This document shows, piece after piece, positions 1 to 64,000 of a stretch of 64,000 bases of DNA; positions within the stretch are counted from its first letter, which is position 1, and every line of letters starts with the position of its first letter. The translations under genes were made by a program, and so were the position numbers. Location: NCBI RefSeq assembly GCF_003024805.1, contig NZ_PUEC01000002.1, positions 124,001-188,000 on the forward strand, in the 5' to 3' direction. Source of the DNA: Duncaniella muris (GTDB taxonomy: Bacteria; Bacteroidota; Bacteroidia; Bacteroidales; Muribaculaceae). Below the pieces are notes generated by a model. That model did no database searches, was not told where the DNA came from, and saw only the letters and a program-made list of their open reading frames with translations.

Positions 1-508
1 TGATGTTGTTGAGTTTTCCTTTGATCAGCTGCTTGCGGATCATCGAAATGTGGTCGATGTATAGTTTGCCTTCGAGGTGGTCGCACTCATGCTGGACTAT
101 GCGGGCCAGGAAGCCGGTGATCACTTCTTCATGCGGTTCGAAGTTTTCGTCGACCCAGCGCAGGCGGATGTTTTCCACGCGGCTGACGTTTTCCGAAAGT
201 CCCGGCAGGCTGAGGCAGCCTTCGCCGCGGCTGACGGCTTCTCCGTCAAGCACCTCGATCTCCGGGTTGATGAGCACGAATTTGCGGCCCTCGCATTCGG
301 GGAATGAATCTTTGACGGGGTCGGCGTCGATCACCACGATTCTGTCAGAGCGACCGATCTGTGGAGCGGCAAGGCCTACGCCTTCACTGGCATACATGGT
401 GGTGAACATGTTCTCTATAAGCTTTTTGAGCTCAGGATAGTCCCGGCTTATCGGGGCCGCTGTCTTGCGGAGCACCGGATGGCCGTAAAGATAGACTGGT
501 AAGCGCAT
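1..508 (-). CDS. def: Peptide deformylase (3' end outside the window)
   Basis: Removes the N-terminal formyl group from nascent proteins; cytosolic metalloenzyme. From the ATG at 508 I read 169 residues before the window edge, against about 185 for the family, so only the C-terminal tail is missing. All three signature motifs are present: [10 protein letters not shown] (43-52), EGCLSLPG (96-103, metal Cys) and HECDH (140-144, two metal His plus catalytic Glu). It lies about 90 bp downstream of ruvX on the same strand, a pairing common in Bacteroidales, and is probably cotranscribed with it. Confidence 0.96.
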
Positions 509-601
509 TGATATATCTGTTTTTTTGATTATTCCTGGATGATTGGCAAGGAGGGGGAGGTGCCGGCCTGTGGGTGGGCGGCTCTGCTTCCTGTGCGGCG
601 G

Positions 602-1018
602 TCAGATCCGGCGTGATTCGAGATAGCCGTTGAGGATTATGACGGCCGCCATGCGGTCTATGGCGCCTTTGTCGCGGCGGTCGCTTTTCTTGACTCCGGC
701 ATCGAGCATGGCGCGGTGGGCAAGGGTCGAGGTGAAGCGTTCGTCGAAAAAGCGGATCTCCACTCCCGGCAGCTCCTTGCGCAGGCGGTTGATGGCCGGA
801 GTGATATAGCGCATCGACTCTGACGGCTCCCCGCCCAGGGTTTTGGGGAGTCCGACAATGATTTCATCGACCGGCTCGCGGCTGACATAGGCCTTGACAT
901 AGGTTATCAGCTGGGCCGAGGGCACAGTGTCAAGCGCCGTGGCCACTATCTGCAACACGTCGGTCACAGCCAGTCCGCAGCGTTTACGCCCGTAGTCAAT
1001 AGCAAGTAATCGTCCCAT
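602..1018 (-). CDS. ruvX: Putative pre-16S rRNA nuclease / RuvX (YqgF family)
   Basis: RNase H-fold YqgF/RuvX protein of 138 aa, the usual family length, implicated in 16S rRNA 5' maturation (older name: Holliday junction resolvase-like). The N-terminus has the AIDYG strand with Asp8, followed by an RCGLAVTD segment, the FDERFTS motif and a C-terminal DKGAIDRMAA helix. I start at the ATG at 1018; the longer in-frame reading from 1069 runs through the promoter region and adds non-conserved residues. A TATCTTTG -7 box on the minus strand lies only 8 nt upstream of the ATG. First gene of the ruvX-def pair. Confidence 0.93.
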   Translation of the reverse strand: MGRLLAIDYGRKRCGLAVTDVLQIVATALDTVPSAQLITYVKAYVSREPVDEIIVGLPKTLGGEPSESMRYITPAINRLRKELPGVEIRFFDERFTSTLAHRAMLDAGVKKSDRRDKGAIDRMAAVIILNGYLESRRI

Positions 1019-1023
1019 AATGA

Positions 1024-1054
1024 CTGCAAAGATAATAAAAATATTGTACATTTG
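1024..1054 (+). promoter_or_regulatory. Promoter of glsA
   Basis: Bacteroidota-type -7 box TACATTTG at 1047-1054, with a CTG (one mismatch to TTG) 20 bp upstream at 1024-1026. It drives the glutaminase gene starting at 1079. Confidence 0.65.
1027..1034 (-). promoter_or_regulatory. -7 box of ruvX-def promoter
   Basis: CAAAGATA on the + strand reads TATCTTTG on the minus strand. Only 8 nt separate it from the ruvX ATG, so the transcript would be nearly leaderless. It overlaps the divergent glsA promoter. No good -33 TTG is visible. Confidence 0.55.
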
Positions 1055-1078
1055 CATGTCAAATCCCACCAGATCATC

Positions 1079-1993
1079 ATGGACTATAATAGAATCCTGA
1101 CAGAGATAGCGGTCGAAGTTGAGCCGCTCCGCACCGTAGGACAGCAGGCCTCCTACATACCGGCGCTTGCGAGAGTCAATCCTGACCGTTTCGGCATCTG
1201 CCTTCTCACCACCGATGGTGGCGGAGCCGAGCTGGGTGATGTCGGTGAGCGCTTTTCCATCCAGAGTGTCACCAAAGTCTTCTCACTCTCTATGGCCCTT
1301 TCGCTCAAAGGCGAGGCTCTTTGGGAGAGAGTGGGCAAAGAGCCGTCGGGCTCGGCTTTCAACTCGCTGATACAGCTTGAACTCGACCACGGCATTCCGC
1401 GCAATCCGTTCATCAATGCCGGTGCAATCGTTGTGGCCGACGTGCTCCTTTCGGAACTCTCCGATCCGGAGGGTGAATATATAGACTTCATACGCCGTAT
1501 CTCCGGCGATCCCACCGTAGGATATGACCGCGAGGTAGCGGCTTCGGAGAGGACTACGGGCTATGTTAACGCCGCCATTGCCAACATGCTCAAGTATTAC
1601 GGCAATCTGCAAAACGACATCGAGGACGTGTTGCGCTTCTACTTCCTGCAGTGTTCCGTCAAGATGGACTGCCGTCAGCTGGCCCAATCGTTTCTGCCCT
1701 TTGCCGACCGCAACCGGGAATTCTCCTTCGGCGGCGTCAGCCTGACCTATTCGCAGGTAAAGCGCATCAACGCCATCATGCAGACCTGCGGATTCTACAA
1801 CGATGCCGGTGAATATTCCTATCTGGTCGGACTTCCCGGCAAGAGCGGAGTCGGCGGCGGCATAGCAGCCGTCTATCCCGGGCGCTATGCCGTGGCCACC
1901 TGGAGCCCGCGCCTCAACGAAAAAGGCAACTCCGTGATGGGTATGAAGGCTCTGGAGCTGCTTACCTCCTACACCCACGAATCAATCTTCTGA
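1079..1993 (+). CDS. glsA: Glutaminase A
   Basis: Hydrolyses L-glutamine to glutamate and ammonia; cytosolic, serine beta-lactamase-like fold. The product is 304 aa, typical for GlsA. The catalytic S-x-x-K is seen at Ser63-Lys66 (FSIQSVTK), followed by NPFINAGAI, the tyrosine-rich middle, and the C-terminal GKSGVGGGI segment. The ATG at 1079 gives the conserved N-terminus MDYNRILTEI; a reading from 1052 would start inside the promoter. It is monocistronic, with its own promoter and the ruvX-def unit divergent. Confidence 0.96.
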   Translation: MDYNRILTEIAVEVEPLRTVGQQASYIPALARVNPDRFGICLLTTDGGGAELGDVGERFSIQSVTKVFSLSMALSLKGEALWERVGKEPSGSAFNSLIQLELDHGIPRNPFINAGAIVVADVLLSELSDPEGEYIDFIRRISGDPTVGYDREVAASERTTGYVNAAIANMLKYYGNLQNDIEDVLRFYFLQCSVKMDCRQLAQSFLPFADRNREFSFGGVSLTYSQVKRINAIMQTCGFYNDAGEYSYLVGLPGKSGVGGGIAAVYPGRYAVATWSPRLNEKGNSVMGMKALELLTSYTHESIF

Positions 1994-2011
1994 CAGCCGC
2001 CCGTCTGTCAC

Positions 2012-2098
2012 CTTGAGGACTCCGATATAAAACCGTTCAAATGTGCTGATGACGATTTGAACGAATTTCTTTTTGACTATCCGAGGAAAGTGGTGTGA
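2012..2098 (+). pseudogene. Possible remnant of a GNAT-toxin N-terminus
   Basis: After the glsA stop, the same frame stays open and reads DIKPFKCADDDLNEFLFDY before a TGA at 2096. This closely resembles the N-terminal signature (F-x-C-x-DDDL-x-x-F) of TacT-like GNAT toxins, including the intact one in this window (AFSCGDDDLDDFILNDA at 58025-58576). There is no start codon and no acetyl-CoA domain follows. The match is short, about 20 residues, so the call is tentative. Confidence 0.35.
2034..2078 (+). terminator. Possible terminator of glsA
   Basis: The perfect 9-bp inverted repeat CGTTCAAAT / ATTTGAACG (2034-2042 and 2055-2063) is followed by a T-rich stretch. It overlaps the putative GNAT remnant, so the hairpin may be incidental. 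Confidence 0.35.
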
Positions 2099-2102
2099 AA
2101 AA

Positions 2103-4362
<2,260 letters not shown>

Positions 4363-6825
4363 TTGAAGTTGAAGAAAAAAACGTATCTGATGTTAGCTCT
4401 GGCAGCCTTGGCTGCAAGCTCAGCCGGGGCCCGCACACTTTCTCCCGCCGAGGCGCTCGCCCGTGCGGCCAAATCATCACAGGCCGCTGCGACAGGCACA
4501 AGCCGTGGTCATTCAGTGCTTGAACCTGTAATGACCATCGGAGCAGATGACACCCCGGCTGTCTATGTGTTCACACCCAATGAGTCGGGCTATCTGATAG
4601 TATCGGCCGATGATGTGGCGGCGCCGGTGCTCGGCTACAGCGACAACGGGATATTCGATCCTGAAAAGATGTCACCGTCGATGCGTTGGTGGCTTGAGGA
4701 GTACAGCGCCCAGATAAGGGCTGCGGCAGCGGAAAATGCCGGCTCGTATGAGGTCACTGCCCGCGAAGACCGAGACCCTATCGGCCCTCTGCTTCAGACC
4801 AAGTGGGACCAGGGTGAGCCTTACAATAATTATTGCCCCATCTACGAGTACAGAGGTGAGGAATATCCGACCTACACCGGTTGCGTGGCCACGGCTATGG
4901 CCCAGGTGATGAAATATCACAACTGGCCTGACAAGGCGGCATCAAATGCGAATTTTTCTTACACGTGGGAAAGCAAAACGCTGACGGCAAGTTTCGGCAA
5001 CTATGCTTTTGACTGGTCCAACATGCTCCCTGACTATTCCGCCGTTTCTTCAACGAGAACTCAGCAGGAAGCAGTGGCCAAGCTCATGCAGGCCTGCGGC
5101 TATTCTGTTAAGATGGACTATGGTCCCTCCGCCTCAGGCGCTTCAAGTGCGGCAGTCGGAGGCGCGCTTGCCAATTATTTCAAATATGACGGCCGTCTTC
5201 GCAACGAACTTCGTCATTGCTATACTCTTGCCGACTGGGAGACTATGATCTACAACAGCCTGCAGACCGACGGCCCGGTGCTCTATTCAGGCAGCAACAG
5301 AGAGAGCGGCCACTGCTTTGTCTGTGACGGCTATCAGGGCAACGGCTATTTCCATATCAACTGGGGCTGGTCAGGCATGAGCGACGGCTATTTCCTTCTC
5401 AATGCGCTTGACCCAGACCAGCAGGGAGCCGGAGGCAGCACTTCAGGCTACAACAGCGGTCAGGAAATTCTCATAGGCATCCGTCCCGCCACTTCGACCT
5501 CATCTCTCCATGATATCAAATTCGTAGCTCTCGGAAATATCTCAGCTGAAATCAGCGGGTCTAATTTTGTGCTCTACGGAGATTTTGCCAACTTCTCGAT
5601 TGATGAGGTTTCAGGTTATGTGTCTTTAAGAATTACCGATCAGAACGGCAAGGATATAAAGATTGTAGACCGTTATACTGTGTCGGATTATTCTCCCGGT
5701 TCATATTATCCGTCTGTTTCCATTCCGCTTTCATATCTTGGGATAAGCGACGGAACCTATCGTATCTATCCGGTGTTCAAAATCGGATCGGCCGTTTATC
5801 CTTATCAGTGTTCCATCTCCCAGCCTGATTATGTGCTGCTGTCGCGCAGCGGTTCGAATTATTCGGTGTCCACACCCTCATTGGGCAACTACTCGGTTAT
5901 AGGGCTGACAACCTCCCGGCAGATGTATTCCGGCTGTGGCTTCCGGGCTACCGGACTGGCAAAATTTTCAGTAGACATGGAAGCGACAATGCCTGTCTAT
6001 GGACTTCTGCTCAGAGATAACGGAACAGTTCTGGGCCACGGTTGCGAACTCAACCAGCTATTCTCCGTAGCCGGTGAGCCGTTTGACTATTTCAGCGAAT
6101 GGTTTGTCAATGACAACGGCGATGAAATCTCAGTAACCCCCGGAGCCTATAAATTCGCAATGGGCTATAAGGTCGGTTCGGGCTACAAGGTGATTTCCGA
6201 CCAGCTCAGCGTCACGGTAGGCAGCAATCCCGGAGCGCCATCGCTGCAGGTTGTCGGCTGGAACGTGGAAAATGCCTCTGCGGTTGATCCTGACAACGTT
6301 GTCATAAACGTGACTCTGAAATGCCAGTCAGGCTATCTGGCCGGACAGATTCGCGCGGTTTTCTTCGGCGAGAATGACCAGTATGCCTCGGCTCAGCTCT
6401 ATTCTCCTCTGCTTGTGATGAACGCCGGCGAGACACAGTCATTTGTCATCAACGGAAGTCTGACGGGCTTCAGCGCCGGAGAGCTCGTGGACGTGGGTCT
6501 CTATAACGGCAACAGCTTTATTTCGTCTGGTAAATATCTGTCATTTACAATCGGCGAACGCAGCGGAATTGCTGATGTCATAGCCGATGGCGCGAATGCA
6601 GTTACCCTCTCGCCCAATCCGGCAGTAGATCACACCGTGATTTCTGCTTCGGCTGAAATCAGCCGCGTGGACCTCTACTCGCTGTCAGGCAAACTTACCG
6701 GCGCGCCGTCAGAGATTGACGGTCAGACAGCCCGCGTCGACCTCTCGGCTCTCCCCTCAGGCCTTTACATAGCAAGAGTGCTGACAGCTGACGGCGTCCG
6801 CACTGTCAAGGTCATAAAGAAATAG
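4363..6825 (+). CDS. Secreted C10 (streptopain-like) cysteine peptidase, copy 1
   Basis: Exported cysteine endopeptidase, 820 aa. Order: signal peptide, a pro-region beginning LSPAEALARA, the catalytic domain with Cys174 (TGCVATAMAQVMKYH) and His317 (SGHCFVCDGY, then NWGWSG), a long region of beta-sandwich-like segments, and a Por/T9SS type A-like tail (LSPNPAVDHTVIS ... LPSGLYIARV ... VKVIKK). The tail suggests outer-membrane export and surface attachment or release. No ATG gives a normal signal peptide. The start is a TTG at 4363, exactly after the GH97 TAA, or the TTG at 4369 (MKKKTYLMLALA); an ATG at 4390 would truncate the signal. It differs more from copies 2-4 than they do from each other. 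Confidence 0.9.
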   Translation: MKLKKKTYLMLALAALAASSAGARTLSPAEALARAAKSSQAAATGTSRGHSVLEPVMTIGADDTPAVYVFTPNESGYLIVSADDVAAPVLGYSDNGIFDPEKMSPSMRWWLEEYSAQIRAAAAENAGSYEVTAREDRDPIGPLLQTKWDQGEPYNNYCPIYEYRGEEYPTYTGCVATAMAQVMKYHNWPDKAASNANFSYTWESKTLTASFGNYAFDWSNMLPDYSAVSSTRTQQEAVAKLMQACGYSVKMDYGPSASGASSAAVGGALANYFKYDGRLRNELRHCYTLADWETMIYNSLQTDGPVLYSGSNRESGHCFVCDGYQGNGYFHINWGWSGMSDGYFLLNALDPDQQGAGGSTSGYNSGQEILIGIRPATSTSSLHDIKFVALGNISAEISGSNFVLYGDFANFSIDEVSGYVSLRITDQNGKDIKIVDRYTVSDYSPGSYYPSVSIPLSYLGISDGTYRIYPVFKIGSAVYPYQCSISQPDYVLLSRSGSNYSVSTPSLGNYSVIGLTTSRQMYSGCGFRATGLAKFSVDMEATMPVYGLLLRDNGTVLGHGCELNQLFSVAGEPFDYFSEWFVNDNGDEISVTPGAYKFAMGYKVGSGYKVISDQLSVTVGSNPGAPSLQVVGWNVENASAVDPDNVVINVTLKCQSGYLAGQIRAVFFGENDQYASAQLYSPLLVMNAGETQSFVINGSLTGFSAGELVDVGLYNGNSFISSGKYLSFTIGERSGIADVIADGANAVTLSPNPAVDHTVISASAEISRVDLYSLSGKLTGAPSEIDGQTARVDLSALPSGLYIARVLTADGVRTVKVIKK

Positions 6826-6911
6826 AATCCGGAGAGATGCAGGCGGCGTCGTGCAGGTCCCGGCAATGCTCTCTCCCATACACAATAGTGACAGATATAT
6901 AGCACCTTCAG

Positions 6912-6960
6912 AAGGATGCCCGGCGAGATTGAAATTCTCAGCCAGGGCATCCTTTAAAAT
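6912..6960 (+). terminator. Terminator after C10 copy 1
   Basis: The perfect 10-bp arms AAGGATGCCC / GGGCATCCTT (6912-6921 and 6945-6954) enclose a second stem (GGC-GAGA / TCTC-A-GCC). TTTAAAATTT follows. Confidence 0.75.
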
Positions 6961-7090
6961 TTGGAGGGTGTTTCTTAATCCAGGCATGTACATAAGCCGG
7001 AATGAGACCGATTCAGGCCCCATTTCGGCCAAAATCGTGAAAAAGTAAGAAGATTTTCAAAAATATGTATATTAAAACAGTCGCAGGGAG

Positions 7091-7121
7091 TTGGTTGATA
7101 AGAGTATATTACGTAACTTTG
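7091..7121 (+). promoter_or_regulatory. Promoter of the inter-peptidase lipoprotein
   Basis: TTG at 7091-7093, 20-bp spacer, TAACTTTG at 7114-7121; the ATG lies 20 bp downstream. Confidence 0.75.
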
Positions 7122-7140
7122 GAGGGTGACTTTTTCGCGT

Positions 7141-7689
7141 ATGAAACAACTGCTCCTGCCAATACTCTCCATCTCCCTGGCAGCTTGTTCCTCTCACAAG
7201 GAGCAGGCAGCGGTTTCAGCGCCTCAGTCACAGCCTGTGGTCATAGGGGCGAAACCGCTGCCCGCACCCACGGTCAACGCTGTTGCGATGGCTCGGATCT
7301 ATAAGACTGACGGAGACTATGCCGACCGTGTGCCTGTCACTCTTGACAGCCGGCACCGCGGGCTTGTGTCATATCCCGCCCCATCAGACCTTGTTGATGC
7401 TGCTCCGGTCAGACTTTCAGACGGCTTTCTGCTTGACCGGCGCGGTGTTTCCGGCAATACGGCTTTCACCCGCTGGACCTATCGGGAATATGCCGCGATG
7501 GAGTCTGCTCCGTTGCCTGCTGAAATAATGGGAGCCATTATTCCGGGTGCGCGGGTAACGGAAATCTATCAGATGCCATTTCCTGCCGGCACTCCGGATG
7601 CGGCCGCCAGATGCGACAGCCTCATAGCGGCCGGATTGCCGGACTGCCGTCTGGTTTTCAGTCTGCCGCAGAGAGACCGCGGAAGCTGA
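7141..7689 (+). CDS. Hypothetical lipoprotein between two C10 peptidase genes
   Basis: The product is 182 aa with a lipoprotein signal (SISLAAC, lipidated Cys near residue 15), then a basic/Pro-rich linker and a compact domain containing VPVTLDSR, VSYPAPSDL, GFLLDRRGVSG and IIPGARVTEIY. I do not recognise a named family, although the PVTL/SYPAPSDL pattern resembles conserved Bacteroidales hypotheticals. The ATG at 7141 is chosen over a GTG at 7126, which lies too close to the -7 box. It has its own promoter and sits between C10 copies 1 and 2. Dedicated inhibitors accompany C10 peptidases in other bacteria, so an inhibitor role is possible but unsupported by homology here. Confidence 0.85.
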   Translation: MKQLLLPILSISLAACSSHKEQAAVSAPQSQPVVIGAKPLPAPTVNAVAMARIYKTDGDYADRVPVTLDSRHRGLVSYPAPSDLVDAAPVRLSDGFLLDRRGVSGNTAFTRWTYREYAAMESAPLPAEIMGAIIPGARVTEIYQMPFPAGTPDAAARCDSLIAAGLPDCRLVFSLPQRDRGS

Positions 7690-7894
7690 CGGCCGGATCT
7701 TTCAGGTATCAGGACGGGTATTGAGGCATTGGGGACCATGAAAAAAGAAAAGAAAGTAACTGACATACATTATATATTAAGGTGTATAGGATGTATGAAA
7801 AGTATGAGAATAAGAAAATCCTTGTCTGCTGACACTCCTAAGCTCAGTTCAATCAGATAAACTAATCACACCCTGCTAAATTCTTCACATTTTT

Positions 7895-10243
7895 ATGCGT
7901 AAAACAGTATTGTTCCTGTCATTGGCCCTCATGTCCGGCATGTCGGCGACAGCCCGTAGCCTTAGTCCTGCAGAAGCATTGGGACGAGTGACCAACCAGC
8001 CCGCATTGCGCTCGTCAAGAGCTTCGGCCCAGACCCCGGTCATGACCGTAGGGACAGCGGACGCTCCGTCATTATACGTGTTCAACCGTCCGGAAGGCGG
8101 ATGGATGATTGTTGCGGCTGACGATGTCGCCGCCCCGGTCATAGGCTACAGTGACAGCGGAGCCATTGATCCTGCCAATCTGCCGGAAAACATGAAAGGA
8201 TGGCTTGACGACTGCAGCCGGCAGATTCTTGCGGCATCGGCTGACGGTGCCGGGCCATATCTTGCATCCGAGACTCCTGACCGCGAAGAGATTGCCCCGA
8301 TGGTAAAGACCACCTGGGACCAGGGGGCGCCTTACAACAAGCTCTGTCCAAAGGTATCAGGCCGTGCCACCTACACCGGCTGTGTAGCCACTGCGATGGC
8401 TCAGGTCATGAAGTTCTTCAACTGGCCGGCTCAGGCAGGTGCGAACGCCAACTTCTCATACAAATGGCGCGGAGGCCCTGCCGACACCCCGACTCTGAGC
8501 GCCGATTTCAGCAACTTCAGCTTTGACTGGAACAATATGCTTGACAGCTATTTCACAGCCTACAATTCAGCTCAGTCAGATGCCGTGGCCAATCTGATGA
8601 AGGCCTGCGGATATTCGGTCGAAATGGGCTACAGTCCTGTGGCATCCGCCGCGTTCAATGAAGTTGTGGGCCGGGCGCTTGTGACATATTTCGACTATGA
8701 CGGCGGCCTCCACAACGAGCCCCGCGAGCTCTACACCTCTGCCCGCTGGGAGCAGATGGTCTATGAGAACCTGCGCGACTGCGGCCCGATGGTCTACTGG
8801 GGTTCAGGCAGCGTGGGCCATTGTTTTGTCTGCGACGGCTATCGTCCCGATGGTTATTTCCACTTCAACTGGGGGTGGTCAGGCAACAGCGACGGCTACT
8901 TCCTGCTTGACGCCCTGAACCCGTCGTTTGTGGGTACCGGCGGTGGCACCGGCGGCTATAACAACGCCCAGGGAGCCCTTTTCGGTGCCAAGCCTTCTGA
9001 CGGACTCAGGCCTGAACCGGTCTATACGTTCACTTGCTCCAGCTTTTCGGATCTTACGGTCCTGGGCACTTTCCTGACCATTCAGGGCGAATTCAAGAAC
9101 CGCTCGCCCTACAATGTCAACGGGAAGGCCATCTATATGATCTACAGCGAAGACGGCTCGAAGCTTGTGACCACTGTCGATGATCTCACCACACCGTCGT
9201 CATTCTCTGACTTCGGTACGGAGCTAAGTTGTTTCAAACTGATGGGGTCGATCTCAAACTCGGTGCTCGGCGAGGGCACCTACCGTATATATCCCGGCAT
9301 TCGTGTCGACGGCAAGGACTACGTGTTCCGCACACCGGTATCAGAGGCTGACTACATTATCTACACCCGCACCAAAACCGGAACAAACCAGTATAAGAAC
9401 ACAGCCACAGTGCCCTCCGTAGGCGAGAAGGTAATCGAAAACCTCAGCACCAACGGCGACCTCTTTGTCGACAGCCAGTTCAAGGTGTCGGGCACAGCCC
9501 GCTTCACGGGCGAGGCCGAGACAAGCCTCTATCTTCTTGCCGCGCTTCTCGACGATGAGGGTAAAGTGCTTGTGACCGCCGAAGGTGCCAACATAACCTT
9601 CACCCCTGAGGGTAAACCCTTTGAATTCATCAGCTCATGGTTCAGACCAACTGTCAAGCCCGGCGACTACACATTCGCTCTGGTCCATATGAATGACATA
9701 ACCTATGAATACAACATCATGGCATCCTGCAAGACCACTGTGAGCCCGTATGTTTATGGTGACTATAAGATCAATGGCTTTAAAGTAGACAATCCCTCGG
9801 CTGTCGATCCGGCTGCTGTCAGCATGACAGCCACAGTGACCGGCCTGGCCGGTATTGCACAGGATAAGCTGTATTTCGAAATCAAGAACGCCTCAGGTGA
9901 GACTGTGGCAACCTTAATGAGAGATCTTTATGTGTCTGCCGGGAATACCGTCACTCTCAATGCCACCCTCTCGATCCCCGATGCCGTGGCGGGCGAAGCT
10001 TATACGGCCAATGTCTATTATGAAAGATATTCTTTCCCCGGCGGCATGAAGCCGGTCTACGATTTCCCTGACCTTCCCATCACCATCGGTGACACCAGCG
10101 GCATCTCAGACATCGGCGCCGATGTCAACGGCAAGGTGGAGTATTTCAACCTCCGCGGCCAGCGCGTCGATGCGGCAGATCTTGTCCCCGGCATCTACAT
10201 CCGCCGTCAGGGTTCGAAAGTCTCGAAAGTGATAGTGAAATAA
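7895..10243 (+). CDS. Secreted C10 (streptopain-like) cysteine peptidase, copy 2
   Basis: The product is 782 aa. Signal peptide MRKTVLFLSLALMSGMSATA; pro-region starting RSLSPAEALGRV; catalytic Cys163 (TGCVATAMAQVMKFF) and His309 (GSVGHCFVCDGY) with the NWGWSG loop; then beta-sandwich-like repeats. It ends in the short tail DTSGISDI ... EYFNLRGQRV ... GIYIRRQG ... VSKVIVK, which recurs in copies 3 and 4 and in the LRR protein at 16633. I infer an outer-membrane export signal. First gene of a three-gene run: copy 3 starts 36 bp after its stop. No clear TAnnTTTG promoter is visible in the 205 bp upstream. Confidence 0.92.
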   Translation: MRKTVLFLSLALMSGMSATARSLSPAEALGRVTNQPALRSSRASAQTPVMTVGTADAPSLYVFNRPEGGWMIVAADDVAAPVIGYSDSGAIDPANLPENMKGWLDDCSRQILAASADGAGPYLASETPDREEIAPMVKTTWDQGAPYNKLCPKVSGRATYTGCVATAMAQVMKFFNWPAQAGANANFSYKWRGGPADTPTLSADFSNFSFDWNNMLDSYFTAYNSAQSDAVANLMKACGYSVEMGYSPVASAAFNEVVGRALVTYFDYDGGLHNEPRELYTSARWEQMVYENLRDCGPMVYWGSGSVGHCFVCDGYRPDGYFHFNWGWSGNSDGYFLLDALNPSFVGTGGGTGGYNNAQGALFGAKPSDGLRPEPVYTFTCSSFSDLTVLGTFLTIQGEFKNRSPYNVNGKAIYMIYSEDGSKLVTTVDDLTTPSSFSDFGTELSCFKLMGSISNSVLGEGTYRIYPGIRVDGKDYVFRTPVSEADYIIYTRTKTGTNQYKNTATVPSVGEKVIENLSTNGDLFVDSQFKVSGTARFTGEAETSLYLLAALLDDEGKVLVTAEGANITFTPEGKPFEFISSWFRPTVKPGDYTFALVHMNDITYEYNIMASCKTTVSPYVYGDYKINGFKVDNPSAVDPAAVSMTATVTGLAGIAQDKLYFEIKNASGETVATLMRDLYVSAGNTVTLNATLSIPDAVAGEAYTANVYYERYSFPGGMKPVYDFPDLPITIGDTSGISDIGADVNGKVEYFNLRGQRVDAADLVPGIYIRRQGSKVSKVIVK

Positions 10244-10279
10244 ACCGACTGAAAAAAACAATCCCCCAAAAATAAACCG

Positions 10280-12595
10280 ATGAGAAAATCATTCTTATTC
10301 ATATCGCTGGCCGCCGTCATGGCCGCCCCCGTAGCCTCGGCCCGCAGCCTGAGCCCCTCGGAAGCTCTTGACAGGGCTACGGCTGAGGCCGTGATGCCGG
10401 TCTCACGCTCCGGCGGATCGCCGGAACTGATCATGACTCTCGGATCAGACGAGGCCCCGGCCATCTACGTGTTCAACCGTTCCGGCAAGGGCTATATGAT
10501 CCTCTCGGCCGACGATGTCGCAGCACCCGTGATAGGCTACAGCGACAACGGCCGCCTCGATCCTGACAACCTCCCCGAAAACCTGCGTTTCTGGCTTGAA
10601 CTCAACAAGGAGCAGATTCTCCGTGCCTCAGCCGAAGGCCATGCGCCTTATTCGCGTGCCGCCATTCCTGATCATGAGCCGATCGGTCCGCTGATGACAA
10701 CAATGTGGAACCAGGAAGGACCCTACAATGACCTCTGCCCTATGATTGGATCGGCGAGAACTGTCACCGGCTGTGTGGCCACCGCTATGGCCGAGGTCAT
10801 GAAATATCACAACTGGCCTGACAAGGGGGCGGAAGATGCCATGATCTCCTATCAGTGGCACAACGGCACGTCCGTTGTCACTCTGAGCGAAGATTTCAGC
10901 AACTACGAGTTCCAGTGGGATCTCATGATTGACGATTACCGCGACAGCCACACCAAAGAACAGGCCAACGCTGTGGCCAAGCTGATGCAGGCCTGCGGCT
11001 ATTCCGTCAGCATGAACTACGGCACCTCCGCCTCAGGCTCTTTCGGCGCGAAAGTGGGCGGTGCGCTGGTGAACTATTTCAAATATGACGCCGGACTCCA
11101 CAATGAACCGCGCGAGATGTACTCTTCTGCCGCCTGGGACAATATGATCTATGAAAACCTGAAAACCTGTGGTCCGGTGCTCTGGTGGGGTTCCGGCAGT
11201 GTCGGACACTGCTTTGTCTGCGACGGCTACCGTGGCGACGGATTCTACCACTTCAACTGGGGCTGGGGCGGTCTGAGCGATGGCTATTATCTTCTTGACG
11301 CGCTTAACCCCGGATCGACAGGGGTCGGCGGCGGCACAGGCGGCTTCAACAACGGCCAGGGTGTTCTCCTCGGTGTAAAGCCCGCCGGCAATGACTCGCC
11401 GGCCAAGCGCCGCTACACCTTCTATGCGTCTCAGGGCATCACCGAGACCTTTGTCTCCGGCTCGCTGCTGTCAATGTTCGGCACATTCAGCAACCTTTCG
11501 CCCTACATGGTTAACGCCACTTTCAAATTCCGTATCTTCGCTGAAGTAAACGGTGAGGAAAAATATCTGACATCATGCACGGCTTCGATCCCCTCGGCAG
11601 GTACGGAATTCTATCCTCCCTACTATGAGTCGATGATCGAATGTAACATCCCTGAGTCGTTGGAAGACGGGACATATCACATCTACCCCGCCGTTGAGTT
11701 TGATGGTGAGGAACATGTCTTCGCTTCGGCTCCCGGCTATCCTGATTATGTGATCTACACCCGCGAGGGAGGCGTCAACAAGGCCGAACTTCACCAGACG
11801 GCTTCTCTGGAAGTTGAAAATCTTTGTGCCAACGTCAACAATCTCATCTATAATGGCAAACGTTTCAGAGTCACCGGAACCGCGAAATTCGTTGGCGGCG
11901 TAGGCGATACCGAACGCTACATAGGTGTGCGCCTTCTCTCCCCATCAGGCGAGATCATTGCCTACAGCACCGAACTGAACATTAAATTTTCTGACGAGGG
12001 CTGTGACTTCGACTTCGTCAGCGCGGGCTTCAACATCGCTCCGGGCGAATACACTCTGGCTCTGCAGCTCGGTTTCGAGACGATAGCCACCTGCCCTGTG
12101 ACCATCACCGACGAGATCCCTGAAGGGGAATATCAGATCACTGCCGTCGAGGTTGTGTCAGCCGTAGATCCGCAGAATCTCAAGTTCAATATCACGGTCA
12201 AAGGTATCTCCGGCCTGATCGACGAATACATGACGGTGAAAATCAGTCGCAGCATCACTCCGCTCAACACCGACAGACGGGTGCCGGTGTTCGTCACCGG
12301 AGGCCAGACCGCGGTCATCAGCTACACTGTTTCGCTGCCAAGCTATATGGTTCTCCCCGGTCAGCAGCATATTGTGAGAGCCGAACGCCAGTCAGGCACT
12401 TCTACTGTCGGCAAAACGGCCTCCGCTTATTTCATACTTGGCGACACCAGCGGCATTGACGGAATCGGGGCCGATACCGAAGTCCCTGCCGAGTATTTCA
12501 ACCTTCAGGGCATGCCGGTCAGCGGTGAAAACCTTGCTCCAGGCATCTACATCCGCCGTCAGGGCCCGGAAGTGACCAAAATTCTTGTAAAATGA
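10280..12595 (+). CDS. Secreted C10 (streptopain-like) cysteine peptidase, copy 3
   Basis: The product is 771 aa with the same architecture as copy 2: signal peptide ending PVASA, pro-region RSLSPSEALDRA, Cys165 (TGCVATAMAEVMKYH), His310 (GSVGHCFVCDGY) and NWGWGG, long C-terminal beta region, and the tail EYFNLQGMPV ... GIYIRRQGPEVTKILVK. The catalytic residues are intact, so an active protease is expected. The substitution of Tyr by Val just before the catalytic TGC, and KTCGPVLWWG before the His loop, suggest a different substrate pocket. It is 36 bp downstream of copy 2 and 24 bp upstream of copy 4, consistent with one operon. Confidence 0.92.
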   Translation: MRKSFLFISLAAVMAAPVASARSLSPSEALDRATAEAVMPVSRSGGSPELIMTLGSDEAPAIYVFNRSGKGYMILSADDVAAPVIGYSDNGRLDPDNLPENLRFWLELNKEQILRASAEGHAPYSRAAIPDHEPIGPLMTTMWNQEGPYNDLCPMIGSARTVTGCVATAMAEVMKYHNWPDKGAEDAMISYQWHNGTSVVTLSEDFSNYEFQWDLMIDDYRDSHTKEQANAVAKLMQACGYSVSMNYGTSASGSFGAKVGGALVNYFKYDAGLHNEPREMYSSAAWDNMIYENLKTCGPVLWWGSGSVGHCFVCDGYRGDGFYHFNWGWGGLSDGYYLLDALNPGSTGVGGGTGGFNNGQGVLLGVKPAGNDSPAKRRYTFYASQGITETFVSGSLLSMFGTFSNLSPYMVNATFKFRIFAEVNGEEKYLTSCTASIPSAGTEFYPPYYESMIECNIPESLEDGTYHIYPAVEFDGEEHVFASAPGYPDYVIYTREGGVNKAELHQTASLEVENLCANVNNLIYNGKRFRVTGTAKFVGGVGDTERYIGVRLLSPSGEIIAYSTELNIKFSDEGCDFDFVSAGFNIAPGEYTLALQLGFETIATCPVTITDEIPEGEYQITAVEVVSAVDPQNLKFNITVKGISGLIDEYMTVKISRSITPLNTDRRVPVFVTGGQTAVISYTVSLPSYMVLPGQQHIVRAERQSGTSTVGKTASAYFILGDTSGIDGIGADTEVPAEYFNLQGMPVSGENLAPGIYIRRQGPEVTKILVK

Positions 12596-12619
12596 CAATT
12601 CTCTATTCTTTACAACCTT

Positions 12620-14959
12620 ATGCGTAAACCTCTATTGCTTTTGTCTCTGGCCGTCATGCTCGGCGGCCCTACAGCCACAGCGCGCAGTCTCAGCCCTGCC
12701 GAAGCGCTGGGGCGTGTCACCGGTCAATCGGTATCACGCTCAACGGCATCAGCCTCTGTGGCTCCGGTGATGACAGTGGGTCAGGCCGATGCTCCGGCTC
12801 TCTATGTGTTCAACCGTCCTGAAGGGGGCTGGATGATTGTATCGGCTGATGATGTGGCCATTCCGCTCGTGGGCTACAGTGACAGCGGTTCGATTGATCC
12901 CGCTGATCTTCCCGATAATTTCAAAGGTTGGCTCGACCTCTGCGCCGACGGAATCCGTATGGCTTCTGACTTCGGAGCCGAGCCTTACAGCCGCTCTGTC
13001 AGCCGCGCAGGCGATCCCCGTGAGCCGATAGCTCCTCTTGTAGCCACCCGCTGGGACCAGGGAGCGCCTTACAATACATTCTGCCCCAAGTCATCAGGAC
13101 GCCCAACCTACACCGGTTGCGTTGCTACCGCTATGGCCCAGGTGATGAAATATCACAACTGGCCTGACAAGGTGGCTGAAAATGCAAATCTCAGCTACAA
13201 ATGGAACAACGAAACCCTCACCGAGGACTTCAGCAACTATGAATTCGACTGGGCCGGCATGACCGACACATATACATATGGTCAGTACACCGAAACCCAG
13301 GCCGACGCCGTAGCCAAGCTGATGCAGGCCTGCGGCTACTCGCTCCGCATGAGATATGCCTCCGATGCCTCGGCCGCCTACCAAGAGCAGGTTGGCAATG
13401 CCCTTGTGTCATATTTCAGATATGACCTTGACATACACAACGAGTTCCGCAGCTTCCACACCACCGACGAGTGGGAGCAGATGGTCTATGACAACCTCAA
13501 AAACTGCGGCCCGATGGTCTACTGGGGCGGAGCTCACTGTTTTGTCTGCGACGGCTATGACAAAGACGGTTATTTCCACTTCAACTGGGGCTGGGCCGGC
13601 CTCGGCGACGGCTATTTCAGCCTGTCTATGCTCAAGCCGAGCAGCCTCGGTACAGGTGGCGGTACAGGTGACTACACCAGCAACCAGGGTGCGCTCTTCG
13701 GCATAAAGCCTTCCACCGGCGCTGACTCTCCCCGCCGCTACACTTTCTGCATTGATGATCTTACGAACGCCTATGCCGGAAACACATATTTCAACATACA
13801 CGGCACCTTCGTAAACCGCTCACCCTATACTGTCAGCGGTGAGTTCATCTATCAGATATTCAGCGAGGACGGAAGCAAAAAGATATCCACCAGCACCGTA
13901 GTTTCGCCTGTGTGCAGGAACTGGGGCATTGACATTGTTACCGGAAATACCGTGACTGCCCGTTCGATGATGGCCAAGATCTCAGGCCTTCCCGACGGTA
14001 CTTATCGTGTCTATCCGGCTGTGCGTATCGATGGCGAGGAATACAACTTCCAGTGTCCTCCCACTGTGGCCGGCTATGTGCTTATCACCGTCAAAAGCGG
14101 ACAGATTGTGGAATCTTCAATTCCCAAGGCCGGCGATCTGATTGTGGAGAACATTGACACCCACGGCGATTTCTATATCGACAGCAGCGTCAAAATCTCA
14201 GGTGTGGCCCGCTTCACCGGCAGAGCCGAGACAAGCACAGCTGTCAAGGCCGTGCTCCTCAACCCCGACAAGTCGGTACGCGCCTATTCGAACAGCAACA
14301 TCACTCTTGACTTCTCGCCTGAAGGCACTCCCTTTGAATTTGTGACAGACTGGTTCTATGACAAGGGGCTATCGGTTGATCCCGGTGAATGGACATTTGC
14401 CATCGCAATGGTTGAAAACGGAGCCTACACCATGCTGGGCACCTGCCCCGTGACAGTCAATTCAAGAGTTCCGAAGCCCACCTACAAGAGTCCGATTACG
14501 GTTTCTGTAGCCAATGCCGAAGCGGTCGATCCCAATGACATCAAGGTCTCTGTTTCAGTTGAAGGTCTTACCGGAGTTGTCTACCGTGATTTCGAACTGC
14601 GTGTATTCCAGTCAGGTTTCCTGGGTACGGTAGTAGCAAAAAAGACTGTGCCGGTTTATGTAAGCGCAGGCCGGACTGCCACCGAGACCGTCTCGCTCTC
14701 TCTTCCCAAAGCCGTTGCCGGACAGCGCTACTATGTGGTGGCTGTGGTCAACAATGCAGGCAAAGAAGAGTATGTCACAGCTGGGAATGTCTACTTCACC
14801 ATCGGCGACACCAGCGGCATAACCGATATCGAAGCCGACGGCAATGCCCCGGTTGAGTATTTCAACATCCAGGGTATGCCGGTAAATGCCGACAATCTTA
14901 CTCCCGGCATCTACATCCGCCGTCAGGGCGGCAACGTGACCAAAATCCAGATCCGTTAA
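12620..14959 (+). CDS. Secreted C10 (streptopain-like) cysteine peptidase, copy 4
   Basis: The product is 779 aa: signal peptide ending TATA, pro-region RSLSPAEALGRV, Cys167 (TGCVATAMAQVMKYH), His306, NWGWAG loop, and the tail EYFNIQGMPV ... GIYIRRQGGNVTKIQIR. The His loop reads YWGGAHCFVCDGY, whereas copies 2 and 3 have WGSGSVGHCFVCDGY. It is three residues shorter and the Gly before the catalytic His is replaced by Ala. Last gene of the C10 run; no clear terminator follows, and the composite-repeat block starts about 90 bp downstream. Confidence 0.92.
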   Translation: MRKPLLLLSLAVMLGGPTATARSLSPAEALGRVTGQSVSRSTASASVAPVMTVGQADAPALYVFNRPEGGWMIVSADDVAIPLVGYSDSGSIDPADLPDNFKGWLDLCADGIRMASDFGAEPYSRSVSRAGDPREPIAPLVATRWDQGAPYNTFCPKSSGRPTYTGCVATAMAQVMKYHNWPDKVAENANLSYKWNNETLTEDFSNYEFDWAGMTDTYTYGQYTETQADAVAKLMQACGYSLRMRYASDASAAYQEQVGNALVSYFRYDLDIHNEFRSFHTTDEWEQMVYDNLKNCGPMVYWGGAHCFVCDGYDKDGYFHFNWGWAGLGDGYFSLSMLKPSSLGTGGGTGDYTSNQGALFGIKPSTGADSPRRYTFCIDDLTNAYAGNTYFNIHGTFVNRSPYTVSGEFIYQIFSEDGSKKISTSTVVSPVCRNWGIDIVTGNTVTARSMMAKISGLPDGTYRVYPAVRIDGEEYNFQCPPTVAGYVLITVKSGQIVESSIPKAGDLIVENIDTHGDFYIDSSVKISGVARFTGRAETSTAVKAVLLNPDKSVRAYSNSNITLDFSPEGTPFEFVTDWFYDKGLSVDPGEWTFAIAMVENGAYTMLGTCPVTVNSRVPKPTYKSPITVSVANAEAVDPNDIKVSVSVEGLTGVVYRDFELRVFQSGFLGTVVAKKTVPVYVSAGRTATETVSLSLPKAVAGQRYYVVAVVNNAGKEEYVTAGNVYFTIGDTSGITDIEADGNAPVEYFNIQGMPVNADNLTPGIYIRRQGGNVTKIQIR

Positions 14960-15045
14960 TCCCCACGACCATTCGGATACGTCCGCGTTTATATTCCTCC
15001 ATCCCCCGCAGCCGGGCTGATATGGCTTTGGCGTGATGGTAAATC

Positions 15046-15755
15046 AATGTCCTGTCGGACATTATCAAAAAGGATACTATCTACCCCCCCGACACCTGCG
15101 CGCTTTGCGCTGCGGTGTCGGGGGCTACTATTAAATCGGTGTCCTGCCGGACACCCGCCCTCCGCGTCCGTGTGGATCCGGCATGTTGCACCCGCCCTCC
15201 GCGTCCGTGTGGATCCGGCATGTTGCACCCGCCCTCTGCGACCGTGTGGATCCGGCATGTTGCACCCGCCCTCTGCGACCGTGTGGATCCGGCATGTTGC
15301 ACCCGCCCTCCGCGTCCGTGCGGATCCGGCATGTTGCACCCGCCCCCCGCGTCCGTGTGGATCCGGCATGTTGTACCCGCCCTCTGCGTCCGTGTGGATC
15401 CGGCATGTTGCACCCGCCCTCTGCGACCATGCGGATGCGGTTCCGATGTTTCCACCGTCCCTGTGGGCGTGTGGTACCGGATGGTGATGTCCGTTAGGAC
15501 ATCGATTTACTCATAGCCCGTGACACCGCAGCGCCTTGCGCGCAGGTGTCACGGGTTTATGATTCCCCCGTCGTATCGTGTCCGTGAGGACACGGATTTA
15601 CGGATCCGTAAGGCGGGCGTCGAAATGAGGCTTAACCGGGAGTTCGCGTCTTACGTCCGTATCGTGATGGTAAATCAATGTCCTGCCGGACACCCGCCCT
15701 CTGCAACCGTGTGGATCCGGCATGTTGCACCCGCCCTCCGCGACCGTGTGGCATG
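15046..15755. repeat. Composite hairpin-repeat block, locus 1
   Basis: A non-coding 0.7-kb block. Short 18-bp palindromes of the form RTGTCC-N4-GGACAY (RYGTCC at 15577) occur at 15046-15063, 15138-15155, 15486-15503, 15577-15594 and 15677-15694. Long 39-bp palindromes with arms CCCCCGACACC / GGTGTCGGGGG or CCCGTGACACC / GGTGTCACGGG lie at 15086-15124 and 15517-15555. Long and short palindromes are joined by the same 13-nt spacer (GATTTACTCATAG or its reverse complement, with small changes). A 37-bp tandem array fills the middle. The same pieces recur at 45992-46369. Open frames here arise from the 37-bp period and are not genes. Confidence 0.85.
15154..15449. repeat. 37-bp tandem repeat array (7 full copies plus a decayed one)
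   Basis: Units begin CCCGCCCTCYGCG and contain TGTGGATCCGGCATGTTGCA. Starts are at 15154, 15191, 15228, 15265, 15302, 15339, 15376 and 15413, exactly 37 bp apart; the eighth decays after about 25 bp. Copies differ mainly at the GCGTCC/GCGACC position. Two more copies, at 15693 and 15730, follow another short palindrome. There are no spacers, so this is not a CRISPR array. Confidence 0.92.
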
Positions 15756-15771
15756 GCGGGGGGAAACAAAC

Positions 15772-15816
15772 GCGGCGTCGGCCCGGATGAAGGGCAGACG
15801 CCGCGCGCGTTTTTTA
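15772..15816 (-). terminator. Terminator of the small beta-barrel gene
   Basis: The arms GCGGCGTC / GACGCCGC (15772-15779 and 15797-15804) carry an inner GCCC/GGGC pair. On the minus strand GTTTGTTT follows; on the + strand a run of T also follows, so it could act in both directions. Confidence 0.65.
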
Positions 15817-15858
15817 TTCCGTAGCAAAGCCTCTCAGGAGGCTAAACCGTTGCGGGAT

Positions 15859-16362
15859 TTAGAAGTTGTAGTAGAAACCGAAAGAAAGGTTGTTGTGAAG
15901 GTCGATACCGTAAACTTTGCCACGTTCTTTAAGATCCTGATAGCCGAGGAAGCCCATGTGAGCTACGAGGCTGAACTTCTCGTTGAGGTTGAGAGAGATG
16001 CCGGGCTTGAGACCGATGCCCCATACTACAGAAGTGTCACCTTCATCAGGCTTAGAGAAACCGAGGTCAACACCGCCGTCAACGAAGAGGCTAACGAGAT
16101 CAGTGCGGAAGTAGGTGTAACGGGCATAGGGGTTGATTTCGAACTGGTTGTAAGCATCCTTAACCCAAGTATAGTTAAGACCTGCGCCGATAGCCCAGCT
16201 GTCATTGAGGTTATAGCCGATTTCGGGAGCGATAGTAAACTGATCGCCACTGCCAAGGTCAGTCTTTGCATGAGTGTAGCCGAGTGAACCACCTACATAA
16301 ACCTGAGCGGATACGCCGAGAGCCATAATAGCCATAACGGCCATAACTAAGAACTTTTTCAT
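15859..16362 (-). CDS. Small outer-membrane beta-barrel protein (OmpX-like fold)
   Basis: The product is 167 aa. The signal peptide ends at ALGVSAQ; then come alternating amphipathic strands (VYVGGSLGYTHA, FTIAPEIGYNL, WAIGAGLNYTW, INPYARYTYF, LVSLFVDGGVDLG, GIGLKPGISL, FSLVAHMGFLGY) and a terminal Phe (FGFYYNF), as in 8-stranded outer-membrane barrels. The specific function is unknown. Its -7 box lies about 110 bp upstream, giving a long AT-rich leader, and a hairpin terminator follows. Confidence 0.88.
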   Translation of the reverse strand: MKKFLVMAVMAIMALGVSAQVYVGGSLGYTHAKTDLGSGDQFTIAPEIGYNLNDSWAIGAGLNYTWVKDAYNQFEINPYARYTYFRTDLVSLFVDGGVDLGFSKPDEGDTSVVWGIGLKPGISLNLNEKFSLVAHMGFLGYQDLKERGKVYGIDLHNNLSFGFYYNF

Positions 16363-16474
16363 AATGTGAATTATTAAAGGTTAGTAATAAAAAAGTGTTT
16401 GTTTCTAAGGGTTGAAAACGAGTTGTTTAGGTTGAAATGTGTATATTTCGTGTGTGAGATATAGTATTTCGTCA

Positions 16475-16482
16475 CAAAGATA
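16475..16482 (-). promoter_or_regulatory. -7 box of the small beta-barrel gene
   Basis: CAAAGATA on the + strand reads TATCTTTG on the minus strand. The region upstream is extremely AT-rich, without a clear TTG. Confidence 0.5.
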
Positions 16483-16580
16483 TGATAAAATTTATAAAAA
16501 TTAAAAATTTTTCGATAATATTTTTAAATTGTCTGATCTGATTTTGGTTATAAACAGTTGGTAATTGGGGCGATAGGCAT

Positions 16581-16614
16581 AACCGGGAGGCTCGTATTTG
16601 CAAGCCTCCCGGTT
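16581..16614 (-). terminator. Hairpin after the LRR gene
   Basis: The perfect 12-bp arms AACCGGGAGGCT / AGCCTCCCGGTT lie 19 bp past the LRR stop codon. The following T-run is weak. Confidence 0.55.
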
Positions 16615-16632
16615 ATCAGATATACTCATTGT

Positions 16633-17874
16633 TTATCGGATGAGCACTTTGCCTGTCGAACCGTCGGCACGGCGGAAAATGTAGATGCCGGCCGAGGGAG
16701 TGCCGTCTATGCGGCGTCCGCAGAGATCGAAGTATTCGGTAATACCTGCCGCATCGGCCTCTATATCGGCTATGCCTGACTCGGCCGTGCCCTCGATCTT
16801 GGCGAAGCGTCCCCACAGGCTGTTGGCCTTATAGGCTTCAAGAGCGCTTTCTGGCACCGTGAGAGTTGCTCCGGCAAAAACTTGGGTCGAGAAAACCGAC
16901 GAGTTTGCGTAGGGTGCGGTGTCGCGGTTGATATTGATGGCCGTCACGTTGTCGCAGCCGGCAAACGAATTATCAGGAATTGACGATACGGCCTCGCCGA
17001 TATTGATGGTCTGGAGAGTGGAACGTTTTGAAAACGGCAGGCCATTGACATCAGTCGCAGTGCAGGTCCATGAGCGGTTGAGATTCAGAGTTTTAAGGCG
17101 GCACCATGCGTCATTGTTCGGATTGGAGGTATATATGCCATGTCCAAAAACGTCAGAGCCTAATTTCAGTGGCTGAGAGGCTTCTTCAATTGTTACGGTG
17201 GCCAATTTTGCGCAGTAGCTGAAAGCCTCATTCCCTATTTCCTGAACATTTCCGGGTATCTTCACATTAGTGAGACTGGAGCAACCGGCAAAAGCCATTT
17301 TGCTGATCGTGGTGACTGTGGAGCTGATAATGAGAGTTGTGGCCCTTGAGCAATAGTTGAAAGCTTCATCGTGAATAATCTCAATGCCTTCTGGAATCAC
17401 TATTGCGGTAAGTGCTGGGTTGGCGTTGAATGCCTCGCGGTTTATCTCACGCATTCCCGTGCTGATCCACAGAGCATAGAGACTCCGGTTGCCATATACT
17501 CCACGTGGCTCCACTTCTGTGACGCTGTTGGGAAGCCTGAGTTCGAAAAGTCTGAGTGTCTGCGAAATGGCACAGCTTTTGATGACAGTGACGGTCTCAG
17601 GAATTTTTAGCGCGGTCAGATAGCCATTGCCGTAGAATGCGCTGTCGCCAAGAGCTGTGACGGTGTATGCAGTGCCGTTGTATTCCACGGTTTCTGGTAT
17701 CACTACCGAACTGAGCTGGGCATTTTTGTCGTGTCGGCCTACTTCACAGGTTTTGTCGGCTTCAGAGAGAATATTGTAGTTTAAGCCTTCATAGGCAAAG
17801 GTCACTTTGTCTGCTGCATGAAGGCCTAAGGCAGTGCCGAGACCGATTGCAGCCGATAAAATCTTGTTTCTCAT
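16633..17874 (-). CDS. BspA-like leucine-rich-repeat surface protein
   Basis: The product is 413 aa. Signal peptide MRNKILSAAIGLGTALGLHA, then BspA/Treponema-type LRR_5 repeats of about 23 residues (for example VIPETVEYNGTAYTVTALG and IPGNVQEIGNEAFSYCAKL). It ends with EYFDLCGRRI ... GIYIFRRADGSTGKVLIR, the same tail type as the C10 peptidases, so I infer a shared export route and cell-surface or secreted location. BspA-like proteins often mediate adhesion. The start at 17874 gives a normal signal peptide; the reading from 17997 runs through the promoter. Confidence 0.9.
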   Translation of the reverse strand: MRNKILSAAIGLGTALGLHAADKVTFAYEGLNYNILSEADKTCEVGRHDKNAQLSSVVIPETVEYNGTAYTVTALGDSAFYGNGYLTALKIPETVTVIKSCAISQTLRLFELRLPNSVTEVEPRGVYGNRSLYALWISTGMREINREAFNANPALTAIVIPEGIEIIHDEAFNYCSRATTLIISSTVTTISKMAFAGCSSLTNVKIPGNVQEIGNEAFSYCAKLATVTIEEASQPLKLGSDVFGHGIYTSNPNNDAWCRLKTLNLNRSWTCTATDVNGLPFSKRSTLQTINIGEAVSSIPDNSFAGCDNVTAININRDTAPYANSSVFSTQVFAGATLTVPESALEAYKANSLWGRFAKIEGTAESGIADIEADAAGITEYFDLCGRRIDGTPSAGIYIFRRADGSTGKVLIR

Positions 17875-17907
17875 TGGTAATGCGATGAATGAATTTGGTG
17901 TATGTTG

Positions 17908-17938
17908 CAAATATACGATGTTGGAGTTGTTTTTGCAA
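17908..17938 (-). promoter_or_regulatory. Promoter of the LRR gene
   Basis: On the minus strand: TTG (17938-17936), 20-bp spacer, TATATTTG (17915-17908). The TTG abuts the -33 TTG of the divergent bioA promoter; together they form the palindrome TTGCAA at 17933-17938. Confidence 0.75.
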
Positions 17939-17965
17939 TATTTCAATGAATATTTGCTAATTTTG
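17933..17965 (+). promoter_or_regulatory. Promoter of the biotin operon
   Basis: TTG at 17933-17935 and TAATTTTG at 17958-17965 with a 22-bp spacer, slightly longer than usual; bioA ATG at 17992. I see no obvious BirA-type operator. Confidence 0.6.
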
Positions 17966-17991
17966 CAATAACAAAACCATCCAGTCAAACC

Positions 17992-19323
17992 ATGCAATCA
18001 GACACAGAAGTCAGCCCGGCTGACACTATATATAATATATGTGGTGGCGAAGACTCGCTTCATGACAGCTTCGACCGCGAACATCTATGGCATCCCTACA
18101 CATCGACCATCGATCCGCTGCCGACCTATAAGGTCGACTCGGCCTCCGGAGTGCGCCTGCGCCTTGCCGACGGCCGCGAGCTGATTGACGGCATGTCGTC
18201 ATGGTGGTGTACCATCCACGGCTACAACCACCCGGTGATCAATGCCGCAGTAGAGCGTCAGATATCGAAGATGAGCCATGTGATGTTTGGAGGCCTCACC
18301 CATGAGCCGGCAATAGAGCTCGGCAAGCTCCTGCTGGGGATGGCTCCGCCGTCGATGAACAACATCTTCTATGCCGATTCCGGCTCGGTGGCCATCGAAG
18401 TGGCCATGAAAATGGCGGTGCAGGCATCGGTATCGCGTTCGGGCGACCATCGGAAGACCAATTTCGTCACCATCCGAAGCGGCTATCACGGCGACACCTG
18501 GAACGCTATGAGCGTCTGCGACCCCGTCACCGGTATGCACGGAGTCTTCGGCCCGGCGCTTCCCATCCGCTTCTTCGCCCCCGCTCCGCAGGTGACTTTT
18601 GACGGCATCTGGGATTCTGCCGACATTGAGCCGCTGGCCGAGATTATCCGCAGCCACAGGGACGAACTCGCAGCCTTGATACTCGAACCCGTGGTGCAGG
18701 GCGCCGGAGGGATGCGCTTCTACCATCCGCAATATCTCCGCGAGGCGCGCCGTCTCTGTGACGAAGCCGGCATCTATCTGATATTCGACGAGATCGCCAC
18801 CGGATTCTGGCGCACGGGCAAATGTTTCGCCTGGGAACACGCCGGAGTGGAGCCCGACATCATGTGTATAGGCAAAGGCCTGACCGCCGGCTATATGACC
18901 ATGAGCGCCGTGATGACATCGCGCGAAGTGGCCGACACCATCTCGCGAGGCGAGGCCGGTGTGATGATGCACGGCCCGACATTCATGGCCAACCCTCTGG
19001 CCTGCGCTGTGGCCGTGGCCTCGCTGAAACTGCTGCGCAGCCAGAACATGGAAGCTCGCATCAACCATATAGAAACCCTCATGCGGCGACATCTGATAGC
19101 CGCCGTCAGAGTGCCAGGTGTCAGAGATGTCAGAGTGCTCGGCGCAATCGGCGTGATCGAGATGGAAGAGCCGGTCAACGTGGGCGAATTCCAGAAGCGC
19201 TGCGTGGAGCGCGGCATCTGGGTGAGACCCTTCGGCCGCAATGTCTACATAATGCCACCTTATATTATATCAGACTCCGACCTGCGGCGCCTGATAGAGC
19301 AGATGATCGAGTGCATAAAGTGA
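17992..19323 (+). CDS. bioA: Adenosylmethionine-8-amino-7-oxononanoate aminotransferase
   Basis: PLP-dependent class III aminotransferase making 7,8-diaminopelargonate from KAPA with SAM as amino donor; cytosolic. The product is 443 aa. Visible features: WHPYTS near the N-terminus, [14 protein letters not shown] (substrate pocket Trp-Trp), [14 protein letters not shown], the PLP Asp in [13 protein letters not shown], and the PLP-binding Lys in [14 protein letters not shown]. The N-terminus is about 25 residues longer than usual. First gene of the operon; its TGA overlaps the bioF GTG. Confidence 0.96.
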
Positions 19324-20456
19324 AAAAATACGCTGACATACTCGACTCGCTGCGCCTGGGCGGAAATCTGCGGACCATTCCTGAGGAATGTGTCGCGGAA
19401 GCCGTGACCGATTTCTCGTCAAACGACTATCTCGGACTGGCCGCGCGCCCGGAGGTGCAGGAGGAATTCTTTGCCGATCCGCAGCGGAGACGCATCCCCA
19501 TGACCTCATCGGCCTCGCGCCTGCTGAGCGCCCGCCAGCGGGAATATGATGCTCTCGAACGTCGTCTCGGCGAGCTTTACTGCCGCCCCTGTCTGCTGAT
19601 GAACAGCGGCTACCATGCCAACACGGGGATGATAGCGGCCCTGGCCGACAGCCGGACCCTCATCGTGGCCGACAAGCTGGTACATGCGAGCATCATTGAC
19701 GGCATAGTGCTGTCAAAAGCGCCCTTCGAGCGCTTCCGCCACAACGATCTCGGCCATCTCGAACGCATACTGGCCAAGGCGGCCGGAAAATATGAATCGG
19801 TGCTCATTGTGGCCGAAAGCGTCTACAGCATGGACGGCGACCGGGCCGATATCAGCGGTCTCGCAGCCCTACGCCGGCGCACTCCCGGTGCCATGCTCTA
19901 TATCGACGAGGCCCATGCAGTAGGAGCCGAAGGCCCCGGCGGACTCGGACTCTGCCGCGCCTCGGAATGCTACGCCGATGTCGATGTCATTGTCGGCACT
20001 TTCGGCAAGGCATTCGCCTCGATGGGAGCCTTCTGCGCCGTCTCGCCGGTGGTCCGCGACTATCTCGTCAACCGTTCGCGCAGCCTGATCTTCTCCACCG
20101 CCCTGCCCCCCATTACGGCAGAGTGGACCCGCTTCCTGCTTGAAAAAATACTGCTCATGGACAGCGAGCGCGATCACCTGCGCCAACTCGGCCACCGCCT
20201 GCGCGAGAGTCTGCAGCCGCTCTCTCCTGACTTCACCATAACTCCAAGCCACATCCAGCCACTGGTCCTCGGCTCTGCCGAAAAGGCCGTCAGCTTTTCA
20301 CGCAGGCTGCTCGACGCCGGGCTGAAAGTGCTCCCGATACGCACCCCGACCGTACCTCCCGGCACCGAACGCCTGCGTATCAGCCTGAGCGCGGCCATGA
20401 CCACCGCTGACATAGACCGCTTAGCCAATGAAATTTCACGTATTTCCGCCGACTGA
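19320..20456 (+). CDS. bioF: 8-amino-7-oxononanoate synthase
   Basis: PLP enzyme condensing pimeloyl-ACP with alanine to KAPA. I start it at the GTG at 19320, overlapping the bioA stop (GTGA), which gives 378 aa beginning [12 protein letters not shown]; a reading from 18822 lies inside bioA and is not credible. Motifs: [50 protein letters not shown], and the PLP Lys in [13 protein letters not shown]. It overlaps the following bioG/bioC gene by 29 bp. Confidence 0.95.
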
Positions 20457-21852
20457 CCCGACTGCGCCTGAGCGCGCCATACTCATCTTTGCCGGATGGG
20501 GTATGGACGAAAAGCCTTTTGCCTCGCTGAAGCAGGAAGGCTATAGGATCATTGCCGTGTGGGACTACCGGGAGCCCGCATTTCCTCCCTCCCTTGTGGA
20601 GGAGCTTGAACAGTATCGCGAGATAGCCGTAATAGGCTGGTCGTTCGGCGTTCCGGCCGCCACCCGCTTTCTGGCCGCCCATCCTGAGCTTCCGGTCAGC
20701 GCCCGCATAGCCGTCAACGGCACCATGCACCCGGTCAGTGACTCTCTCGGCATACCCGAAGCCATTTTTCGCGGCACTCTCGCCGGACTGAGCGAAAAGA
20801 CCCTCTCGAAATTCAACCTGCGCATGTGTGGTTCTGCGGAGAGCTACCGCAGATTCTCCCTGACCCTCCCCGCGCGCGACATCGACGGCCTGCGGGCCGA
20901 ACTTGAAGCTGTGGAGAGCGCGGGCGATGCCTGCGGAGCCATCTGGGACACCGCAATAGTAGGCACAGCCGACCGCATCATTCCGCCAGAAAACCAGTTG
21001 CGCGCATGGCAAGGCGGCGAGGCTGTCGAGACTCTGACAGTAGCTGATGGCCCGCATCTGCCCGATTTTCAGGCTATAATCAATGAATTCATAACCGAAA
21101 AAGGCCTTGTGGCTGAAAAATTCGGCCGCGCCGGAGAGACCTATGATGACAATGCCGTGGTCCAGCGCCAGATTGCCGAAAAACTCTGCTCGAAGGCCAT
21201 AGCGGCTGGTGGCGAGCATTGCCGCACAATCCTTGAGATAGGCTGCGGCACCGGGCTGACCACCCGCATGCTTGCCGAGGCCTTTCCTGATGCCGAAATC
21301 ACGGGCTGGGACCTCCACATACCCCACGCTTTCAGCCGCGCAGCCGGCTGCGGCCGCATAAAAGCCCTTGAATGCGATGCCGAGACTCAGATCAGACAGC
21401 TGCCTGACGCCTCGGTCGACATGATCTTCTCGGCCTCCACGGTCCAGTGGTTCAACTCGCTGCCTGAATTCCTGCGCCAGACCGCAAGAGTGCTGCGCCC
21501 GGGAGGCCTGGCCTTCATCTCCACCTTCGGCCCGGCTACCATGCGCCAGATACGCGACATTCTCCCGCAGGCCACCCACTATCCGCCTGCCGCAGCCCTC
21601 CGGCGCATGATACCCCCCTCGCTGCACACCCTGTGTTTCGAGGAAGAGGAGCGCACCCTGCGCTTTGGCTCGCCCCTCGAAGCCCTGCGCCACGTCAAAC
21701 TCACAGGCGTCAATGCCCTGAGCAGCGACAACGGCGGCGCGCGGGCGCGCGAAGTGCTCCGCCTTTATCCCGCCGAGGCCGACGGAAGCGCCTCGCTGAC
21801 CTATAACCCGATCTATATATCACTCAAGAGGGTGTTATTAAACACTCTCTAA
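20428..21852 (+). CDS. BioG-BioC fusion: pimeloyl-ACP methyl ester esterase + malonyl-ACP O-methyltransferase
   Basis: One 474-aa protein with both ends of the pimelate-methyl-ester route. Residues about 1-215 are BioG (DUF452-type esterase): the FAGWGMDE oxyanion segment, nucleophile Ser72 in IGWSFG, Asp in GTADRIIPP and His in DGPHLPDF. Residues about 230-474 are BioC: Gln-rich entry helix (VVQRQIAEKL), SAM motif LEIGCGTG (269-276), DLHIPHAF, and SASTVQWF typical of BioC. BioC methylates malonyl-ACP to start pimelate synthesis and BioG removes the methyl when the chain is complete. I recall such fusions from other Bacteroidota. No stop or frameshift separates the domains. Confidence 0.92.
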   Translation: MKFHVFPPTDPTAPERAILIFAGWGMDEKPFASLKQEGYRIIAVWDYREPAFPPSLVEELEQYREIAVIGWSFGVPAATRFLAAHPELPVSARIAVNGTMHPVSDSLGIPEAIFRGTLAGLSEKTLSKFNLRMCGSAESYRRFSLTLPARDIDGLRAELEAVESAGDACGAIWDTAIVGTADRIIPPENQLRAWQGGEAVETLTVADGPHLPDFQAIINEFITEKGLVAEKFGRAGETYDDNAVVQRQIAEKLCSKAIAAGGEHCRTILEIGCGTGLTTRMLAEAFPDAEITGWDLHIPHAFSRAAGCGRIKALECDAETQIRQLPDASVDMIFSASTVQWFNSLPEFLRQTARVLRPGGLAFISTFGPATMRQIRDILPQATHYPPAAALRRMIPPSLHTLCFEEEERTLRFGSPLEALRHVKLTGVNALSSDNGGARAREVLRLYPAEADGSASLTYNPIYISLKRVLLNTL

Positions 21853-21875
21853 AAAACTGAACTCAAAACCGACCT

Positions 21876-22517
21876 ATGAGCCAGGCATATTTCATTTCAG
21901 GCATAGACACCGACGCCGGCAAGAGCTACGTCACCGGTTATCTTGCTTCACTCATTATGAAGGAAGGCAAGAGCGTGATCACCCAGAAATTCATCCAGAC
22001 CGGCAACACCGGATTTTCGGAAGACATCGACCTGCACCGCAAGATTATGGGAGTGGAAATGCTGCCGGAGGACCTCGACCACACCACAGCTCCGGTTATC
22101 TTCTCCTATCCCGCCTCGGCCCAGCTGGCCGCGCGTCTTGACGGGCGTGAGATCGACCTCGCGGTGATCGACGAGGCCACCCGCAAACTCAAAGAGCGTT
22201 ATGACATTGTGCTCATCGAGGGTGCCGGAGGACTGATGGTCCCGGTGACCGACGACTTCTTCACCATCGACTACGTAAGCTCGCGCAGACTGCCGCTCAT
22301 ACTTGTGGCCAACGGAGTGCTTGGGTCGATCAACCACACAGTGCTCTCGCTTGAGGCCATCAAGGCGCGCGGCATAGAACTTGCCGCGCTCATCTACAAC
22401 GAGCATTTCGACACCGACCGCGTCATAGCCGAAGACACCCAGGGCTTTCTGCGCCGCTACGTAAGCCGCCACTTCCCCGCAGCCCGCTTCGCCACCGTCC
22501 CCAGCCTTCAGGACTGA
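21876..22517 (+). CDS. bioD: Dethiobiotin synthetase
   Basis: ATP-dependent carboxylation of diaminopelargonate to dethiobiotin; cytosolic homodimer. The product is 213 aa, family-typical. P-loop GIDTDAGKS (9-17), QKFIQTG substrate segment, IEGAGGLMVP and the VANGVLGSINHT region are present. It starts 23 bp after the bioG/bioC stop and is the last biotin gene of the cluster. bioB, for the final step, is not in this window. Confidence 0.96.
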   Translation: MSQAYFISGIDTDAGKSYVTGYLASLIMKEGKSVITQKFIQTGNTGFSEDIDLHRKIMGVEMLPEDLDHTTAPVIFSYPASAQLAARLDGREIDLAVIDEATRKLKERYDIVLIEGAGGLMVPVTDDFFTIDYVSSRRLPLILVANGVLGSINHTVLSLEAIKARGIELAALIYNEHFDTDRVIAEDTQGFLRRYVSRHFPAARFATVPSLQD

Positions 22518-22538
22518 GGAAATTACACAAATAATTCG

Positions 22539-22546
22539 TAACTTTG
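22539..22546 (+). promoter_or_regulatory. -7 box upstream of the exonuclease gene
   Basis: TAACTTTG at 22539-22546, 27 bp before the ATG. No convincing TTG at the -33 position. Confidence 0.45.
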
Positions 22547-22573
22547 CGGCGATAAAAGACCCTAATCCACATC

Positions 22574-23239
22574 ATGGACATCAACCAATACAGCATATCC
22601 ATATCAAAGGAAGAGCTGTCGGTGCTGCCGACAGTCGAGTTTCCAGGAAAGATCACTGTGCTTGACAACGTAGGTGACGCCCGCGCGGCCCTGCGCTATC
22701 TGCGCAAATGCGGCACCGTAGGCTTCGACACCGAGACCAAGCCAAATTTCCGCAAGGGACAGACCAACACCGTGTCGCTGATCCAGATCTCGACCCTCGA
22801 CCACAGCTTCCTGTTCCGCCTCAACAAGCTCGGCTTCTTCCAGGAGATGCGCGAGTTCATGGAGGCCGATGATGTGGTGAAGGTAGGGCTGTCGCTGCGC
22901 GACGATTTCCATGTGCTGCACCGCATAGCGGCCTTCGAGCCGCAGAATTTCGTAGATCTGCAGGCTGTGGTCAAAACATTCCGCATAAGCGATTCGAGCC
23001 TGCAGAAAATCTACGGCATTCTCTTCAGCGGGCGTATCTCCAAGAGTCAGCGTCTCAGCAATTGGGAAGCCGCCGAACTTTCGCCCGGACAGCAGAACTA
23101 TGCCTCGATCGACGCATGGGCCTGTCTGAGGATCTACAATCTTCTGACTGACGGAGGCTTCGACCCGGCCGAGTCGGCCTATCTTCACCCTATTGTCACA
23201 GCCGACAGCAGCGATGTCGCCGACAGCGGCAACAACTGA
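22574..23239 (+). CDS. DEDDy 3'-5' exonuclease domain protein (RNase D-like)
   Basis: The product is 221 aa, only the exonuclease domain: Asp52 and Glu54 in GFDTETKP, Asp in VGLSLRDDF, and the Tyr/Asp pair in QNYASIDAWA, i.e. all DEDDy metal-binding and catalytic positions. It lacks the HRDC domains of full-length RNase D. Likely acts on structured RNA or DNA ends; the substrate is unknown. Followed within 30 bp by a small membrane protein gene on the same strand. Confidence 0.92.
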   Translation: MDINQYSISISKEELSVLPTVEFPGKITVLDNVGDARAALRYLRKCGTVGFDTETKPNFRKGQTNTVSLIQISTLDHSFLFRLNKLGFFQEMREFMEADDVVKVGLSLRDDFHVLHRIAAFEPQNFVDLQAVVKTFRISDSSLQKIYGILFSGRISKSQRLSNWEAAELSPGQQNYASIDAWACLRIYNLLTDGGFDPAESAYLHPIVTADSSDVADSGNN

Positions 23240-23265
23240 TCATAAAACCTTATCTTAAGTATAGC

Positions 23266-23454
23266 ATGAAACTACGCCGTTCAACTTTCATCCCTCTCAT
23301 TCTGCTTGTCTATCTCGCAGTGATGAGCTACATCGGGTTCCCCGAATACCGCCAGGGCCACTATTTCTACTATTTCGGAGTGATAGGCCTGACCCTCATT
23401 ATTATAGCGCTGCTCCATCTCTTCCTCAAGAAGCGCGAACGGCAGCGACCGTAA
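23266..23454 (+). CDS. Small two-helix membrane protein
   Basis: The product is 62 aa, with hydrophobic segments at about 8-24 (FIPLILLVYLAVMSYIG) and 36-54 (YYFGVIGLTLIIIALLHLF) and a basic C-terminus (KKRERQRP), so both termini are probably cytoplasmic. No family recognised. It sits 26 bp after the exonuclease gene and 33 bp before the FNT channel gene, suggesting cotranscription. Confidence 0.75.
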   Translation: MKLRRSTFIPLILLVYLAVMSYIGFPEYRQGHYFYYFGVIGLTLIIIALLHLFLKKRERQRP

Positions 23455-23487
23455 CCATCCTCCCACATAAAACCGACATTATCAGCC

Positions 23488-24285
23488 ATGCAGATCAGAG
23501 TTCCACGCGAAATCACCGAAACCGCCGCCTCGGCCGGCGCCGCCAAGGCCTCGCTTACAGTCAACAGTACCGGCCGCCTGCTGACAGCCGCCTGTCTCGC
23601 CGGGGCCTACATAGCTCTCGGAGGAATACTCTCGCTCGTGGTGGGCTTCGGGTTTCCGGAAATCACCGGCGGCAATCCATCGATGCAGAAACTGCTGAGC
23701 GGGTGCATGTTCCCGATCGGGCTGATACTCGTGGTGGTGCTCGGCGCCGAACTCTTCACCGGTAACAACGCTCTGCTGATACCTTCCTACATGAAGCGCG
23801 AGCATTCGATGGCCACGGTGGTGCGCAACTGGACGCTTGTCTACATCGGCAACTTCATCGGCGCGCTTCTGTTCACCTGGCTCATGGTCTATGCCTGCGG
23901 GCTTACCGCGGCCGAGCCTTACCACAGCGCGATCACCGGCATTGCCAAGGCCAAGGTGTCGATGCCCTGGCTCACAGTGCTACTCAAGGGCATAGGCGCC
24001 AACTGGTGTGTATGTCTGGCTGTGTGGCTTGCCTTGGCCGGAAAGACCTTCTTCGAGAAGGCTCTCGGCTGCTGGCTTCCGGTGATGGCCTTCGTGGTGC
24101 TGGGCTACGAGCACTCGATAGCCAATATGTTTTTCATTCCGCTCGGTATGATGGAGGGGGCTGAGATAGGCATAGGCGAGGCCGTGTGGTGCAATCTCAT
24201 CCCTGCCACAATAGGCAATATAATAGGTGGCGCCTTGCTTGTAGGCACCGTCTACGGCTATCTTCACGGAATCCGGCGCAAATAG
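23488..24285 (+). CDS. Formate/nitrite transporter family channel
   Basis: The product is 265 aa, a FocA/NirC-type pentameric inner-membrane channel for small monovalent anions. Six hydrophobic segments with the family motifs GAELFTGN (omega loop region), GANWCVCLAVW, GYEHSIANMFFIP (central His and the second half-helix) and NLIPATIGNIIGG. The conserved His and Asn fit transport of formate or a similar acid. The actual ion cannot be told from sequence. Confidence 0.93.
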   Translation: MQIRVPREITETAASAGAAKASLTVNSTGRLLTAACLAGAYIALGGILSLVVGFGFPEITGGNPSMQKLLSGCMFPIGLILVVVLGAELFTGNNALLIPSYMKREHSMATVVRNWTLVYIGNFIGALLFTWLMVYACGLTAAEPYHSAITGIAKAKVSMPWLTVLLKGIGANWCVCLAVWLALAGKTFFEKALGCWLPVMAFVVLGYEHSIANMFFIPLGMMEGAEIGIGEAVWCNLIPATIGNIIGGALLVGTVYGYLHGIRRK

Positions 24286-24340
24286 AGCCTGACGGCTTCA
24301 CCCACACATACACCGGCTCACAGACTGGATTTTGCCGTAA

Positions 24341-24814
24341 TCAGAATTCAGAAAAGCAGTAGGGCAGGAGCGACTTGACCGAGGGGAAGATGAAGCAGCG
24401 CCCCGCGCCTGCAAGTATGACGGGCACGTCAGCTCCGGCGAGAGTCTCATATTCAAGCAACACCTGGCGGCAGGCTCCGCAGGGCGAGATAGGCGAGTCG
24501 AGTTCCTTTCCGTCTGTTCCGCGGGCCGCGATTGCTATGGTCTTGAATTTTGCATCGGGATAGGTGGAGTGGGCGTAGAACGCAGTGGTGCGTTCGGCGC
24601 AGGTTCCCGACGGATAGGCGGCGTTTTCCTGGTTTGATCCGCTGAGCATCTCGCCGTTGTCGAGCAGAATGGCCGCTCCGACGCTGAATTTGCTGTAAGG
24701 CGCATAGCTGCGGAAAGTGGCTTTGCGGGCGAGGGTGACGAGTGTCTGCTGTTCAGGGCTGAGTTCCTCGAAAGAGGCCTCGGTGACGGGTATGGTGATA
24801 TCAAATGTCTTCAT
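24341..24814 (-). CDS. cdd: Cytidine deaminase
   Basis: Pyrimidine salvage: deaminates cytidine and deoxycytidine. The product is 157 aa, tetrameric-type length. Zinc site Cys72 with catalytic Glu74 (TCAERT) and Cys112/Cys115 (PCGACRQ); APYSKFSVGAAI and SNQENAAYPSG substrate loops are intact. Same strand as and just downstream of the phosphatase gene (21 bp), so probably cotranscribed from its promoter. Confidence 0.96.
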   Translation of the reverse strand: MKTFDITIPVTEASFEELSPEQQTLVTLARKATFRSYAPYSKFSVGAAILLDNGEMLSGSNQENAAYPSGTCAERTTAFYAHSTYPDAKFKTIAIAARGTDGKELDSPISPCGACRQVLLEYETLAGADVPVILAGAGRCFIFPSVKSLLPYCFSEF

Positions 24815-24835
24815 AATCGGGAGGATAAGTCGGAA

Positions 24836-25390
24836 TCAGATATATTCTTGTTGTCTTTTATTGGTCCTTACGGTGTCGAAAAGCCGTCGGCAACCGTCCT
24901 GCAGGAGGTCGAGTACCAGTTCGAAGCCTTCGGAACCTTCATAGTAGGGATCGGGCACATGGTCGTAGCGCTCCGACGGGGCGAAGAAGGCTGACATGGG
25001 CACTATCTTAGCCTCGGCCTGTGGCGAGGGGGCTATCCGGCGCAGGTTGGAGATGTTTGAGGCATCCATTCCGATGACTATGTCGAAATCATCGAAATCC
25101 GATTCGCTTACCTGGCGGCAGCGGTGGTTCAGGTCGAGACCGCGCTGACGTGCGTGGAGGCGCATACGGCGGTCGGGCAGATCGCCCACGTGATAGCCTC
25201 CGGTTCCGGCCGAGTCGATAACCCATCTTGAGGCTTCGCCTTCGCGTTTCACAATATCGTGCATGATGCCGTCAGCCGCCGGCGAGCGGCAGATGTTGCC
25301 GAGGCAGACGAAGAGCACTCTCACCGCTTGCCCGGAGTGATAGATGCGCCGCAGGGCGTCGATTGTATTTTCAGTGTTGGTTCCGGTCAT
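24836..25390 (-). CDS. Low-molecular-weight protein-tyrosine phosphatase
   Basis: The product is 184 aa. The P-loop C-x5-R is at Cys29-Arg35 (VCLGNICRSP), with the catalytic acid loop VPDPYYEG near residue 143. The N-terminus carries about 22 extra residues (MTGTNTENTIDALRR...) compared with the usual start just before VLFVCLGN. An internal start is not obvious, so I keep the ATG at 25390. The substrate is unknown; in capsule clusters such enzymes act on tyrosine autokinases, but no kinase lies near. Confidence 0.93.
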   Translation of the reverse strand: MTGTNTENTIDALRRIYHSGQAVRVLFVCLGNICRSPAADGIMHDIVKREGEASRWVIDSAGTGGYHVGDLPDRRMRLHARQRGLDLNHRCRQVSESDFDDFDIVIGMDASNISNLRRIAPSPQAEAKIVPMSAFFAPSERYDHVPDPYYEGSEGFELVLDLLQDGCRRLFDTVRTNKRQQEYI

Positions 25391-25479
25391 GTATATGATT
25401 CGTTCTGTCAGAAAGTGTCATTGAGCAGCCGGTTCCGGCCGTGGATGTCCGGATGAGGTCTCAGGCTGCATGGCAAGTG

Positions 25480-25487
25480 CAAATATA
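25480..25487 (-). promoter_or_regulatory. -7 box of the phosphatase-cdd unit
   Basis: CAAATATA on the + strand reads TATATTTG on the minus strand, about 90 bp before the phosphatase ATG. The -33 region is AT-rich without a clear TTG. Confidence 0.5.
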
Positions 25488-25516
25488 CTAATAAAATTCC
25501 ACATATATATAAACAC

Positions 25517-25551
25517 TGACGCCCCGCGGCTTGTTGCATGGCGGGGCGTCA
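25517..25551 (-). terminator. Terminator of the RND-lpxA operon
   Basis: The perfect 11-bp arms TGACGCCCCGC / GCGGGGCGTCA lie 56 bp past the lpxA-like stop. GTGTTTATAT follows on the minus strand. Confidence 0.65.
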
Positions 25552-25606
25552 GTGGGGTTATTGAAAAGCAAGTTTTATGGAAATGCTGCGGTATCGTGGT
25601 GCCGGC

Positions 25607-26395
25607 TTACTGTTCGAGGTCGCGGGGCACGGCTACGATGCGGAGGTTGACACTGTTGATGAACGAGAGGATGTTGTCACGTTCGGGAGTGTCTTCCACG
25701 TCGGCTTCGATGCGGCGCATGGCGTTGAACACCGAGGTGCCGGTCTGATAGATATGGCGGTAGCACTTGGCTATGTCATCAATGCGCTCCTCGTCCATGC
25801 CCTGTTTGCGCAGGATTGTGGCGTTGACGCCGAAATAGGATGTCGGGTTGTGGGCCATGATGCAGAAGGGAGGCACGTTGCCGGTGATGCGGCATCCGCC
25901 TTTGATGAGCACCCAGTCGCCGATTCGTGAATTCTCGTGGACCACTACGCTTGACGAGAGGATGGAGCATTCGCCGATCTCCACGTCGCCGGCAATCGAT
26001 ACGTTGTTGCCGATCACGTCCTTGCCCTTGAGGTGCGAGTCATGGCCTACGTGAGAGTTGGCCATCAGGAAGCAGTCGTCGCCGATGCGGGTGCCGCCTT
26101 CGGTCTCTATGCCGCGGTTGATGATGACGTTCTCGCGGATTACCACGTTGTCGCCGATGTAGCAGTATGTGAATCCACCCTTCCAGCGGAAGTCCTGGGG
26201 ATCGGCTCCTACTATCGCGCTCTGAAAAACCTTGCAGTTCTTGCCGAGGCGTGTTCCGCGGATGATGCTTGCGAAGGGCATGATCACGGTGTTGTCTCCG
26301 ATCACCACATCTTTGTCGATGTAGGCGAAAGGATGGATGGTGACGTTCTCGCCTATCTTGGCCGAGGGGTCGATGTGAGCTTTGTCGCTAATCAT
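25607..26395 (-). CDS. lpxA: LpxA-like acyl-ACP--UDP-N-acetylglucosamine O-acyltransferase
   Basis: Left-handed beta-helix acyltransferase, first step of lipid A synthesis. The product is 262 aa, normal LpxA length. Hexapeptide repeats fill residues about 1-190 (IGENVTIHPFAYIDKDVVIGDN...). The catalytic His is conserved (NSHVGHDSH), and the FGVNATILRKQGM segment plus the C-terminal helical tail match LpxA. It lies 29 bp after the TolC-like gene of an RND pump, not in the usual lpxD-lpxC/fabZ-lpxA cluster, so it may be a second, paralogous copy. I cannot tell whether the genome has another. Confidence 0.85.
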   Translation of the reverse strand: MISDKAHIDPSAKIGENVTIHPFAYIDKDVVIGDNTVIMPFASIIRGTRLGKNCKVFQSAIVGADPQDFRWKGGFTYCYIGDNVVIRENVIINRGIETEGGTRIGDDCFLMANSHVGHDSHLKGKDVIGNNVSIAGDVEIGECSILSSSVVVHENSRIGDWVLIKGGCRITGNVPPFCIMAHNPTSYFGVNATILRKQGMDEERIDDIAKCYRHIYQTGTSVFNAMRRIEADVEDTPERDNILSFINSVNLRIVAVPRDLEQ

Positions 26396-26424
26396 GTGTA
26401 ATCAGTGTTAAGGGTTAGGATTCG

Positions 26425-27810
26425 TCAGCGTCCGCCGCCGAGGTTCTGATAGAGGTTGATGACAGACTGTGCGGCGGCCAGATTTGTGGTGATCTGTGCG
26501 GTCTGTGCTCCAAGCAGGTTCTTCTGGGCGGTGAGCACTTCGAGATATGTGGTCGAGCCGTCGAAGAGCAGGAGCTCGTTGGTGACTTCCACAGCCTTGG
26601 TGAGGTTCTCGACCTGGAGGGTGAGCCACTGCTGTTTCTGCATGCTCTTTTCGTAGACGGTCATGGCGTCGCTGATGTCAGCCGAGGCGCTCATGATGGC
26701 ATATTCGAAGTTGTTGAGGGCCTGCTGCTGCTGAGCCTTTGCCGCTTGGAGGCGGGCTATGTTCTGTCCGCGGGCGAAGATGGGAGCGGTGAGGCTTCCG
26801 GCAAGCTGGAGGAACCATCCGTGGGGATTGAGGATGGCTGAGCCGAGCGCGTCGGTGAAACCGCCGTTGGCAGTGATGTTGAGGCTGGGATAGAAAGCGG
26901 CGCGGGCCGATGCGGTGGAGTAGAATGCCGATGCGAGGGTCATTTCAGAGGCGCGTACATCGGGGCGCACGGCGAGTTCTGCCATCGGAATGGCGGTGCG
27001 CTTCATCACGGGGACGTTCAGAGTGGCGTCAGGCGAGATGGTCCACTTCTGAGGCATTTCGTTGACCAGGAGCGAGAGGGTGTTGTTGGCCTCGTGGAGC
27101 GAGAGTTCGATGTCGGTGATTGTGGCCTCGATGCTGTAGTACTGGGCAAGGCTCTGCACCACGGCGTCTTCTCTCAGGCGTCCGGCTTCCTTGAGGTTGC
27201 GCATTACGTTGACGCTTTCCTTCCAGAGTTCGGAAGTCTCGCGCGAGAGTTTAAGCTGTGATTCGAGAGCAGCGATCGAATAGTAGCACTGGGCCACGCC
27301 TGCGATGATCTGCGAGCGGACGGCCTGTTCGTAGTATCTGGTCTGCATCTCAGCCACCTGTGCACCGCGTTTGGTGTTGAGGATCTTGCCGAAGATGTCT
27401 ATCTCCCAGTTGACGGCGAGCGGGAGCTGGTAGTTCCAGCTCAGATCGCTGTGGCCATATTTGGCTCCGTTGACGCCGGGGGCGAAGGTGAGCGATGGGA
27501 GATAGCTGAGTTTTGCGCCTTTGAGCTGAGCGTGGGCAATGTCGACATTGAGTTTGGCGTTGCGGAGGTCTTTGTTGTTGGCCAGAGCGCGGTCAATGAG
27601 GTCGACGAGGGCCGGATCTGTGAACACCGAACGCCAAGAGAGGTTGCCGAAGGCGGTGGAGTCGTCCTGCTGCTTGAGAGCCTCGGCATATTCCTTTACA
27701 AGGTCGCTGTCGATTTTTTCGGCGTTGTATTTATTGTAGATTCCGCAGCCGGTGAGCACCGAAGTGCTCACGCTGACTGCAAGAATGAGTGAAAGCTGTT
27801 TGATTTTCAT
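26425..27810 (-). CDS. Outer-membrane efflux lipoprotein (TolC/OprM/NodT family)
   Basis: Outer-membrane exit duct of a tripartite RND pump. The product is 461 aa with a lipoprotein signal (SVLTGCG). Two TolC repeats: the first around NLSWRSVFTDPALVDLIDRAL ... ANNKDLRNAKLNVDIA, the second around ELAVRPDVRASEM ... YPSLNITANGGF, each followed by long coiled-coil helices. It ends in YQNLGGGR, the usual OprM-type C-terminus. Third gene of the pump operon (adaptor, permease, duct), 42 bp after the permease gene. Confidence 0.95.
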   Translation of the reverse strand: MKIKQLSLILAVSVSTSVLTGCGIYNKYNAEKIDSDLVKEYAEALKQQDDSTAFGNLSWRSVFTDPALVDLIDRALANNKDLRNAKLNVDIAHAQLKGAKLSYLPSLTFAPGVNGAKYGHSDLSWNYQLPLAVNWEIDIFGKILNTKRGAQVAEMQTRYYEQAVRSQIIAGVAQCYYSIAALESQLKLSRETSELWKESVNVMRNLKEAGRLREDAVVQSLAQYYSIEATITDIELSLHEANNTLSLLVNEMPQKWTISPDATLNVPVMKRTAIPMAELAVRPDVRASEMTLASAFYSTASARAAFYPSLNITANGGFTDALGSAILNPHGWFLQLAGSLTAPIFARGQNIARLQAAKAQQQQALNNFEYAIMSASADISDAMTVYEKSMQKQQWLTLQVENLTKAVEVTNELLLFDGSTTYLEVLTAQKNLLGAQTAQITTNLAAAQSVINLYQNLGGGR

Positions 27811-27852
27811 TTGTCTGAGTTGTTAGAATCAGTAACTCTGTTTTGGCCGGGA

Positions 27853-30800
27853 TCAATGAGAGGGGGTGTACTGCTCGATTTCGTTTTCGATGCCTTCATT
27901 GTCAGTGTCTTCCCACTTGAGCGGAGTGATCTTTTCCTGGATCTTCTGGAAGATCACGAAGAGGGCGGGCACGATGAGCACCTGGAGGATCATGCCTATT
28001 AGCATACCGCCGATAGAGCCTGTGCCGAGGGCGCGGTTACCGTTTGCGCCGGCGCCGGTGGCGAACATCATCGGGAGAAGACCGATGATCATGGCCAGAG
28101 AGGTCATGAGGATCGGGCGCAGACGGGCGGTGGCACCCTGGATGGCTGCGTTGACGATCGACATGCCTGTGCGGCGGCGTTCAACGGCGAATTCCACGAT
28201 AAGGATGGCGTTCTTGGCAAGAAGACCGATGAGCATGATGAGCGCGATCTGCAGATAGATGTTGTTCGAGATGTCAAAGATCTGAGCGAAGATGAAGGTG
28301 CCCATGAGGCCGAAGGGTATCGAGAAGATAACCGCCCAGGGGAGGATGTAGCTTTCATACTGAGCCGAGAGAAGCAGGTAGACGAAGAGCAGACAGAGGC
28401 CGAAGATGATGGCGGTTGTCGAGCCTGCGCCTGACGAGGCTTCCTCGCGGGTCATACCTGAGTATTCATAGCCGAAGCCTGCGGGGAGAGTCTCGGCGGC
28501 CACTCGTTCGATTGCTGCGAGACAGTCGCCTGAGGTGTAGCCCGGAGCGGGCTGACCGGTCACGGAGATTGACTGGAACATGTTGAATCGGTTCAGAAGG
28601 TCGGGACCGTAGACCTTGGTCAGGGTGACGTAGTTGGCGAGCGATGCCATTTCGTTGCCGTTGCGGATCTTGATGGCCGAGAGGGTTTCGGGGCTGACGC
28701 GCGATTCAGGCGCTGCCTGCATCATCACGCGGTATATTTTGCCGAAACGGTTGAAGTTGGAGACGTACATACCGCCGTAGTAACCCTGGAGAGTGGAGAG
28801 TATGTCCTTGGGCGAGATGCCGGCCTGCTTGGCCTTGGCGGCGTCGATGTCGATCATATACTGCGGGAAGGCCGGGTTGAAGGTGGTGTAGGCCATCTGC
28901 ACTTCAGGCTGCTGGTTGAGCTGTCCGAGGAAGCCTTGCACAACTCCGAAGAAGGCGTTGACGTCACCGCCGGTGCGGTCCTGCATCTTGATTTCGAAGC
29001 CGTTGGTCAGCGAGTAGCCTGAGATCATAGGCGGTGCGAAGATCATGACGCGGCCGTCTTTGATCACCGATGTCAGTCCGTAGAGCTTGCCGAGGATGGC
29101 ATCTGATGTCTGGTCGGCGCGCTTGCGCTCTTCCCAGTTCTTGAGCTTGAGGATAAATGTGCCGTAAGTGGCGCCCTGACCGGCCATGAAGCTGTAGCCG
29201 GCGATCTTCTGGCGGTATTCGATTTCGGGAATCTGGGCGAGGAGTCCGTCGAGCTGGTTGAGGACTTCTTCGGTGCGTTCCTGAGATGTGCCCGGAGGCA
29301 TGTCGACCATACAGAAGAGCGTTCCGGTGTCTTCGTTGGGCACGAGGGTCGATGTGGTGATGCTCATGAGCCATACGAGGACGGCAACTGTGGCGGCCAC
29401 GATGCCGAACGAGGTGATCTTATGGTTGATGAAGAACGATGTCCACTTGTTGTATTTGCTGAGGATGCGGCCGAATCCGATTTCAAATCCCTTGTGGAAG
29501 CGCTTGTTGAAGATGCCGAGAATGGTGATGAGGGCTACGACTGAAGCGATGGCCAGTTTCACGGGGTGTTCGATGTTGTACCATCCGAGCACCATGAAGG
29601 TGATTGTGGCTGCAAGGAAGGCGAAGGTCACCAGAGGGGGCATGTTGAGGGTGAAACGACGTTTGGCGTTTCCGGCCACTGCTTCTGCTGCGGCTCCGTA
29701 GGCTTTGCCCATGCGTTCCTTAAGAGTGGAGTTGTCATCATGGCCTTTGAGGAACACGGCGCAGAGTGCCGGCGAGAGGGTGAGCGCGTTGAGCGCCGAA
29801 AGACCGATGGAGATTGCCATTGTCAGACCGAACTGGCGGTAGAACACACCGGTTGTTCCTGTCATGAATGACACGGGGATGAACACGAGCATCATGACGA
29901 GGGTGATCGAGATGATGGCGCCACCGATTTCACCCATCGCGTCGATAGAGGCCTTACGCGCACTCTTGTAGCCCACATCGAGCTTGGCGTGCACCGCCTC
30001 GACCACGACTATCGCGTCGTCCACCACAATCGCGATCGCAAGCACGAGAGCCGAGAGGGTGATGAGGTTCAGCGAGAAGCCGATGAGGTTCATGAAGAAG
30101 AATGTGCCGACAAGGGCCACGGGGATGGCGATGGCGGGGATGATGGTCGACCGGATGTCCTGAAGGAATACGTAGACCACGAAGAACACAAGGATGAAGG
30201 CTTCTATGAGGGTCTTGATCACCTCATGGATCGAAGCGTTGAGGAAGTCGTTGTTGTTCATCGGCACGGCGATTGCGAGACCTGCCGGAAGTTCTTTCTT
30301 CATGCTGTCGACCACCTTGAGACAGTCGTTGATGATCTGGGTTGCGTTAGAGCCTGCTGTCTGGAACACGATACAGCTTGTGGAGGCGTGGCCGTTGAGC
30401 GAGTTGGAGAAGCCGTAGGTCACACGGCCGAGTTCGATCTCGGCCACGTCGCCGAGGTGGAGCACTTCGCCGGTGGGCTTGGCTGCCACTACGATTTTTT
30501 CGAATTCCTCAGGGGTTGTCAGACGGCCGCGGTACTTCATGGTGTACTGGAAGCTCTGGTCGCCCTGTTCGCCGAAAGCACCGGGAGCAGCCTCGATGTT
30601 CTGTTCGGCAAGAGCATAGGAGATGTCGGTGGGGATCAGGCCGTACTGGGCCATTACCTCAGGCTTGAGCCAGATTCGCATCGAGTAGTCGGCGCCGAAC
30701 GACATTACGTCGCCCACACCTGACACACGCTGCAGCTGCGGAATCATGTTGATCTTGGCGTAGTTGTCAAGAAACTCCTGGGTGTAGTTGCCCGATTCGT

Positions 30801-31233
30801 CATAGAGGGCCACCATGAGGAGCATTGAGCTCTGGCGCTTCTGGGTGAGCACACCCACCTGTGTTACTTCGGCGGGCAGGAGGTTCTGGGCTTTGGCCAC
30901 ACGGTTCTGCACGTCGACGGCAGCCATGTCGGGGTCGAAGCCCTGTTCGAAATATACGGTGATGTCGGCCGAGCCGGTGTTGGTGGCGGTCGATTCCATG
31001 TAGGTCATGCCTTCGGCGCCGTTGATCGACTCTTCAAGAGGCGCGATCACGGAGTTGAGCACGGCCTGGGCGTTGGCACCTGTGTAGGTGGTTGAAACGC
31101 GGATGGTCGGGGGTGCGATGTCGGGAAACTGGGTGACGGGAAGCGAGAAGAGTCCGATCAGACCGAGAAGCACGATGAAGATCGAAATCACCGTCGACAG
31201 CACCGGCCGATTGATGAATGTATCTAATTTCAT
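27853..31233 (-). CDS. RND multidrug efflux permease (AcrB/HAE1 family)
   Basis: Inner-membrane proton/drug antiporter, 1126 aa. Starts MKLDTFINRPVLSTV, followed by the DIAPPTIRVSTTYTGA porter signature and GAEGMTYMESTA. The proton-relay Asp pair is seen in AIAIVVDDAIVVVEAV, and the second half has ALIMLIGLLAKNAILIVEFA. It is about 80 residues longer than AcrB; the excess includes the extra hydrophobic stretch LVTFAFLAATITFMVLGWY before the second half, common in Bacteroidota HAE1 proteins. The substrate is unknown. Confidence 0.96.
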   Translation of the reverse strand: MKLDTFINRPVLSTVISIFIVLLGLIGLFSLPVTQFPDIAPPTIRVSTTYTGANAQAVLNSVIAPLEESINGAEGMTYMESTATNTGSADITVYFEQGFDPDMAAVDVQNRVAKAQNLLPAEVTQVGVLTQKRQSSMLLMVALYDESGNYTQEFLDNYAKINMIPQLQRVSGVGDVMSFGADYSMRIWLKPEVMAQYGLIPTDISYALAEQNIEAAPGAFGEQGDQSFQYTMKYRGRLTTPEEFEKIVVAAKPTGEVLHLGDVAEIELGRVTYGFSNSLNGHASTSCIVFQTAGSNATQIINDCLKVVDSMKKELPAGLAIAVPMNNNDFLNASIHEVIKTLIEAFILVFFVVYVFLQDIRSTIIPAIAIPVALVGTFFFMNLIGFSLNLITLSALVLAIAIVVDDAIVVVEAVHAKLDVGYKSARKASIDAMGEIGGAIISITLVMMLVFIPVSFMTGTTGVFYRQFGLTMAISIGLSALNALTLSPALCAVFLKGHDDNSTLKERMGKAYGAAAEAVAGNAKRRFTLNMPPLVTFAFLAATITFMVLGWYNIEHPVKLAIASVVALITILGIFNKRFHKGFEIGFGRILSKYNKWTSFFINHKITSFGIVAATVAVLVWLMSITTSTLVPNEDTGTLFCMVDMPPGTSQERTEEVLNQLDGLLAQIPEIEYRQKIAGYSFMAGQGATYGTFILKLKNWEERKRADQTSDAILGKLYGLTSVIKDGRVMIFAPPMISGYSLTNGFEIKMQDRTGGDVNAFFGVVQGFLGQLNQQPEVQMAYTTFNPAFPQYMIDIDAAKAKQAGISPKDILSTLQGYYGGMYVSNFNRFGKIYRVMMQAAPESRVSPETLSAIKIRNGNEMASLANYVTLTKVYGPDLLNRFNMFQSISVTGQPAPGYTSGDCLAAIERVAAETLPAGFGYEYSGMTREEASSGAGSTTAIIFGLCLLFVYLLLSAQYESYILPWAVIFSIPFGLMGTFIFAQIFDISNNIYLQIALIMLIGLLAKNAILIVEFAVERRRTGMSIVNAAIQGATARLRPILMTSLAMIIGLLPMMFATGAGANGNRALGTGSIGGMLIGMILQVLIVPALFVIFQKIQEKITPLKWEDTDNEGIENEIEQYTPSH

Positions 31234-31269
31234 TGAAGTTACGTTATTGTATCCTTTTGAATCCGTTTT

Positions 31270-32451
31270 TTATTTCTGGGCTGTCTGGGCTGCTGCGGCT
31301 GCATCAGCGGGAGCTGCTTTGGGCTCTACCGGGGTGATGGCCATGCCGTCGGCGAGTTTGGTGCCTACACCTTCAATGGCGATGCGCTGTCCGGCCTGCA
31401 GACCAGAGGTCACTACGAAGTTCTTGCCGTCGTTGTTGGCTTCGATAGTGATGGGGGTCGATACGATCTTGTTAGAGTCGTTGACCACGTAGGCGAAGCG
31501 GCGGTCCTGAAGTTCGAATGTGGCTTTCTGGGGAATGATGATCACGTTTTCTTTGTTTTCAGGCAGGATGATCTGGCCGGTGGCGCCGCTGCGGAGAACT
31601 CCGGAGGGGTTGTTGAAGAGGGCGCGCACGCTTGATGCGCCGGTAGAGTTGTCGATCACGCCTGACACGGTGGCTACCTTGCCGCTGAGCGGGTAGAGGG
31701 AGCCGTCGCTGAGACGGAGCTGCACTTCAGGCATAGCCTTGATTGCTGCTTCGATAGTGCGCTCGCCTTCGCCTACCATGTTGAGGAGGTCTTTTTCGGT
31801 CAGCGAGAAGTAGGCATAGACCTGAGAGTTGTCGCTGACGGTGGTCAGAGGCTGTGCCGACGAGGGTGATGCGAGTGAGCCTTCGCGGTTGGGAATGGAG
31901 CCTACCACGCCGTCGCTCGGAGCTGTCACTACGGTGTAGGCGAGGTTTTTCTGAGCAGATGCAAGGGCTGCTTTAGCGTTTGCGAGCTGGGATTCTGCCT
32001 GGGCGAGAGAGTTTTGAGAGAGCTGATATTCGTATTCGCTGATGATGTTCTTGTCAAAAAGAGTCTTTTTGCTGTCAGCGGTCATTTTTGCGGTGTTGAC
32101 GGCGGTCTGGGCTGTGCTCACGGCGGCACGGGCCTGATCGACTGCGGCCTGGAATGTTACCTGGTCGAGAGTGAAGAGGGTCTGGCCTTTGCGCACGCGC
32201 TGGCCTTCGTCTACGAGGACCTTTGTGATGAATCCGGTTACCTGCGGACGGATTTCAATGTCAGTCTTGCCCTTGATTGTCGCAGGGTATGTCGACTGGA
32301 GGTCGGCTGACTGCGGAGAGAGGGTGATTGTGGCGATTTCAGGCGCAGCGCCTTGCTGCATTTGCTGCTGATTCTTTGAACATGAAGGGAACAAAGCCAC
32401 AGCTGCGAGCATCATTGCGATGCTGCCTTTCGATAACGCGATGGATTTCAT
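31270..32451 (-). CDS. RND efflux periplasmic adaptor (AcrA/MFP family) lipoprotein
   Basis: Membrane-fusion protein linking permease and outer-membrane duct. The product is 393 aa: lipoprotein signal (ALFPSCS), beta-barrel and lipoyl halves (IEIRPQVTGFITKVLVDEGQRVRKGQ), alpha-helical hairpin (residues about 100-165), second lipoyl half (VVTAPSDGVVGSI), beta-barrel and membrane-proximal domain. The Ala-rich C-terminus (AAPADAAAAAQTAQK) is unusual but probably a flexible tail. First gene of the operon, promoter at 32513. Confidence 0.95.
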   Translation of the reverse strand: MKSIALSKGSIAMMLAAVALFPSCSKNQQQMQQGAAPEIATITLSPQSADLQSTYPATIKGKTDIEIRPQVTGFITKVLVDEGQRVRKGQTLFTLDQVTFQAAVDQARAAVSTAQTAVNTAKMTADSKKTLFDKNIISEYEYQLSQNSLAQAESQLANAKAALASAQKNLAYTVVTAPSDGVVGSIPNREGSLASPSSAQPLTTVSDNSQVYAYFSLTEKDLLNMVGEGERTIEAAIKAMPEVQLRLSDGSLYPLSGKVATVSGVIDNSTGASSVRALFNNPSGVLRSGATGQIILPENKENVIIIPQKATFELQDRRFAYVVNDSNKIVSTPITIEANNDGKNFVVTSGLQAGQRIAIEGVGTKLADGMAITPVEPKAAPADAAAAAQTAQK

Positions 32452-32512
32452 TGCTTTTCTTTTCGTTACTTATATATACCTATTTTTTACTGTATTCGTA
32501 AATTTTAACGTG

Positions 32513-32520
32513 CAAAGTTA
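32513..32520 (-). promoter_or_regulatory. -7 box of the RND operon
   Basis: CAAAGTTA reads TAACTTTG on the minus strand, about 60 bp before the adaptor ATG. A TTG exists at a short 16-bp spacing. Confidence 0.6.
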
Positions 32521-32654
32521 CCAAGGATTTCTGCATCAAGCGAAAAAAGTAATAATAAAGTTTGTGAAATTGGCTAAAAGCCCCTCATTATTTCCGCTTT
32601 TGACCAATTAATAAGGCTGTTTTTTTGAGTTGAGACTAATTGGGAAAATATAAG

Positions 32655-32662
32655 TAACTTTG
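32655..32662 (+). promoter_or_regulatory. -7 box of the MFS exporter gene
   Basis: TAACTTTG at 32655-32662, 26 bp before the ATG; a TTG lies 22 bp upstream (32630-32632). It is divergent from the RND promoter. Confidence 0.6.
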
Positions 32663-32688
32663 CACCCTTGAAAATTATCATCTGAAAC

Positions 32689-33903
32689 ATGTCATTTCTG
32701 AAGAAACTTCACCGGCTCGTGGAGATGCCGGCTTTTCATGTGTTGCTTGCGCTGAGCGCGGCCCACTGTCTCAACGATCTGCTGCAGTCGGTGATAACGG
32801 CTGTCTACCCGATGCTGAAGGAAGACCTGGGTCTGAGTTTCGGCCAGATCGGTCTGATCACGCTCGTCTATCAGCTTGCGGCTTCGATTTTTCAGCCTGT
32901 GGTGGGCTATGCCTTTGACCGGCGCCCGTTTGTGGGGAGTCTGCCGGCGGGGATGTGCTGCACTGCCGCCGGCATTCTGATGTTTGCCTTCTGTTCGACT
33001 CTGCCGGGCATTCTTGCCGCTGTCTTCATGGTGGGCATCGGATCGGCCACGCTCCATCCGGAGGCCTCACGCATCACCTCGCTTGCCGGCCATGAGCGCC
33101 GGGGGTTTGCGCAGTCGGTGTTTCAGGTGGGCGGCAATTTCGGCGGTTCGATCGGTCCGCTGCTCGTGGCTGTCATCGTGGCGCCACACGGCCGCCGTTA
33201 CGTAGCTTTCTTCCTGATTTTCGCTGCCTTGTGCTTCTGGGCCATGACTCCTATATGCCGCTGGTACGGACGCTATCTGCGCGAACTTCGCACGGCTGAA
33301 AATAGCAGTGAGTCAAGTGTCTCACTGCCGCTTTCGAAGCGGCGCACCATTTTTGTCATCGCGGTGATAATTTTGCTTATATTCTCGAAATACATCTATA
33401 TGGCCAGTCTTTCGAGCTACTATACGTTCTATCTGATAGACCGTTTCGGTGTCTCCGTGTCGCAGTCGCAGATATTTCTGTTTGTCTTTGTGGTATCGAC
33501 GGCCATCGGCACTCTTGTGGGCGGCCCGGTGGGCGACCGTTACGGGCGTAAGGCTGTCATCTGGATCTCTATTCTTGGCACCGCTCCTTTCAGTCTGCTG
33601 ATGCCGCATGTCGGGCTGGCTCTTACTGTGGTGCTTAGTTTCTGTGCGGGCTTTATGCTTTCATCGGCTTTCCCGGCTATTCTGCTTTACGCCCAGGAGC
33701 TGCTGCCTACCAAGCTGGGCATGATCTCAGGTCTTTTCTTCGGATTTGCGTTCGGAGTGGGCGGCATTGCTTCGGCGGTGCTCGGCTCTCTGGCTGACAG
33801 CTACGGCATTGAGGCTGTCTACAATTTCTGCGCCTACACTCCGCTGCTTGGCGTGGTGGCGGCATTCCTGCCGGATCTCAGGGCGAGAAGGGCCGGGAAT
33901 TAG
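32689..33903 (+). CDS. MFS exporter, fosmidomycin-resistance (Fsr) type
   Basis: 12-TM major facilitator, 404 aa. The N-terminus matches the Fsr family: AHCLNDLLQSVITAVYP, LKEDLGLSFGQIGLITLVYQL and QPVVGYAFDRRP, then GIGSATLHPEASR. In the second half GGPVGDRYGRKAVIW is the A-like motif. Likely exports a phosphonate-like or other small drug by proton antiport. It faces the RND pump divergently, making a two-system efflux locus; there is no local regulator gene. Confidence 0.9.
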   Translation: MSFLKKLHRLVEMPAFHVLLALSAAHCLNDLLQSVITAVYPMLKEDLGLSFGQIGLITLVYQLAASIFQPVVGYAFDRRPFVGSLPAGMCCTAAGILMFAFCSTLPGILAAVFMVGIGSATLHPEASRITSLAGHERRGFAQSVFQVGGNFGGSIGPLLVAVIVAPHGRRYVAFFLIFAALCFWAMTPICRWYGRYLRELRTAENSSESSVSLPLSKRRTIFVIAVIILLIFSKYIYMASLSSYYTFYLIDRFGVSVSQSQIFLFVFVVSTAIGTLVGGPVGDRYGRKAVIWISILGTAPFSLLMPHVGLALTVVLSFCAGFMLSSAFPAILLYAQELLPTKLGMISGLFFGFAFGVGGIASAVLGSLADSYGIEAVYNFCAYTPLLGVVAAFLPDLRARRAGN

Positions 33904-33932
33904 GCAATTGGTCCAACTGGACTAATCTCCTA

Positions 33933-34910
33933 TTATAATAAGGTGGTGCTTGGCTGGTCAGGAGTTTCTTTCTGCTGGCTGTCGAAGTGTTCGTAGGCTT
34001 CCACTATGCGCTGTACGAGCGAGTGGCGCACTATGTCTTTTTTGCCGAACTCTACTTTGCCTATTCCTGGGACGTCGCTGAGCACCCGCAGCGCCTGGGT
34101 AAGGCCCGACTGCACGGAGCGCGGAAGGTCTATCTGGGTGGCGTCGCCGGTGATGATCATCTTGGCGTTCATGCCGAGGCGGGTCAGGAACATCTTGATC
34201 TGGTGGACGGTGGTGTTCTGGGCTTCGTCAAGCACAATGACCGCGTCATTGAGGGTGCGTCCGCGCATGAAGGCGAGCGGGGCTATCTGGATGACGTTCG
34301 TCTCCATGTATTCCTTCAGCTTGACGGCCGGAATCATGTCTTCGAGAGCGTCATAGAGCGGCTGCAGATAGGGGTCGATCTTGTCTTTCATGTCGCCGGG
34401 AAGGAAGCCGAGTTTCTCGCCGGCCTCCACGGCCGGACGCGAGAGAATAAGTTTGCGGACCTCGCGGTTTTTCAGCGCGCGCACGGCCAGGGCGATCGCC
34501 ACATAGGTCTTTCCTGTGCCGGCAGGGCCGAGGGCGAAGGTCAGGTCATTTTCGTGGAATGCCTTGACCAGCAGCTCCTGATTCTTGTTGCGGGCGCTGA
34601 TTGGCTTGCCATTGACGCCGTAGATGATCACATCGTCCTGGCGTGGAGTTTCGGGCGACTTGCCTTTGACTATGTCAAGGATCACCTCCTCGGTGAGCTT
34701 GTTGTATTTCACGCAATACTCCTCCAACTCCTTGATCTTCTTTTCGAACTGGGCTGTCTCGCTGTCATCGCCGATGACCTTGATCACGGAACCTCTGGCT
34801 GCCATGCGCAGTTTCGGGAAGAGATTGCGGATGAGCTGCATGTTGCAGTTGTTGACTCCGTAGAAGCTCACGGGGTCCACGTTGTCTATGATTACGATTC
34901 TTTCAATCAT
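33933..34910 (-). CDS. phoH: PhoH family ATPase
   Basis: Cytosolic P-loop ATPase of the PhoH/PhoL type, 325 aa. Walker A GPAGTGKT (128-135), RPAVEAGEKLGFLPGD loop, Walker B IVLDEAQN, and the GDATQIDLP sensor. The N-terminal KH-like region (IVIIDNVDPVSFYG) suggests RNA contact. The start overlaps the stop of the DUF6048 gene by 8 bp, a translational coupling arrangement. Convergent with the MFS gene, 29 bp apart. Confidence 0.95.
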   Translation of the reverse strand: MIERIVIIDNVDPVSFYGVNNCNMQLIRNLFPKLRMAARGSVIKVIGDDSETAQFEKKIKELEEYCVKYNKLTEEVILDIVKGKSPETPRQDDVIIYGVNGKPISARNKNQELLVKAFHENDLTFALGPAGTGKTYVAIALAVRALKNREVRKLILSRPAVEAGEKLGFLPGDMKDKIDPYLQPLYDALEDMIPAVKLKEYMETNVIQIAPLAFMRGRTLNDAVIVLDEAQNTTVHQIKMFLTRLGMNAKMIITGDATQIDLPRSVQSGLTQALRVLSDVPGIGKVEFGKKDIVRHSLVQRIVEAYEHFDSQQKETPDQPSTTLL

Positions 34911-35844
34911 GTAGTTCTGTTTGTGTGTCTCCCTCTGTTACAGTATTAACCTCGCTTGTCTTCTTTTTGTTTATCGGTAATGTGTACATCAGAGAGAAAT
35001 TGCCCGTAACGGCTGATCCGCGTGTGCCGAAACCGGGTATGAACATCGGTTCGCCGTAGGAGCTTTTAGTGTCATGTATGAGTGAATGATAGATTATGTT
35101 CCAGCCGAGCGACCAGTTTTTGAACACCTTTACTTTCAGCCCGAATGTCACTTCGAGATAGCCCGAAGTGGAGCGCTGGTTCATGATGGAGAAATGTGAC
35201 GGGTCGTCCCAGTAGCCTTCGTCGACAGTGACGTTTTCCACGCTCCATTTGTATGACGTAAAGCCGTAGCGCAGACCCATCTGCAGCTTGTAGTCGGGGT
35301 TGGAGTTGTAGAAAAAGTTGTAGGACGCGCCTATCTTGAAGTATGGCGAGACCGGGGTCTTGAAGGTGAAGTTTGACTCGTCGGGTGTGTCGTTGCAGTT
35401 GTCCACGCCGATTGCGAAATAGGGGAAATAGCGGTTGTGGAGGCTGAGCTCGGCCCACACGTCGCCGAGTCCGTAGCTCTGCCCGAAGGCTCGCATTATC
35501 GGGTTCCACAGGTTGACGCCTGCTGTCACTTCATGGAGCAGCGGATAGATCATCTTCGGTGGCGGAGCCATCAGGGCTGTGTCTTTGACCTCGGTTCCGG
35601 TGATTGTGTCGACGAGGATAGTGTTGCCGCTGGCATCGGTCATCTCCACCAGTTTGCTGCGGTCTATCCGGCGTGGGCGTTCGGTTTTCGGAGTGGTGCC
35701 CGGTTCGGGTGTCTTGACCGGTGTGACGCGCCGCTGGGCCGAAAGTTCGGTTCCGGCAATGACAAAGAGCGTCAGCAGAAGCATCTTCAGCAGTCTGCGG
35801 AGGCCGGGAGCTGTGGTTTTGGCTTGGAGATCAGTCATTGTCAT
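34903..35844 (-). CDS. DUF6048-like outer-membrane protein
   Basis: The product is 313 aa: signal peptide ending TELSAQ, a Pro/Thr/Arg-rich linker (residues about 38-70), then beta-strand-rich sequence ending in a barrel-like region (YLEVTFGLKVKVFKNWSLGWNIIYH ... NFSLMYTLPINK). I recognise it as the DUF6048-type partner commonly found between phoH and a DUF6452 lipoprotein gene in Bacteroidales. No biochemical role known to me. Overlaps both neighbours (14 bp upstream, 8 bp downstream). Confidence 0.82.
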   Translation of the reverse strand: MTMTDLQAKTTAPGLRRLLKMLLLTLFVIAGTELSAQRRVTPVKTPEPGTTPKTERPRRIDRSKLVEMTDASGNTILVDTITGTEVKDTALMAPPPKMIYPLLHEVTAGVNLWNPIMRAFGQSYGLGDVWAELSLHNRYFPYFAIGVDNCNDTPDESNFTFKTPVSPYFKIGASYNFFYNSNPDYKLQMGLRYGFTSYKWSVENVTVDEGYWDDPSHFSIMNQRSTSGYLEVTFGLKVKVFKNWSLGWNIIYHSLIHDTKSSYGEPMFIPGFGTRGSAVTGNFSLMYTLPINKKKTSEVNTVTEGDTQTELHD

Positions 35845-36352
35845 CGGGATTATCGGGGTCGGCGGTGCGGAAGAATATCCTGATAGTCTCGCGGTCTATG
35901 TTGGTGATGAGCGAATCGGTCATCCCTACGGAGTCGATCAGGTGGGTGGTATAGGTGTAGCGGGTCACGCGGTAGTGATACATGGCGCCGCAGTCTTCCG
36001 AGGCGAAATAGGGCACTGCGTCGTAGTCGAAGCTCAGAGTGTCATTCAGCTCCGGGTAGTCAAGCGCTTTCTGGCAGTAGTGTATGTAGAAAGATGTTGA
36101 GGGGCTGGTGGAGCGGAAGGGCAGATAGAGCTGCTGCTGGCGAGAATCGAGGGTCAGCAGAAGGGTGTCAGACGGCGCGCCGACGCCACCGATGGTGATC
36201 GAGTCGGGGACTATGGCCTGTCCGGTCGACATGGCGTAGAAGCCGGCCAGCGGTAGGGAGTTCTGGTTCTCGGTGCAGCCCACGTTGCTGCATGACTGCG
36301 TAAGCAGTGCTCCGGCGGCGAGTAGGCCTGAGATGTAAACGAGTGATTTCAA
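35831..36352 (-). CDS. DUF6452-like lipoprotein, start next to a MITE
   Basis: The product is 173 aa from the TTG at 36352 (KSLVYISGLLAAGALLTQSC). The signal ends in a lipidation-type Cys, followed by a beta-rich domain (LPLAGFYAM ... TLLLTLDSRQQQLYLPF ... CGAMYHYRVTRYTYT). Function unknown. There is no ATG in a suitable place: upstream ATGs in frame lie inside the 321-bp MITE that begins 15 bp upstream, and translating from them would add a transposon-derived leader and bury the signal peptide. The MITE may have replaced the native promoter and start. First gene of the DUF6452-DUF6048-phoH run. Confidence 0.78.
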   Translation of the reverse strand: MKSLVYISGLLAAGALLTQSCSNVGCTENQNSLPLAGFYAMSTGQAIVPDSITIGGVGAPSDTLLLTLDSRQQQLYLPFRSTSPSTSFYIHYCQKALDYPELNDTLSFDYDAVPYFASEDCGAMYHYRVTRYTYTTHLIDSVGMTDSLITNIDRETIRIFFRTADPDNPDDND

Positions 36353-36366
36353 TCCTGTATCGCTAA

Positions 36367-36687
36367 GAGGTTGTTTAAAAACAATAGTTAAAATCTGAGC
36401 GAAAGTTTTGAGGTGGATATGGCTCTGAATTGAAGGAGCATAGCGAGCTATGTGACTGAGATGAAGAGCCATAGGCACCCAAAACTTTCGCAGGCGAGGG
36501 TATTGTCTTCTTCCCTTTTAGTAATTTCATGTTTTAGTATTTTTTTAGTTACCTGAGCCTTGGTGTCTCTTTTGCTAAATTGTTGAAATTCGTCAGTCAC
36601 ATAGCTCGCTATGCTCCTTCCTCATTTGCAACAATTTATCTAAAAGATACACCACTCAGATTTTAACTCTTGTTTTTAAACAACCTC
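36367..36687. mobile_element. 321-bp MITE, copy 1
   Basis: Terminal inverted repeats of 33 bp (one mismatch) start GAGGTTGTTTAAAAACAA and end in the inverse CAACCTC. TAA flanks both ends (36364-36366 and 36688-36690), consistent with a 3-bp target duplication. A second, perfect 28-bp inverted repeat lies inside (36432-36459 and 36593-36620), so the whole element can fold into one long hairpin. No transposase is encoded. Copy 2 at 62724 has exactly the same length. TAA fits the TNA targets of IS1031-type IS5-family elements, which is an inference. Confidence 0.93.
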
Positions 36688-36744
36688 TAAATTTGAATCG
36701 GGTTTTGTGTGGCGGGCGTGATCCTGATGCCGGTCGGCCGATGT

Positions 36745-37281
36745 TCAGAATTTGCCCCATCTGACGATCTCGTCGAGGCTCTTGCGCTTCTTTTCGGGCA
36801 CAGCCTGCGGATCGGCGGGATAGCCTATCGGAATTATTGCCACGGGTTCTACTCCGGCAGGCAGTCCGAAAGCTTCGGCTATCGGGGCCGGGACGAAGTT
36901 GCACACCCAGCAGGTGCCGAGCTCAAGGCTTGTAGCTGCGAGACAGAGGTGCTCGATGGCTATCGAGAGGTCTACGTCGGTGTGGTCTTTGCCGTCGCAT
37001 CCTCGGTGCCAGGCTTCGTCATGGATGCCGCAGGCTACTATGAATTCAGGGGCGGTGCGTATCCACTGGCGGTCGTAGCTGCCGGTGATGGCTTCGCGCT
37101 GTTCGGCAGAGTCGGCCACGAGGAATACCCAGGGCTGGCGGTTGCAGGCCGAGGGGGCGAGGCGGGCCACGTCGAGCACCGAGCGGAGGGTGTCGCGGCT
37201 CACGGGGCGGTCAGAGTAGTCGCGGCATGAATAGCGCAGCTGGCTCAGACGGTATAACTGGGGATAGGCGTTGGATTGCAT
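36745..37281 (-). CDS. Nitroreductase family protein
   Basis: FMN-dependent NAD(P)H oxidoreductase fold, 178 aa. Features: RYSCRDYSDRPVSRDTL (FMN phosphate contact Arg), ARLAPSACNRQPWVFLV, DVDLSIAIEHLCLAATSLELGTCWVCNF, and the C-terminal IPIGYPADP with KKRKSLDEIV. It lacks the longer insertion of NfsA-type enzymes. Substrate unknown; a monocistronic leftward gene just past the MITE, which lies 3' of it. Confidence 0.92.
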   Translation of the reverse strand: MQSNAYPQLYRLSQLRYSCRDYSDRPVSRDTLRSVLDVARLAPSACNRQPWVFLVADSAEQREAITGSYDRQWIRTAPEFIVACGIHDEAWHRGCDGKDHTDVDLSIAIEHLCLAATSLELGTCWVCNFVPAPIAEAFGLPAGVEPVAIIPIGYPADPQAVPEKKRKSLDEIVRWGKF

Positions 37282-37360
37282 GGGTCTGTAATGGTTTATC
37301 CGGTGTGTGGTTGGATATCTGATTAGAAATGAATGAGATGCCTGGTGAGGCTGTTCCCTG

Positions 37361-38323
37361 CTACTTGTCGATGCCGATTTCTTCCTTGATCTCGTAGTGG
37401 TTGCGTCCGGGAGCGTTGCGGGCTATCAGCTCGCCGATGAAACCGGTGAGGAAGAGCATGGTGCCGAGGAGCATCATGGTCAGTGCCAGGTAGAAGTAGG
37501 GAGAGTCGGTCACCAGGCGGTAGGGATTGCCGTGGGTCATGTCATAGAGCTTGCCGAAGCCGACAGCCATCACGGCTATGAAGCCGATGATGAACATCAG
37601 CGAGCCGAGCAGGCCGAAGAAGTGCATCGGCTTGGCTCCGAATTTGCCTGTGAACCAGAGGGTGGCCAGGTCGAGGTAGCCGTTGACAAAGCGGTCGAGC
37701 CCGAATTTGGTGCTGCCGTATTTGCGGGCCTGGTGGTGGACTTCCTTCTCGCCGATGCGGGTGAAGCCTGCGTTTTTGGCGAGATAGGGGATGTAGCGGT
37801 GCATGTCGCCGTAGACCTCGATGTGTTTCACCACTTCCAGCCGGTAGGCTTTCAGGCCGCAGTTGAAATCGTGGAGGTTCTTGATGCCGCTGACCTTGCG
37901 GGCTGTGGCGTTGAACAGTTTGGTGGGGATGGTTTTCGACAGCGGGTCGTAGCGCTTGCGTTTCCAGCCCGACACGAGGTCATAGCCGTCGCGCATGATC
38001 ATGCGGTAGAGCTCCGGGATCTCATCGGGCGAGTCCTGCAGGTCGGCATCCATCGTTATGACCACATCGCCTTTGGCGGCGTTGAAGCCGGTGTTGAGAG
38101 CCGGCGACTTTCCGTAGTTGCGGCGGAATGATATGCCGTGGAGATTCGGGTTTTTCTCCTGGAGGCTGCGTATGGTGGCCCAGGAGTCGTCGGTGCTGCC
38201 GTCATCGACGAAGATGACTTCGTAGCTGAAATCATGGTCATTCATCACGCGCTCGATCCAGGCGGCGAGTTCGGGCAGCGATTCGGCTTCGTTATAGAGG
38301 GGTATTACAACTGATATGTCCAT
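37361..38323 (-). CDS. GT2 family glycosyltransferase (DPM1/GtrB-like) with two TM helices
   Basis: The product is 320 aa. GT-A domain: VVIPLYNEAESLPEL, DDGSTDDSW, and the DxD in MDADLQDSPDE (Asp92, Asp94). Two C-terminal membrane helices (FGLLGSLMFIIGFIAVMAVG and YFYLALTMMLLGTMLFLTGF) follow, as in polyprenyl-phosphate sugar transferases. It probably loads a sugar onto undecaprenyl phosphate for envelope glycan modification. Forms a leftward pair with the DUF4199-like gene 74 bp upstream. Confidence 0.94.
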   Translation of the reverse strand: MDISVVIPLYNEAESLPELAAWIERVMNDHDFSYEVIFVDDGSTDDSWATIRSLQEKNPNLHGISFRRNYGKSPALNTGFNAAKGDVVITMDADLQDSPDEIPELYRMIMRDGYDLVSGWKRKRYDPLSKTIPTKLFNATARKVSGIKNLHDFNCGLKAYRLEVVKHIEVYGDMHRYIPYLAKNAGFTRIGEKEVHHQARKYGSTKFGLDRFVNGYLDLATLWFTGKFGAKPMHFFGLLGSLMFIIGFIAVMAVGFGKLYDMTHGNPYRLVTDSPYFYLALTMMLLGTMLFLTGFIGELIARNAPGRNHYEIKEEIGIDK

Positions 38324-38397
38324 TCTGTGTAGTTGTGAATCAGTCTTGTGTGGAGGTGTTTCTTATGTGAGTGCATCAGAGTGCCGGCAGGTGCGGG

Positions 38398-38964
38398 CTA
38401 TGATTCGGAGCTTCCGCGGCGGCGCTGCGATTTGTGGAGCAGGGCGAAACCTGCCGAGATGATGATAGAGAGTATCGAGCCGCTGACTATCGTGGCCATT
38501 ATGATCTCGGTCACAATCGCTATCGGGGTGGGGATGAAATTGGCCCTGATCATCCGGGCGGCTATCTCGCCGGCTTCGGCCACGGGAGTTCCGGGCAACT
38601 TCTTGCCGGTCTCTACCAGCCCTTCGAGCTGGCTGAGCACGAATCCGGGTTCGATCCATTTCATGTAGATCACCAGCAGCGCTCCTGAAATGAGGATGCC
38701 GCAGATGAAAGTAACCACACCGGTCATCCACATCATGGGGAATGTGGCGCATCCCTGCAGCTCACGGTCATAGCGCCTGAGCACTATGAAGATGAACACC
38801 GGCACTCCGAGCATCAGCAGCAGTGACAGCAGCCCGGTCAGAGGCAGCGTTTTTCCGAAAATAGAACTGAAAAACATCACTGACAGGTAGATGCCGAACA
38901 GGAAGCCGAAGTCGGCGCCACGGCGGTAGGGCGAGGTTATGATTCTTCTGTCTGAATTATCCAT
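38398..38964 (-). CDS. DUF4199-like membrane protein
   Basis: The product is 188 aa. Hydrophobic segments at about 20-37, 40-62, 77-103 and 152-178 with a Gly-rich GFLFGIYLSVMFF first helix, matching the DUF4199 pattern. Basic C-terminus KSQRRRGSSES. Function unknown; in Bacteroidales this family is regularly found just upstream of a GT2 gene, as here, so it may assist the glycosyltransferase in the membrane. Confidence 0.82.
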   Translation of the reverse strand: MDNSDRRIITSPYRRGADFGFLFGIYLSVMFFSSIFGKTLPLTGLLSLLLMLGVPVFIFIVLRRYDRELQGCATFPMMWMTGVVTFICGILISGALLVIYMKWIEPGFVLSQLEGLVETGKKLPGTPVAEAGEIAARMIRANFIPTPIAIVTEIIMATIVSGSILSIIISAGFALLHKSQRRRGSSES

Positions 38965-39007
38965 ATGCGAGAGATGATGATCGTCTGTAGAAAATCTCTA
39001 CGACTTG

Positions 39008-39015
39008 CAAAGTTA
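39008..39015 (-). promoter_or_regulatory. -7 box of the DUF4199-GT2 unit
   Basis: CAAAGTTA reads TAACTTTG on the minus strand, 43 bp before the ATG. The -33 region lacks a clean TTG. Confidence 0.5.
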
Positions 39016-39023
39016 GGTATTTT

Positions 39024-39055
39024 TTGGGATTTTATCGAAGAATGTTGTAACTTTG
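39024..39055 (+). promoter_or_regulatory. Promoter of the lptE operon
   Basis: TTG at 39024-39026, 21-bp spacer, TAACTTTG at 39048-39055. Only 7 nt separate the box from the ATG at 39063, so the mRNA should be nearly leaderless. Confidence 0.72.
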
Positions 39056-39062
39056 TGCTTCC

Positions 39063-39593
39063 ATGAAAGCATTTGGATCAACATATCTGCTTCGCTTCTT
39101 GCTTGTCCTCGTCATGAGCTGCATGGCGGGAGGCTGCCGTATAAGCTACAAGCTCAATGGCGCGGCCATTGACTACACGGTCTATAAAACCATCTACGTC
39201 TCCAACTTCCCCATTCGCGCGGCCCTCGTCTATCCGCCTCTGCAGCAGACATTCGAAAACGAACTGCTCGACTACATAACGCGAAACACACGCCTGCGGA
39301 CCATCGACACCAACAATGCCGACCTGCAGCTCGAAGGCGAGATTGTGGGCTACAATCTCTCGCCCCAGGCCGTGACTGAAAACGCCTATGCCTCACGCAC
39401 CCGACTGACCATCCAGGTAAAGATCACCTACACCGACAACCGGCAGGAGGGCAAGGACATCAGTCAGACCTTCAGCGCCTACCGCGACTTTGACAGCTCA
39501 GAGATGCTGACCGACGTCCAGGATCAGCTCTGTTCCGAAATATCCAAAGAGCTTGTCGACCTTATTTTCAACGCCACCCTTGGTGACTGGTAA
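39063..39593 (+). CDS. lptE: LPS assembly lipoprotein LptE-like
   Basis: Outer-membrane lipoprotein that plugs LptD during LPS insertion. The product is 176 aa with lipobox MAGGC (Cys25). The domain has the Bacteroidota LptE pattern: IYVSNFPIRAALVYPPLQQTFENELLDYI, then TRLRTIDTNNADLQLEGEIVGY and the amphipathic C-terminal helix LCSEISKELVDLIFN. It heads the run lptE-TPR-like-secG, a conserved Bacteroidales arrangement. Confidence 0.9.
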   Translation: MKAFGSTYLLRFLLVLVMSCMAGGCRISYKLNGAAIDYTVYKTIYVSNFPIRAALVYPPLQQTFENELLDYITRNTRLRTIDTNNADLQLEGEIVGYNLSPQAVTENAYASRTRLTIQVKITYTDNRQEGKDISQTFSAYRDFDSSEMLTDVQDQLCSEISKELVDLIFNATLGDW

Positions 39594-39618
39594 CCAACAT
39601 TCATCCGTACTGTCATTT

Positions 39619-40389
39619 ATGGAAGAAGCTCTCAGTCATTATCTTCGCGCTCTTGCCGACCCTGAAGTGCCGGTCAGCATTTCAGACGTCGAGCATCTGC
39701 TCAGGGAATACCCCTTCTTTACGCTTCCGGCCCTGACGCTGATGCGCCGGGAGGGCGCTTCGCTTCCGGCCGACACACGCCGCCGGCTGATGGATGGTCT
39801 GGCGCTCAATGCCGCTGACCAGGCCGCTCTGGCCATCATGACCGATCCGCGCAGCGACGTGTGGCTTGATTTCTATCCGTCAGAAAAGAAACCGGAGGTC
39901 ACAACTGACAATGCCATAGACACCTTCCTCGCCACTTACGGCCATTCTACCCCTGAAGAGGACGCCCTGCTTGAAAAACTTATTTTCAACCCCACGGCCG
40001 ACTATTCGATGCTCCTTGCCCGCGAGGAGGAAGAAAGTCTGCCGCCGGAGCCTGCTCCGACTGATAATTCGCAGGACGCTCTGATCAACGCCTTCATACT
40101 CAAGAACAAAGCCCCGCATCAGCCGGCTCCGCAGGCCGATGATGAAGCGGCTTCCGAACCGCCAGCCGCACTCGCTCCCGAAGACCATCCGGTGGCCGTC
40201 AAAGACACCGCCGACGACTCCTCGCTGAGCGAAAGCCTGGCCAAAATCTACATACGCCGCCGCCGCTACGACAAGGCATTTGAAATAATTCACAATTTGA
40301 GTTTGAAAAATCCAAAAAAAAGTGTTTACTTTGCAGACCAATTGCGGTTTTTGCAGAAATTGATGATCAATTCCCGCTATAACACCTGA
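39619..40389 (+). CDS. Conserved hypothetical protein between lptE and secG (TPR-like C-terminus)
   Basis: The product is 256 aa, no signal peptide, probably cytosolic. The N-terminal helical half contains ISDVEHLLREYPFFTLPALTLM; the middle (about 140-215) is acidic, Pro/Ala-rich and likely disordered; the C-terminus has one TPR-like helix pair (SLAKIYIRRRRYDKAFEIIHNLSLKNPKKSVYFADQ is too short for a full array). The start at 39619 is preferred because an upstream in-frame reading overlaps lptE with non-conserved sequence. Position between lptE and secG is conserved in Bacteroidales; role unknown. Confidence 0.82.
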   Translation: MEEALSHYLRALADPEVPVSISDVEHLLREYPFFTLPALTLMRREGASLPADTRRRLMDGLALNAADQAALAIMTDPRSDVWLDFYPSEKKPEVTTDNAIDTFLATYGHSTPEEDALLEKLIFNPTADYSMLLAREEEESLPPEPAPTDNSQDALINAFILKNKAPHQPAPQADDEAASEPPAALAPEDHPVAVKDTADDSSLSESLAKIYIRRRRYDKAFEIIHNLSLKNPKKSVYFADQLRFLQKLMINSRYNT

Positions 40390-40418
40390 TTTCTAAATTA
40401 ATAAACCATACAATAATT

Positions 40419-40805
40419 ATGTATATCGTACTGATTATCCTGACGCTCATCTGCGCTCTTCTTCTCATCTGCGTAGTGCTCGTTCAGAAGTCAAAAGGTG
40501 GAGGCCTTTCTTCCTCATTCGCCGGTTCAAACCAGATCATGGGTGTGCGCCGCACCAACAGCTTCATCGAAAAGCTCACCTGGGGCCTCGCCGGAGCCAT
40601 CTGCCTCCTCTCCATTCTTGCAACATTCACAATGCCGAAAGCCATCAATGCTTCTTCTTCACGTGTGAACGCAGCTCCCGCCGAGCAGGCTGTCCCCGCC
40701 GACTTCAACACTGAAGTTCCTGCAGCTCCCGTAGCGGCTCCCGCTCCTGCCGCTGACCAGGCTCCCGCGCAGGCTCCCGCTGCTGAAGAAGCTCCCGCAG
40801 AATAA
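40419..40805 (+). CDS. secG: Preprotein translocase subunit SecG
   Basis: Inner-membrane accessory subunit of SecYEG, 128 aa. Two TM helices: YIVLIILTLICALLLICVVL and LTWGLAGAICLLSILATF, separated by the typical VQKSKGGGLSSSFAG loop. An Ala/Pro-rich tail of about 45 residues (PAAPVAAPAPAADQAPAQ...) follows the second helix and is absent from short SecG proteins; it probably extends as a flexible periplasmic segment. Confidence 0.93.
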   Translation: MYIVLIILTLICALLLICVVLVQKSKGGGLSSSFAGSNQIMGVRRTNSFIEKLTWGLAGAICLLSILATFTMPKAINASSSRVNAAPAEQAVPADFNTEVPAAPVAAPAPAADQAPAQAPAAEEAPAE

Positions 40806-40911
40806 ACCCGATCTGCGGATTTCAACACGCGAATCACATTTTATCTACTCCATCCCCCCCTTACCGGCCTGCCCTGACCTTCGAGTCGGTGCAGGCTTGA
40901 TTTGATTCTAT

Positions 40912-42744
40912 ATGAAAGATTTATGGCTGCTGCTGCGGAGGTTCGTGCCACCATATAAAAAGTATCTTCTACTTAATATATTATTCAACTTCCTCTCGGC
41001 CTTTCTCACACTGTTTTCATTCGCGCTGATCATTCCGATTCTTGAAATGCTTTTCAAGGTGAAGGAGGCGCATTATGAATTCATGCCCTGGGGATCAGCC
41101 GGGTTGAAAGACACACTGATCAACAATTTCTATTGGATCACCCAGCAGTGCATAGGCGAGTGGGGCCCGATAGGCACCCTCGTGGCTCTCGCCGCTGCAC
41201 TGGTCTTCATGACCGGACTGAAAACAGGCACTGCCTATGCCAGTTCCTACTTCGTCATACCGATGAGGGCCGGAATCGTGCGTGACATCCGCAATTTTGT
41301 CTATGACAAGATAGTCTCCCTCCCCATCGGCTATTTCACCTCCGAGCGCAAAGGCGACGTTATGGCCCGCATGACAGGCGATGTCGCCGAGATTGAGAAC
41401 TCCATCATGGCCTCGCTCGACATGCTCTTCAAAAACCCGGTGATGATTATAGTCTGCCTGGGCATGATGATCATGATCTCCTGGCAGCTCACCCTCTTCG
41501 TGCTCGTGCTCCTTCCCATAGCCGGACTGGTGATGGGGCGAGTGGGCAAGCGCCTGAAGCGGAAATCGCTCCAGGGCCAGCAGCAGTGGGGCATAATAAT
41601 GAGCTACATCGAAGAAACTCTCGGAGGTCTGCGCGTCATCAAGGCCTTCAATGCAGAGTCAAAGGTCACAGGCCGTTTCCGCAACGGCAACCAGCGCTTC
41701 TACAACATCACCACCTCCGTACAGCGGCGCCAGTCGCTCGCCCACCCCATGAGCGAGTTGCTCGGCACAATGACCATCGCCATAGTGCTCTGCTTCGGTG
41801 GCGCTCTGATCCTTTCCGGCAAGACCTCGCTCACAGCTCCGGAATTCATATATTATATGGTGATCTTCTACAGCATCATCAATCCGGCCAAAGATCTCTC
41901 GAAAGCGGTCTATGCCATCCAGAAAGGCCTTGCCGCTATGGAGCGTGTGGATGCCATACTCGCCGCCGTCAATCCCATAGCCGATCCGAAGACCCCGGCT
42001 CATATCCCTGACCTCAAAGGCCATATCTGCTACAGGAACGTCACCTTCGGCTACGATCCGGAACTGCCGGTGGTCTCTGATATTGATCTTGACATTCCTG
42101 CCGGCCACACCGTGGCGCTCGTAGGGCAGAGCGGCAGCGGCAAGTCGACCCTCGCCGACCTTCTGCCACGCTTCTATGACATCAACAAGGGCTCGATCTC
42201 GATTGACGGCTGTGACCTGCGTGATCTGCCTGTGCATGAGCTCAGAGGATTCATGGGCAATGTCAATCAGGAAGCCATTCTTTTTAACGACACTATTTTC
42301 AACAACATAGCTTTCGGCGTGAAAAGCGCCACCAGAGAAGAGGTGATAGCCGCCGCGAAGATTGCCAACGCCCACGAGTTTATCATGGCCACCGAAGAGG
42401 GCTATGACACAAACATCGGCGACCGCGGCTGCCGTCTTTCCGGAGGTCAGCGCCAGCGCCTGTCAATAGCACGAGCCATTCTCAAGAATCCCCCCGTGCT
42501 CATTCTCGACGAGGCCACTTCGGCCCTTGACAGCGAGAGTGAGAAACTGGTACAGGAAGCCCTGGAACGGCTGATGAAAGACCGCACTACTCTCGTCATA
42601 GCCCACCGCCTCTCGACCATCAAGAACGCCGACCAGATCTGTGTGCTCCACGAAGGACGCATAGTGGAGCGTGGCACGCATGACGACCTGCTTGCTCTCA
42701 ACGGATACTACACGAGGCTTGTTGAGATGCAGTCCATGAAATAG
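40912..42744 (+). CDS. ABC exporter, MsbA-like (fused permease-ATPase)
   Basis: The product is 610 aa half-transporter. Membrane domain about 1-330 with six helices; ATPase domain with Walker A GQSGSGKST (405-413), Q-loop NVNQEAILFNDTIFNNI, signature LSGGQRQRLSIARA, Walker B VLILDEATSALDSESE and switch His in IAHRLSTI. Best guess is flipping of lipid A-core (MsbA), supported loosely by the lptE gene nearby, but a drug exporter cannot be excluded. A hairpin terminator follows. Confidence 0.9.
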   Translation: MKDLWLLLRRFVPPYKKYLLLNILFNFLSAFLTLFSFALIIPILEMLFKVKEAHYEFMPWGSAGLKDTLINNFYWITQQCIGEWGPIGTLVALAAALVFMTGLKTGTAYASSYFVIPMRAGIVRDIRNFVYDKIVSLPIGYFTSERKGDVMARMTGDVAEIENSIMASLDMLFKNPVMIIVCLGMMIMISWQLTLFVLVLLPIAGLVMGRVGKRLKRKSLQGQQQWGIIMSYIEETLGGLRVIKAFNAESKVTGRFRNGNQRFYNITTSVQRRQSLAHPMSELLGTMTIAIVLCFGGALILSGKTSLTAPEFIYYMVIFYSIINPAKDLSKAVYAIQKGLAAMERVDAILAAVNPIADPKTPAHIPDLKGHICYRNVTFGYDPELPVVSDIDLDIPAGHTVALVGQSGSGKSTLADLLPRFYDINKGSISIDGCDLRDLPVHELRGFMGNVNQEAILFNDTIFNNIAFGVKSATREEVIAAAKIANAHEFIMATEEGYDTNIGDRGCRLSGGQRQRLSIARAILKNPPVLILDEATSALDSESEKLVQEALERLMKDRTTLVIAHRLSTIKNADQICVLHEGRIVERGTHDDLLALNGYYTRLVEMQSMK

Positions 42745-42752
42745 AAACAGTG

Positions 42753-42792
42753 ATCCCCTCTCGGCTTCGGCCGGCGAGGGGATTCATTTTGT
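42753..42792 (+). terminator. Terminator of the ABC exporter gene
   Basis: The arms ATCCCCTC / GAGGGGAT (42753-42760 and 42776-42783) carry an inner CGGC/GCCG pair, then TCATTTTG. Confidence 0.75.
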
Positions 42793-42844
42793 AAGATCAA
42801 AACCGAATATTAATATAAATAGAAAGTAATTTTTGGCAAAATGT

Positions 42845-42874
42845 TTGAAAATTGTTTTAAAATGTGTATATTTG
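42845..42874 (+). promoter_or_regulatory. Promoter of the Lrp-family gene
   Basis: TTG at 42845-42847, 19-bp spacer, TATATTTG at 42867-42874. The leader is about 110 nt. Confidence 0.72.
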
Positions 42875-42987
42875 TCAAAAATTCACAGAATCTGCCAAGG
42901 CTGTCTCCGATAGGAATGATACATGAGTAAAGATTTGGATTGTTCAACGCTTGGATCGGACAAAGCCTGCTTATAGAGTACATGCTA

Positions 42988-43452
42988 ATGGAAAAAATTG
43001 ACAATTTAGACCGTAAGATCCTGGAGATCATTATGAGAAACGCGAGGATAGCCTCAAAAGACGTGGCAACGGAATGTGGAGTCTCACGCGCGGCTATCCA
43101 CCAGCGCATCCAGCGTATGATCGACCTGAATGTTATAACCGGCTCAGGCTACAATGTCGATCCGAAAGTGCTTGGTTACCGCACCTGTACATATATCGGT
43201 GTCAATCTTGAGCGCGGAGCCATGTATCGCGAGGTAGTGCCGGAGCTTGAAAAGATACATGAGATCGTGGAGTGTCATTTCACCACCGGTCCATACTCCA
43301 TGCTCATCAAACTCTTTGCCCGCGACAACGAGCACCTGATGGAACTCCTCAACGACAAGATCCAGATGATACCCGGCGTAACCGGAACAGAGACCCTCAT
43401 CTCGCTTGACCACAGCATCTCGCGGGTGCTCCCGGTCACTTACGACGACTGA
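42988..43452 (+). CDS. Lrp/AsnC family transcriptional regulator
   Basis: The product is 154 aa: N-terminal winged helix-turn-helix (NLDRKILEIIMRNARIASKDVATECGVSRAAIHQRIQRM) and C-terminal RAM ligand-sensing domain (CTYIGVNLERGAMYREV ... VVECHFTTGPYSMLIKL is the beta-sheet core). Binds DNA as oligomers and usually senses amino acids. The start ATG at 42988 gives the conserved MEKIDNLDRK; an ATG two codons earlier is possible. The GH2 gene follows by 86 bp without a visible promoter, so they may be cotranscribed. Confidence 0.93.
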   Translation: MEKIDNLDRKILEIIMRNARIASKDVATECGVSRAAIHQRIQRMIDLNVITGSGYNVDPKVLGYRTCTYIGVNLERGAMYREVVPELEKIHEIVECHFTTGPYSMLIKLFARDNEHLMELLNDKIQMIPGVTGTETLISLDHSISRVLPVTYDD

Positions 43453-43538
43453 TCGGGCTGACTCACCGACTCTCGCACTCCTCCCTCCTCAGGCTGTTTT
43501 TCCTACTCTATATATCTCTCTGCAACTGCAAACCTCTC

Positions 43539-45896
43539 ATGAAGAAACTGATCGTATCATTGGCTCTGGCCACGGCTTTTCCGCTGGCGGCCGAACTTGT
43601 GAATATTGATGGCGGATGGCGCTTCGCCTTCGGCAACACCGACCCGGCCAAGGATTTCGGGGCCGGAACAGAATATTTCAACTATCTGACCAAAGCAGCC
43701 TCGATCCATAACACGGGGCCTTACGCCGTGAAATTCAACGATTCGGCATGGGTCAGCATCGACCTCCCCTTCGACTTCGTGGTCGACCTTCCTTTTGAAA
43801 AGGATGCAAGCCACAGCCACGGTTACAAGACCGTGGGCTATAAATATCCCGCTTCGTCTGTCGGCTGGTACCGCAAAGTGCTCCCCGTGGCGGCTGCCGA
43901 CTCGGCCAAACGCATTTCTCTCGTGTTCGACGGCATTTTCCGCGACAGCAAAGTCTGGTTCAATGGATTCTATCTCGGCGGCGAGCCGAGCGGATATGTC
44001 GGACAGCGCTACGACGTGACCCCCTATGTCAATTTCGGCGGCGACAATGTCATAGCCGTCCGCTCCGACGCCACTCTGGAGGAAGGCTGGTTCTATGAAG
44101 GCGGCGGCATCTACCGCCATGCCTGGCTCGACATCAGCGAACCGCGCCACATCAACCCCAACTCCGTTGCTACGGTCTATACTCCCGGTGCCGGACCCGA
44201 AATCAAAGTCAGCGGCCGCGTGGCCAACAAGCTCCACGGCCTCAGCCCCGCTCCAGGCGAGAAGTGGACCCTCTCTGCCGAACTGATTGACCGCGCGGGC
44301 TCTCCCGTAGCCTCTGAGCGCATCACCCTGACCGATCTCCCCGCTCCTGAAGCCGAAAGCGCCTGGCAGCTCACCCTGCATCCCGCCTCGCTGACCGAAT
44401 GGGATATTGAAAACCCCACCCTCTACACACTGCGGCTCCGTCTCGACGATGGTCGCTCCGTATCAGCCGAAGATATCGTCACAGGCTTCCGTCGCGCGGA
44501 GTTTGATCCCGACCGAGGCTTCATGCTCAACGGCCGTCCTGTGAAACTCAAGGGTGTCAACATGCACCAGGACCATGCCGGTGTTGGAGCCGGAATACCC
44601 GATGCTCTTAATGTCTATCGCCTCAAGGAATTGAAGAAATACGGTGTCAACGCCTACCGCGCCAGCCACAATCCGATGACCCCGGAAGTACTCGCCGCCT
44701 GTGACTCGCTCGGCATTCTGGTCATCGAGGAAAACCGCCTGCTCGGCATCAACGGCTATCACACCGGCCAGCTTCGCAGCATGATTGACCGCGACCGCAA
44801 CCATCCCTCCGTAATTCTCTGGAGCGTAGGCAACGAGGAGTGGGGCGTGGAATGGGATGAAAAAGGTGTCCGCATAGTCGATGAACTGCGCGATGTGGCC
44901 CATCGGCTTGACCCCACACGGCAGATGACCGTCGCCACAAGCAGCGGACCGAAGCCGGTGATACCCGCTGATGTGGCAGGCTACAATTATATGATGCAGA
45001 ATCCGGTCGACCGCCACCGTGCCGACTATCCCGCGCGCTCGGCCTACGGATCTGAGGAAACATCAGGCTGCGGCACCCGCGGCGTCTATTTCGACGACCG
45101 CGCCAACGGGCGCATGGCCTCCCTCAACCGCACACCCGATCCGGCCGACAGCTGTCTCAACCGCATTGAACGCGGATGGAAGTTCTATGACGAGCGCCCC
45201 TGGCTCGGTGGCCTTTTCTATTGGACCGGCTTTGACTACCGCGGAGAGCCCAACCCGCTCGAATATCCCGCCGTAGGCTCGGAATTCGGCATTCTCGACT
45301 ATTGCGGATTCCCGAAAGACGAAGCCATGTATCTGAAATCATGGTGGACCGACGAACCCACACTCCACATCTTCCCCCACTGGAACCTCCGGGGGCATGA
45401 AGGTGAGGAGATCGACCTCTGGGCCTATTCCAACATGGATGAGGTGGAGTTGCGCGTCAACGGCAAGAGCCTCGGACGCAAGCCGATGCCCCGCAACGGC
45501 CATCTGTCATGGAAAGCTGTCTACCGTCCCGGTCGCGTCGAGGCCATAGGCTATAAAGATGGCCGCAAGGTGCTCACCAAGCGCATCGAGACCACCGGTC
45601 AGGCCGTTAAGGCCATTGCGGAATGTGCCTGGTCTGAAGATGGGCTGCAGGTGATCAATGTCAGCCTTGTCGACAGCAAAGGCCGCTTCGTGCCCGATGC
45701 CTGTCAGCCGGTCACAATCTCACTGACCGACGGCCTGAGGCTGCTTGGCGCAGGCAACGGCGACCCGGCCTTCCGCGGACAGGAACGTCCCGCCCCCGGA
45801 ACCGCCCCGGAAAGCTTCACCATTCCCGCCTTCAACGGCCACGCACAGTTCATCATCCTAAACCCTGACTCAGCTCCCGTCAGAGTCACCCTCTGA
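43539..45896 (+). CDS. GH2 family beta-galactosidase-like glycosidase
   Basis: The product is 785 aa, signal peptide ending FPLAAE, so periplasmic or exported. Order: sugar-binding jelly roll (GGWRFAFGN ... ISLVFDGIFRDSKVWFNG), Ig-like domain, TIM barrel with acid/base Glu433 (SVGNEEW) and probable nucleophile Glu506 (YGSEETSG), then DUF4982-like and C-terminal Ig-like domains (VELRVNGKSLGRK ... LLGAGNGDP). The sub-type resembles Bacteroides enzymes acting on plant or host glycan side chains; exact substrate unknown. No SusCD genes accompany it. Confidence 0.93.
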   Translation: MKKLIVSLALATAFPLAAELVNIDGGWRFAFGNTDPAKDFGAGTEYFNYLTKAASIHNTGPYAVKFNDSAWVSIDLPFDFVVDLPFEKDASHSHGYKTVGYKYPASSVGWYRKVLPVAAADSAKRISLVFDGIFRDSKVWFNGFYLGGEPSGYVGQRYDVTPYVNFGGDNVIAVRSDATLEEGWFYEGGGIYRHAWLDISEPRHINPNSVATVYTPGAGPEIKVSGRVANKLHGLSPAPGEKWTLSAELIDRAGSPVASERITLTDLPAPEAESAWQLTLHPASLTEWDIENPTLYTLRLRLDDGRSVSAEDIVTGFRRAEFDPDRGFMLNGRPVKLKGVNMHQDHAGVGAGIPDALNVYRLKELKKYGVNAYRASHNPMTPEVLAACDSLGILVIEENRLLGINGYHTGQLRSMIDRDRNHPSVILWSVGNEEWGVEWDEKGVRIVDELRDVAHRLDPTRQMTVATSSGPKPVIPADVAGYNYMMQNPVDRHRADYPARSAYGSEETSGCGTRGVYFDDRANGRMASLNRTPDPADSCLNRIERGWKFYDERPWLGGLFYWTGFDYRGEPNPLEYPAVGSEFGILDYCGFPKDEAMYLKSWWTDEPTLHIFPHWNLRGHEGEEIDLWAYSNMDEVELRVNGKSLGRKPMPRNGHLSWKAVYRPGRVEAIGYKDGRKVLTKRIETTGQAVKAIAECAWSEDGLQVINVSLVDSKGRFVPDACQPVTISLTDGLRLLGAGNGDPAFRGQERPAPGTAPESFTIPAFNGHAQFIILNPDSAPVRVTL

Positions 45897-45991
45897 AAAT
45901 CCATATCGGAAAGAACTTTTGCAAATATACAACACCCGGTCCACGAAAGAGTGCGATAATGCGGATGGTAGCCCATCCGGAGCCGTAAATC

Positions 45992-46369
45992 GGTGTCCTG
46001 GCGGACACCACATGCCGGGGAGATGACAAACCCGTGACACCGCAGCGCAAAGCGCGCAGGTGTCACGGGCTATGAGTAAACCGATGTCCTGACGGACATC
46101 CCATTCTGGAATCCGCATGATCTCGCGGATGCCGGGGAACAACATACCCGCATCCGCACGGTCGCGGGACGGCGGGTACAATGCGTGACCGCATCCGCAT
46201 GGTCGCGGGGATGGCAGGGATCATACAAGACGGGTTCCGGAGGGGCTGAGGTTAGCGGGTGTCCGGCAGGACACCGAATTACTCGTAGCCCCCGACACCG
46301 CAGCGCAAAGCGCGCAGGTGTCGGGGGTGAAAGACAATCAAACAAATGTGGTGTCCGGTCGAGGACACC
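45992..46369. repeat. Composite hairpin-repeat block, locus 2
   Basis: Same family as 15046-15755. Short palindromes at 45992-46009, 46083-46100, 46258-46275 and 46350-46369; long palindromes at 46031-46069 (arms CCCGTGACACC / GGTGTCACGGG) and 46289-46327 (CCCCCGACACC / GGTGTCGGGGG). The long loop GCAGCGCAAAGCGCGCA is identical in both, and the 13-nt spacer (CTATGAGTAAACC, or GAATTACTCGTAG reversed) is retained. Between the pairs, at about 46114-46240, lie two or three diverged copies of the 37-bp unit sharing CATCCGCAYGGTCGCGGG. No gene is present. Confidence 0.85.
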
Positions 46370-46402
46370 GATTTACCGCCCCGGATGGCCCAGGAATCCG
46401 AA

Positions 46403-46442
46403 ATAAAACCGCGGCGACTTCATCTAACTGAAGTCGCCGCGG
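46403..46442 (-). terminator. Terminator of the thioredoxin gene
   Basis: The perfect 14-bp arms CCGCGGCGACTTCA / TGAAGTCGCCGCGG (46409-46422 and 46429-46442) are followed on the minus strand by TTTTATTT. Confidence 0.8.
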
Positions 46443-46524
46443 ACTGTTATTTTGTTGGTCGGCAGATGGACCGCCATGCGGGTAAAATCAAGGTGCGGTT
46501 TTTAACACCCTATTGGATAATTTC

Positions 46525-46845
46525 TTAGAGCTCGATGAGCTTTTTGATCTGCTTTTCGAGATTCTCCTTTGATTGAGCGCCTGCGAGACGGAGATCGCGG
46601 ACCTGTTCGCCGTTCTTGAAGAAGAGGATAGTGGGGATTGACATGATGCGGTACTGGGTAGTAAGATCATTCTCTTCCTCGATGTTATATTTGCCTATGG
46701 CTACAGTGTCTTTGTATTCTTCGGCAAGTTCTTCAACCACGGGAGCCATGCGCTGGCAGGGACCACACCAGGTAGCCCAAAAGTCGATTACTACTGGTTT
46801 GCCGGAAGCGATAATGTCGTGTACGTTCTGATCGGTAAAAGTCAT
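46525..46845 (-). CDS. trxA: Thioredoxin
   Basis: Cytosolic disulfide reductase, 106 aa. Active site WCGPC at 26-30 (DFWATWCGPCQRM), cis-Pro in SIPTILFFKNGE, and the C-terminal GAQSKENLEKQI helix. No signal peptide. It has its own promoter in the 150-bp gap after dnaE and a strong terminator. Confidence 0.97.
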   Translation of the reverse strand: MTFTDQNVHDIIASGKPVVIDFWATWCGPCQRMAPVVEELAEEYKDTVAIGKYNIEEENDLTTQYRIMSIPTILFFKNGEQVRDLRLAGAQSKENLEKQIKKLIEL

Positions 46846-46923
46846 GACAGTTTATTTTTAGTTGATTTTTAAGGTTTTAAGGATTTTGATCACGAAGCCG
46901 TCCGGGAAGCGGATTGGCCGATA

Positions 46924-46953
46924 CAAAGGTAGGAATTTCCTTGATATTTCCAA
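46924..46953 (-). promoter_or_regulatory. Promoter of trxA
   Basis: On the minus strand: TTG (46953-46951), 19-bp spacer, TACCTTTG (46931-46924), about 80 bp before the ATG. Confidence 0.72.
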
Positions 46954-46996
46954 CTTTTGCGGCCACTATTCTGCTTAGCGGTCCTGAGGCAGACCG

Positions 46997-49900
46997 CTAA
47001 TCGTTGATGGAGAAGCTGATATCTTCCTCGGTCAGGGTGTCGACAAGCTTGCGCGAGATCGGTATGCGCCGCGACGATGAAAGATGGAGCGAGCGGTTGA
47101 TCTTTGGGTCGAAGATGCGGAACGAGAGTTCGCCCTTGGCATTGGTGTCGCTGCGGATCTCCTCCTCGATGAGCTCCTTGAGGTGCTGGGTGAGCTTGTC
47201 GGCCGGGAGATCGATTGTGATGCTGTTGACCAGCTGCCCCTTCACTGTGCTCAGCAGGCGTATGTTAGTGATGTTGAAGCGCGGGTCGGAGTTGGCATAT
47301 CGGCGCTCGTAGCGTCCGCTTATTAATATAGGTGTGCCGGGCACTCCGTAGTTGTGGAAGTTGATGTAGTTTTCATCAAACAGCATGAACTCCGCGCTGC
47401 CCGTATAGTCTTCTATCTTCAGTATGCCGAACTGCCCTCCGCGTTTCGACGGGCGGCTGGTGAATTCCACCACCATGCCTCCGAAGGTCAGGTCAACTCC
47501 CTCCACGGGAGCAAACTCGTTGAAGCCCTTGATGGTGCAAGATGTTCCATAGTTCAGTTCCATGTAATAAGGGTCGAGCGGGTGGGCCGAGAGATACATG
47601 CCCACCAGTTCGCGCTCGCGTTCAAGCAGGGTGGCTGCGGGCCATTCGGCCTGTGGAACCACCGGCGGACGTCCCGAAGTGGAAAGCTCGGCATCATCGC
47701 CGAAGAGCGACATGGCAGACTTGGTCTTGTCGGCCTGGAAAGCCTGGCCATAGCGCACGAGACTTTCCACGAATACCTCGCCGCGCTGGTTGGTGCCGAA
47801 GAAATCCTCGCGCTTGATGCCTTCGAAGCTGTCAAAGGCACCTGCATAGATAAGATTCTCCATCAGGCGGCGGTTGATGCCCTGTGAGGGCACTCGCTCC
47901 ACGAAGTCGTAGATCGACTCGAACGGACCGCCGGCCTTGCGCTCTTCTATGATGGCCTTGACCACCCCTTCGCCCACACCCTTGATGGCCGCAAGTCCGA
48001 AGCGGATATCTCCGTGGGAGTTCACACCGAATTCCATGAAGCTTTCATTGATATCCGGGCCGAGCACCGAGATCTTCATGCGCTTGCACTCGTCCATGAA
48101 GCCGGTGAGCTTGTTGATGTCAGAGCGGTTGCGGGTAAGGATCGCCGCCATATATTCCGACGGATAGTTTGCTTTGAGCCATGCGGTCTGGAAAGCAACC
48201 CACGAATAGCAGGTGGCGTGACTCTTGTTGAAGGCATATGATGCGAACTTTTCCCAGTCGGCCCAGATCTTTTCGAGCACCTTCGGATCGTGGCCGTTGG
48301 CCTGGCCCCCCTTGAGGAAGAGGCCTTTCAGCTCGTTCATCTTGTCGATGAGCTTCTTGCCCATAGCCTTGCGGAGCGTGTCGCTCTGGCCGCGGGTGAA
48401 GTTGGCGAGCAGGCGCGACAGGAGCATGACCTGTTCCTGGTAGACAGTCACGCCGTAAGTGTCTTTAAGATACTTTTCCATCACCGGAATGTCATAGGTG
48501 ATGGGGCTGCGGCCGTGTTTGCGGGCAATGAAGTCAGGGATATAGTCCATAGGTCCCGGACGGTAGAGGGCATTCATGGCTATGAGGTCCTCGAACGTAG
48601 AGGGCTGGAGCTCGCGCAGATACTTCTGCATACCGGCCGACTCGAACTGGAAAGTGCCTACCGTGTTGCCGAGACTGTAGAGTTCATATGTCTTCGGGTC
48701 GTTGATGTCAATATTGTCGATGTCTACCTCGATTCCGCGGGTCTGCCTGATGTTGGAGATCGCTTCCTTGATGATAGAGAGGGTTTTCAGGCCGAGGAAG
48801 TCCATTTTGATCAGGCCTGTGTCCTCGATGATCGAGCCTTCATACTGGGTGACGATCATCTTGTCGTTCTCCTTCGAGTCGACGCTCTTGTCAACGGCCG
48901 TAGCCACAGGCACCCAGTCGGTGATCGGGTCGCGGCAGATGATCACACCGCAGGCATGAACGCCGGTGTTGCGGACATTTCCTTCGAGCCGTTTGGCATA
49001 TTCGAGCGTCTCACGTATGAGCGGATTGTTCGAACCGAGCTCCTGAGCGAACTCAGGCACGTACTGATAGCAGTTCTTGAGGTTGGTCTTCAGCGTCTTG
49101 CCGTCAGGGCCGTCAGGCATACGCTTGGGCACGAGGTTGGCTATGCGGTTGCTTTCGGGCAGAGGCAGCTGCTCGACGCGGGCCACGTCCTTGATGGCCG
49201 ATTTGGCAGCCATTGTGCCGAAGGTGATGATGTGGGCCACCTTTTCCTCTCCGTAGCGCTCGGTCACATAGTGGAGCACATCGGCGCGCCCGTCGTCATC
49301 GAAGTCGACGTCGATATCAGGCAGCGAGATTCGGTCGGGGTTGAGGAATCGTTCGAAAAGAAGGTCATATTTGATGGGGTCGACCTGCGTGATGCCCAGA
49401 CAGTAGGCCACAACGCTTCCCGCAGCCGATCCGCGGCCCGGCCCTACGCTGACTCCGAGCTTGTGGCGGGCCACATTGATGAAGTCCTGCACTATGAGGA
49501 AGTAGCCCGGAAAGCCCATTGTCTTCATTATATAAAGCTCGAACTTGATGCGCTCCTCCAGCTCGGCTGTCAGAGGCGACCCGTAGCGGCGTTCGGCCCC
49601 TTCGTAGGCGAGTTTCGACAGATAGTCGGCCTCGAATTTTATACGGTAGAGCTTGTCGTAGCCACCAAGTTTGTCAATTTTTTTCTGAGCGGCTTCTGGC
49701 GAGAGCACCACGTTGCCGTTTTCGTCCTGCGTGAACTCGTCAAAAAGCTCCTGCTCGGTGATGCGGCTGCGATATTCCTCCTCCGTGCCGAAATCGGCCG
49801 GAATCTCGAAGAAGGGCATGATAGGCGCATGGTCTATGGAGTAGATCTCTACCTTGTCAAGAATCTCCAGGGTGTTTTCAAGCGCCTCAGGCAGGTCGGG

Positions 49901-50809
49901 GAACACAGCCGCCATCTCGGCCTGTGACTTGAACCACTCCTGCTTTGAATAGCGCATACGGGTGGTGTCGGCCACATAGTTGTTGGTCGAGATGCAGATC
50001 AGGCGGTCATGCGCCTCGGCGTCTTCAGCGTTGATGAAGTGCGAGTCATTGGTGGCTATGATCTTGATGCCGTGCTTGCGTGCCAGATCGATCAGCACCG
50101 GATTCACCTGCTCCTGCTCCACGTAGGTCTCGCGGTTGGCGTTGGGGTCGTTGGTCTTGTGGCGCTGAAGCTCTATGTAGTAGTCGTCGCCGAAGGTTTC
50201 CTTGAACCATATCACCTGCTTCTCGGCCTCGTCGAGCTGTCCGGTGGCTATCAGCCTCGGAATCTCGCCGCCGAGACAGGCCGAGCAGACTATCAGCCCC
50301 TCGCGGTGGGCGGCAAGCGCGGCCTTGTCGGTTCGCGGGTGATGATAGAAGCCGTCTGTATGGGCCTGTGACACGATCTTGATAAGATTCTTGTAGCCCT
50401 TCAGGTTCTTGGCCAGCACCACCAAGTGGCGTCCCTTGTCGGTCTTGTCAGAGCGGTCGGTCAGAGAGCCTTTGGCCACATACATCTCGCAGCCGAAAAT
50501 CGGTTTAAACGCAAGCTTGCGCTCTATCTTCTCGATTTCCGGAGCCAGTTCGGCGCCGATCTTCTCGGCCTCCCCTTCGGGTGCCTCCTCGATCTTCTTC
50601 TTAAGGTCGGACAGCTTGCCTTTATACTTGCCTTTGACTTTGTTGACGTAGTTGAAATATTCCTTGACACCGAACATGTTGCCGTGGTCTGTCAGCGCGA
50701 ATCCAGGCATACCGAGATCCATCGCCTTGTCTACAAGACCGGTGACAGAAGCCTGCCCGTCAAGCAGGGAATACTGGCTATGTACGTGTAGGTGAACGAA
50801 TTGTTGCAT
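46997..50809 (-). CDS. dnaE: DNA polymerase III subunit alpha
   Basis: Replicative polymerase, 1270 aa. PHP domain at the N-terminus (FVHLHVHSQYSLLDG, GFALTDHGNMFG), palm with the catalytic Asp set PDIDVDFDDDGR, GPGRGSAAGS, fingers (YRPGPMDYIPDFIARKHG), HhH region, and a C-terminal OB domain (LTFGGMVVEFTSRPSKRGGQ). The start at 50809 gives MQQFVHLHVH; the reading from 50860 adds a non-conserved basic leader overlapping the -7 box. The large antisense open frames here are shadows of its codon bias. Confidence 0.97.
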   Translation of the reverse strand: MQQFVHLHVHSQYSLLDGQASVTGLVDKAMDLGMPGFALTDHGNMFGVKEYFNYVNKVKGKYKGKLSDLKKKIEEAPEGEAEKIGAELAPEIEKIERKLAFKPIFGCEMYVAKGSLTDRSDKTDKGRHLVVLAKNLKGYKNLIKIVSQAHTDGFYHHPRTDKAALAAHREGLIVCSACLGGEIPRLIATGQLDEAEKQVIWFKETFGDDYYIELQRHKTNDPNANRETYVEQEQVNPVLIDLARKHGIKIIATNDSHFINAEDAEAHDRLICISTNNYVADTTRMRYSKQEWFKSQAEMAAVFPDLPEALENTLEILDKVEIYSIDHAPIMPFFEIPADFGTEEEYRSRITEQELFDEFTQDENGNVVLSPEAAQKKIDKLGGYDKLYRIKFEADYLSKLAYEGAERRYGSPLTAELEERIKFELYIMKTMGFPGYFLIVQDFINVARHKLGVSVGPGRGSAAGSVVAYCLGITQVDPIKYDLLFERFLNPDRISLPDIDVDFDDDGRADVLHYVTERYGEEKVAHIITFGTMAAKSAIKDVARVEQLPLPESNRIANLVPKRMPDGPDGKTLKTNLKNCYQYVPEFAQELGSNNPLIRETLEYAKRLEGNVRNTGVHACGVIICRDPITDWVPVATAVDKSVDSKENDKMIVTQYEGSIIEDTGLIKMDFLGLKTLSIIKEAISNIRQTRGIEVDIDNIDINDPKTYELYSLGNTVGTFQFESAGMQKYLRELQPSTFEDLIAMNALYRPGPMDYIPDFIARKHGRSPITYDIPVMEKYLKDTYGVTVYQEQVMLLSRLLANFTRGQSDTLRKAMGKKLIDKMNELKGLFLKGGQANGHDPKVLEKIWADWEKFASYAFNKSHATCYSWVAFQTAWLKANYPSEYMAAILTRNRSDINKLTGFMDECKRMKISVLGPDINESFMEFGVNSHGDIRFGLAAIKGVGEGVVKAIIEERKAGGPFESIYDFVERVPSQGINRRLMENLIYAGAFDSFEGIKREDFFGTNQRGEVFVESLVRYGQAFQADKTKSAMSLFGDDAELSTSGRPPVVPQAEWPAATLLERERELVGMYLSAHPLDPYYMELNYGTSCTIKGFNEFAPVEGVDLTFGGMVVEFTSRPSKRGGQFGILKIEDYTGSAEFMLFDENYINFHNYGVPGTPILISGRYERRYANSDPRFNITNIRLLSTVKGQLVNSITIDLPADKLTQHLKELIEEEIRSDTNAKGELSFRIFDPKINRSLHLSSSRRIPISRKLVDTLTEEDISFSIND

Positions 50810-50857
50810 GTGTGATCGTGTGTGGTTTACGGGCGGCCGCCTGCGGCCATTTCTATG

Positions 50858-50865
50858 CAAAGATA
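50858..50865 (-). promoter_or_regulatory. -7 box of dnaE
   Basis: CAAAGATA reads TATCTTTG on the minus strand, 48 bp before the ATG. The only TTG is at a short spacing (12 bp). Confidence 0.5.
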
Positions 50866-50889
50866 AGTAAAAAACTGCAATTTTTTAGC

Positions 50890-50897
50890 TACATTTG
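50890..50897 (+). promoter_or_regulatory. -7 box of the GH127 gene
   Basis: TACATTTG, 33 bp before the ATG, divergent from the dnaE box and only 24 bp away. No clear -33. Confidence 0.5.
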
Positions 50898-50930
50898 CGG
50901 TAGTCATATACATTTCATGCAGAATCTTCT

Positions 50931-52907
50931 ATGAAAAGAATTATTAACCTTTTGCTGCTGGCCGTAGCGATGACTGCGGTCTGTGCTGCTTCGTCAAGAC
51001 CGGCGCATGGCTACCCTATTGATCCGGTTCCGTTCACATCAGTCCGGGTGACCGATGGCTTCTGGTGGCAGAGGCTGAAAGCGAGTCGAGAAGTCACCAT
51101 TCCACTTGCCTTCTCCAAGTGTGAGGAGTCAGGGCGATATAGAAATTTTGTCAATGCCGCCAATCCTTCAGACACTATTGCTGTCGGTGGATTTTCATTT
51201 GATGACACCGATGTGTACAAGACCATTGAAGGAGCAAGCTATCTGCTGCAGACATATCCCGACAAAAAACTCGAACACTACATCGACAGCATACTCGTCA
51301 TAGTGGCCGCAGCTCAAGAGCCGGACGGATATCTTTACACAAGCCGTACCATGAACCCTGAGCATCCTCACAAATGGGCCGGGTCAAAACGCTGGGAGAA
51401 GGTTGAGGAACTCAGCCATGAATTCTACAATCTCGGCCACATGGTGGATGGAGCCGTGGCTCACTATCAGGCCACGGGCAAACGTAACTTTCTTGACATT
51501 GCTGTCAGATATGCCGACTGTGTGTGCCGCGCCATCGGCGACAAGCCTGGGCAGCTGACGCTTGTGCCCGGACATCAGATTGCAGAAATGGCTCTTGCCA
51601 GACTCTATCTCGTCACCGGTGACAGAAAATATCTCGACCAGGCCGCATTCTTTCTCGACAAACGTGGCCGTACTTCTCGGCGCGATGCCTACAGTCAGGC
51701 CCACAAGCCGGTCACGGAGCAGGACGAAGCCGTGGGTCATGCTGTCAGGGCGGCATATATGTATGCCGGAATGGCTGATGTTGCCGCTCTTACCGGTGAT
51801 TCGGCTTACATAAAGGCCATCGACCGGATTTGGAATAATATTGTGGGGATGAAATACTATATTACCGGCGGCATAGGCGCTACTGCTGACGGCGAAGCTT
51901 TCGGAGCAAACTTCGAATTGCCTAACATGTCGGCCTACTGCGAGACATGCGCGGCCATCGGCAATGTATATGTAAACCACAGGCTCTTCTTGCTGCATGG
52001 CGAGTCGAAATACTATGACGTGCTTGAGCGCACCTTGTACAACGGACTTATATCTGGGGTCTCGCTTGACGGCGGAAGTTTTTTCTATCCCAATCCGCTT
52101 GAGTCGGCAGGGCAGCATCAGCGCGCCCCTTGGTTTGGATGTGCGTGCTGTCCGTCAAACATCTGTCGCTTCATACCCTCGCTGCCAGGCTATGTCTATG
52201 CCGTAAGAGACCGCGACGTATATGTCAACCTCTTCATGTCAAACACGGCCCGGCTCGATGTGGCCGGCAAGCGGCTTGATCTCAGCCAGAATACCGCCTA
52301 TCCCTGGAACGGCGACATATCGCTCTCCGTTGACAGCAATAAGGCCGGCCGCTTCAGGATGATGATACGCATCCCCGGCTGGGTTGTCAACAGGCCGGTT
52401 CCGAGTGATCTCTACGCATACACCGACGGCAAGAATCCCTCTTGGCATGTGAAGATCAATGGGCGAAATGCCGGCGGAGAGCTTGAAAACGGTTATCTTG
52501 CCATTGACCGAAATTGGAAAAAAGGTGACCGGGTGGAGATACATTTCGACATGGAGCCCCGCACGGTTAAAGCCGACAGCCATGTAGTGGCCGACAGCGG
52601 ACGCATCTGCCTGGAGCGAGGTCCGCTTGTATATTGTGCCGAATGGCCTGACAACAAATTTAATCTGCCTTCAGTACTTCTGAACCGCCATCCTGAAATC
52701 AGAGTGGAGAATGCCCCCGGACAGCTTTGCGGCATAGTCCGACTCGTGGCAGATGCCCAAAAGCTCGGATATGGCGCTGATGGCCGTCTCGTGTCTGAAG
52801 ATATCAGCCTGACTCTCATACCTTATTATGCCTGGGCGCATCGCGGACCCGGTCAGATGGCTGTCTGGCTTCCGCAGTCACTGAACGCAGTCGTCCCGGA
52901 GCAATAG
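50931..52907 (+). CDS. GH127 beta-L-arabinofuranosidase-like protein
   Basis: The product is 658 aa with signal peptide (MKRIINLLLLAVAMTAVCAASS). (alpha/alpha)6 barrel followed by beta-sandwich domains. The zinc-thiolate active site of HypBA1-type enzymes is fully present: Cys337-Glu338-Thr-Cys340 (YCETCAAIGN) and Cys404-Ala-Cys406-Cys407 (FGCACCPSN), with one of these cysteines as nucleophile. Probably removes terminal beta-L-arabinofuranose from plant glycoproteins or pectin. Monocistronic; convergent with the candidate small RNA at 52990-53053. Confidence 0.93.
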   Translation: MKRIINLLLLAVAMTAVCAASSRPAHGYPIDPVPFTSVRVTDGFWWQRLKASREVTIPLAFSKCEESGRYRNFVNAANPSDTIAVGGFSFDDTDVYKTIEGASYLLQTYPDKKLEHYIDSILVIVAAAQEPDGYLYTSRTMNPEHPHKWAGSKRWEKVEELSHEFYNLGHMVDGAVAHYQATGKRNFLDIAVRYADCVCRAIGDKPGQLTLVPGHQIAEMALARLYLVTGDRKYLDQAAFFLDKRGRTSRRDAYSQAHKPVTEQDEAVGHAVRAAYMYAGMADVAALTGDSAYIKAIDRIWNNIVGMKYYITGGIGATADGEAFGANFELPNMSAYCETCAAIGNVYVNHRLFLLHGESKYYDVLERTLYNGLISGVSLDGGSFFYPNPLESAGQHQRAPWFGCACCPSNICRFIPSLPGYVYAVRDRDVYVNLFMSNTARLDVAGKRLDLSQNTAYPWNGDISLSVDSNKAGRFRMMIRIPGWVVNRPVPSDLYAYTDGKNPSWHVKINGRNAGGELENGYLAIDRNWKKGDRVEIHFDMEPRTVKADSHVVADSGRICLERGPLVYCAEWPDNKFNLPSVLLNRHPEIRVENAPGQLCGIVRLVADAQKLGYGADGRLVSEDISLTLIPYYAWAHRGPGQMAVWLPQSLNAVVPEQ

Positions 52908-52931
52908 CCAACTCCGATAATCCATAAAAAG

Positions 52932-52973
52932 CAACTTGCCCCGCTTCCTGCTTGCAGGCGGCGGGGCAAGTTG
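52932..52973. terminator. Strong hairpin between GH127 and the candidate sRNA
   Basis: The 13-bp arms CAACTTGCCCCGC / GCGGGGCAAGTTG (52932-52944 and 52961-52973). On the minus strand CTTTTTATGG follows, on the + strand only a weak T-run. Probably ends GH127 transcripts and read-through from the opposite side. Confidence 0.7.
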
Positions 52974-52989
52974 TTGAGGATTAGATAAT

Positions 52990-53053
52990 AAAAAATTGAT
53001 TGTCTCTCGACAACCAATCTTAGTTAACCTTAAATCTAATACCATGAAAAACA
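52990..53053 (-). ncRNA. Candidate small RNA A (possible Bacteroidales-1 type)
   Basis: Leftward unit bounded by a full promoter (53059-53089) and a hairpin with a GAGA tetraloop (GTTGTC-GAGA-GACAA) followed by TTTTTT at about 52990-52998. The 5' part GTGTTTTTCATGGTATTAG is nearly identical to candidate B at 60741-60815. There is no open frame longer than a few codons. The architecture (Bacteroidota promoter at one end, terminator at the other) agrees with what I recall of the Bacteroidales-1 RNA motif, but I could not compare it with the model. The exact 5' end is estimated. Confidence 0.5.
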
Positions 53054-53058
53054 CGTTA

Positions 53059-53089
53059 CAAAGGTAAGCTCTTTTTGGATAACCTCCAA
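53059..53089 (-). promoter_or_regulatory. Promoter of candidate small RNA A
   Basis: On the minus strand: TTG (53089-53087), exact 20-bp spacer, TACCTTTG (53066-53059). No leftward protein gene lies downstream before the GH127 3' end. Confidence 0.72.
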
Positions 53090-53252
53090 ATCCGCGGCGA
53101 TAAAAGCATATTAATTTAACATATTTTACAACAAATTGTTTTCAAAAGGCGCTTTTGGGTGATATTTTGGCAGAAACAGCCATCATGGCTGACAATTTGC
53201 TACAATGCGCCGCGCCTGTAGCCTGGCCCCTCGTTGACGGTCGAAATGCGGT

Positions 53253-53283
53253 TTGCATCAACACCAAAAATTTCGTATCTTTG
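53253..53283 (+). promoter_or_regulatory. Promoter of the parC operon
   Basis: TTG at 53253-53255, 20-bp spacer, TATCTTTG at 53276-53283; ATG at 53322. Confidence 0.75.
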
Positions 53284-53321
53284 CCTAATCAGTAATCCAA
53301 TTCTGTTTCCACCACAAAATT

Positions 53322-56033
53322 ATGAGCGAGGATACATTCACACCAGATGCTATAGACGACCCTGAAGAAAGCCGGGAAGAAACACAGCCCGTGCGCAAAG
53401 ACGGATTTGATCCGCGGATAATTGTCGACACGTCAAACGACACCATCCGCCATCAGCTCCGCGGCATGTTTCAGAGCTGGTTTCTTGACTATGCGAGCTA
53501 TGTGATTCTTGAACGCGCCGTCCCCAACATCGAGGACGGTCTGAAGCCCGTGCAGCGGCGCATCCTCCATGCCATGAAGCTGCTCGACGACGGTCGCTTC
53601 AATAAGGTGGCAAACATCGTGGGCCACACCATGCAGTTCCATCCCCACGGCGATGCCTCCATATACGAGGCCCTCGTGCAGCTCGGACAGAAAGAACTGC
53701 TGGTGGAGACTCAGGGTAACTGGGGCAACACGCTGACCGGTGCTTCGGCCGCTGCAGGCCGATATATCGAGGCGCGGCTCTCGCAGTTTGCTCTCGACGT
53801 GGTCTACAATCCCAAGGTCACAGACTGGACTCTCAGCTACGACGGACGAAAGAAAGAGCCCGTAACTCTGCCCGTAAAATTCCCGCTTCTGCTCTCCAAG
53901 GGAGCCGAGGGTATCGCCGTAGGTCTCTCCTCGAAGATCCTGCCCCACAACTTCAATGAGATCATAGACGCAGCCGTGGCCTATCTCCGCGGTGAGGAAT
54001 TCACCCTTTACCCCGACTTCTACACCGGAGGCTTCATCGATGTCTCGCGCTATAACGACGGCGAACGTGGCGGCGTGGTCAAAATCCGCGCCAAGATCGA
54101 GAAGATCGACAACAAGACCCTCGCCATCACCGAAATTCCCTACGGCAAGACCACTGCCACCCTCATCGAGTCGATTGTAAAGGCCCAGGAGGCAGGAAAG
54201 ATCAAGATAAGGAGCGTGGATGACAACACCGGCGAACATGCCAACGTCATCGTCTACCTCCAGCCCGGCACCTCAAGCGACAAGACCATCGATGCGCTCT
54301 ATGCCTTTACTGACTGCGAGGTGTCCATCTCGCCGAACTGCTGTGTCATCTCCGAAAACAAACCCCACTTCATAGGCGTCAGCGATGTGCTGCGCCACAA
54401 CGTAGACTCAACCCGCACCATACTCGGAAAGGAGCTGCAGATCCAGCTCGGCGAAGTGCGCGAGCAGCTCCACTTCGCATCGCTCGAACGTATCTTCATC
54501 GAAGAGCGCATCTACAAGGACAAGGGCTACGAAGAAAGCGAGAGCCGGGCGCAGGCCATAGAGCACATCCGCGGCCGTCTCGAAAAATTCAAAGACAAGT
54601 TCATCCGCGAGATAACCGACGATGACATCATCCGCCTCTTCGAAATCAAGATGGGGCGCATCCTTAAGTTCAACGTCGACAAATGCGAGGAGCAGATCGC
54701 GGCTTTCAACGACCGCATCAGCGATCTCAATTCCAAACTGGAACGCCTGACCGACTATACCATTGAATGGTACGAGAACCTCAAGCGCAAATACGGCGAT
54801 GCCTACCCGCGCATGACAGTGCTCCGCAACTTCGACAATATCCAGGCGGCATCCGTGGCCGAGGCCAACGAGAAGCTCTACATCAACCGCGAGGAGGGCT
54901 TCATCGGCACCTCGCTCAAAAAAGACGAGTTCCTATGCAACTGTTCGTCGATCGACGATGTGATCATCTTCTATAAGGATGGACGCTACAAGGTGGTCAG
55001 AGTCCAGGAAAAACTGTTCATTGACAAGAACGTGCTTCACGTCGACGTGTTCAAGCGCAACGACAAGCGCACCGTCTACAATGTCATCTATCAGGACGGC
55101 AAGGGCGGCACATATTATATGAAACGCTTCTTTGTCACAGGCATCACCCGCGACAAGGAATACAACGTCACCGGCGGCAAACCCGGAAGCCGCGTCTGCT
55201 GGTTCACCGTCAACCCCAACGGCGAGGCCGAGGTGGTCAAAGTGACCCTCAAGCCAAAACTCAGGCTCAAGACCCTGCAGTTTGACGTCGACTTCTCGAA
55301 AATCAACATCAAGGGGCGAGCCTCGCTGGGCAACATCGTGACCCGCAACGAAGTCCACCGCTTCTCGCTCAAGGAGAAAGGCCGCTCGACCCTGGGCGGA
55401 CGCGATGTCTGGTATGATCCTGACGTGATGCGCCTCAACTATGACGGTCGCGGCGAATATCTCGGCGAATTCAACAGTGGCGACCTTGTGCTCGTCATCC
55501 AGAAAAACGGGGAGTACTACACATCCACCTTCGAGGCCTCGAACCATTATCCCGACAACATTCTGCGCATCGAGAAATTCGCCCCCCATAAGGTCTGGAC
55601 CGCCATTCTCGATGATGCCGACCAGAAATATCCCTACATCAAGCGCTTCACCTTCGAACCCACGGCAAAACCACAGCGCTATCTCGGCGACAACGAGAAG
55701 TCATCGCTGCTGCTGCTCAGTGACGAGCCTGGCCTGCATGTCGAGGTAGTCTTCGGCGGAGCCGACTCTTTCCGCCCGGCTATGGAGATCGTGGCCCGCG
55801 ATTTTATCGCTGTCAAATCTGTCAAGGCCAAAGGCAAGCGCCTGACAACCTTCGCCATCGACCATATCACGGAACTCGAACCTATAGCGACCGAGGATAT
55901 CCTCGATGAAGATGACGCCGAGCCGGGCCAATCCTCCGAAAGCGCCGATCAGGAGTCTGAAGACGTGGCTGAACCTGAGAAGAGCGACGATGAGGTGCGC
56001 GACGAACTCACCGGACAGCACCGTCTGTTTTAG
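53322..56033 (+). CDS. parC: DNA topoisomerase IV subunit A (ParC-like)
   Basis: Type IIA topoisomerase cleavage subunit, 903 aa. Winged-helix region with catalytic Tyr148 (AAGRYIEARLS), HPHGDASIYEAL quinolone-pocket segment, tower and coiled-coil regions, then a C-terminal beta-pinwheel. The C-terminal domain lacks an obvious GyrA box, which favours ParC over GyrA. The acidic tail from about residue 850 (EDILDEDDAEPGQSSES...) is long and probably disordered. First gene of a three-gene rightward run. Confidence 0.93.
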   Translation: MSEDTFTPDAIDDPEESREETQPVRKDGFDPRIIVDTSNDTIRHQLRGMFQSWFLDYASYVILERAVPNIEDGLKPVQRRILHAMKLLDDGRFNKVANIVGHTMQFHPHGDASIYEALVQLGQKELLVETQGNWGNTLTGASAAAGRYIEARLSQFALDVVYNPKVTDWTLSYDGRKKEPVTLPVKFPLLLSKGAEGIAVGLSSKILPHNFNEIIDAAVAYLRGEEFTLYPDFYTGGFIDVSRYNDGERGGVVKIRAKIEKIDNKTLAITEIPYGKTTATLIESIVKAQEAGKIKIRSVDDNTGEHANVIVYLQPGTSSDKTIDALYAFTDCEVSISPNCCVISENKPHFIGVSDVLRHNVDSTRTILGKELQIQLGEVREQLHFASLERIFIEERIYKDKGYEESESRAQAIEHIRGRLEKFKDKFIREITDDDIIRLFEIKMGRILKFNVDKCEEQIAAFNDRISDLNSKLERLTDYTIEWYENLKRKYGDAYPRMTVLRNFDNIQAASVAEANEKLYINREEGFIGTSLKKDEFLCNCSSIDDVIIFYKDGRYKVVRVQEKLFIDKNVLHVDVFKRNDKRTVYNVIYQDGKGGTYYMKRFFVTGITRDKEYNVTGGKPGSRVCWFTVNPNGEAEVVKVTLKPKLRLKTLQFDVDFSKINIKGRASLGNIVTRNEVHRFSLKEKGRSTLGGRDVWYDPDVMRLNYDGRGEYLGEFNSGDLVLVIQKNGEYYTSTFEASNHYPDNILRIEKFAPHKVWTAILDDADQKYPYIKRFTFEPTAKPQRYLGDNEKSSLLLLSDEPGLHVEVVFGGADSFRPAMEIVARDFIAVKSVKAKGKRLTTFAIDHITELEPIATEDILDEDDAEPGQSSESADQESEDVAEPEKSDDEVRDELTGQHRLF

Positions 56034-56072
56034 GACACCTACTCTGACACCCCTCTTGAAACAGTCTCTGAA

Positions 56073-56945
56073 ATGAAAGTTCGAAAAGCACTTCTCTCAC
56101 TCGCCTCGCTGCTGCTCTGCCTGCCGGCTTCCGGCATGCGGCCCGTGGCCGACGCAGATACAGCCGCCACCGTAGTGCGTCCGGTTTTTGCTGCCTATAC
56201 TCTGGAATATGGCTCGGCCCACCTGACTGACACCTATCTGACTCCGCTGAGATATGAAGGCTGGCATGCCGGATTTGACTATCAGCGCTATCAGGCCATG
56301 CGCTTCGCCCCGCGCGACTGGACCATGCGCCTGCACATGAATCTCAGCGTTGACAAGACCGACAATCCCGCCCGCAACGCATCGATGTGGGACATCATGC
56401 TCTCCGCCGACTGGGGTATGATGCGCAGATTCCGCCCGCTCACAGGCCTCACTCTTGCAGCCGGCGCATCAACCGGAATCGAACTCGGCTGCCTCTACAA
56501 CCCCCGCAACGGCAACAACCCGGCCTCGGCCAAAGCCGCCTTGACTGTCAACCTGACCGGATTCGCCTCATACAGTCTCCGCATCTGGCGCCTGCCGGTT
56601 ACTTTCACCTATCAGCCCACACTCCCGGTCACCGGCCTCTTCTTCTCGCCTGACTACGGCGAACTCTACTATGAGATCTACCTCGGCGACCATTCAGGCC
56701 TGACTCACTGCGCCTGGTGGGGCAACTATTTCAGGCTCGACAATCAGCTGAGCGCCGATCTTCACTTCGGATCGACGAATCTGCGCCTGGGCTACCACGG
56801 CACACTCTTCTCATCGAAAGTCAACCATCTCGTGACCAACAGATTCACCCATGCGCTCTCAGTCGGTGTCAGCGGTGAATGGATGTCAGTCAACCCGCGC
56901 AAGGGCCTTCCTCGGAAAGTCAGCATGATCAGCGCGCTCTACTGA
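56073..56945 (+). CDS. DUF3316-like exported protein
   Basis: The product is 290 aa with signal peptide (ASLLLCLPASGM). Body rich in aromatic beta-strands (LEYGSAHLTDTYLTPLRYEGWHAG is split by turns; LGYHGTLFSSKVNHLVTNRFTHALSVGVSGEW), suggesting an outer-membrane or periplasmic beta structure. The ATLEYG/LTDTYLTPLRY region fits DUF3316 as I remember it. Function unknown. It lies 39 bp after parC and 54 bp before the S41 peptidase gene; the DUF3316-S41 pairing occurs in other Bacteroidales. Confidence 0.75.
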   Translation: MKVRKALLSLASLLLCLPASGMRPVADADTAATVVRPVFAAYTLEYGSAHLTDTYLTPLRYEGWHAGFDYQRYQAMRFAPRDWTMRLHMNLSVDKTDNPARNASMWDIMLSADWGMMRRFRPLTGLTLAAGASTGIELGCLYNPRNGNNPASAKAALTVNLTGFASYSLRIWRLPVTFTYQPTLPVTGLFFSPDYGELYYEIYLGDHSGLTHCAWWGNYFRLDNQLSADLHFGSTNLRLGYHGTLFSSKVNHLVTNRFTHALSVGVSGEWMSVNPRKGLPRKVSMISALY

Positions 56946-56999
56946 TCAGCCGTCACGCCACGCTCACCCCGTCATCACCCCCATCATTCCCGATCATTC

Positions 57000-58022
57000 A
57001 TGAAATCAACCCTCTCAATCATAAGCGCACTGATTCTCTCGGCCTTCATGAGCTCCTGCCACGATGTCCGTGAATACGCCGATGATCCACTCGGCAATTT
57101 CGAAGCACTCTGGACAATTCTTGACGAACACTACTGCTTCTTCAGCCAGAAAGACATAGACTGGGATGCCGTACATGACACCTACGCCCGGCGCATCGGC
57201 CCTGAAATGACGGGCGAAGAACTTTTCATTGTCTGCGCCGACATGCTTGACGAACTGCGCGACGGCCATGTCAACCTCTCGGCGGCATTCAACACCTCCT
57301 ACTATCGCAAATGGTGGAGCGACTACCCGCAGAACTTTTCGCTGCGCCTGATCGAGGAATCGTATTTCAACTTCAACTACCGCCAGAGTTCCGGAATGCT
57401 CTACGGTATTCTCCGCGAGAACGTCGGCTATATCTACTACGGATCTTTCGCCAACCCTGTGGGAGAAGGCAATCTCGACAATGTGCTTTATTTCCTGAAA
57501 AATACCCAGGGGCTGATCATTGATGTCCGTGACAACGGCGGAGGCGATCTGACCAACGTGCGCACTCTCGTGAGCCGCTTCATCACCCGCCCGACCGTGG
57601 TGGGCTACATCTCCCACAAGACCGGTCCGGCCCACGATGCTTTTTCGGAACCTATGGAGATCACCTATAACCCCGCCGATATAGGCCGCATACGCTGGGG
57701 CAAACCGGTCATAGTGCTGACAAACCGGTCTACATTCTCTGCGGCCAACAATTTTGCGTCTGTGATGAAACTTCTGCCCGGAGTCAGACTGGTCGGAGCC
57801 ACCACCGGCGGCGGCAGCGGAATGCCCTATTCCTCCGAGTTGCCTAACGGATGGGGAGTGCGTTTTTCGGCCTGCTCCATGCTTGATGCCGAGGGGCGCA
57901 GCACTGAATCAGGCGTAGAGCCTACAGAAGGCTGTGCGGTTGACATGGACCCCATCCAGGCCCTCTCAGGCAAAGACACCATCCTTGAATTCGCCCTCGA
58001 CCTCATCCAGAATCCCCGATAG
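57000..58022 (+). CDS. S41 family (C-terminal processing) peptidase lipoprotein
   Basis: The product is 340 aa; lipoprotein signal SAFMSSC (Cys20). An N-terminal helical region (FEALWTILDEHYCFF) as in tricorn/CtpA-like S41 enzymes, then the protease core with GLIIDVRDNGGGD, the catalytic Ser in TNRSTFSAAN, and GGGSGMPYSSELPNG. I see no PDZ domain between the two parts. A Lys partner is not obvious, typical of the tricorn-type subfamily. Likely periplasmic-side membrane-anchored peptidase; substrate unknown. Confidence 0.9.
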   Translation: MKSTLSIISALILSAFMSSCHDVREYADDPLGNFEALWTILDEHYCFFSQKDIDWDAVHDTYARRIGPEMTGEELFIVCADMLDELRDGHVNLSAAFNTSYYRKWWSDYPQNFSLRLIEESYFNFNYRQSSGMLYGILRENVGYIYYGSFANPVGEGNLDNVLYFLKNTQGLIIDVRDNGGGDLTNVRTLVSRFITRPTVVGYISHKTGPAHDAFSEPMEITYNPADIGRIRWGKPVIVLTNRSTFSAANNFASVMKLLPGVRLVGATTGGGSGMPYSSELPNGWGVRFSACSMLDAEGRSTESGVEPTEGCAVDMDPIQALSGKDTILEFALDLIQNPR

Positions 58023-58024
58023 CC

Positions 58025-58576
58025 TCAATCTTCGAGATTTATGAGGTCATAAAACATTAAACGTGTAGGTTTTTCGCTATCGGTACTATTGAGATAAAGG
58101 AAGCCGTTTTTAAGATAAAATTCCTCTGCGGTGCGATATGCGTCTACCGTCATAAACCGACATCCGGTTTTATTGTCTGATACGAAATATCGTTTCATGA
58201 AATCCAACAATATAGAGCCGATGTGCTTTCCTCTGATGTCATTGCTTAATGCAAAGCGACATAATTTTACAGAGGGATAATTTGTCAGTCTTTTTTCATT
58301 GACAAACCTATGTCTGCGGAATTTATTAAATTCGTTGTTAGACGGAAAGTCTTTAATCGTGATTCTGTCATTTGCAAGGCTGAAATAACCGACTACTTTT
58401 TTGTCAGAATTCCGTTCAATGATATAGGTAACAGCCAATAAAGCCTCTCTGTATAAGGGTGCATCGTTTAGGATAAAGTCATCTAAGTCATCATCACCAC
58501 ATGAAAAAGCTGTGATGTACTCTTTTAAATCGAGTTTACGTATGCCATAATCACGATAAAATTCTTCAAAATTCAT
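58025..58576 (-). CDS. GNAT acetyltransferase, TacT-like toxin candidate
   Basis: The product is 183 aa. N-terminal signature F24-S-C26-G-DDDLDDF of the TacT/AtaT-like GNAT group, acetyl-CoA loop RGKHIG (115-120, R-x-x-x-x-G type), and catalytic-position Tyr154 in EEFYLKNGF. Such toxins acetylate charged tRNA and stop translation; that role here is inferred. Its ATG overlaps the TGA of the 54-aa gene (ATGA), and both are much more AT-rich than the surroundings, suggesting horizontal arrival. It ends 3 bp from the S41 stop, convergent. Confidence 0.85.
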   Translation of the reverse strand: MNFEEFYRDYGIRKLDLKEYITAFSCGDDDLDDFILNDAPLYREALLAVTYIIERNSDKKVVGYFSLANDRITIKDFPSNNEFNKFRRHRFVNEKRLTNYPSVKLCRFALSNDIRGKHIGSILLDFMKRYFVSDNKTGCRFMTVDAYRTAEEFYLKNGFLYLNSTDSEKPTRLMFYDLINLED

Positions 58577-58737
58577 TTTTTCTGATTACGGGCTAACATT
58601 TTTATGACTGTATCATAGGCCGCCTTGATCTGGGCTTTACGTTCGGTGGTTTCCGGACGTGGGGTATTCATCAGCTCAACGAACCGACGGGCATCTTCTC
58701 CACTTAGGATAGGGGTATCTTGAATTGGTCGTGCCAT
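58573..58737 (-). CDS. 54-aa antitoxin-like protein paired with the GNAT gene
   Basis: Short gene missed by length filters: MARPIQDTPILSGEDARRF, then VELMNTPRPETTERKAQIK and a C-terminal helix AAYDTVIKMLARNQKK. Charged and soluble. Small MARPI-x-x-TPIL-x-GEDARRF proteins stand in front of GNAT genes in other Bacteroidales, which supports an antitoxin role; not proven here. Stop and GNAT start overlap by 4 bp (ATGA), a typical toxin-antitoxin coupling. A TATATTTG box lies 20 bp upstream. Confidence 0.8.
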   Translation of the reverse strand: MARPIQDTPILSGEDARRFVELMNTPRPETTERKAQIKAAYDTVIKMLARNQKK

Positions 58738-58757
58738 ATCTTTATTATAATTGAATA

Positions 58758-58765
58758 CAAATATA
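58758..58765 (-). promoter_or_regulatory. -7 box of the toxin-antitoxin-like pair
   Basis: CAAATATA on the + strand reads TATATTTG on the minus strand, in very AT-rich DNA. Confidence 0.5.
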
Positions 58766-58788
58766 ACAAAATTTTTGAAATAAAATAA

Positions 58789-59319
58789 TCATCGGGTGAT
58801 GACCCGGTATTCGGTCGGACCGCCTGAATGCACGTGGTAGCGCCTCAGAGCATAGCCGCGGTCAGCGGCAGGGCCGGTCAGCGGATTGCCGTGTGTGGCT
58901 CCGTAGATGTCGAAAGTGCTCCCGCACTGCGGACAGCGGGCCTCGGTTGCCCCCGGAGCTACCTCGATGCGCACAGTCGGACGCGCCTCCACCGGGCAGG
59001 CGAGGTCATAGACATAAAGCTCGCCGAGCACATCAGTGGCCAGCAGCAGACCTCCGAAACCGGTGCGGTCAAGAGCCGTGTATGGGAAATCGGCAGGAAT
59101 TCTTTCAGAGGAAGTAAAGATATAGCGTTTCGAGTCAGCGGCATCGCCTTTGACGCCGTGGATATTCCAGTCGCCAACGGTCAGAAAAGTCAGCCGCACC
59201 TCCGCATAGGGGATGCGGTCATCGTCGACCGACTCGCATGAAACGAGCGCGCCCGTCACCGCTGAGGCGGCGAGCGCTGTCAAAAGGGCGGGAATCCGGA
59301 GGAGTGGACGGATTGTCAT
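58789..59319 (-). CDS. Rieske-like lipoprotein with degenerate cluster ligands
   Basis: The product is 176 aa. Lipoprotein signal (TGALVSC, Cys28). The C-terminal half has a Rieske-type layout: YDLACPVE (Cys108) and RCPQCGSTFD (Cys129, Cys132), followed by GNPLTGPAADRGYALRRYHV. A true Rieske centre needs C-x-H and C-x2-H; here both His positions are replaced, leaving three cysteines, so a [2Fe-2S] Rieske cluster is unlikely and a zinc or structural site is possible. Function unknown. Confidence 0.72.
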   Translation of the reverse strand: MTIRPLLRIPALLTALAASAVTGALVSCESVDDDRIPYAEVRLTFLTVGDWNIHGVKGDAADSKRYIFTSSERIPADFPYTALDRTGFGGLLLATDVLGELYVYDLACPVEARPTVRIEVAPGATEARCPQCGSTFDIYGATHGNPLTGPAADRGYALRRYHVHSGGPTEYRVITR

Positions 59320-59361
59320 GTCTGTCTTGGAGAGTTGCTTATATATATATGTAAAGATCTC

Positions 59362-59781
59362 TTACTTGAAGAGCGAGGTGAAGACTTCGCCGAATTTGTT
59401 GGCGGCCTCCTGGAGCTTGTTGCCGATAAACGGGCGCAGCATCGGGGGAATCTCTATCTTGATAGCCGGAGTAAGCACGGTTGATTCCGGGCCCTCTTCC
59501 TTAAGGTTGATGTTGAGCGAAAGAGGCACGGGGCAGCCTTCGGCTGCGAAGCCTACGTGGGTGGGAGCTGTGCGCTCGCTGATGCGGAACACGATCTGGC
59601 CGATCGAAGGTGCGTCCATGCGCACGGTTTCGCCGTCGAATTCCACTCCGTTGAGCTGTTCGCGCTGTTCGGCGGGAAGCTGCTCTACGAGGTCGCGGTA
59701 TTGCGACAGGTCTGCTACTTTTTCGTAGATCTGGTTGATGGGGCGGGGCAGGGTTACGGGTTTGCCGGTGTAGGTTGCCAT
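59362..59781 (-). CDS. SRPBCC (START-like) domain protein
   Basis: The product is 139 aa, no signal peptide. Single helix-grip domain: PVTLPRPINQIYEKVADLSQYRD at the N-terminus, IVFRISERTAPTHVGFAAEG in the sheet, and the long C-terminal helix LRPFIGNKLQEAANKFGEVFTSLF. Probably binds a lipid or other hydrophobic ligand; ligand unknown. It follows pyrE by about 106 bp on the same strand, a pairing conserved in Bacteroidales, and is probably cotranscribed with it. Confidence 0.88.
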   Translation of the reverse strand: MATYTGKPVTLPRPINQIYEKVADLSQYRDLVEQLPAEQREQLNGVEFDGETVRMDAPSIGQIVFRISERTAPTHVGFAAEGCPVPLSLNINLKEEGPESTVLTPAIKIEIPPMLRPFIGNKLQEAANKFGEVFTSLFK

Positions 59782-59887
59782 TGGTTCGGGGTGAAGATTT
59801 TGAAAAAAGCCACCTGACCGAGGGCTGACAGCCGTTGATCGGGTGGCTTCTGATGGGGTTATTACGTTTTTTTGAGTGTTCTGCTGC

Positions 59888-60541
59888 TTATTCAGCCTCA
59901 GTAGAAGCGGCGGGAGTCCAGAGAGAGGGATCTTTGCGCCATTCCTTCAGAGTGTCTACATCGTTCTCGTGGATGAAGCCTGATTCGAGAGCGGCGGTGA
60001 TGAGTGCCGAATAGTTCGAAAGGGTGATGAGGTTGACATTGGCATCTTTGAAGCGCTTTGTGGCCACGGGGAATTCATAACTGAAGATAGCCACCATGCC
60101 GATCACTTCGCAGCCGGCGTTGCGGATTGCCTCCACAGCCTTGAGGCTGCTGCCGCCGGTCGACACGAGATCTTCTATCACCACTACTTTCTGGCCGGGG
60201 CGCAGATCGCCTTCGATGAGGTTTTCGAGTCCGTGGTCTTTCGGGGTTGAGCGGACATAGACGTAGGGGAGGCCAAGGGTGTCTGACACGAGCGCGCCCT
60301 GGGCGATAGCTCCTGTTGCCACACCTGCTATGGCATCGACATCACCGAAGTTTTCGAGGATGATGCGGCTGAGCTCGACCTTGATGAAGTTTCGGACATC
60401 GGGATAAGAGAGAGTCTTGCGGTTGTCCGTGTAGATGGGTGAGTTCCAGCCGGATGCCCAGGTGAAAGGATTGTCAGGCTGCAGTTTGATTGCGCTGATC
60501 TTCAGGAGCTTCTCGGCAAGAATAAGGTCAAGATGTTTCAT
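59888..60541 (-). CDS. pyrE: Orotate phosphoribosyltransferase
   Basis: De novo pyrimidine synthesis: orotate + PRPP to OMP; cytosolic dimer. The product is 217 aa. PRPP-binding motif VVVIEDLVSTGGSS, catalytic flexible loop VRSTPKDHGLEN and FTWASGWNSPIYTDNR substrate segment are intact. Own promoter at 60593; SRPBCC gene downstream. Confidence 0.97.
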   Translation of the reverse strand: MKHLDLILAEKLLKISAIKLQPDNPFTWASGWNSPIYTDNRKTLSYPDVRNFIKVELSRIILENFGDVDAIAGVATGAIAQGALVSDTLGLPYVYVRSTPKDHGLENLIEGDLRPGQKVVVIEDLVSTGGSSLKAVEAIRNAGCEVIGMVAIFSYEFPVATKRFKDANVNLITLSNYSALITAALESGFIHENDVDTLKEWRKDPSLWTPAASTEAE

Positions 60542-60592
60542 TTTTTGAATGAGGGAATAATGAAAATAATGGACTGATTATAATTCAAAGTG

Positions 60593-60623
60593 CAAAATTA
60601 GAATATCCTGCGCTCAATTGCAA
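60593..60623 (-). promoter_or_regulatory. Promoter of pyrE
   Basis: On the minus strand: TTG (60623-60621), 20-bp spacer, TAATTTTG (60600-60593), about 50 bp before the ATG. Confidence 0.73.
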
Positions 60624-60740
60624 CTTTTTTTAGTTTACGTTTCTTAATGACTGCTTTGAAAAATAGACATTTGAAAAACAGACAGGCCACCGCTGACCCG
60701 ATATTTGCCGGAACCTCTCCGGTGTTTCACTGGCGGATAG

Positions 60741-60815
60741 ATAAAAAAGGAGATGTCTCACGACATCTCCTTTCCTTTTTAAACCTTTATCTTAATCTAA
60801 TACTATGAAAAACAC
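60741..60815 (-). ncRNA. Candidate small RNA B (same family as A)
   Basis: Leftward unit of about 75 nt. A TACATTTG box lies at 60828-60821, then the conserved segment GTGTTTTTCATAGTATTAG and a perfect hairpin AAAGGAGATGTC-GTGA-GACATCTCCTTT (60746-60773) with a GNRA-type loop and TTTTTTAT after it. Same order and 5' sequence as candidate A (52990-53053), different terminator stem. It lies between the pyrE promoter and the HAD gene; no protein frame. Possible Bacteroidales-1-type RNA; 5' end estimated. Confidence 0.5.
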
Positions 60816-60820
60816 ACATG

Positions 60821-60828
60821 CAAATGTA
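60821..60828 (-). promoter_or_regulatory. -7 box of candidate small RNA B
   Basis: CAAATGTA on the + strand reads TACATTTG on the minus strand. No TTG at the -33 position, so weaker than the promoter of candidate A. Confidence 0.5.
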
Positions 60829-60943
60829 AGGATTAAAATTGGAACATTTGCATATCATAGCGTATATTTAACAATATTTAGCCAAAAATAGAGAAATAGA
60901 TGAAAAAATGGTCTACACACCACTCAAAGATCTCTCGCAGATG

Positions 60944-60974
60944 TTGAAAAGAGCGTAAATTTGACGTAACTTTG
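60944..60974 (+). promoter_or_regulatory. Promoter of the HAD phosphatase gene
   Basis: TTG at 60944-60946, exact 20-bp spacer, TAACTTTG at 60967-60974; leader about 65 nt. Confidence 0.75.
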
Positions 60975-61042
60975 CATCTGAAAGGGATGCCGAATTAAGG
61001 AGGCCGTTTAGAAACAAACCTCTAATGCAATAGTAAGAACGA

Positions 61043-61891
61043 ATGAAACATCTGTATGTGACCGATATGGACGGGACTCTGCTTGGACGCGACAGCCGAG
61101 TCAGTTCAAGAAGCGCGGAGATAATCTCTCGGCTCTCAAAGTCTGGAGTTCCGGTGACCGTAGCAACGGCCCGCACTCCGGCTACAGTCGAGATGCTCCT
61201 CGAAGACACATATATTAATATACCTGCCATCGTAATGACCGGTGCCGCTATGTGGGACCGCGTCAGCCAGCGTTACATGGATGTCATGTATCCCGAAGCC
61301 GATGCGGCCTGGAGGGTGATGTGCTGTTGCCGCGAGCATGGGGTCAATCCATTTGTCTACGTGCTCCGTGACAACACCATGCTTGAGGTCTACCACAACG
61401 GACGCATGAATTCGCGCGAATGGAAGTTCTATGAAGAGCGCTGCGGCCTCACCCGCAAGCGTTTTATCTTCGATGATCCTCACGCCTATGAGGAGCCACT
61501 GGCCGGAACGGTACTGATTTTTGCCGTGGGAGAGGGCAGGGCCATCGAGTCGGTGGCCGCAGTACTGATGGCCGACGGTCGCCTTTCAGTATCTTCTTAC
61601 CGCGACATCTTCAACCCCGATGTGGCCTACCTTGAAGTCTTTGCGGCCGGCGTAAGCAAAGCCGCGGCCATCGGGAAACTCGCACGGCAGATCGGTGCCG
61701 ACACAGTGACGGTCTATGGCGACAATCTCAACGATCTTTCGATGTTTGCCGTGGCTGACGATGCCGTGGCGGTTGACAATGCCATGCCGGGCGTGATGGA
61801 GAAAGCCGACCGCCGGATCGGAGCCAACTACGAGGATGCCGTGGCGCTTGACATGGCTATGTGTGCGCGCGCCGAAGGCTTCAGAGTATGA
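61043..61891 (+). CDS. HAD-superfamily phosphatase, Cof type
   Basis: The product is 282 aa, cytosolic. Motif I with nucleophile Asp8 and acid Asp10 (DMDGTLL), motif II TVATARTP, Lys of motif III in SKAAAIGKL, motif IV GDNLNDLSMF, and a C2-type cap (IIB) in the middle. Likely a sugar- or nucleotide-phosphate phosphatase of broad specificity. Its 3' end overlaps the convergent ZIP gene by 11 bp. Confidence 0.93.
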   Translation: MKHLYVTDMDGTLLGRDSRVSSRSAEIISRLSKSGVPVTVATARTPATVEMLLEDTYINIPAIVMTGAAMWDRVSQRYMDVMYPEADAAWRVMCCCREHGVNPFVYVLRDNTMLEVYHNGRMNSREWKFYEERCGLTRKRFIFDDPHAYEEPLAGTVLIFAVGEGRAIESVAAVLMADGRLSVSSYRDIFNPDVAYLEVFAAGVSKAAAIGKLARQIGADTVTVYGDNLNDLSMFAVADDAVAVDNAMPGVMEKADRRIGANYEDAVALDMAMCARAEGFRV

Positions 61892-62684
61892 CCAGTGTGA
61901 TGCCCATGAGCGCCATCCCTACCACCACGCCTATGAGCGACAGGTGGTGATGCCCGAAACTTTCGGCGCCGGGAAGAAGTTCGTCAAAGGCTATGTAGAC
62001 CATTATTCCCGCAACCACGGCCAGACAGACGGCATTGACCACCGGCGACCAGAACGGCAGCAGAAAAGCCATGCCTACCAGTGCGCCAGCCGGTTCAGCC
62101 AGCCCTGACAAGAGCGAATAGAAAAAAGCCTTGCGCCGGTTGCCCGTAGAGTGGTAGATCGGCACCGACACGGCTATCCCCTCCGGAATATTGTGTATGG
62201 CTATGGCTATGACAATCGGCAGTGCCATTTCGAGCCCGTCGAGAGCCGAGATAAAAGTGGCCATGCCTTCCGGAAAGTTGTGAATGCCTATGGCCATCGC
62301 GAGCATTATGCCGGTGCGTTTCATCTTGTGGTGGCTGCCGCTGTCTGAAAGCTCCTCCATCGAATGGGCTTCGTGAGGGTTCTCATCGGCAGGTACGAGC
62401 CAGTCTATCAGCGCTATCAGGCCTATGCCTCCGAAAAACGCCGCGAGCATTGCAGCCGCAGCCGTCCGCTCTGACATGACCGTGGCCAATCCCTCGGAGG
62501 CTTCCGGCATTAGCTCCATGAAGGAAATATAGATCATTACACCGGCCGACAGCCCCAGCGCCCCGGCCAGCAGGCGGGTGTCGGTGTGGCGGGTGAAAAA
62601 CGAGATCATGGCCCCGATTCCGGTCGAAAGTCCGGCGAAGAGGGTCAGCAGCAGCGCTATTAATATAGTTGAAAAATCCGGCAT
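61881..62684 (-). CDS. zupT: ZIP family metal transporter (ZupT-like)
   Basis: Inner-membrane importer for Zn(II) and other divalent metals, 267 aa, eight TM segments. Metal-site motifs HNFPEG and HNIPEG in TM4 and TM5, and a His-rich cytoplasmic loop (SMEELSDSGSHHKMKR) between TM3 and TM4. The start at 62684 (MPDFSTILIALLL) lies 39 bp from the MITE at 62724; an alternative longer frame would run into the MITE and is rejected. No Fur/Zur-like operator recognised. Confidence 0.94.
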   Translation of the reverse strand: MPDFSTILIALLLTLFAGLSTGIGAMISFFTRHTDTRLLAGALGLSAGVMIYISFMELMPEASEGLATVMSERTAAAAMLAAFFGGIGLIALIDWLVPADENPHEAHSMEELSDSGSHHKMKRTGIMLAMAIGIHNFPEGMATFISALDGLEMALPIVIAIAIHNIPEGIAVSVPIYHSTGNRRKAFFYSLLSGLAEPAGALVGMAFLLPFWSPVVNAVCLAVVAGIMVYIAFDELLPGAESFGHHHLSLIGVVVGMALMGITLVIL

Positions 62685-62723
62685 GTACTCTGATTGCAGA
62701 TAGTTGTATTGTCAATTGATTAA

Positions 62724-63044
62724 GAGGTTGTTTAAAAACAATAGTTAAAATCTGAGCGAAAGTTTTGAGGTGGATATGGCTCTGAATCGAAGGAATATAG
62801 CGAGCTATATGACTGAGATGAAGAGTCATAGGCGCCCAAAACTTTCGCAGGCGAGGGTATTATCTTTTTTTCTTTTAGTAATTTCATGTTTGAGAATTTT
62901 TTAAGTTACCTGAGCCTTGGTGTCTCTTTTGCTAAATTGTTGAAATTCGTCAGTCACATAGCTCGCTATGCTCCATCCTCATTTGCAACAATTTATCTAA
63001 AAGATACACCACTCAGATTTTAACTATTGTTTTTAAACAACCTC
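62724..63044. mobile_element. 321-bp MITE, copy 2
   Basis: Perfect 33-bp terminal inverted repeats starting GAGGTTGTTTAAAAACAATA, TAA on both flanks (62721-62723 and 63045-63047), and the same length as copy 1 at 36367. The internal 28-bp inverted repeat has four mismatches here, against none in copy 1, and both copies lie in the same orientation upstream of a leftward gene. No transposase. Confidence 0.94.
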
Positions 63045-63077
63045 TAACATGCGGGAACCTGACTTGGTTTGCCCCGC

Positions 63078-64000
63078 TCAGTTATAGGCCGGAACTTTCG
63101 GGGCCACCACCGGAATCTTGAATCCGAGTCTGGCAATGAGTATGCTCATCAGCGGGGTCAGTATGTTGAAGATACAGCAGGGCGCATAGGCTAAGGTGCT
63201 CACACCAAGCACCGTTGACTGGGTGATGCCGCAGGAGTTCCACGGTATCAGCACCGAAGTCACCGAGATCGAATCTTCCATCGAACGGCTGAGAAGCCTG
63301 GCTTCGAGACGGTTGCGGCGATAGAGCGGGCGATACATGTTGCCTGTGATAATGAGCGAGAGATACTGGTCGGCAGTGGCGCAGTTCATGGCCAGACCGC
63401 TCGCCACGGTGGCGCTTACAATCCCCGTGCGGCGGCGCAGGCGGCTGGTAAACGCCTCGGTAAGACTTGTGAGCATACCTGTGCCTATCATGGCCGATCC
63501 GAAAATCATGGCGCTGAGCACCAGATAGACCGTAGGGAGCATACCGAGTATGCCGCCGGTAGCTGAGAGCTCGTCAAGAGCCCCATTGCCGGTCGACAGC
63601 GATGACCCGTTCCAGAGCGCAGGCAGCAGATCGGCCGCGCCAATTGACAGCTGCGGCTGGAGCAGGAAAATGCCCGCCGCGCCGAAAATCGTGGCCGCGG
63701 TCAGCACAAAGATCGTCTTTACTCGCATGATGATCAGCACAAGTGTCAGTGCCGGAATAGCCATTGTCCAGGGCGAGAGATTAAACGTCGATCCGAGCGC
63801 ATCGAGCAGCGGAGCCGACTCCGGCGAGGGTGACAGACTGGAGGTCAGACCCACGGTCAGAAACACCAGCAGTGCTATGGTCATGGCCGGCACAGTGGTG
63901 AACATCAGATAGCGTATGTGGTCGAAGAGATCCACTCCGGCCGTCGACGAGGCCACCACCGTAGTGTCGCTCAGCGGAGAGACCTTGTCGCCGAAATAGG
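63078..64000 (-). CDS. Na+/H+ antiporter, NhaC family (5' end outside the window)
   Basis: The C-terminal 307 residues are visible; the 5' part lies beyond 64000. The NhaC family signature YFGDKVSPLSDTTVVASS appears at the very edge, followed by TVPAMTIALLVFLTVGL, GSAMIGTGMLTSL, NCATADQYLSLIITGNM and the ENSISVTSVLIPWNSCG-like segment (here EDSISVTSVLIPWNSC). Sodium extrusion driven by the proton gradient is expected from the family; other ions (malate/lactate exchange) occur. Confidence 0.94.
   Translation of the reverse strand, partial: YFGDKVSPLSDTTVVASSTAGVDLFDHIRYLMFTTVPAMTIALLVFLTVGLTSSLSPSPESAPLLDALGSTFNLSPWTMAIPALTLVLIIMRVKTIFVLTAATIFGAAGIFLLQPQLSIGAADLLPALWNGSSLSTGNGALDELSATGGILGMLPTVYLVLSAMIFGSAMIGTGMLTSLTEAFTSRLRRRTGIVSATVASGLAMNCATADQYLSLIITGNMYRPLYRRNRLEARLLSRSMEDSISVTSVLIPWNSCGITQSTVLGVSTLAYAPCCIFNILTPLMSILIARLGFKIPVVAPKVPAYN

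Follow-up and report, generated by a model that had tools for sequence, protein, structure and literature searches.

The hairpin-rich block at positions 15,046 to 15,755 of the window (the whole 64,000-nucleotide stretch of Duncaniella muris DNA that was analysed, contig 12:124001-188000 of the 3.27 Mb, 79-contig host assembly G000) is probably a BIME-like pair of composite REP-type units. On this reading a Y1 (HUH) transposase from the IS200 branch, which carries a subclass 1.2 signature and whose gene is bracketed by such units in relatives, acts or used to act on them as non-autonomous single-stranded substrates. We infer that this transposase mobilises the units. A sequence-only reading of the block had offered a REP-like or non-autonomous mobile unit as one of several possibilities, and this one is now well supported: the hairpins are present in high copy, lie between genes, are paired in inverted orientation and, in relatives, bracket Y1 genes.

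Each unit consists of an outer short hairpin (S_out), a long hairpin (L) and an inner short hairpin (S_in). At locus 1, unit B is read on the plus strand and contains S_out (15046..15063), L (15086..15124), a 13-nt spacer, CTACTATTAAATC (15125..15137), and S_in (15138..15155). Its L hairpin has type B arms (CCCCCGACACC/GGTGTCGGGGG) and within them a GCGC stem, a 3x3 internal loop and a 3-nt loop that varies in the family; on the minus strand the spacer reads GATTTAATAGTAG, with GTAG as the 5' foot of L. Unit A faces it on the minus strand, with S_in at 15486..15503, a 13-nt spacer at 15504..15516 (CTATGAGTAAATC on that strand, with an ATAG foot), L with type A arms (CCCGTGACACC/GGTGTCACGGG) at 15517..15555 and S_out at 15577..15594. 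The element centre, a 37-bp tandem array of 7.8 copies (15152..15440, no strand), is a feature distinct from both units and is placed between them. An extra imperfect short hairpin on the plus strand (15677..15694) is followed by a partial 37-bp array that runs to about 15751. The coordinates confirm the five short and two 39-nt palindromes first described here; four of the five short palindromes have 7-bp stems, and the fifth (AATGTCC...GGACACC) has its two outer pairs mismatched. The earlier claim that one and the same 13-nt spacer is used in both orientations holds for its length and for the motif TAAATC, but not for the whole sequence, as CTACTATTAAATC and CTATGAGTAAATC are identical at only 10 of 13 positions.

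Within the window, the pattern of TAAATC plus the short palindrome, with up to three mismatches, has 8 matches against 0.12 expected, and the long-hairpin pattern has 4 against 0.01 expected. Folded as single-stranded DNA, the four stretches of the window that contain units are very stable (z = -5.6 to -9.0), and the fold of the 37-bp array is unremarkable (z = +0.55). Directly upstream of locus 1, at window positions 7895-14959, are three tandem paralogues of 771-782 aa, each ending in a GIYIRRQG tail, which we take, judging by eye, to be C10-peptidase-like.

A second locus in the window has the same construction. There unit A is on the plus strand, with S_out at 45992..46009, a type A L hairpin whose apex is in reversed orientation at 46031..46069 and S_in at 46083..46100; a degenerate centre (46101..46257, no strand) separates it from unit B on the minus strand, with S_in at 46258..46275, a type B L hairpin at 46289..46327 and an S_out with a 6-nt loop at 46350..46369. 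A promoter-like stretch, GCATTATCGCACT..TTGTATCTTTGCA, which reads outward, adjoins the outside of unit A at window positions 45920-45990, and similar stretches lie beside A units at L020, L022, L024, L032, L035 and L041 and at L062 of the sister genome G025. With one mismatch allowed, so that some matches are due to chance, TAnnTTTGCA is found in 18 of 58 A-side flanks versus 3 of 48 B-side flanks. Such a stretch could be a relic of a transposase promoter or a preferred target.

These two loci belong to a large family. The short palindrome has 58 exact matches in the host genome (2 for the reversed-pattern control), and the long hairpin with up to three mismatches has 48 (control 0); a few short-palindrome matches, at L036, L037 and L046, stand outside any unit. 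The order of parts is an outer S hairpin, 19-25 nt, an L hairpin, 13 nt and an inner S hairpin, and across the host and G025 the inner spacer is 13 nt long in 97 of 100 units and the outer spacer 19-25 nt in 98 of 101 (13 nt in the other three). Read outward from S_in, a unit thus runs S_in, GATTTAC..RTAG (13 nt), L, 19 to 25 nt, S_out and again GATTTAC. After S_in the spacer motif is GATTTAC in 48 of 96 units, GGTTTAC in 21 and GATTTAA in 18, counted with a collecting pattern that favours GATTTAC; in the outer flanks GATTTAC follows S in 91 of 107 cases. The 5' foot of L is GTAG in 69 and ATAG in 27 of 96 units, under a search pattern that favoured TAG. Arms come in two types, A (CCCGTGACACC) and B (CCCCCGACACC), with CCCGT/ACGGG and CCCCC/GGGGG, and two host units carry a further compensated change, TACACC/GGTGTA, which makes the next pair T-A. 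Neighbouring units up to 600 nt apart combine one A with one B in 13 of 14 pairs in the host and 18 of 22 in G025, and the same fractions, 13 of 14 and 18 of 22, hold for opposed orientation (these counts omit three pairs only 16 nt apart, in which a single unit is read on both strands). The centre is, by eye, a degenerate array, regular at 37 bp in locus 1 of the window.

The units also bear possible traces of exchange. In 5 of 90 cores the apex of L is reversed relative to its arms; such sites occur at window positions 46031-46069 and at L021, L025 (2779), L089 (5964) and L099. At L059, L087, L089 (5964-6032) and L100 the A and B arms are swapped or mixed, CCCCC facing ACGGG for instance, which points to recombination or conversion between hairpins. 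Several contigs of G025, G020 and G021 begin or finish inside the repeat, and because the repeat breaks assemblies, true copy numbers may be higher than those given here.

Maintenance of the hairpin structure across copies is supported by covariation among 90 distinct cores from the host and G025, compared with 500 shuffles. Standard pairs fill 98.8% of the pair cells, a level reached by none of the 500 shuffles, in a set whose collecting pattern tolerates two long-hairpin mismatches and so favours paired cores. Double changes occupy 137 cells (0 of 500 shuffles as high), the covariation score is likewise reached by 0 of 500 shuffles, and sliding the pairing out of register lowers the paired cells to 31-50%. 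Two other measures are weaker: the number of pairs with double changes is six, equalled or exceeded in 9 of 500 shuffles, and that of further pair types is 12, equalled or exceeded in 496 of 500. The covarying arms that the sequence-only reading had noted are borne out, and the maintenance of structure for which it had argued is supported. Its suggestion that an RNA in particular might be under selection finds no support in the mismatches that remain, which comprise 9 G-T and 12 A-C with no strand bias, so that selection at the DNA level or symmetrical selection would account for them no less well than selection on RNA. An RNA selected on one strand was rejected for lack of a G-T excess, and a known RNA family on the strength of an Rfam scan of window positions 14900-15900, in which nothing came near its gathering score.

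The position of the elements relative to genes bears on a related reading, that the block is a structured RNA element or a bidirectional terminator at the 3' ends of genes, for which transposase flanks would be just one type of site. The 30 element-containing gaps that could be classed comprise 18 convergent, 12 tandem and 0 divergent gaps (in 3 of the 33 clusters a gene was missing on one flank), versus 3 convergent, 46 tandem and 12 divergent among 61 other gaps in the same loci (Fisher 1.5e-8). Genes were called as ORFs by length alone, with ORFs mostly inside an element dropped, and single gap classes may therefore be wrong; a cruder first tally had 19 convergent gaps, 11 tandem ones and 0 divergent, with 3 left unclassed. 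None of the 33 clusters lies inside an ORF of at least 150 aa, once ORFs with more than 35% of their length in the element had been dropped. The bias to convergent gene ends, the absence between divergent genes, the strong covariation and the very stable folds would all suit a terminator, as would a run of at least six T in the 10 nt after L on one strand in 16 of 106 units. However, on the opposite strand this T-rich stretch is found in 0 of 106 units, and 90 of 106 lack it on both strands; the mismatches show no strand bias, no Rfam family scores above its gathering threshold, and this reading would not predict that the Y1 genes of one clade are flanked by units in inverted orientation. We regard it as unlikely, and the earlier proposal of a structured RNA draws no support from strand asymmetry or from Rfam.

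The distribution of the unit across genomes disposes of a simpler account, local duplication of two loci in one genome, which fails on copy number, on covariation and on the occurrence of copies in relatives. With up to two mismatches, the 27 genomes of the genus include just two that are rich in long hairpins, the host (47) and G025 (71), and a third has a single two-mismatch site. The exact long-hairpin pattern is present in 54 stretches of the named genome collection, of which 38 come from the sister MAG CAMXAZ, an uncultured member of the Muribaculaceae that matches G025 by contig coordinates and is the only rich record there; the remaining 16 are single sites in other taxa and are taken as chance. 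A covariance model of the unit, R1, reaches further and detects it in 53 of 397 family genomes and 15 of 30 genera, in a survey that scored at most 12 candidates per genome, so that per-genome copy counts are lower bounds. Beyond the host and its sister, the arm sequences of these units differ and the spacer is similar. The search of the genome and its relatives that the sequence-only reading had called for thus uncovers a family far larger than two loci.

Most host copies look inherited, since 29 of 33 host clusters share at least one flank with an element-bearing locus of G025 (one of them on 75 bp only). This, together with the chimaeric arms and reversed apices that suggest conversion, would be expected if the block were an old hairpin repeat that is no longer mobile, spread by local duplication and gene conversion, and that now serves as a chromosome-architecture or protein-binding site. 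Against this stand the patchy presence across genera, the transposase genes bracketed by units, and an element-free orthologous spacer in G015, where the matched flanks of window locus 2 are 83 nt apart rather than 625 as in the host. G015 has neither an R1 match nor a PF01797 match, and its element-free spacer is too diverged for an exact junction to be read. L033, a host cluster with no matching element locus in G025, is not a clean empty site; its left flank is present in G025, with further units about 1.9 kb on. On balance we consider an immobile repeat quite unlikely.

The evidence that carries the transposase reading comes from relatives. The Y1 transposase domain PF01797 is found in 13 of the 27 genus genomes. 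Fifty Y1 genes were scored for flanking units (60 loci, L017, L107-L135 and L166-L195, less 5 without an ORF and 5 duplicate fetches). R1 units lie in inverted orientation on both sides of 17 of the 50, on one side of 5 and on neither side of 28; L184, which has no ORF by our rule and is outside the 17 of 50, also has R1 matches on both sides. Five R1 matches closer than 150 nt to a Y1 gene are in the opposite orientation to that expected. In the transposase tree, a single clade with 18 rows and a support of 98/94 contains 16 of the 17 genes flanked on both sides. The sequence-only reading had proposed looking for a Y1 transposase with related terminal hairpins, and it is in relatives that the units bracket such genes.

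Co-occurrence points the same way. Family genomes with a strong match to the transposase profile A3 (best E <=1e-57) are R1-positive in 16 of 17 cases, versus 37 of 380 other genomes (Fisher 1.7e-14); of the 8 genes in the A3 profile 7 are flanked, and five of these 17 genomes supplied it, which enriches the counts made with it. With the five profile-source genomes removed, 11 of 12 strong-A3 genomes are R1-positive, and in the genus set chosen by PF01797 rather than by A3 score (L107-L135), 6 of 25 genes are flanked on both sides. In the other direction, 37 of the 53 R1-positive genomes are without a strong A3 partner match. A3 matches number 1 to 9 per positive family genome.

Unrelated sequences of the same grammar, a short hairpin, a spacer and a long hairpin, flank other Y1 genes. 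A test based on structure alone looked for a hairpin, 9-17 nt ending in TA[AG] and a second hairpin, with 150 nt needed on both sides, under a rule set after reading 12 flanks, some of which were also scored. Both flanks pass at 11 of 48 loci and one flank at 9 of 48; in 20 rounds of shuffling no locus passed on both flanks and 0-2 passed on one, and distant windows gave 0 and 0 of 34. Six of the 28 genes without an R1 flank pass on both sides, and structure-only passes without R1 matches include L109, L183 and L192. The spacer feet at Y1 genes (n=31, TA[AG] required) are GTAA in 15 cases, GTAG in 4, TTAA in 4, ATAG in 3, ATAA in 3, TTAG in 1 and CTAA in 1. Outside the family, 26 loci (30 fetched, less 3 without an ORF by rule and 1 with a short flank) gave 3 with both flanks and 7 with one, a count that stands without a shuffle control. 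Y1 genes of other Bacteroidota families, among them L216, L217, L223 and L229, are flanked by similar units, one example being a short hairpin, AATGTGAATAA and a CCCCGGGT..ACCCGGGG hairpin. The two-hairpin grammar may be phylum-wide.

In one group of genomes the units that flank a transposase gene also occur dispersed. The transposase-flanking unit of G020 has 55 matches in that genome (its own site and partial matches included), 31 in G021 and 12 in G008. Across G020, G021, G008 and G026, 15 of 17 fetched stretches with dispersed copies contain an inverted pair 168-184 nt apart, ordered as at the transposase locus and with no room for a gene, as is expected of non-autonomous derivatives. Some results speak against the transposase reading. 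In the host, 12 of 14 neighbouring pairs, 162-415 nt apart, are inside-out when compared with the transposase loci, and so are 14 of 22 pairs in G025 (133-285 nt); the transposase-locus order is seen in four G025 pairs spaced by 176-179 nt and in a single host pair spaced by 183 nt. For dispersed units, the closest transposase flank comes from the same genome in only 2 of 26 cases, and the arms differ.

Seven transposases, P0001-P0007, characterise the partner. They are 143-150 aa long and carry the motifs DH[IV]H and YI-NQ--HH (Y---Q--HH). All score above the cut-off of NF033573 (IS200/IS605), and against NF047646 (REP_Tyr_transpos) they reach 20.7-29.6 bits, where the cut-off is 80. P0007 has an R1 flank on one side and structure-only flanks on both. 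One of the closest solved structures is that of the IS608 (ISHp608) transposase. Matches to P0002 in the plasmid and phage collections (226 and 17 records) were all distant, below 60% identity.

The closest published description is that of TnpA-Y1 subclass 1.2, a low-copy type of Cyanobacteria and Bacteroidetes with a shorter core domain and a specific C-terminal domain (Quentin et al. 2018, PMC6006769). The transposases here share with it DH[IV]H, YI-NQ--HH, a length of about 148 aa and a Bacteroidetes host. Its subclass table enters REP as 'no', and the accompanying text describes the subclass as generally without terminal IS200 structures (PMC6006769), whereas here two-hairpin units flank many genes. 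In addition, the WQ of that table is in none of P0001-P0007, which have WA, WS or WE, and is present in several Bacteroidota relatives outside the family. Since WQ is absent and the comparison covered motifs and length, we speak of transposases with a subclass 1.2 signature and not of members of the subclass.

The host itself has a single Y1_Tnp match, at L017 (G000 contig 26:23641-23973), in which a Cys replaces the conserved Tyr. It lacks flanking units, has a TonB-receptor-like neighbour (judged by eye) and sits on a very long branch of the tree; the missing tyrosine, the lack of units and the branch length rule it out as an active partner, and it is possibly a domesticated remnant. In the sister G025, with its 71 long-hairpin sites, a search for Y1 matches found none.

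The system resembles REP/BIME (REPIN) repeats and their TnpA-REP (RAYT) transposases in many respects. Both consist of high-copy intergenic imperfect hairpins, and the RTAG seen here at the 5' foot of L may correspond to the GT[AG]G foot of REP hairpins; in both, hairpin types are paired in inverted orientation at sites between convergent or tandem genes, a Y1 gene is bracketed by inverted copies, and some genomes have the repeats without the partner gene. However, the unit here is two linked hairpins with a fixed 13-nt spacer where REP is one, its foot is GTAG or ATAG (mostly GTAA at other transposase genes), and its transposase reads YI-NQ--HH in place of the YI--NP of TnpA-REP (class 2). 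As the proteins fall short of the cut-off for TnpA-REP transposases, we call the units REP-like in working and do not place them in the TnpA-REP class. REP systems were already on record for the phylum, because TnpA-REP subclasses 2.4 and 2.6 are tabulated with REP-like structures in Bacteroidetes (PMC6006769). The GTAG and CGTC superfamilies are likewise tagged palindromic repeats; in the phylum listing of Di Nocera et al. 2013 (PMC3733652), GTAG repeats are placed in phyla other than Bacteroidetes and go with RAYTs, and Bacteroidetes has only CGTC repeats, which seem to be without a dedicated transposase.

IS608 has its ends in direct orientation. With the IS200/IS605 group to which it belongs the present system shares hairpin ends and proteins that pass NF033573, but the units are inverted, the dispersed copies that were read carry no gene, and a multicopy autonomous element was not found. 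The weakest alternative, very improbable, is that an ordinary DDE transposase moves the element as a classical MITE with a minisatellite inside it: inverted ends around a tandem-repeat centre, intergenic sites and tens of copies do recall BrickBuilt of the Bacteroidales species Porphyromonas gingivalis, whose layout is alike and whose ends resemble those of IS elements of that species (PMC4596501, the main text of which uses neither 'hairpin' nor 'IS200'), but here hairpins form the ends, the internal grammar of these ends is fixed, and the gene they bracket is a Y1 gene.

On the model of REP and IS608, we propose that the transposase would recognise the hairpins in single-stranded DNA and would cleave beside them; candidate cleavage sites are the foot of L (RTAG/GTAA) and the GATTTAC that follows each S. 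It may have spread the units in trans. The host species and its sister would have lost the partner transposase, and their approximately 50-70 long hairpins would be orphans that persist through descent and gene conversion and because they are tolerated at the ends of genes. The genomes compared gave no sign of a recent insertion, an excision or a target duplication.

A broader hypothesis, to which we give about even chances, is that across the Bacteroidota each Y1 transposase with the subclass 1.2 signature serves its own two-hairpin family (a short hairpin, 11-14 nt ending in TAA or TAG, a long hairpin and a short one). The composite hairpin pairs would be the transposable unit, and the whole would form a REP system that arose from the IS200 branch, separate from TnpA-REP. 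We temper this reading because WQ is missing and because the phylum-level test has no shuffle control. In the literature on REP-associated and IS200 transposases, RAYT/REPIN systems and palindromic repeats in Bacteroidetes and Muribaculaceae, from which subscription papers and preprints mostly fell outside the search, no title or abstract opening describes such a partner.

REP repeats are widespread in bacteria, and how a low-copy transposase-like gene sustains a population of repeats is a standing question. A separate lineage in which an IS200-branch Y1 transposase goes with composite hairpins would, if true, provide an independent test of what a REP system needs. A named transposase type that previously had no partner gains a candidate substrate, and the repeat family accounts for the repeats at contig ends in these assemblies.
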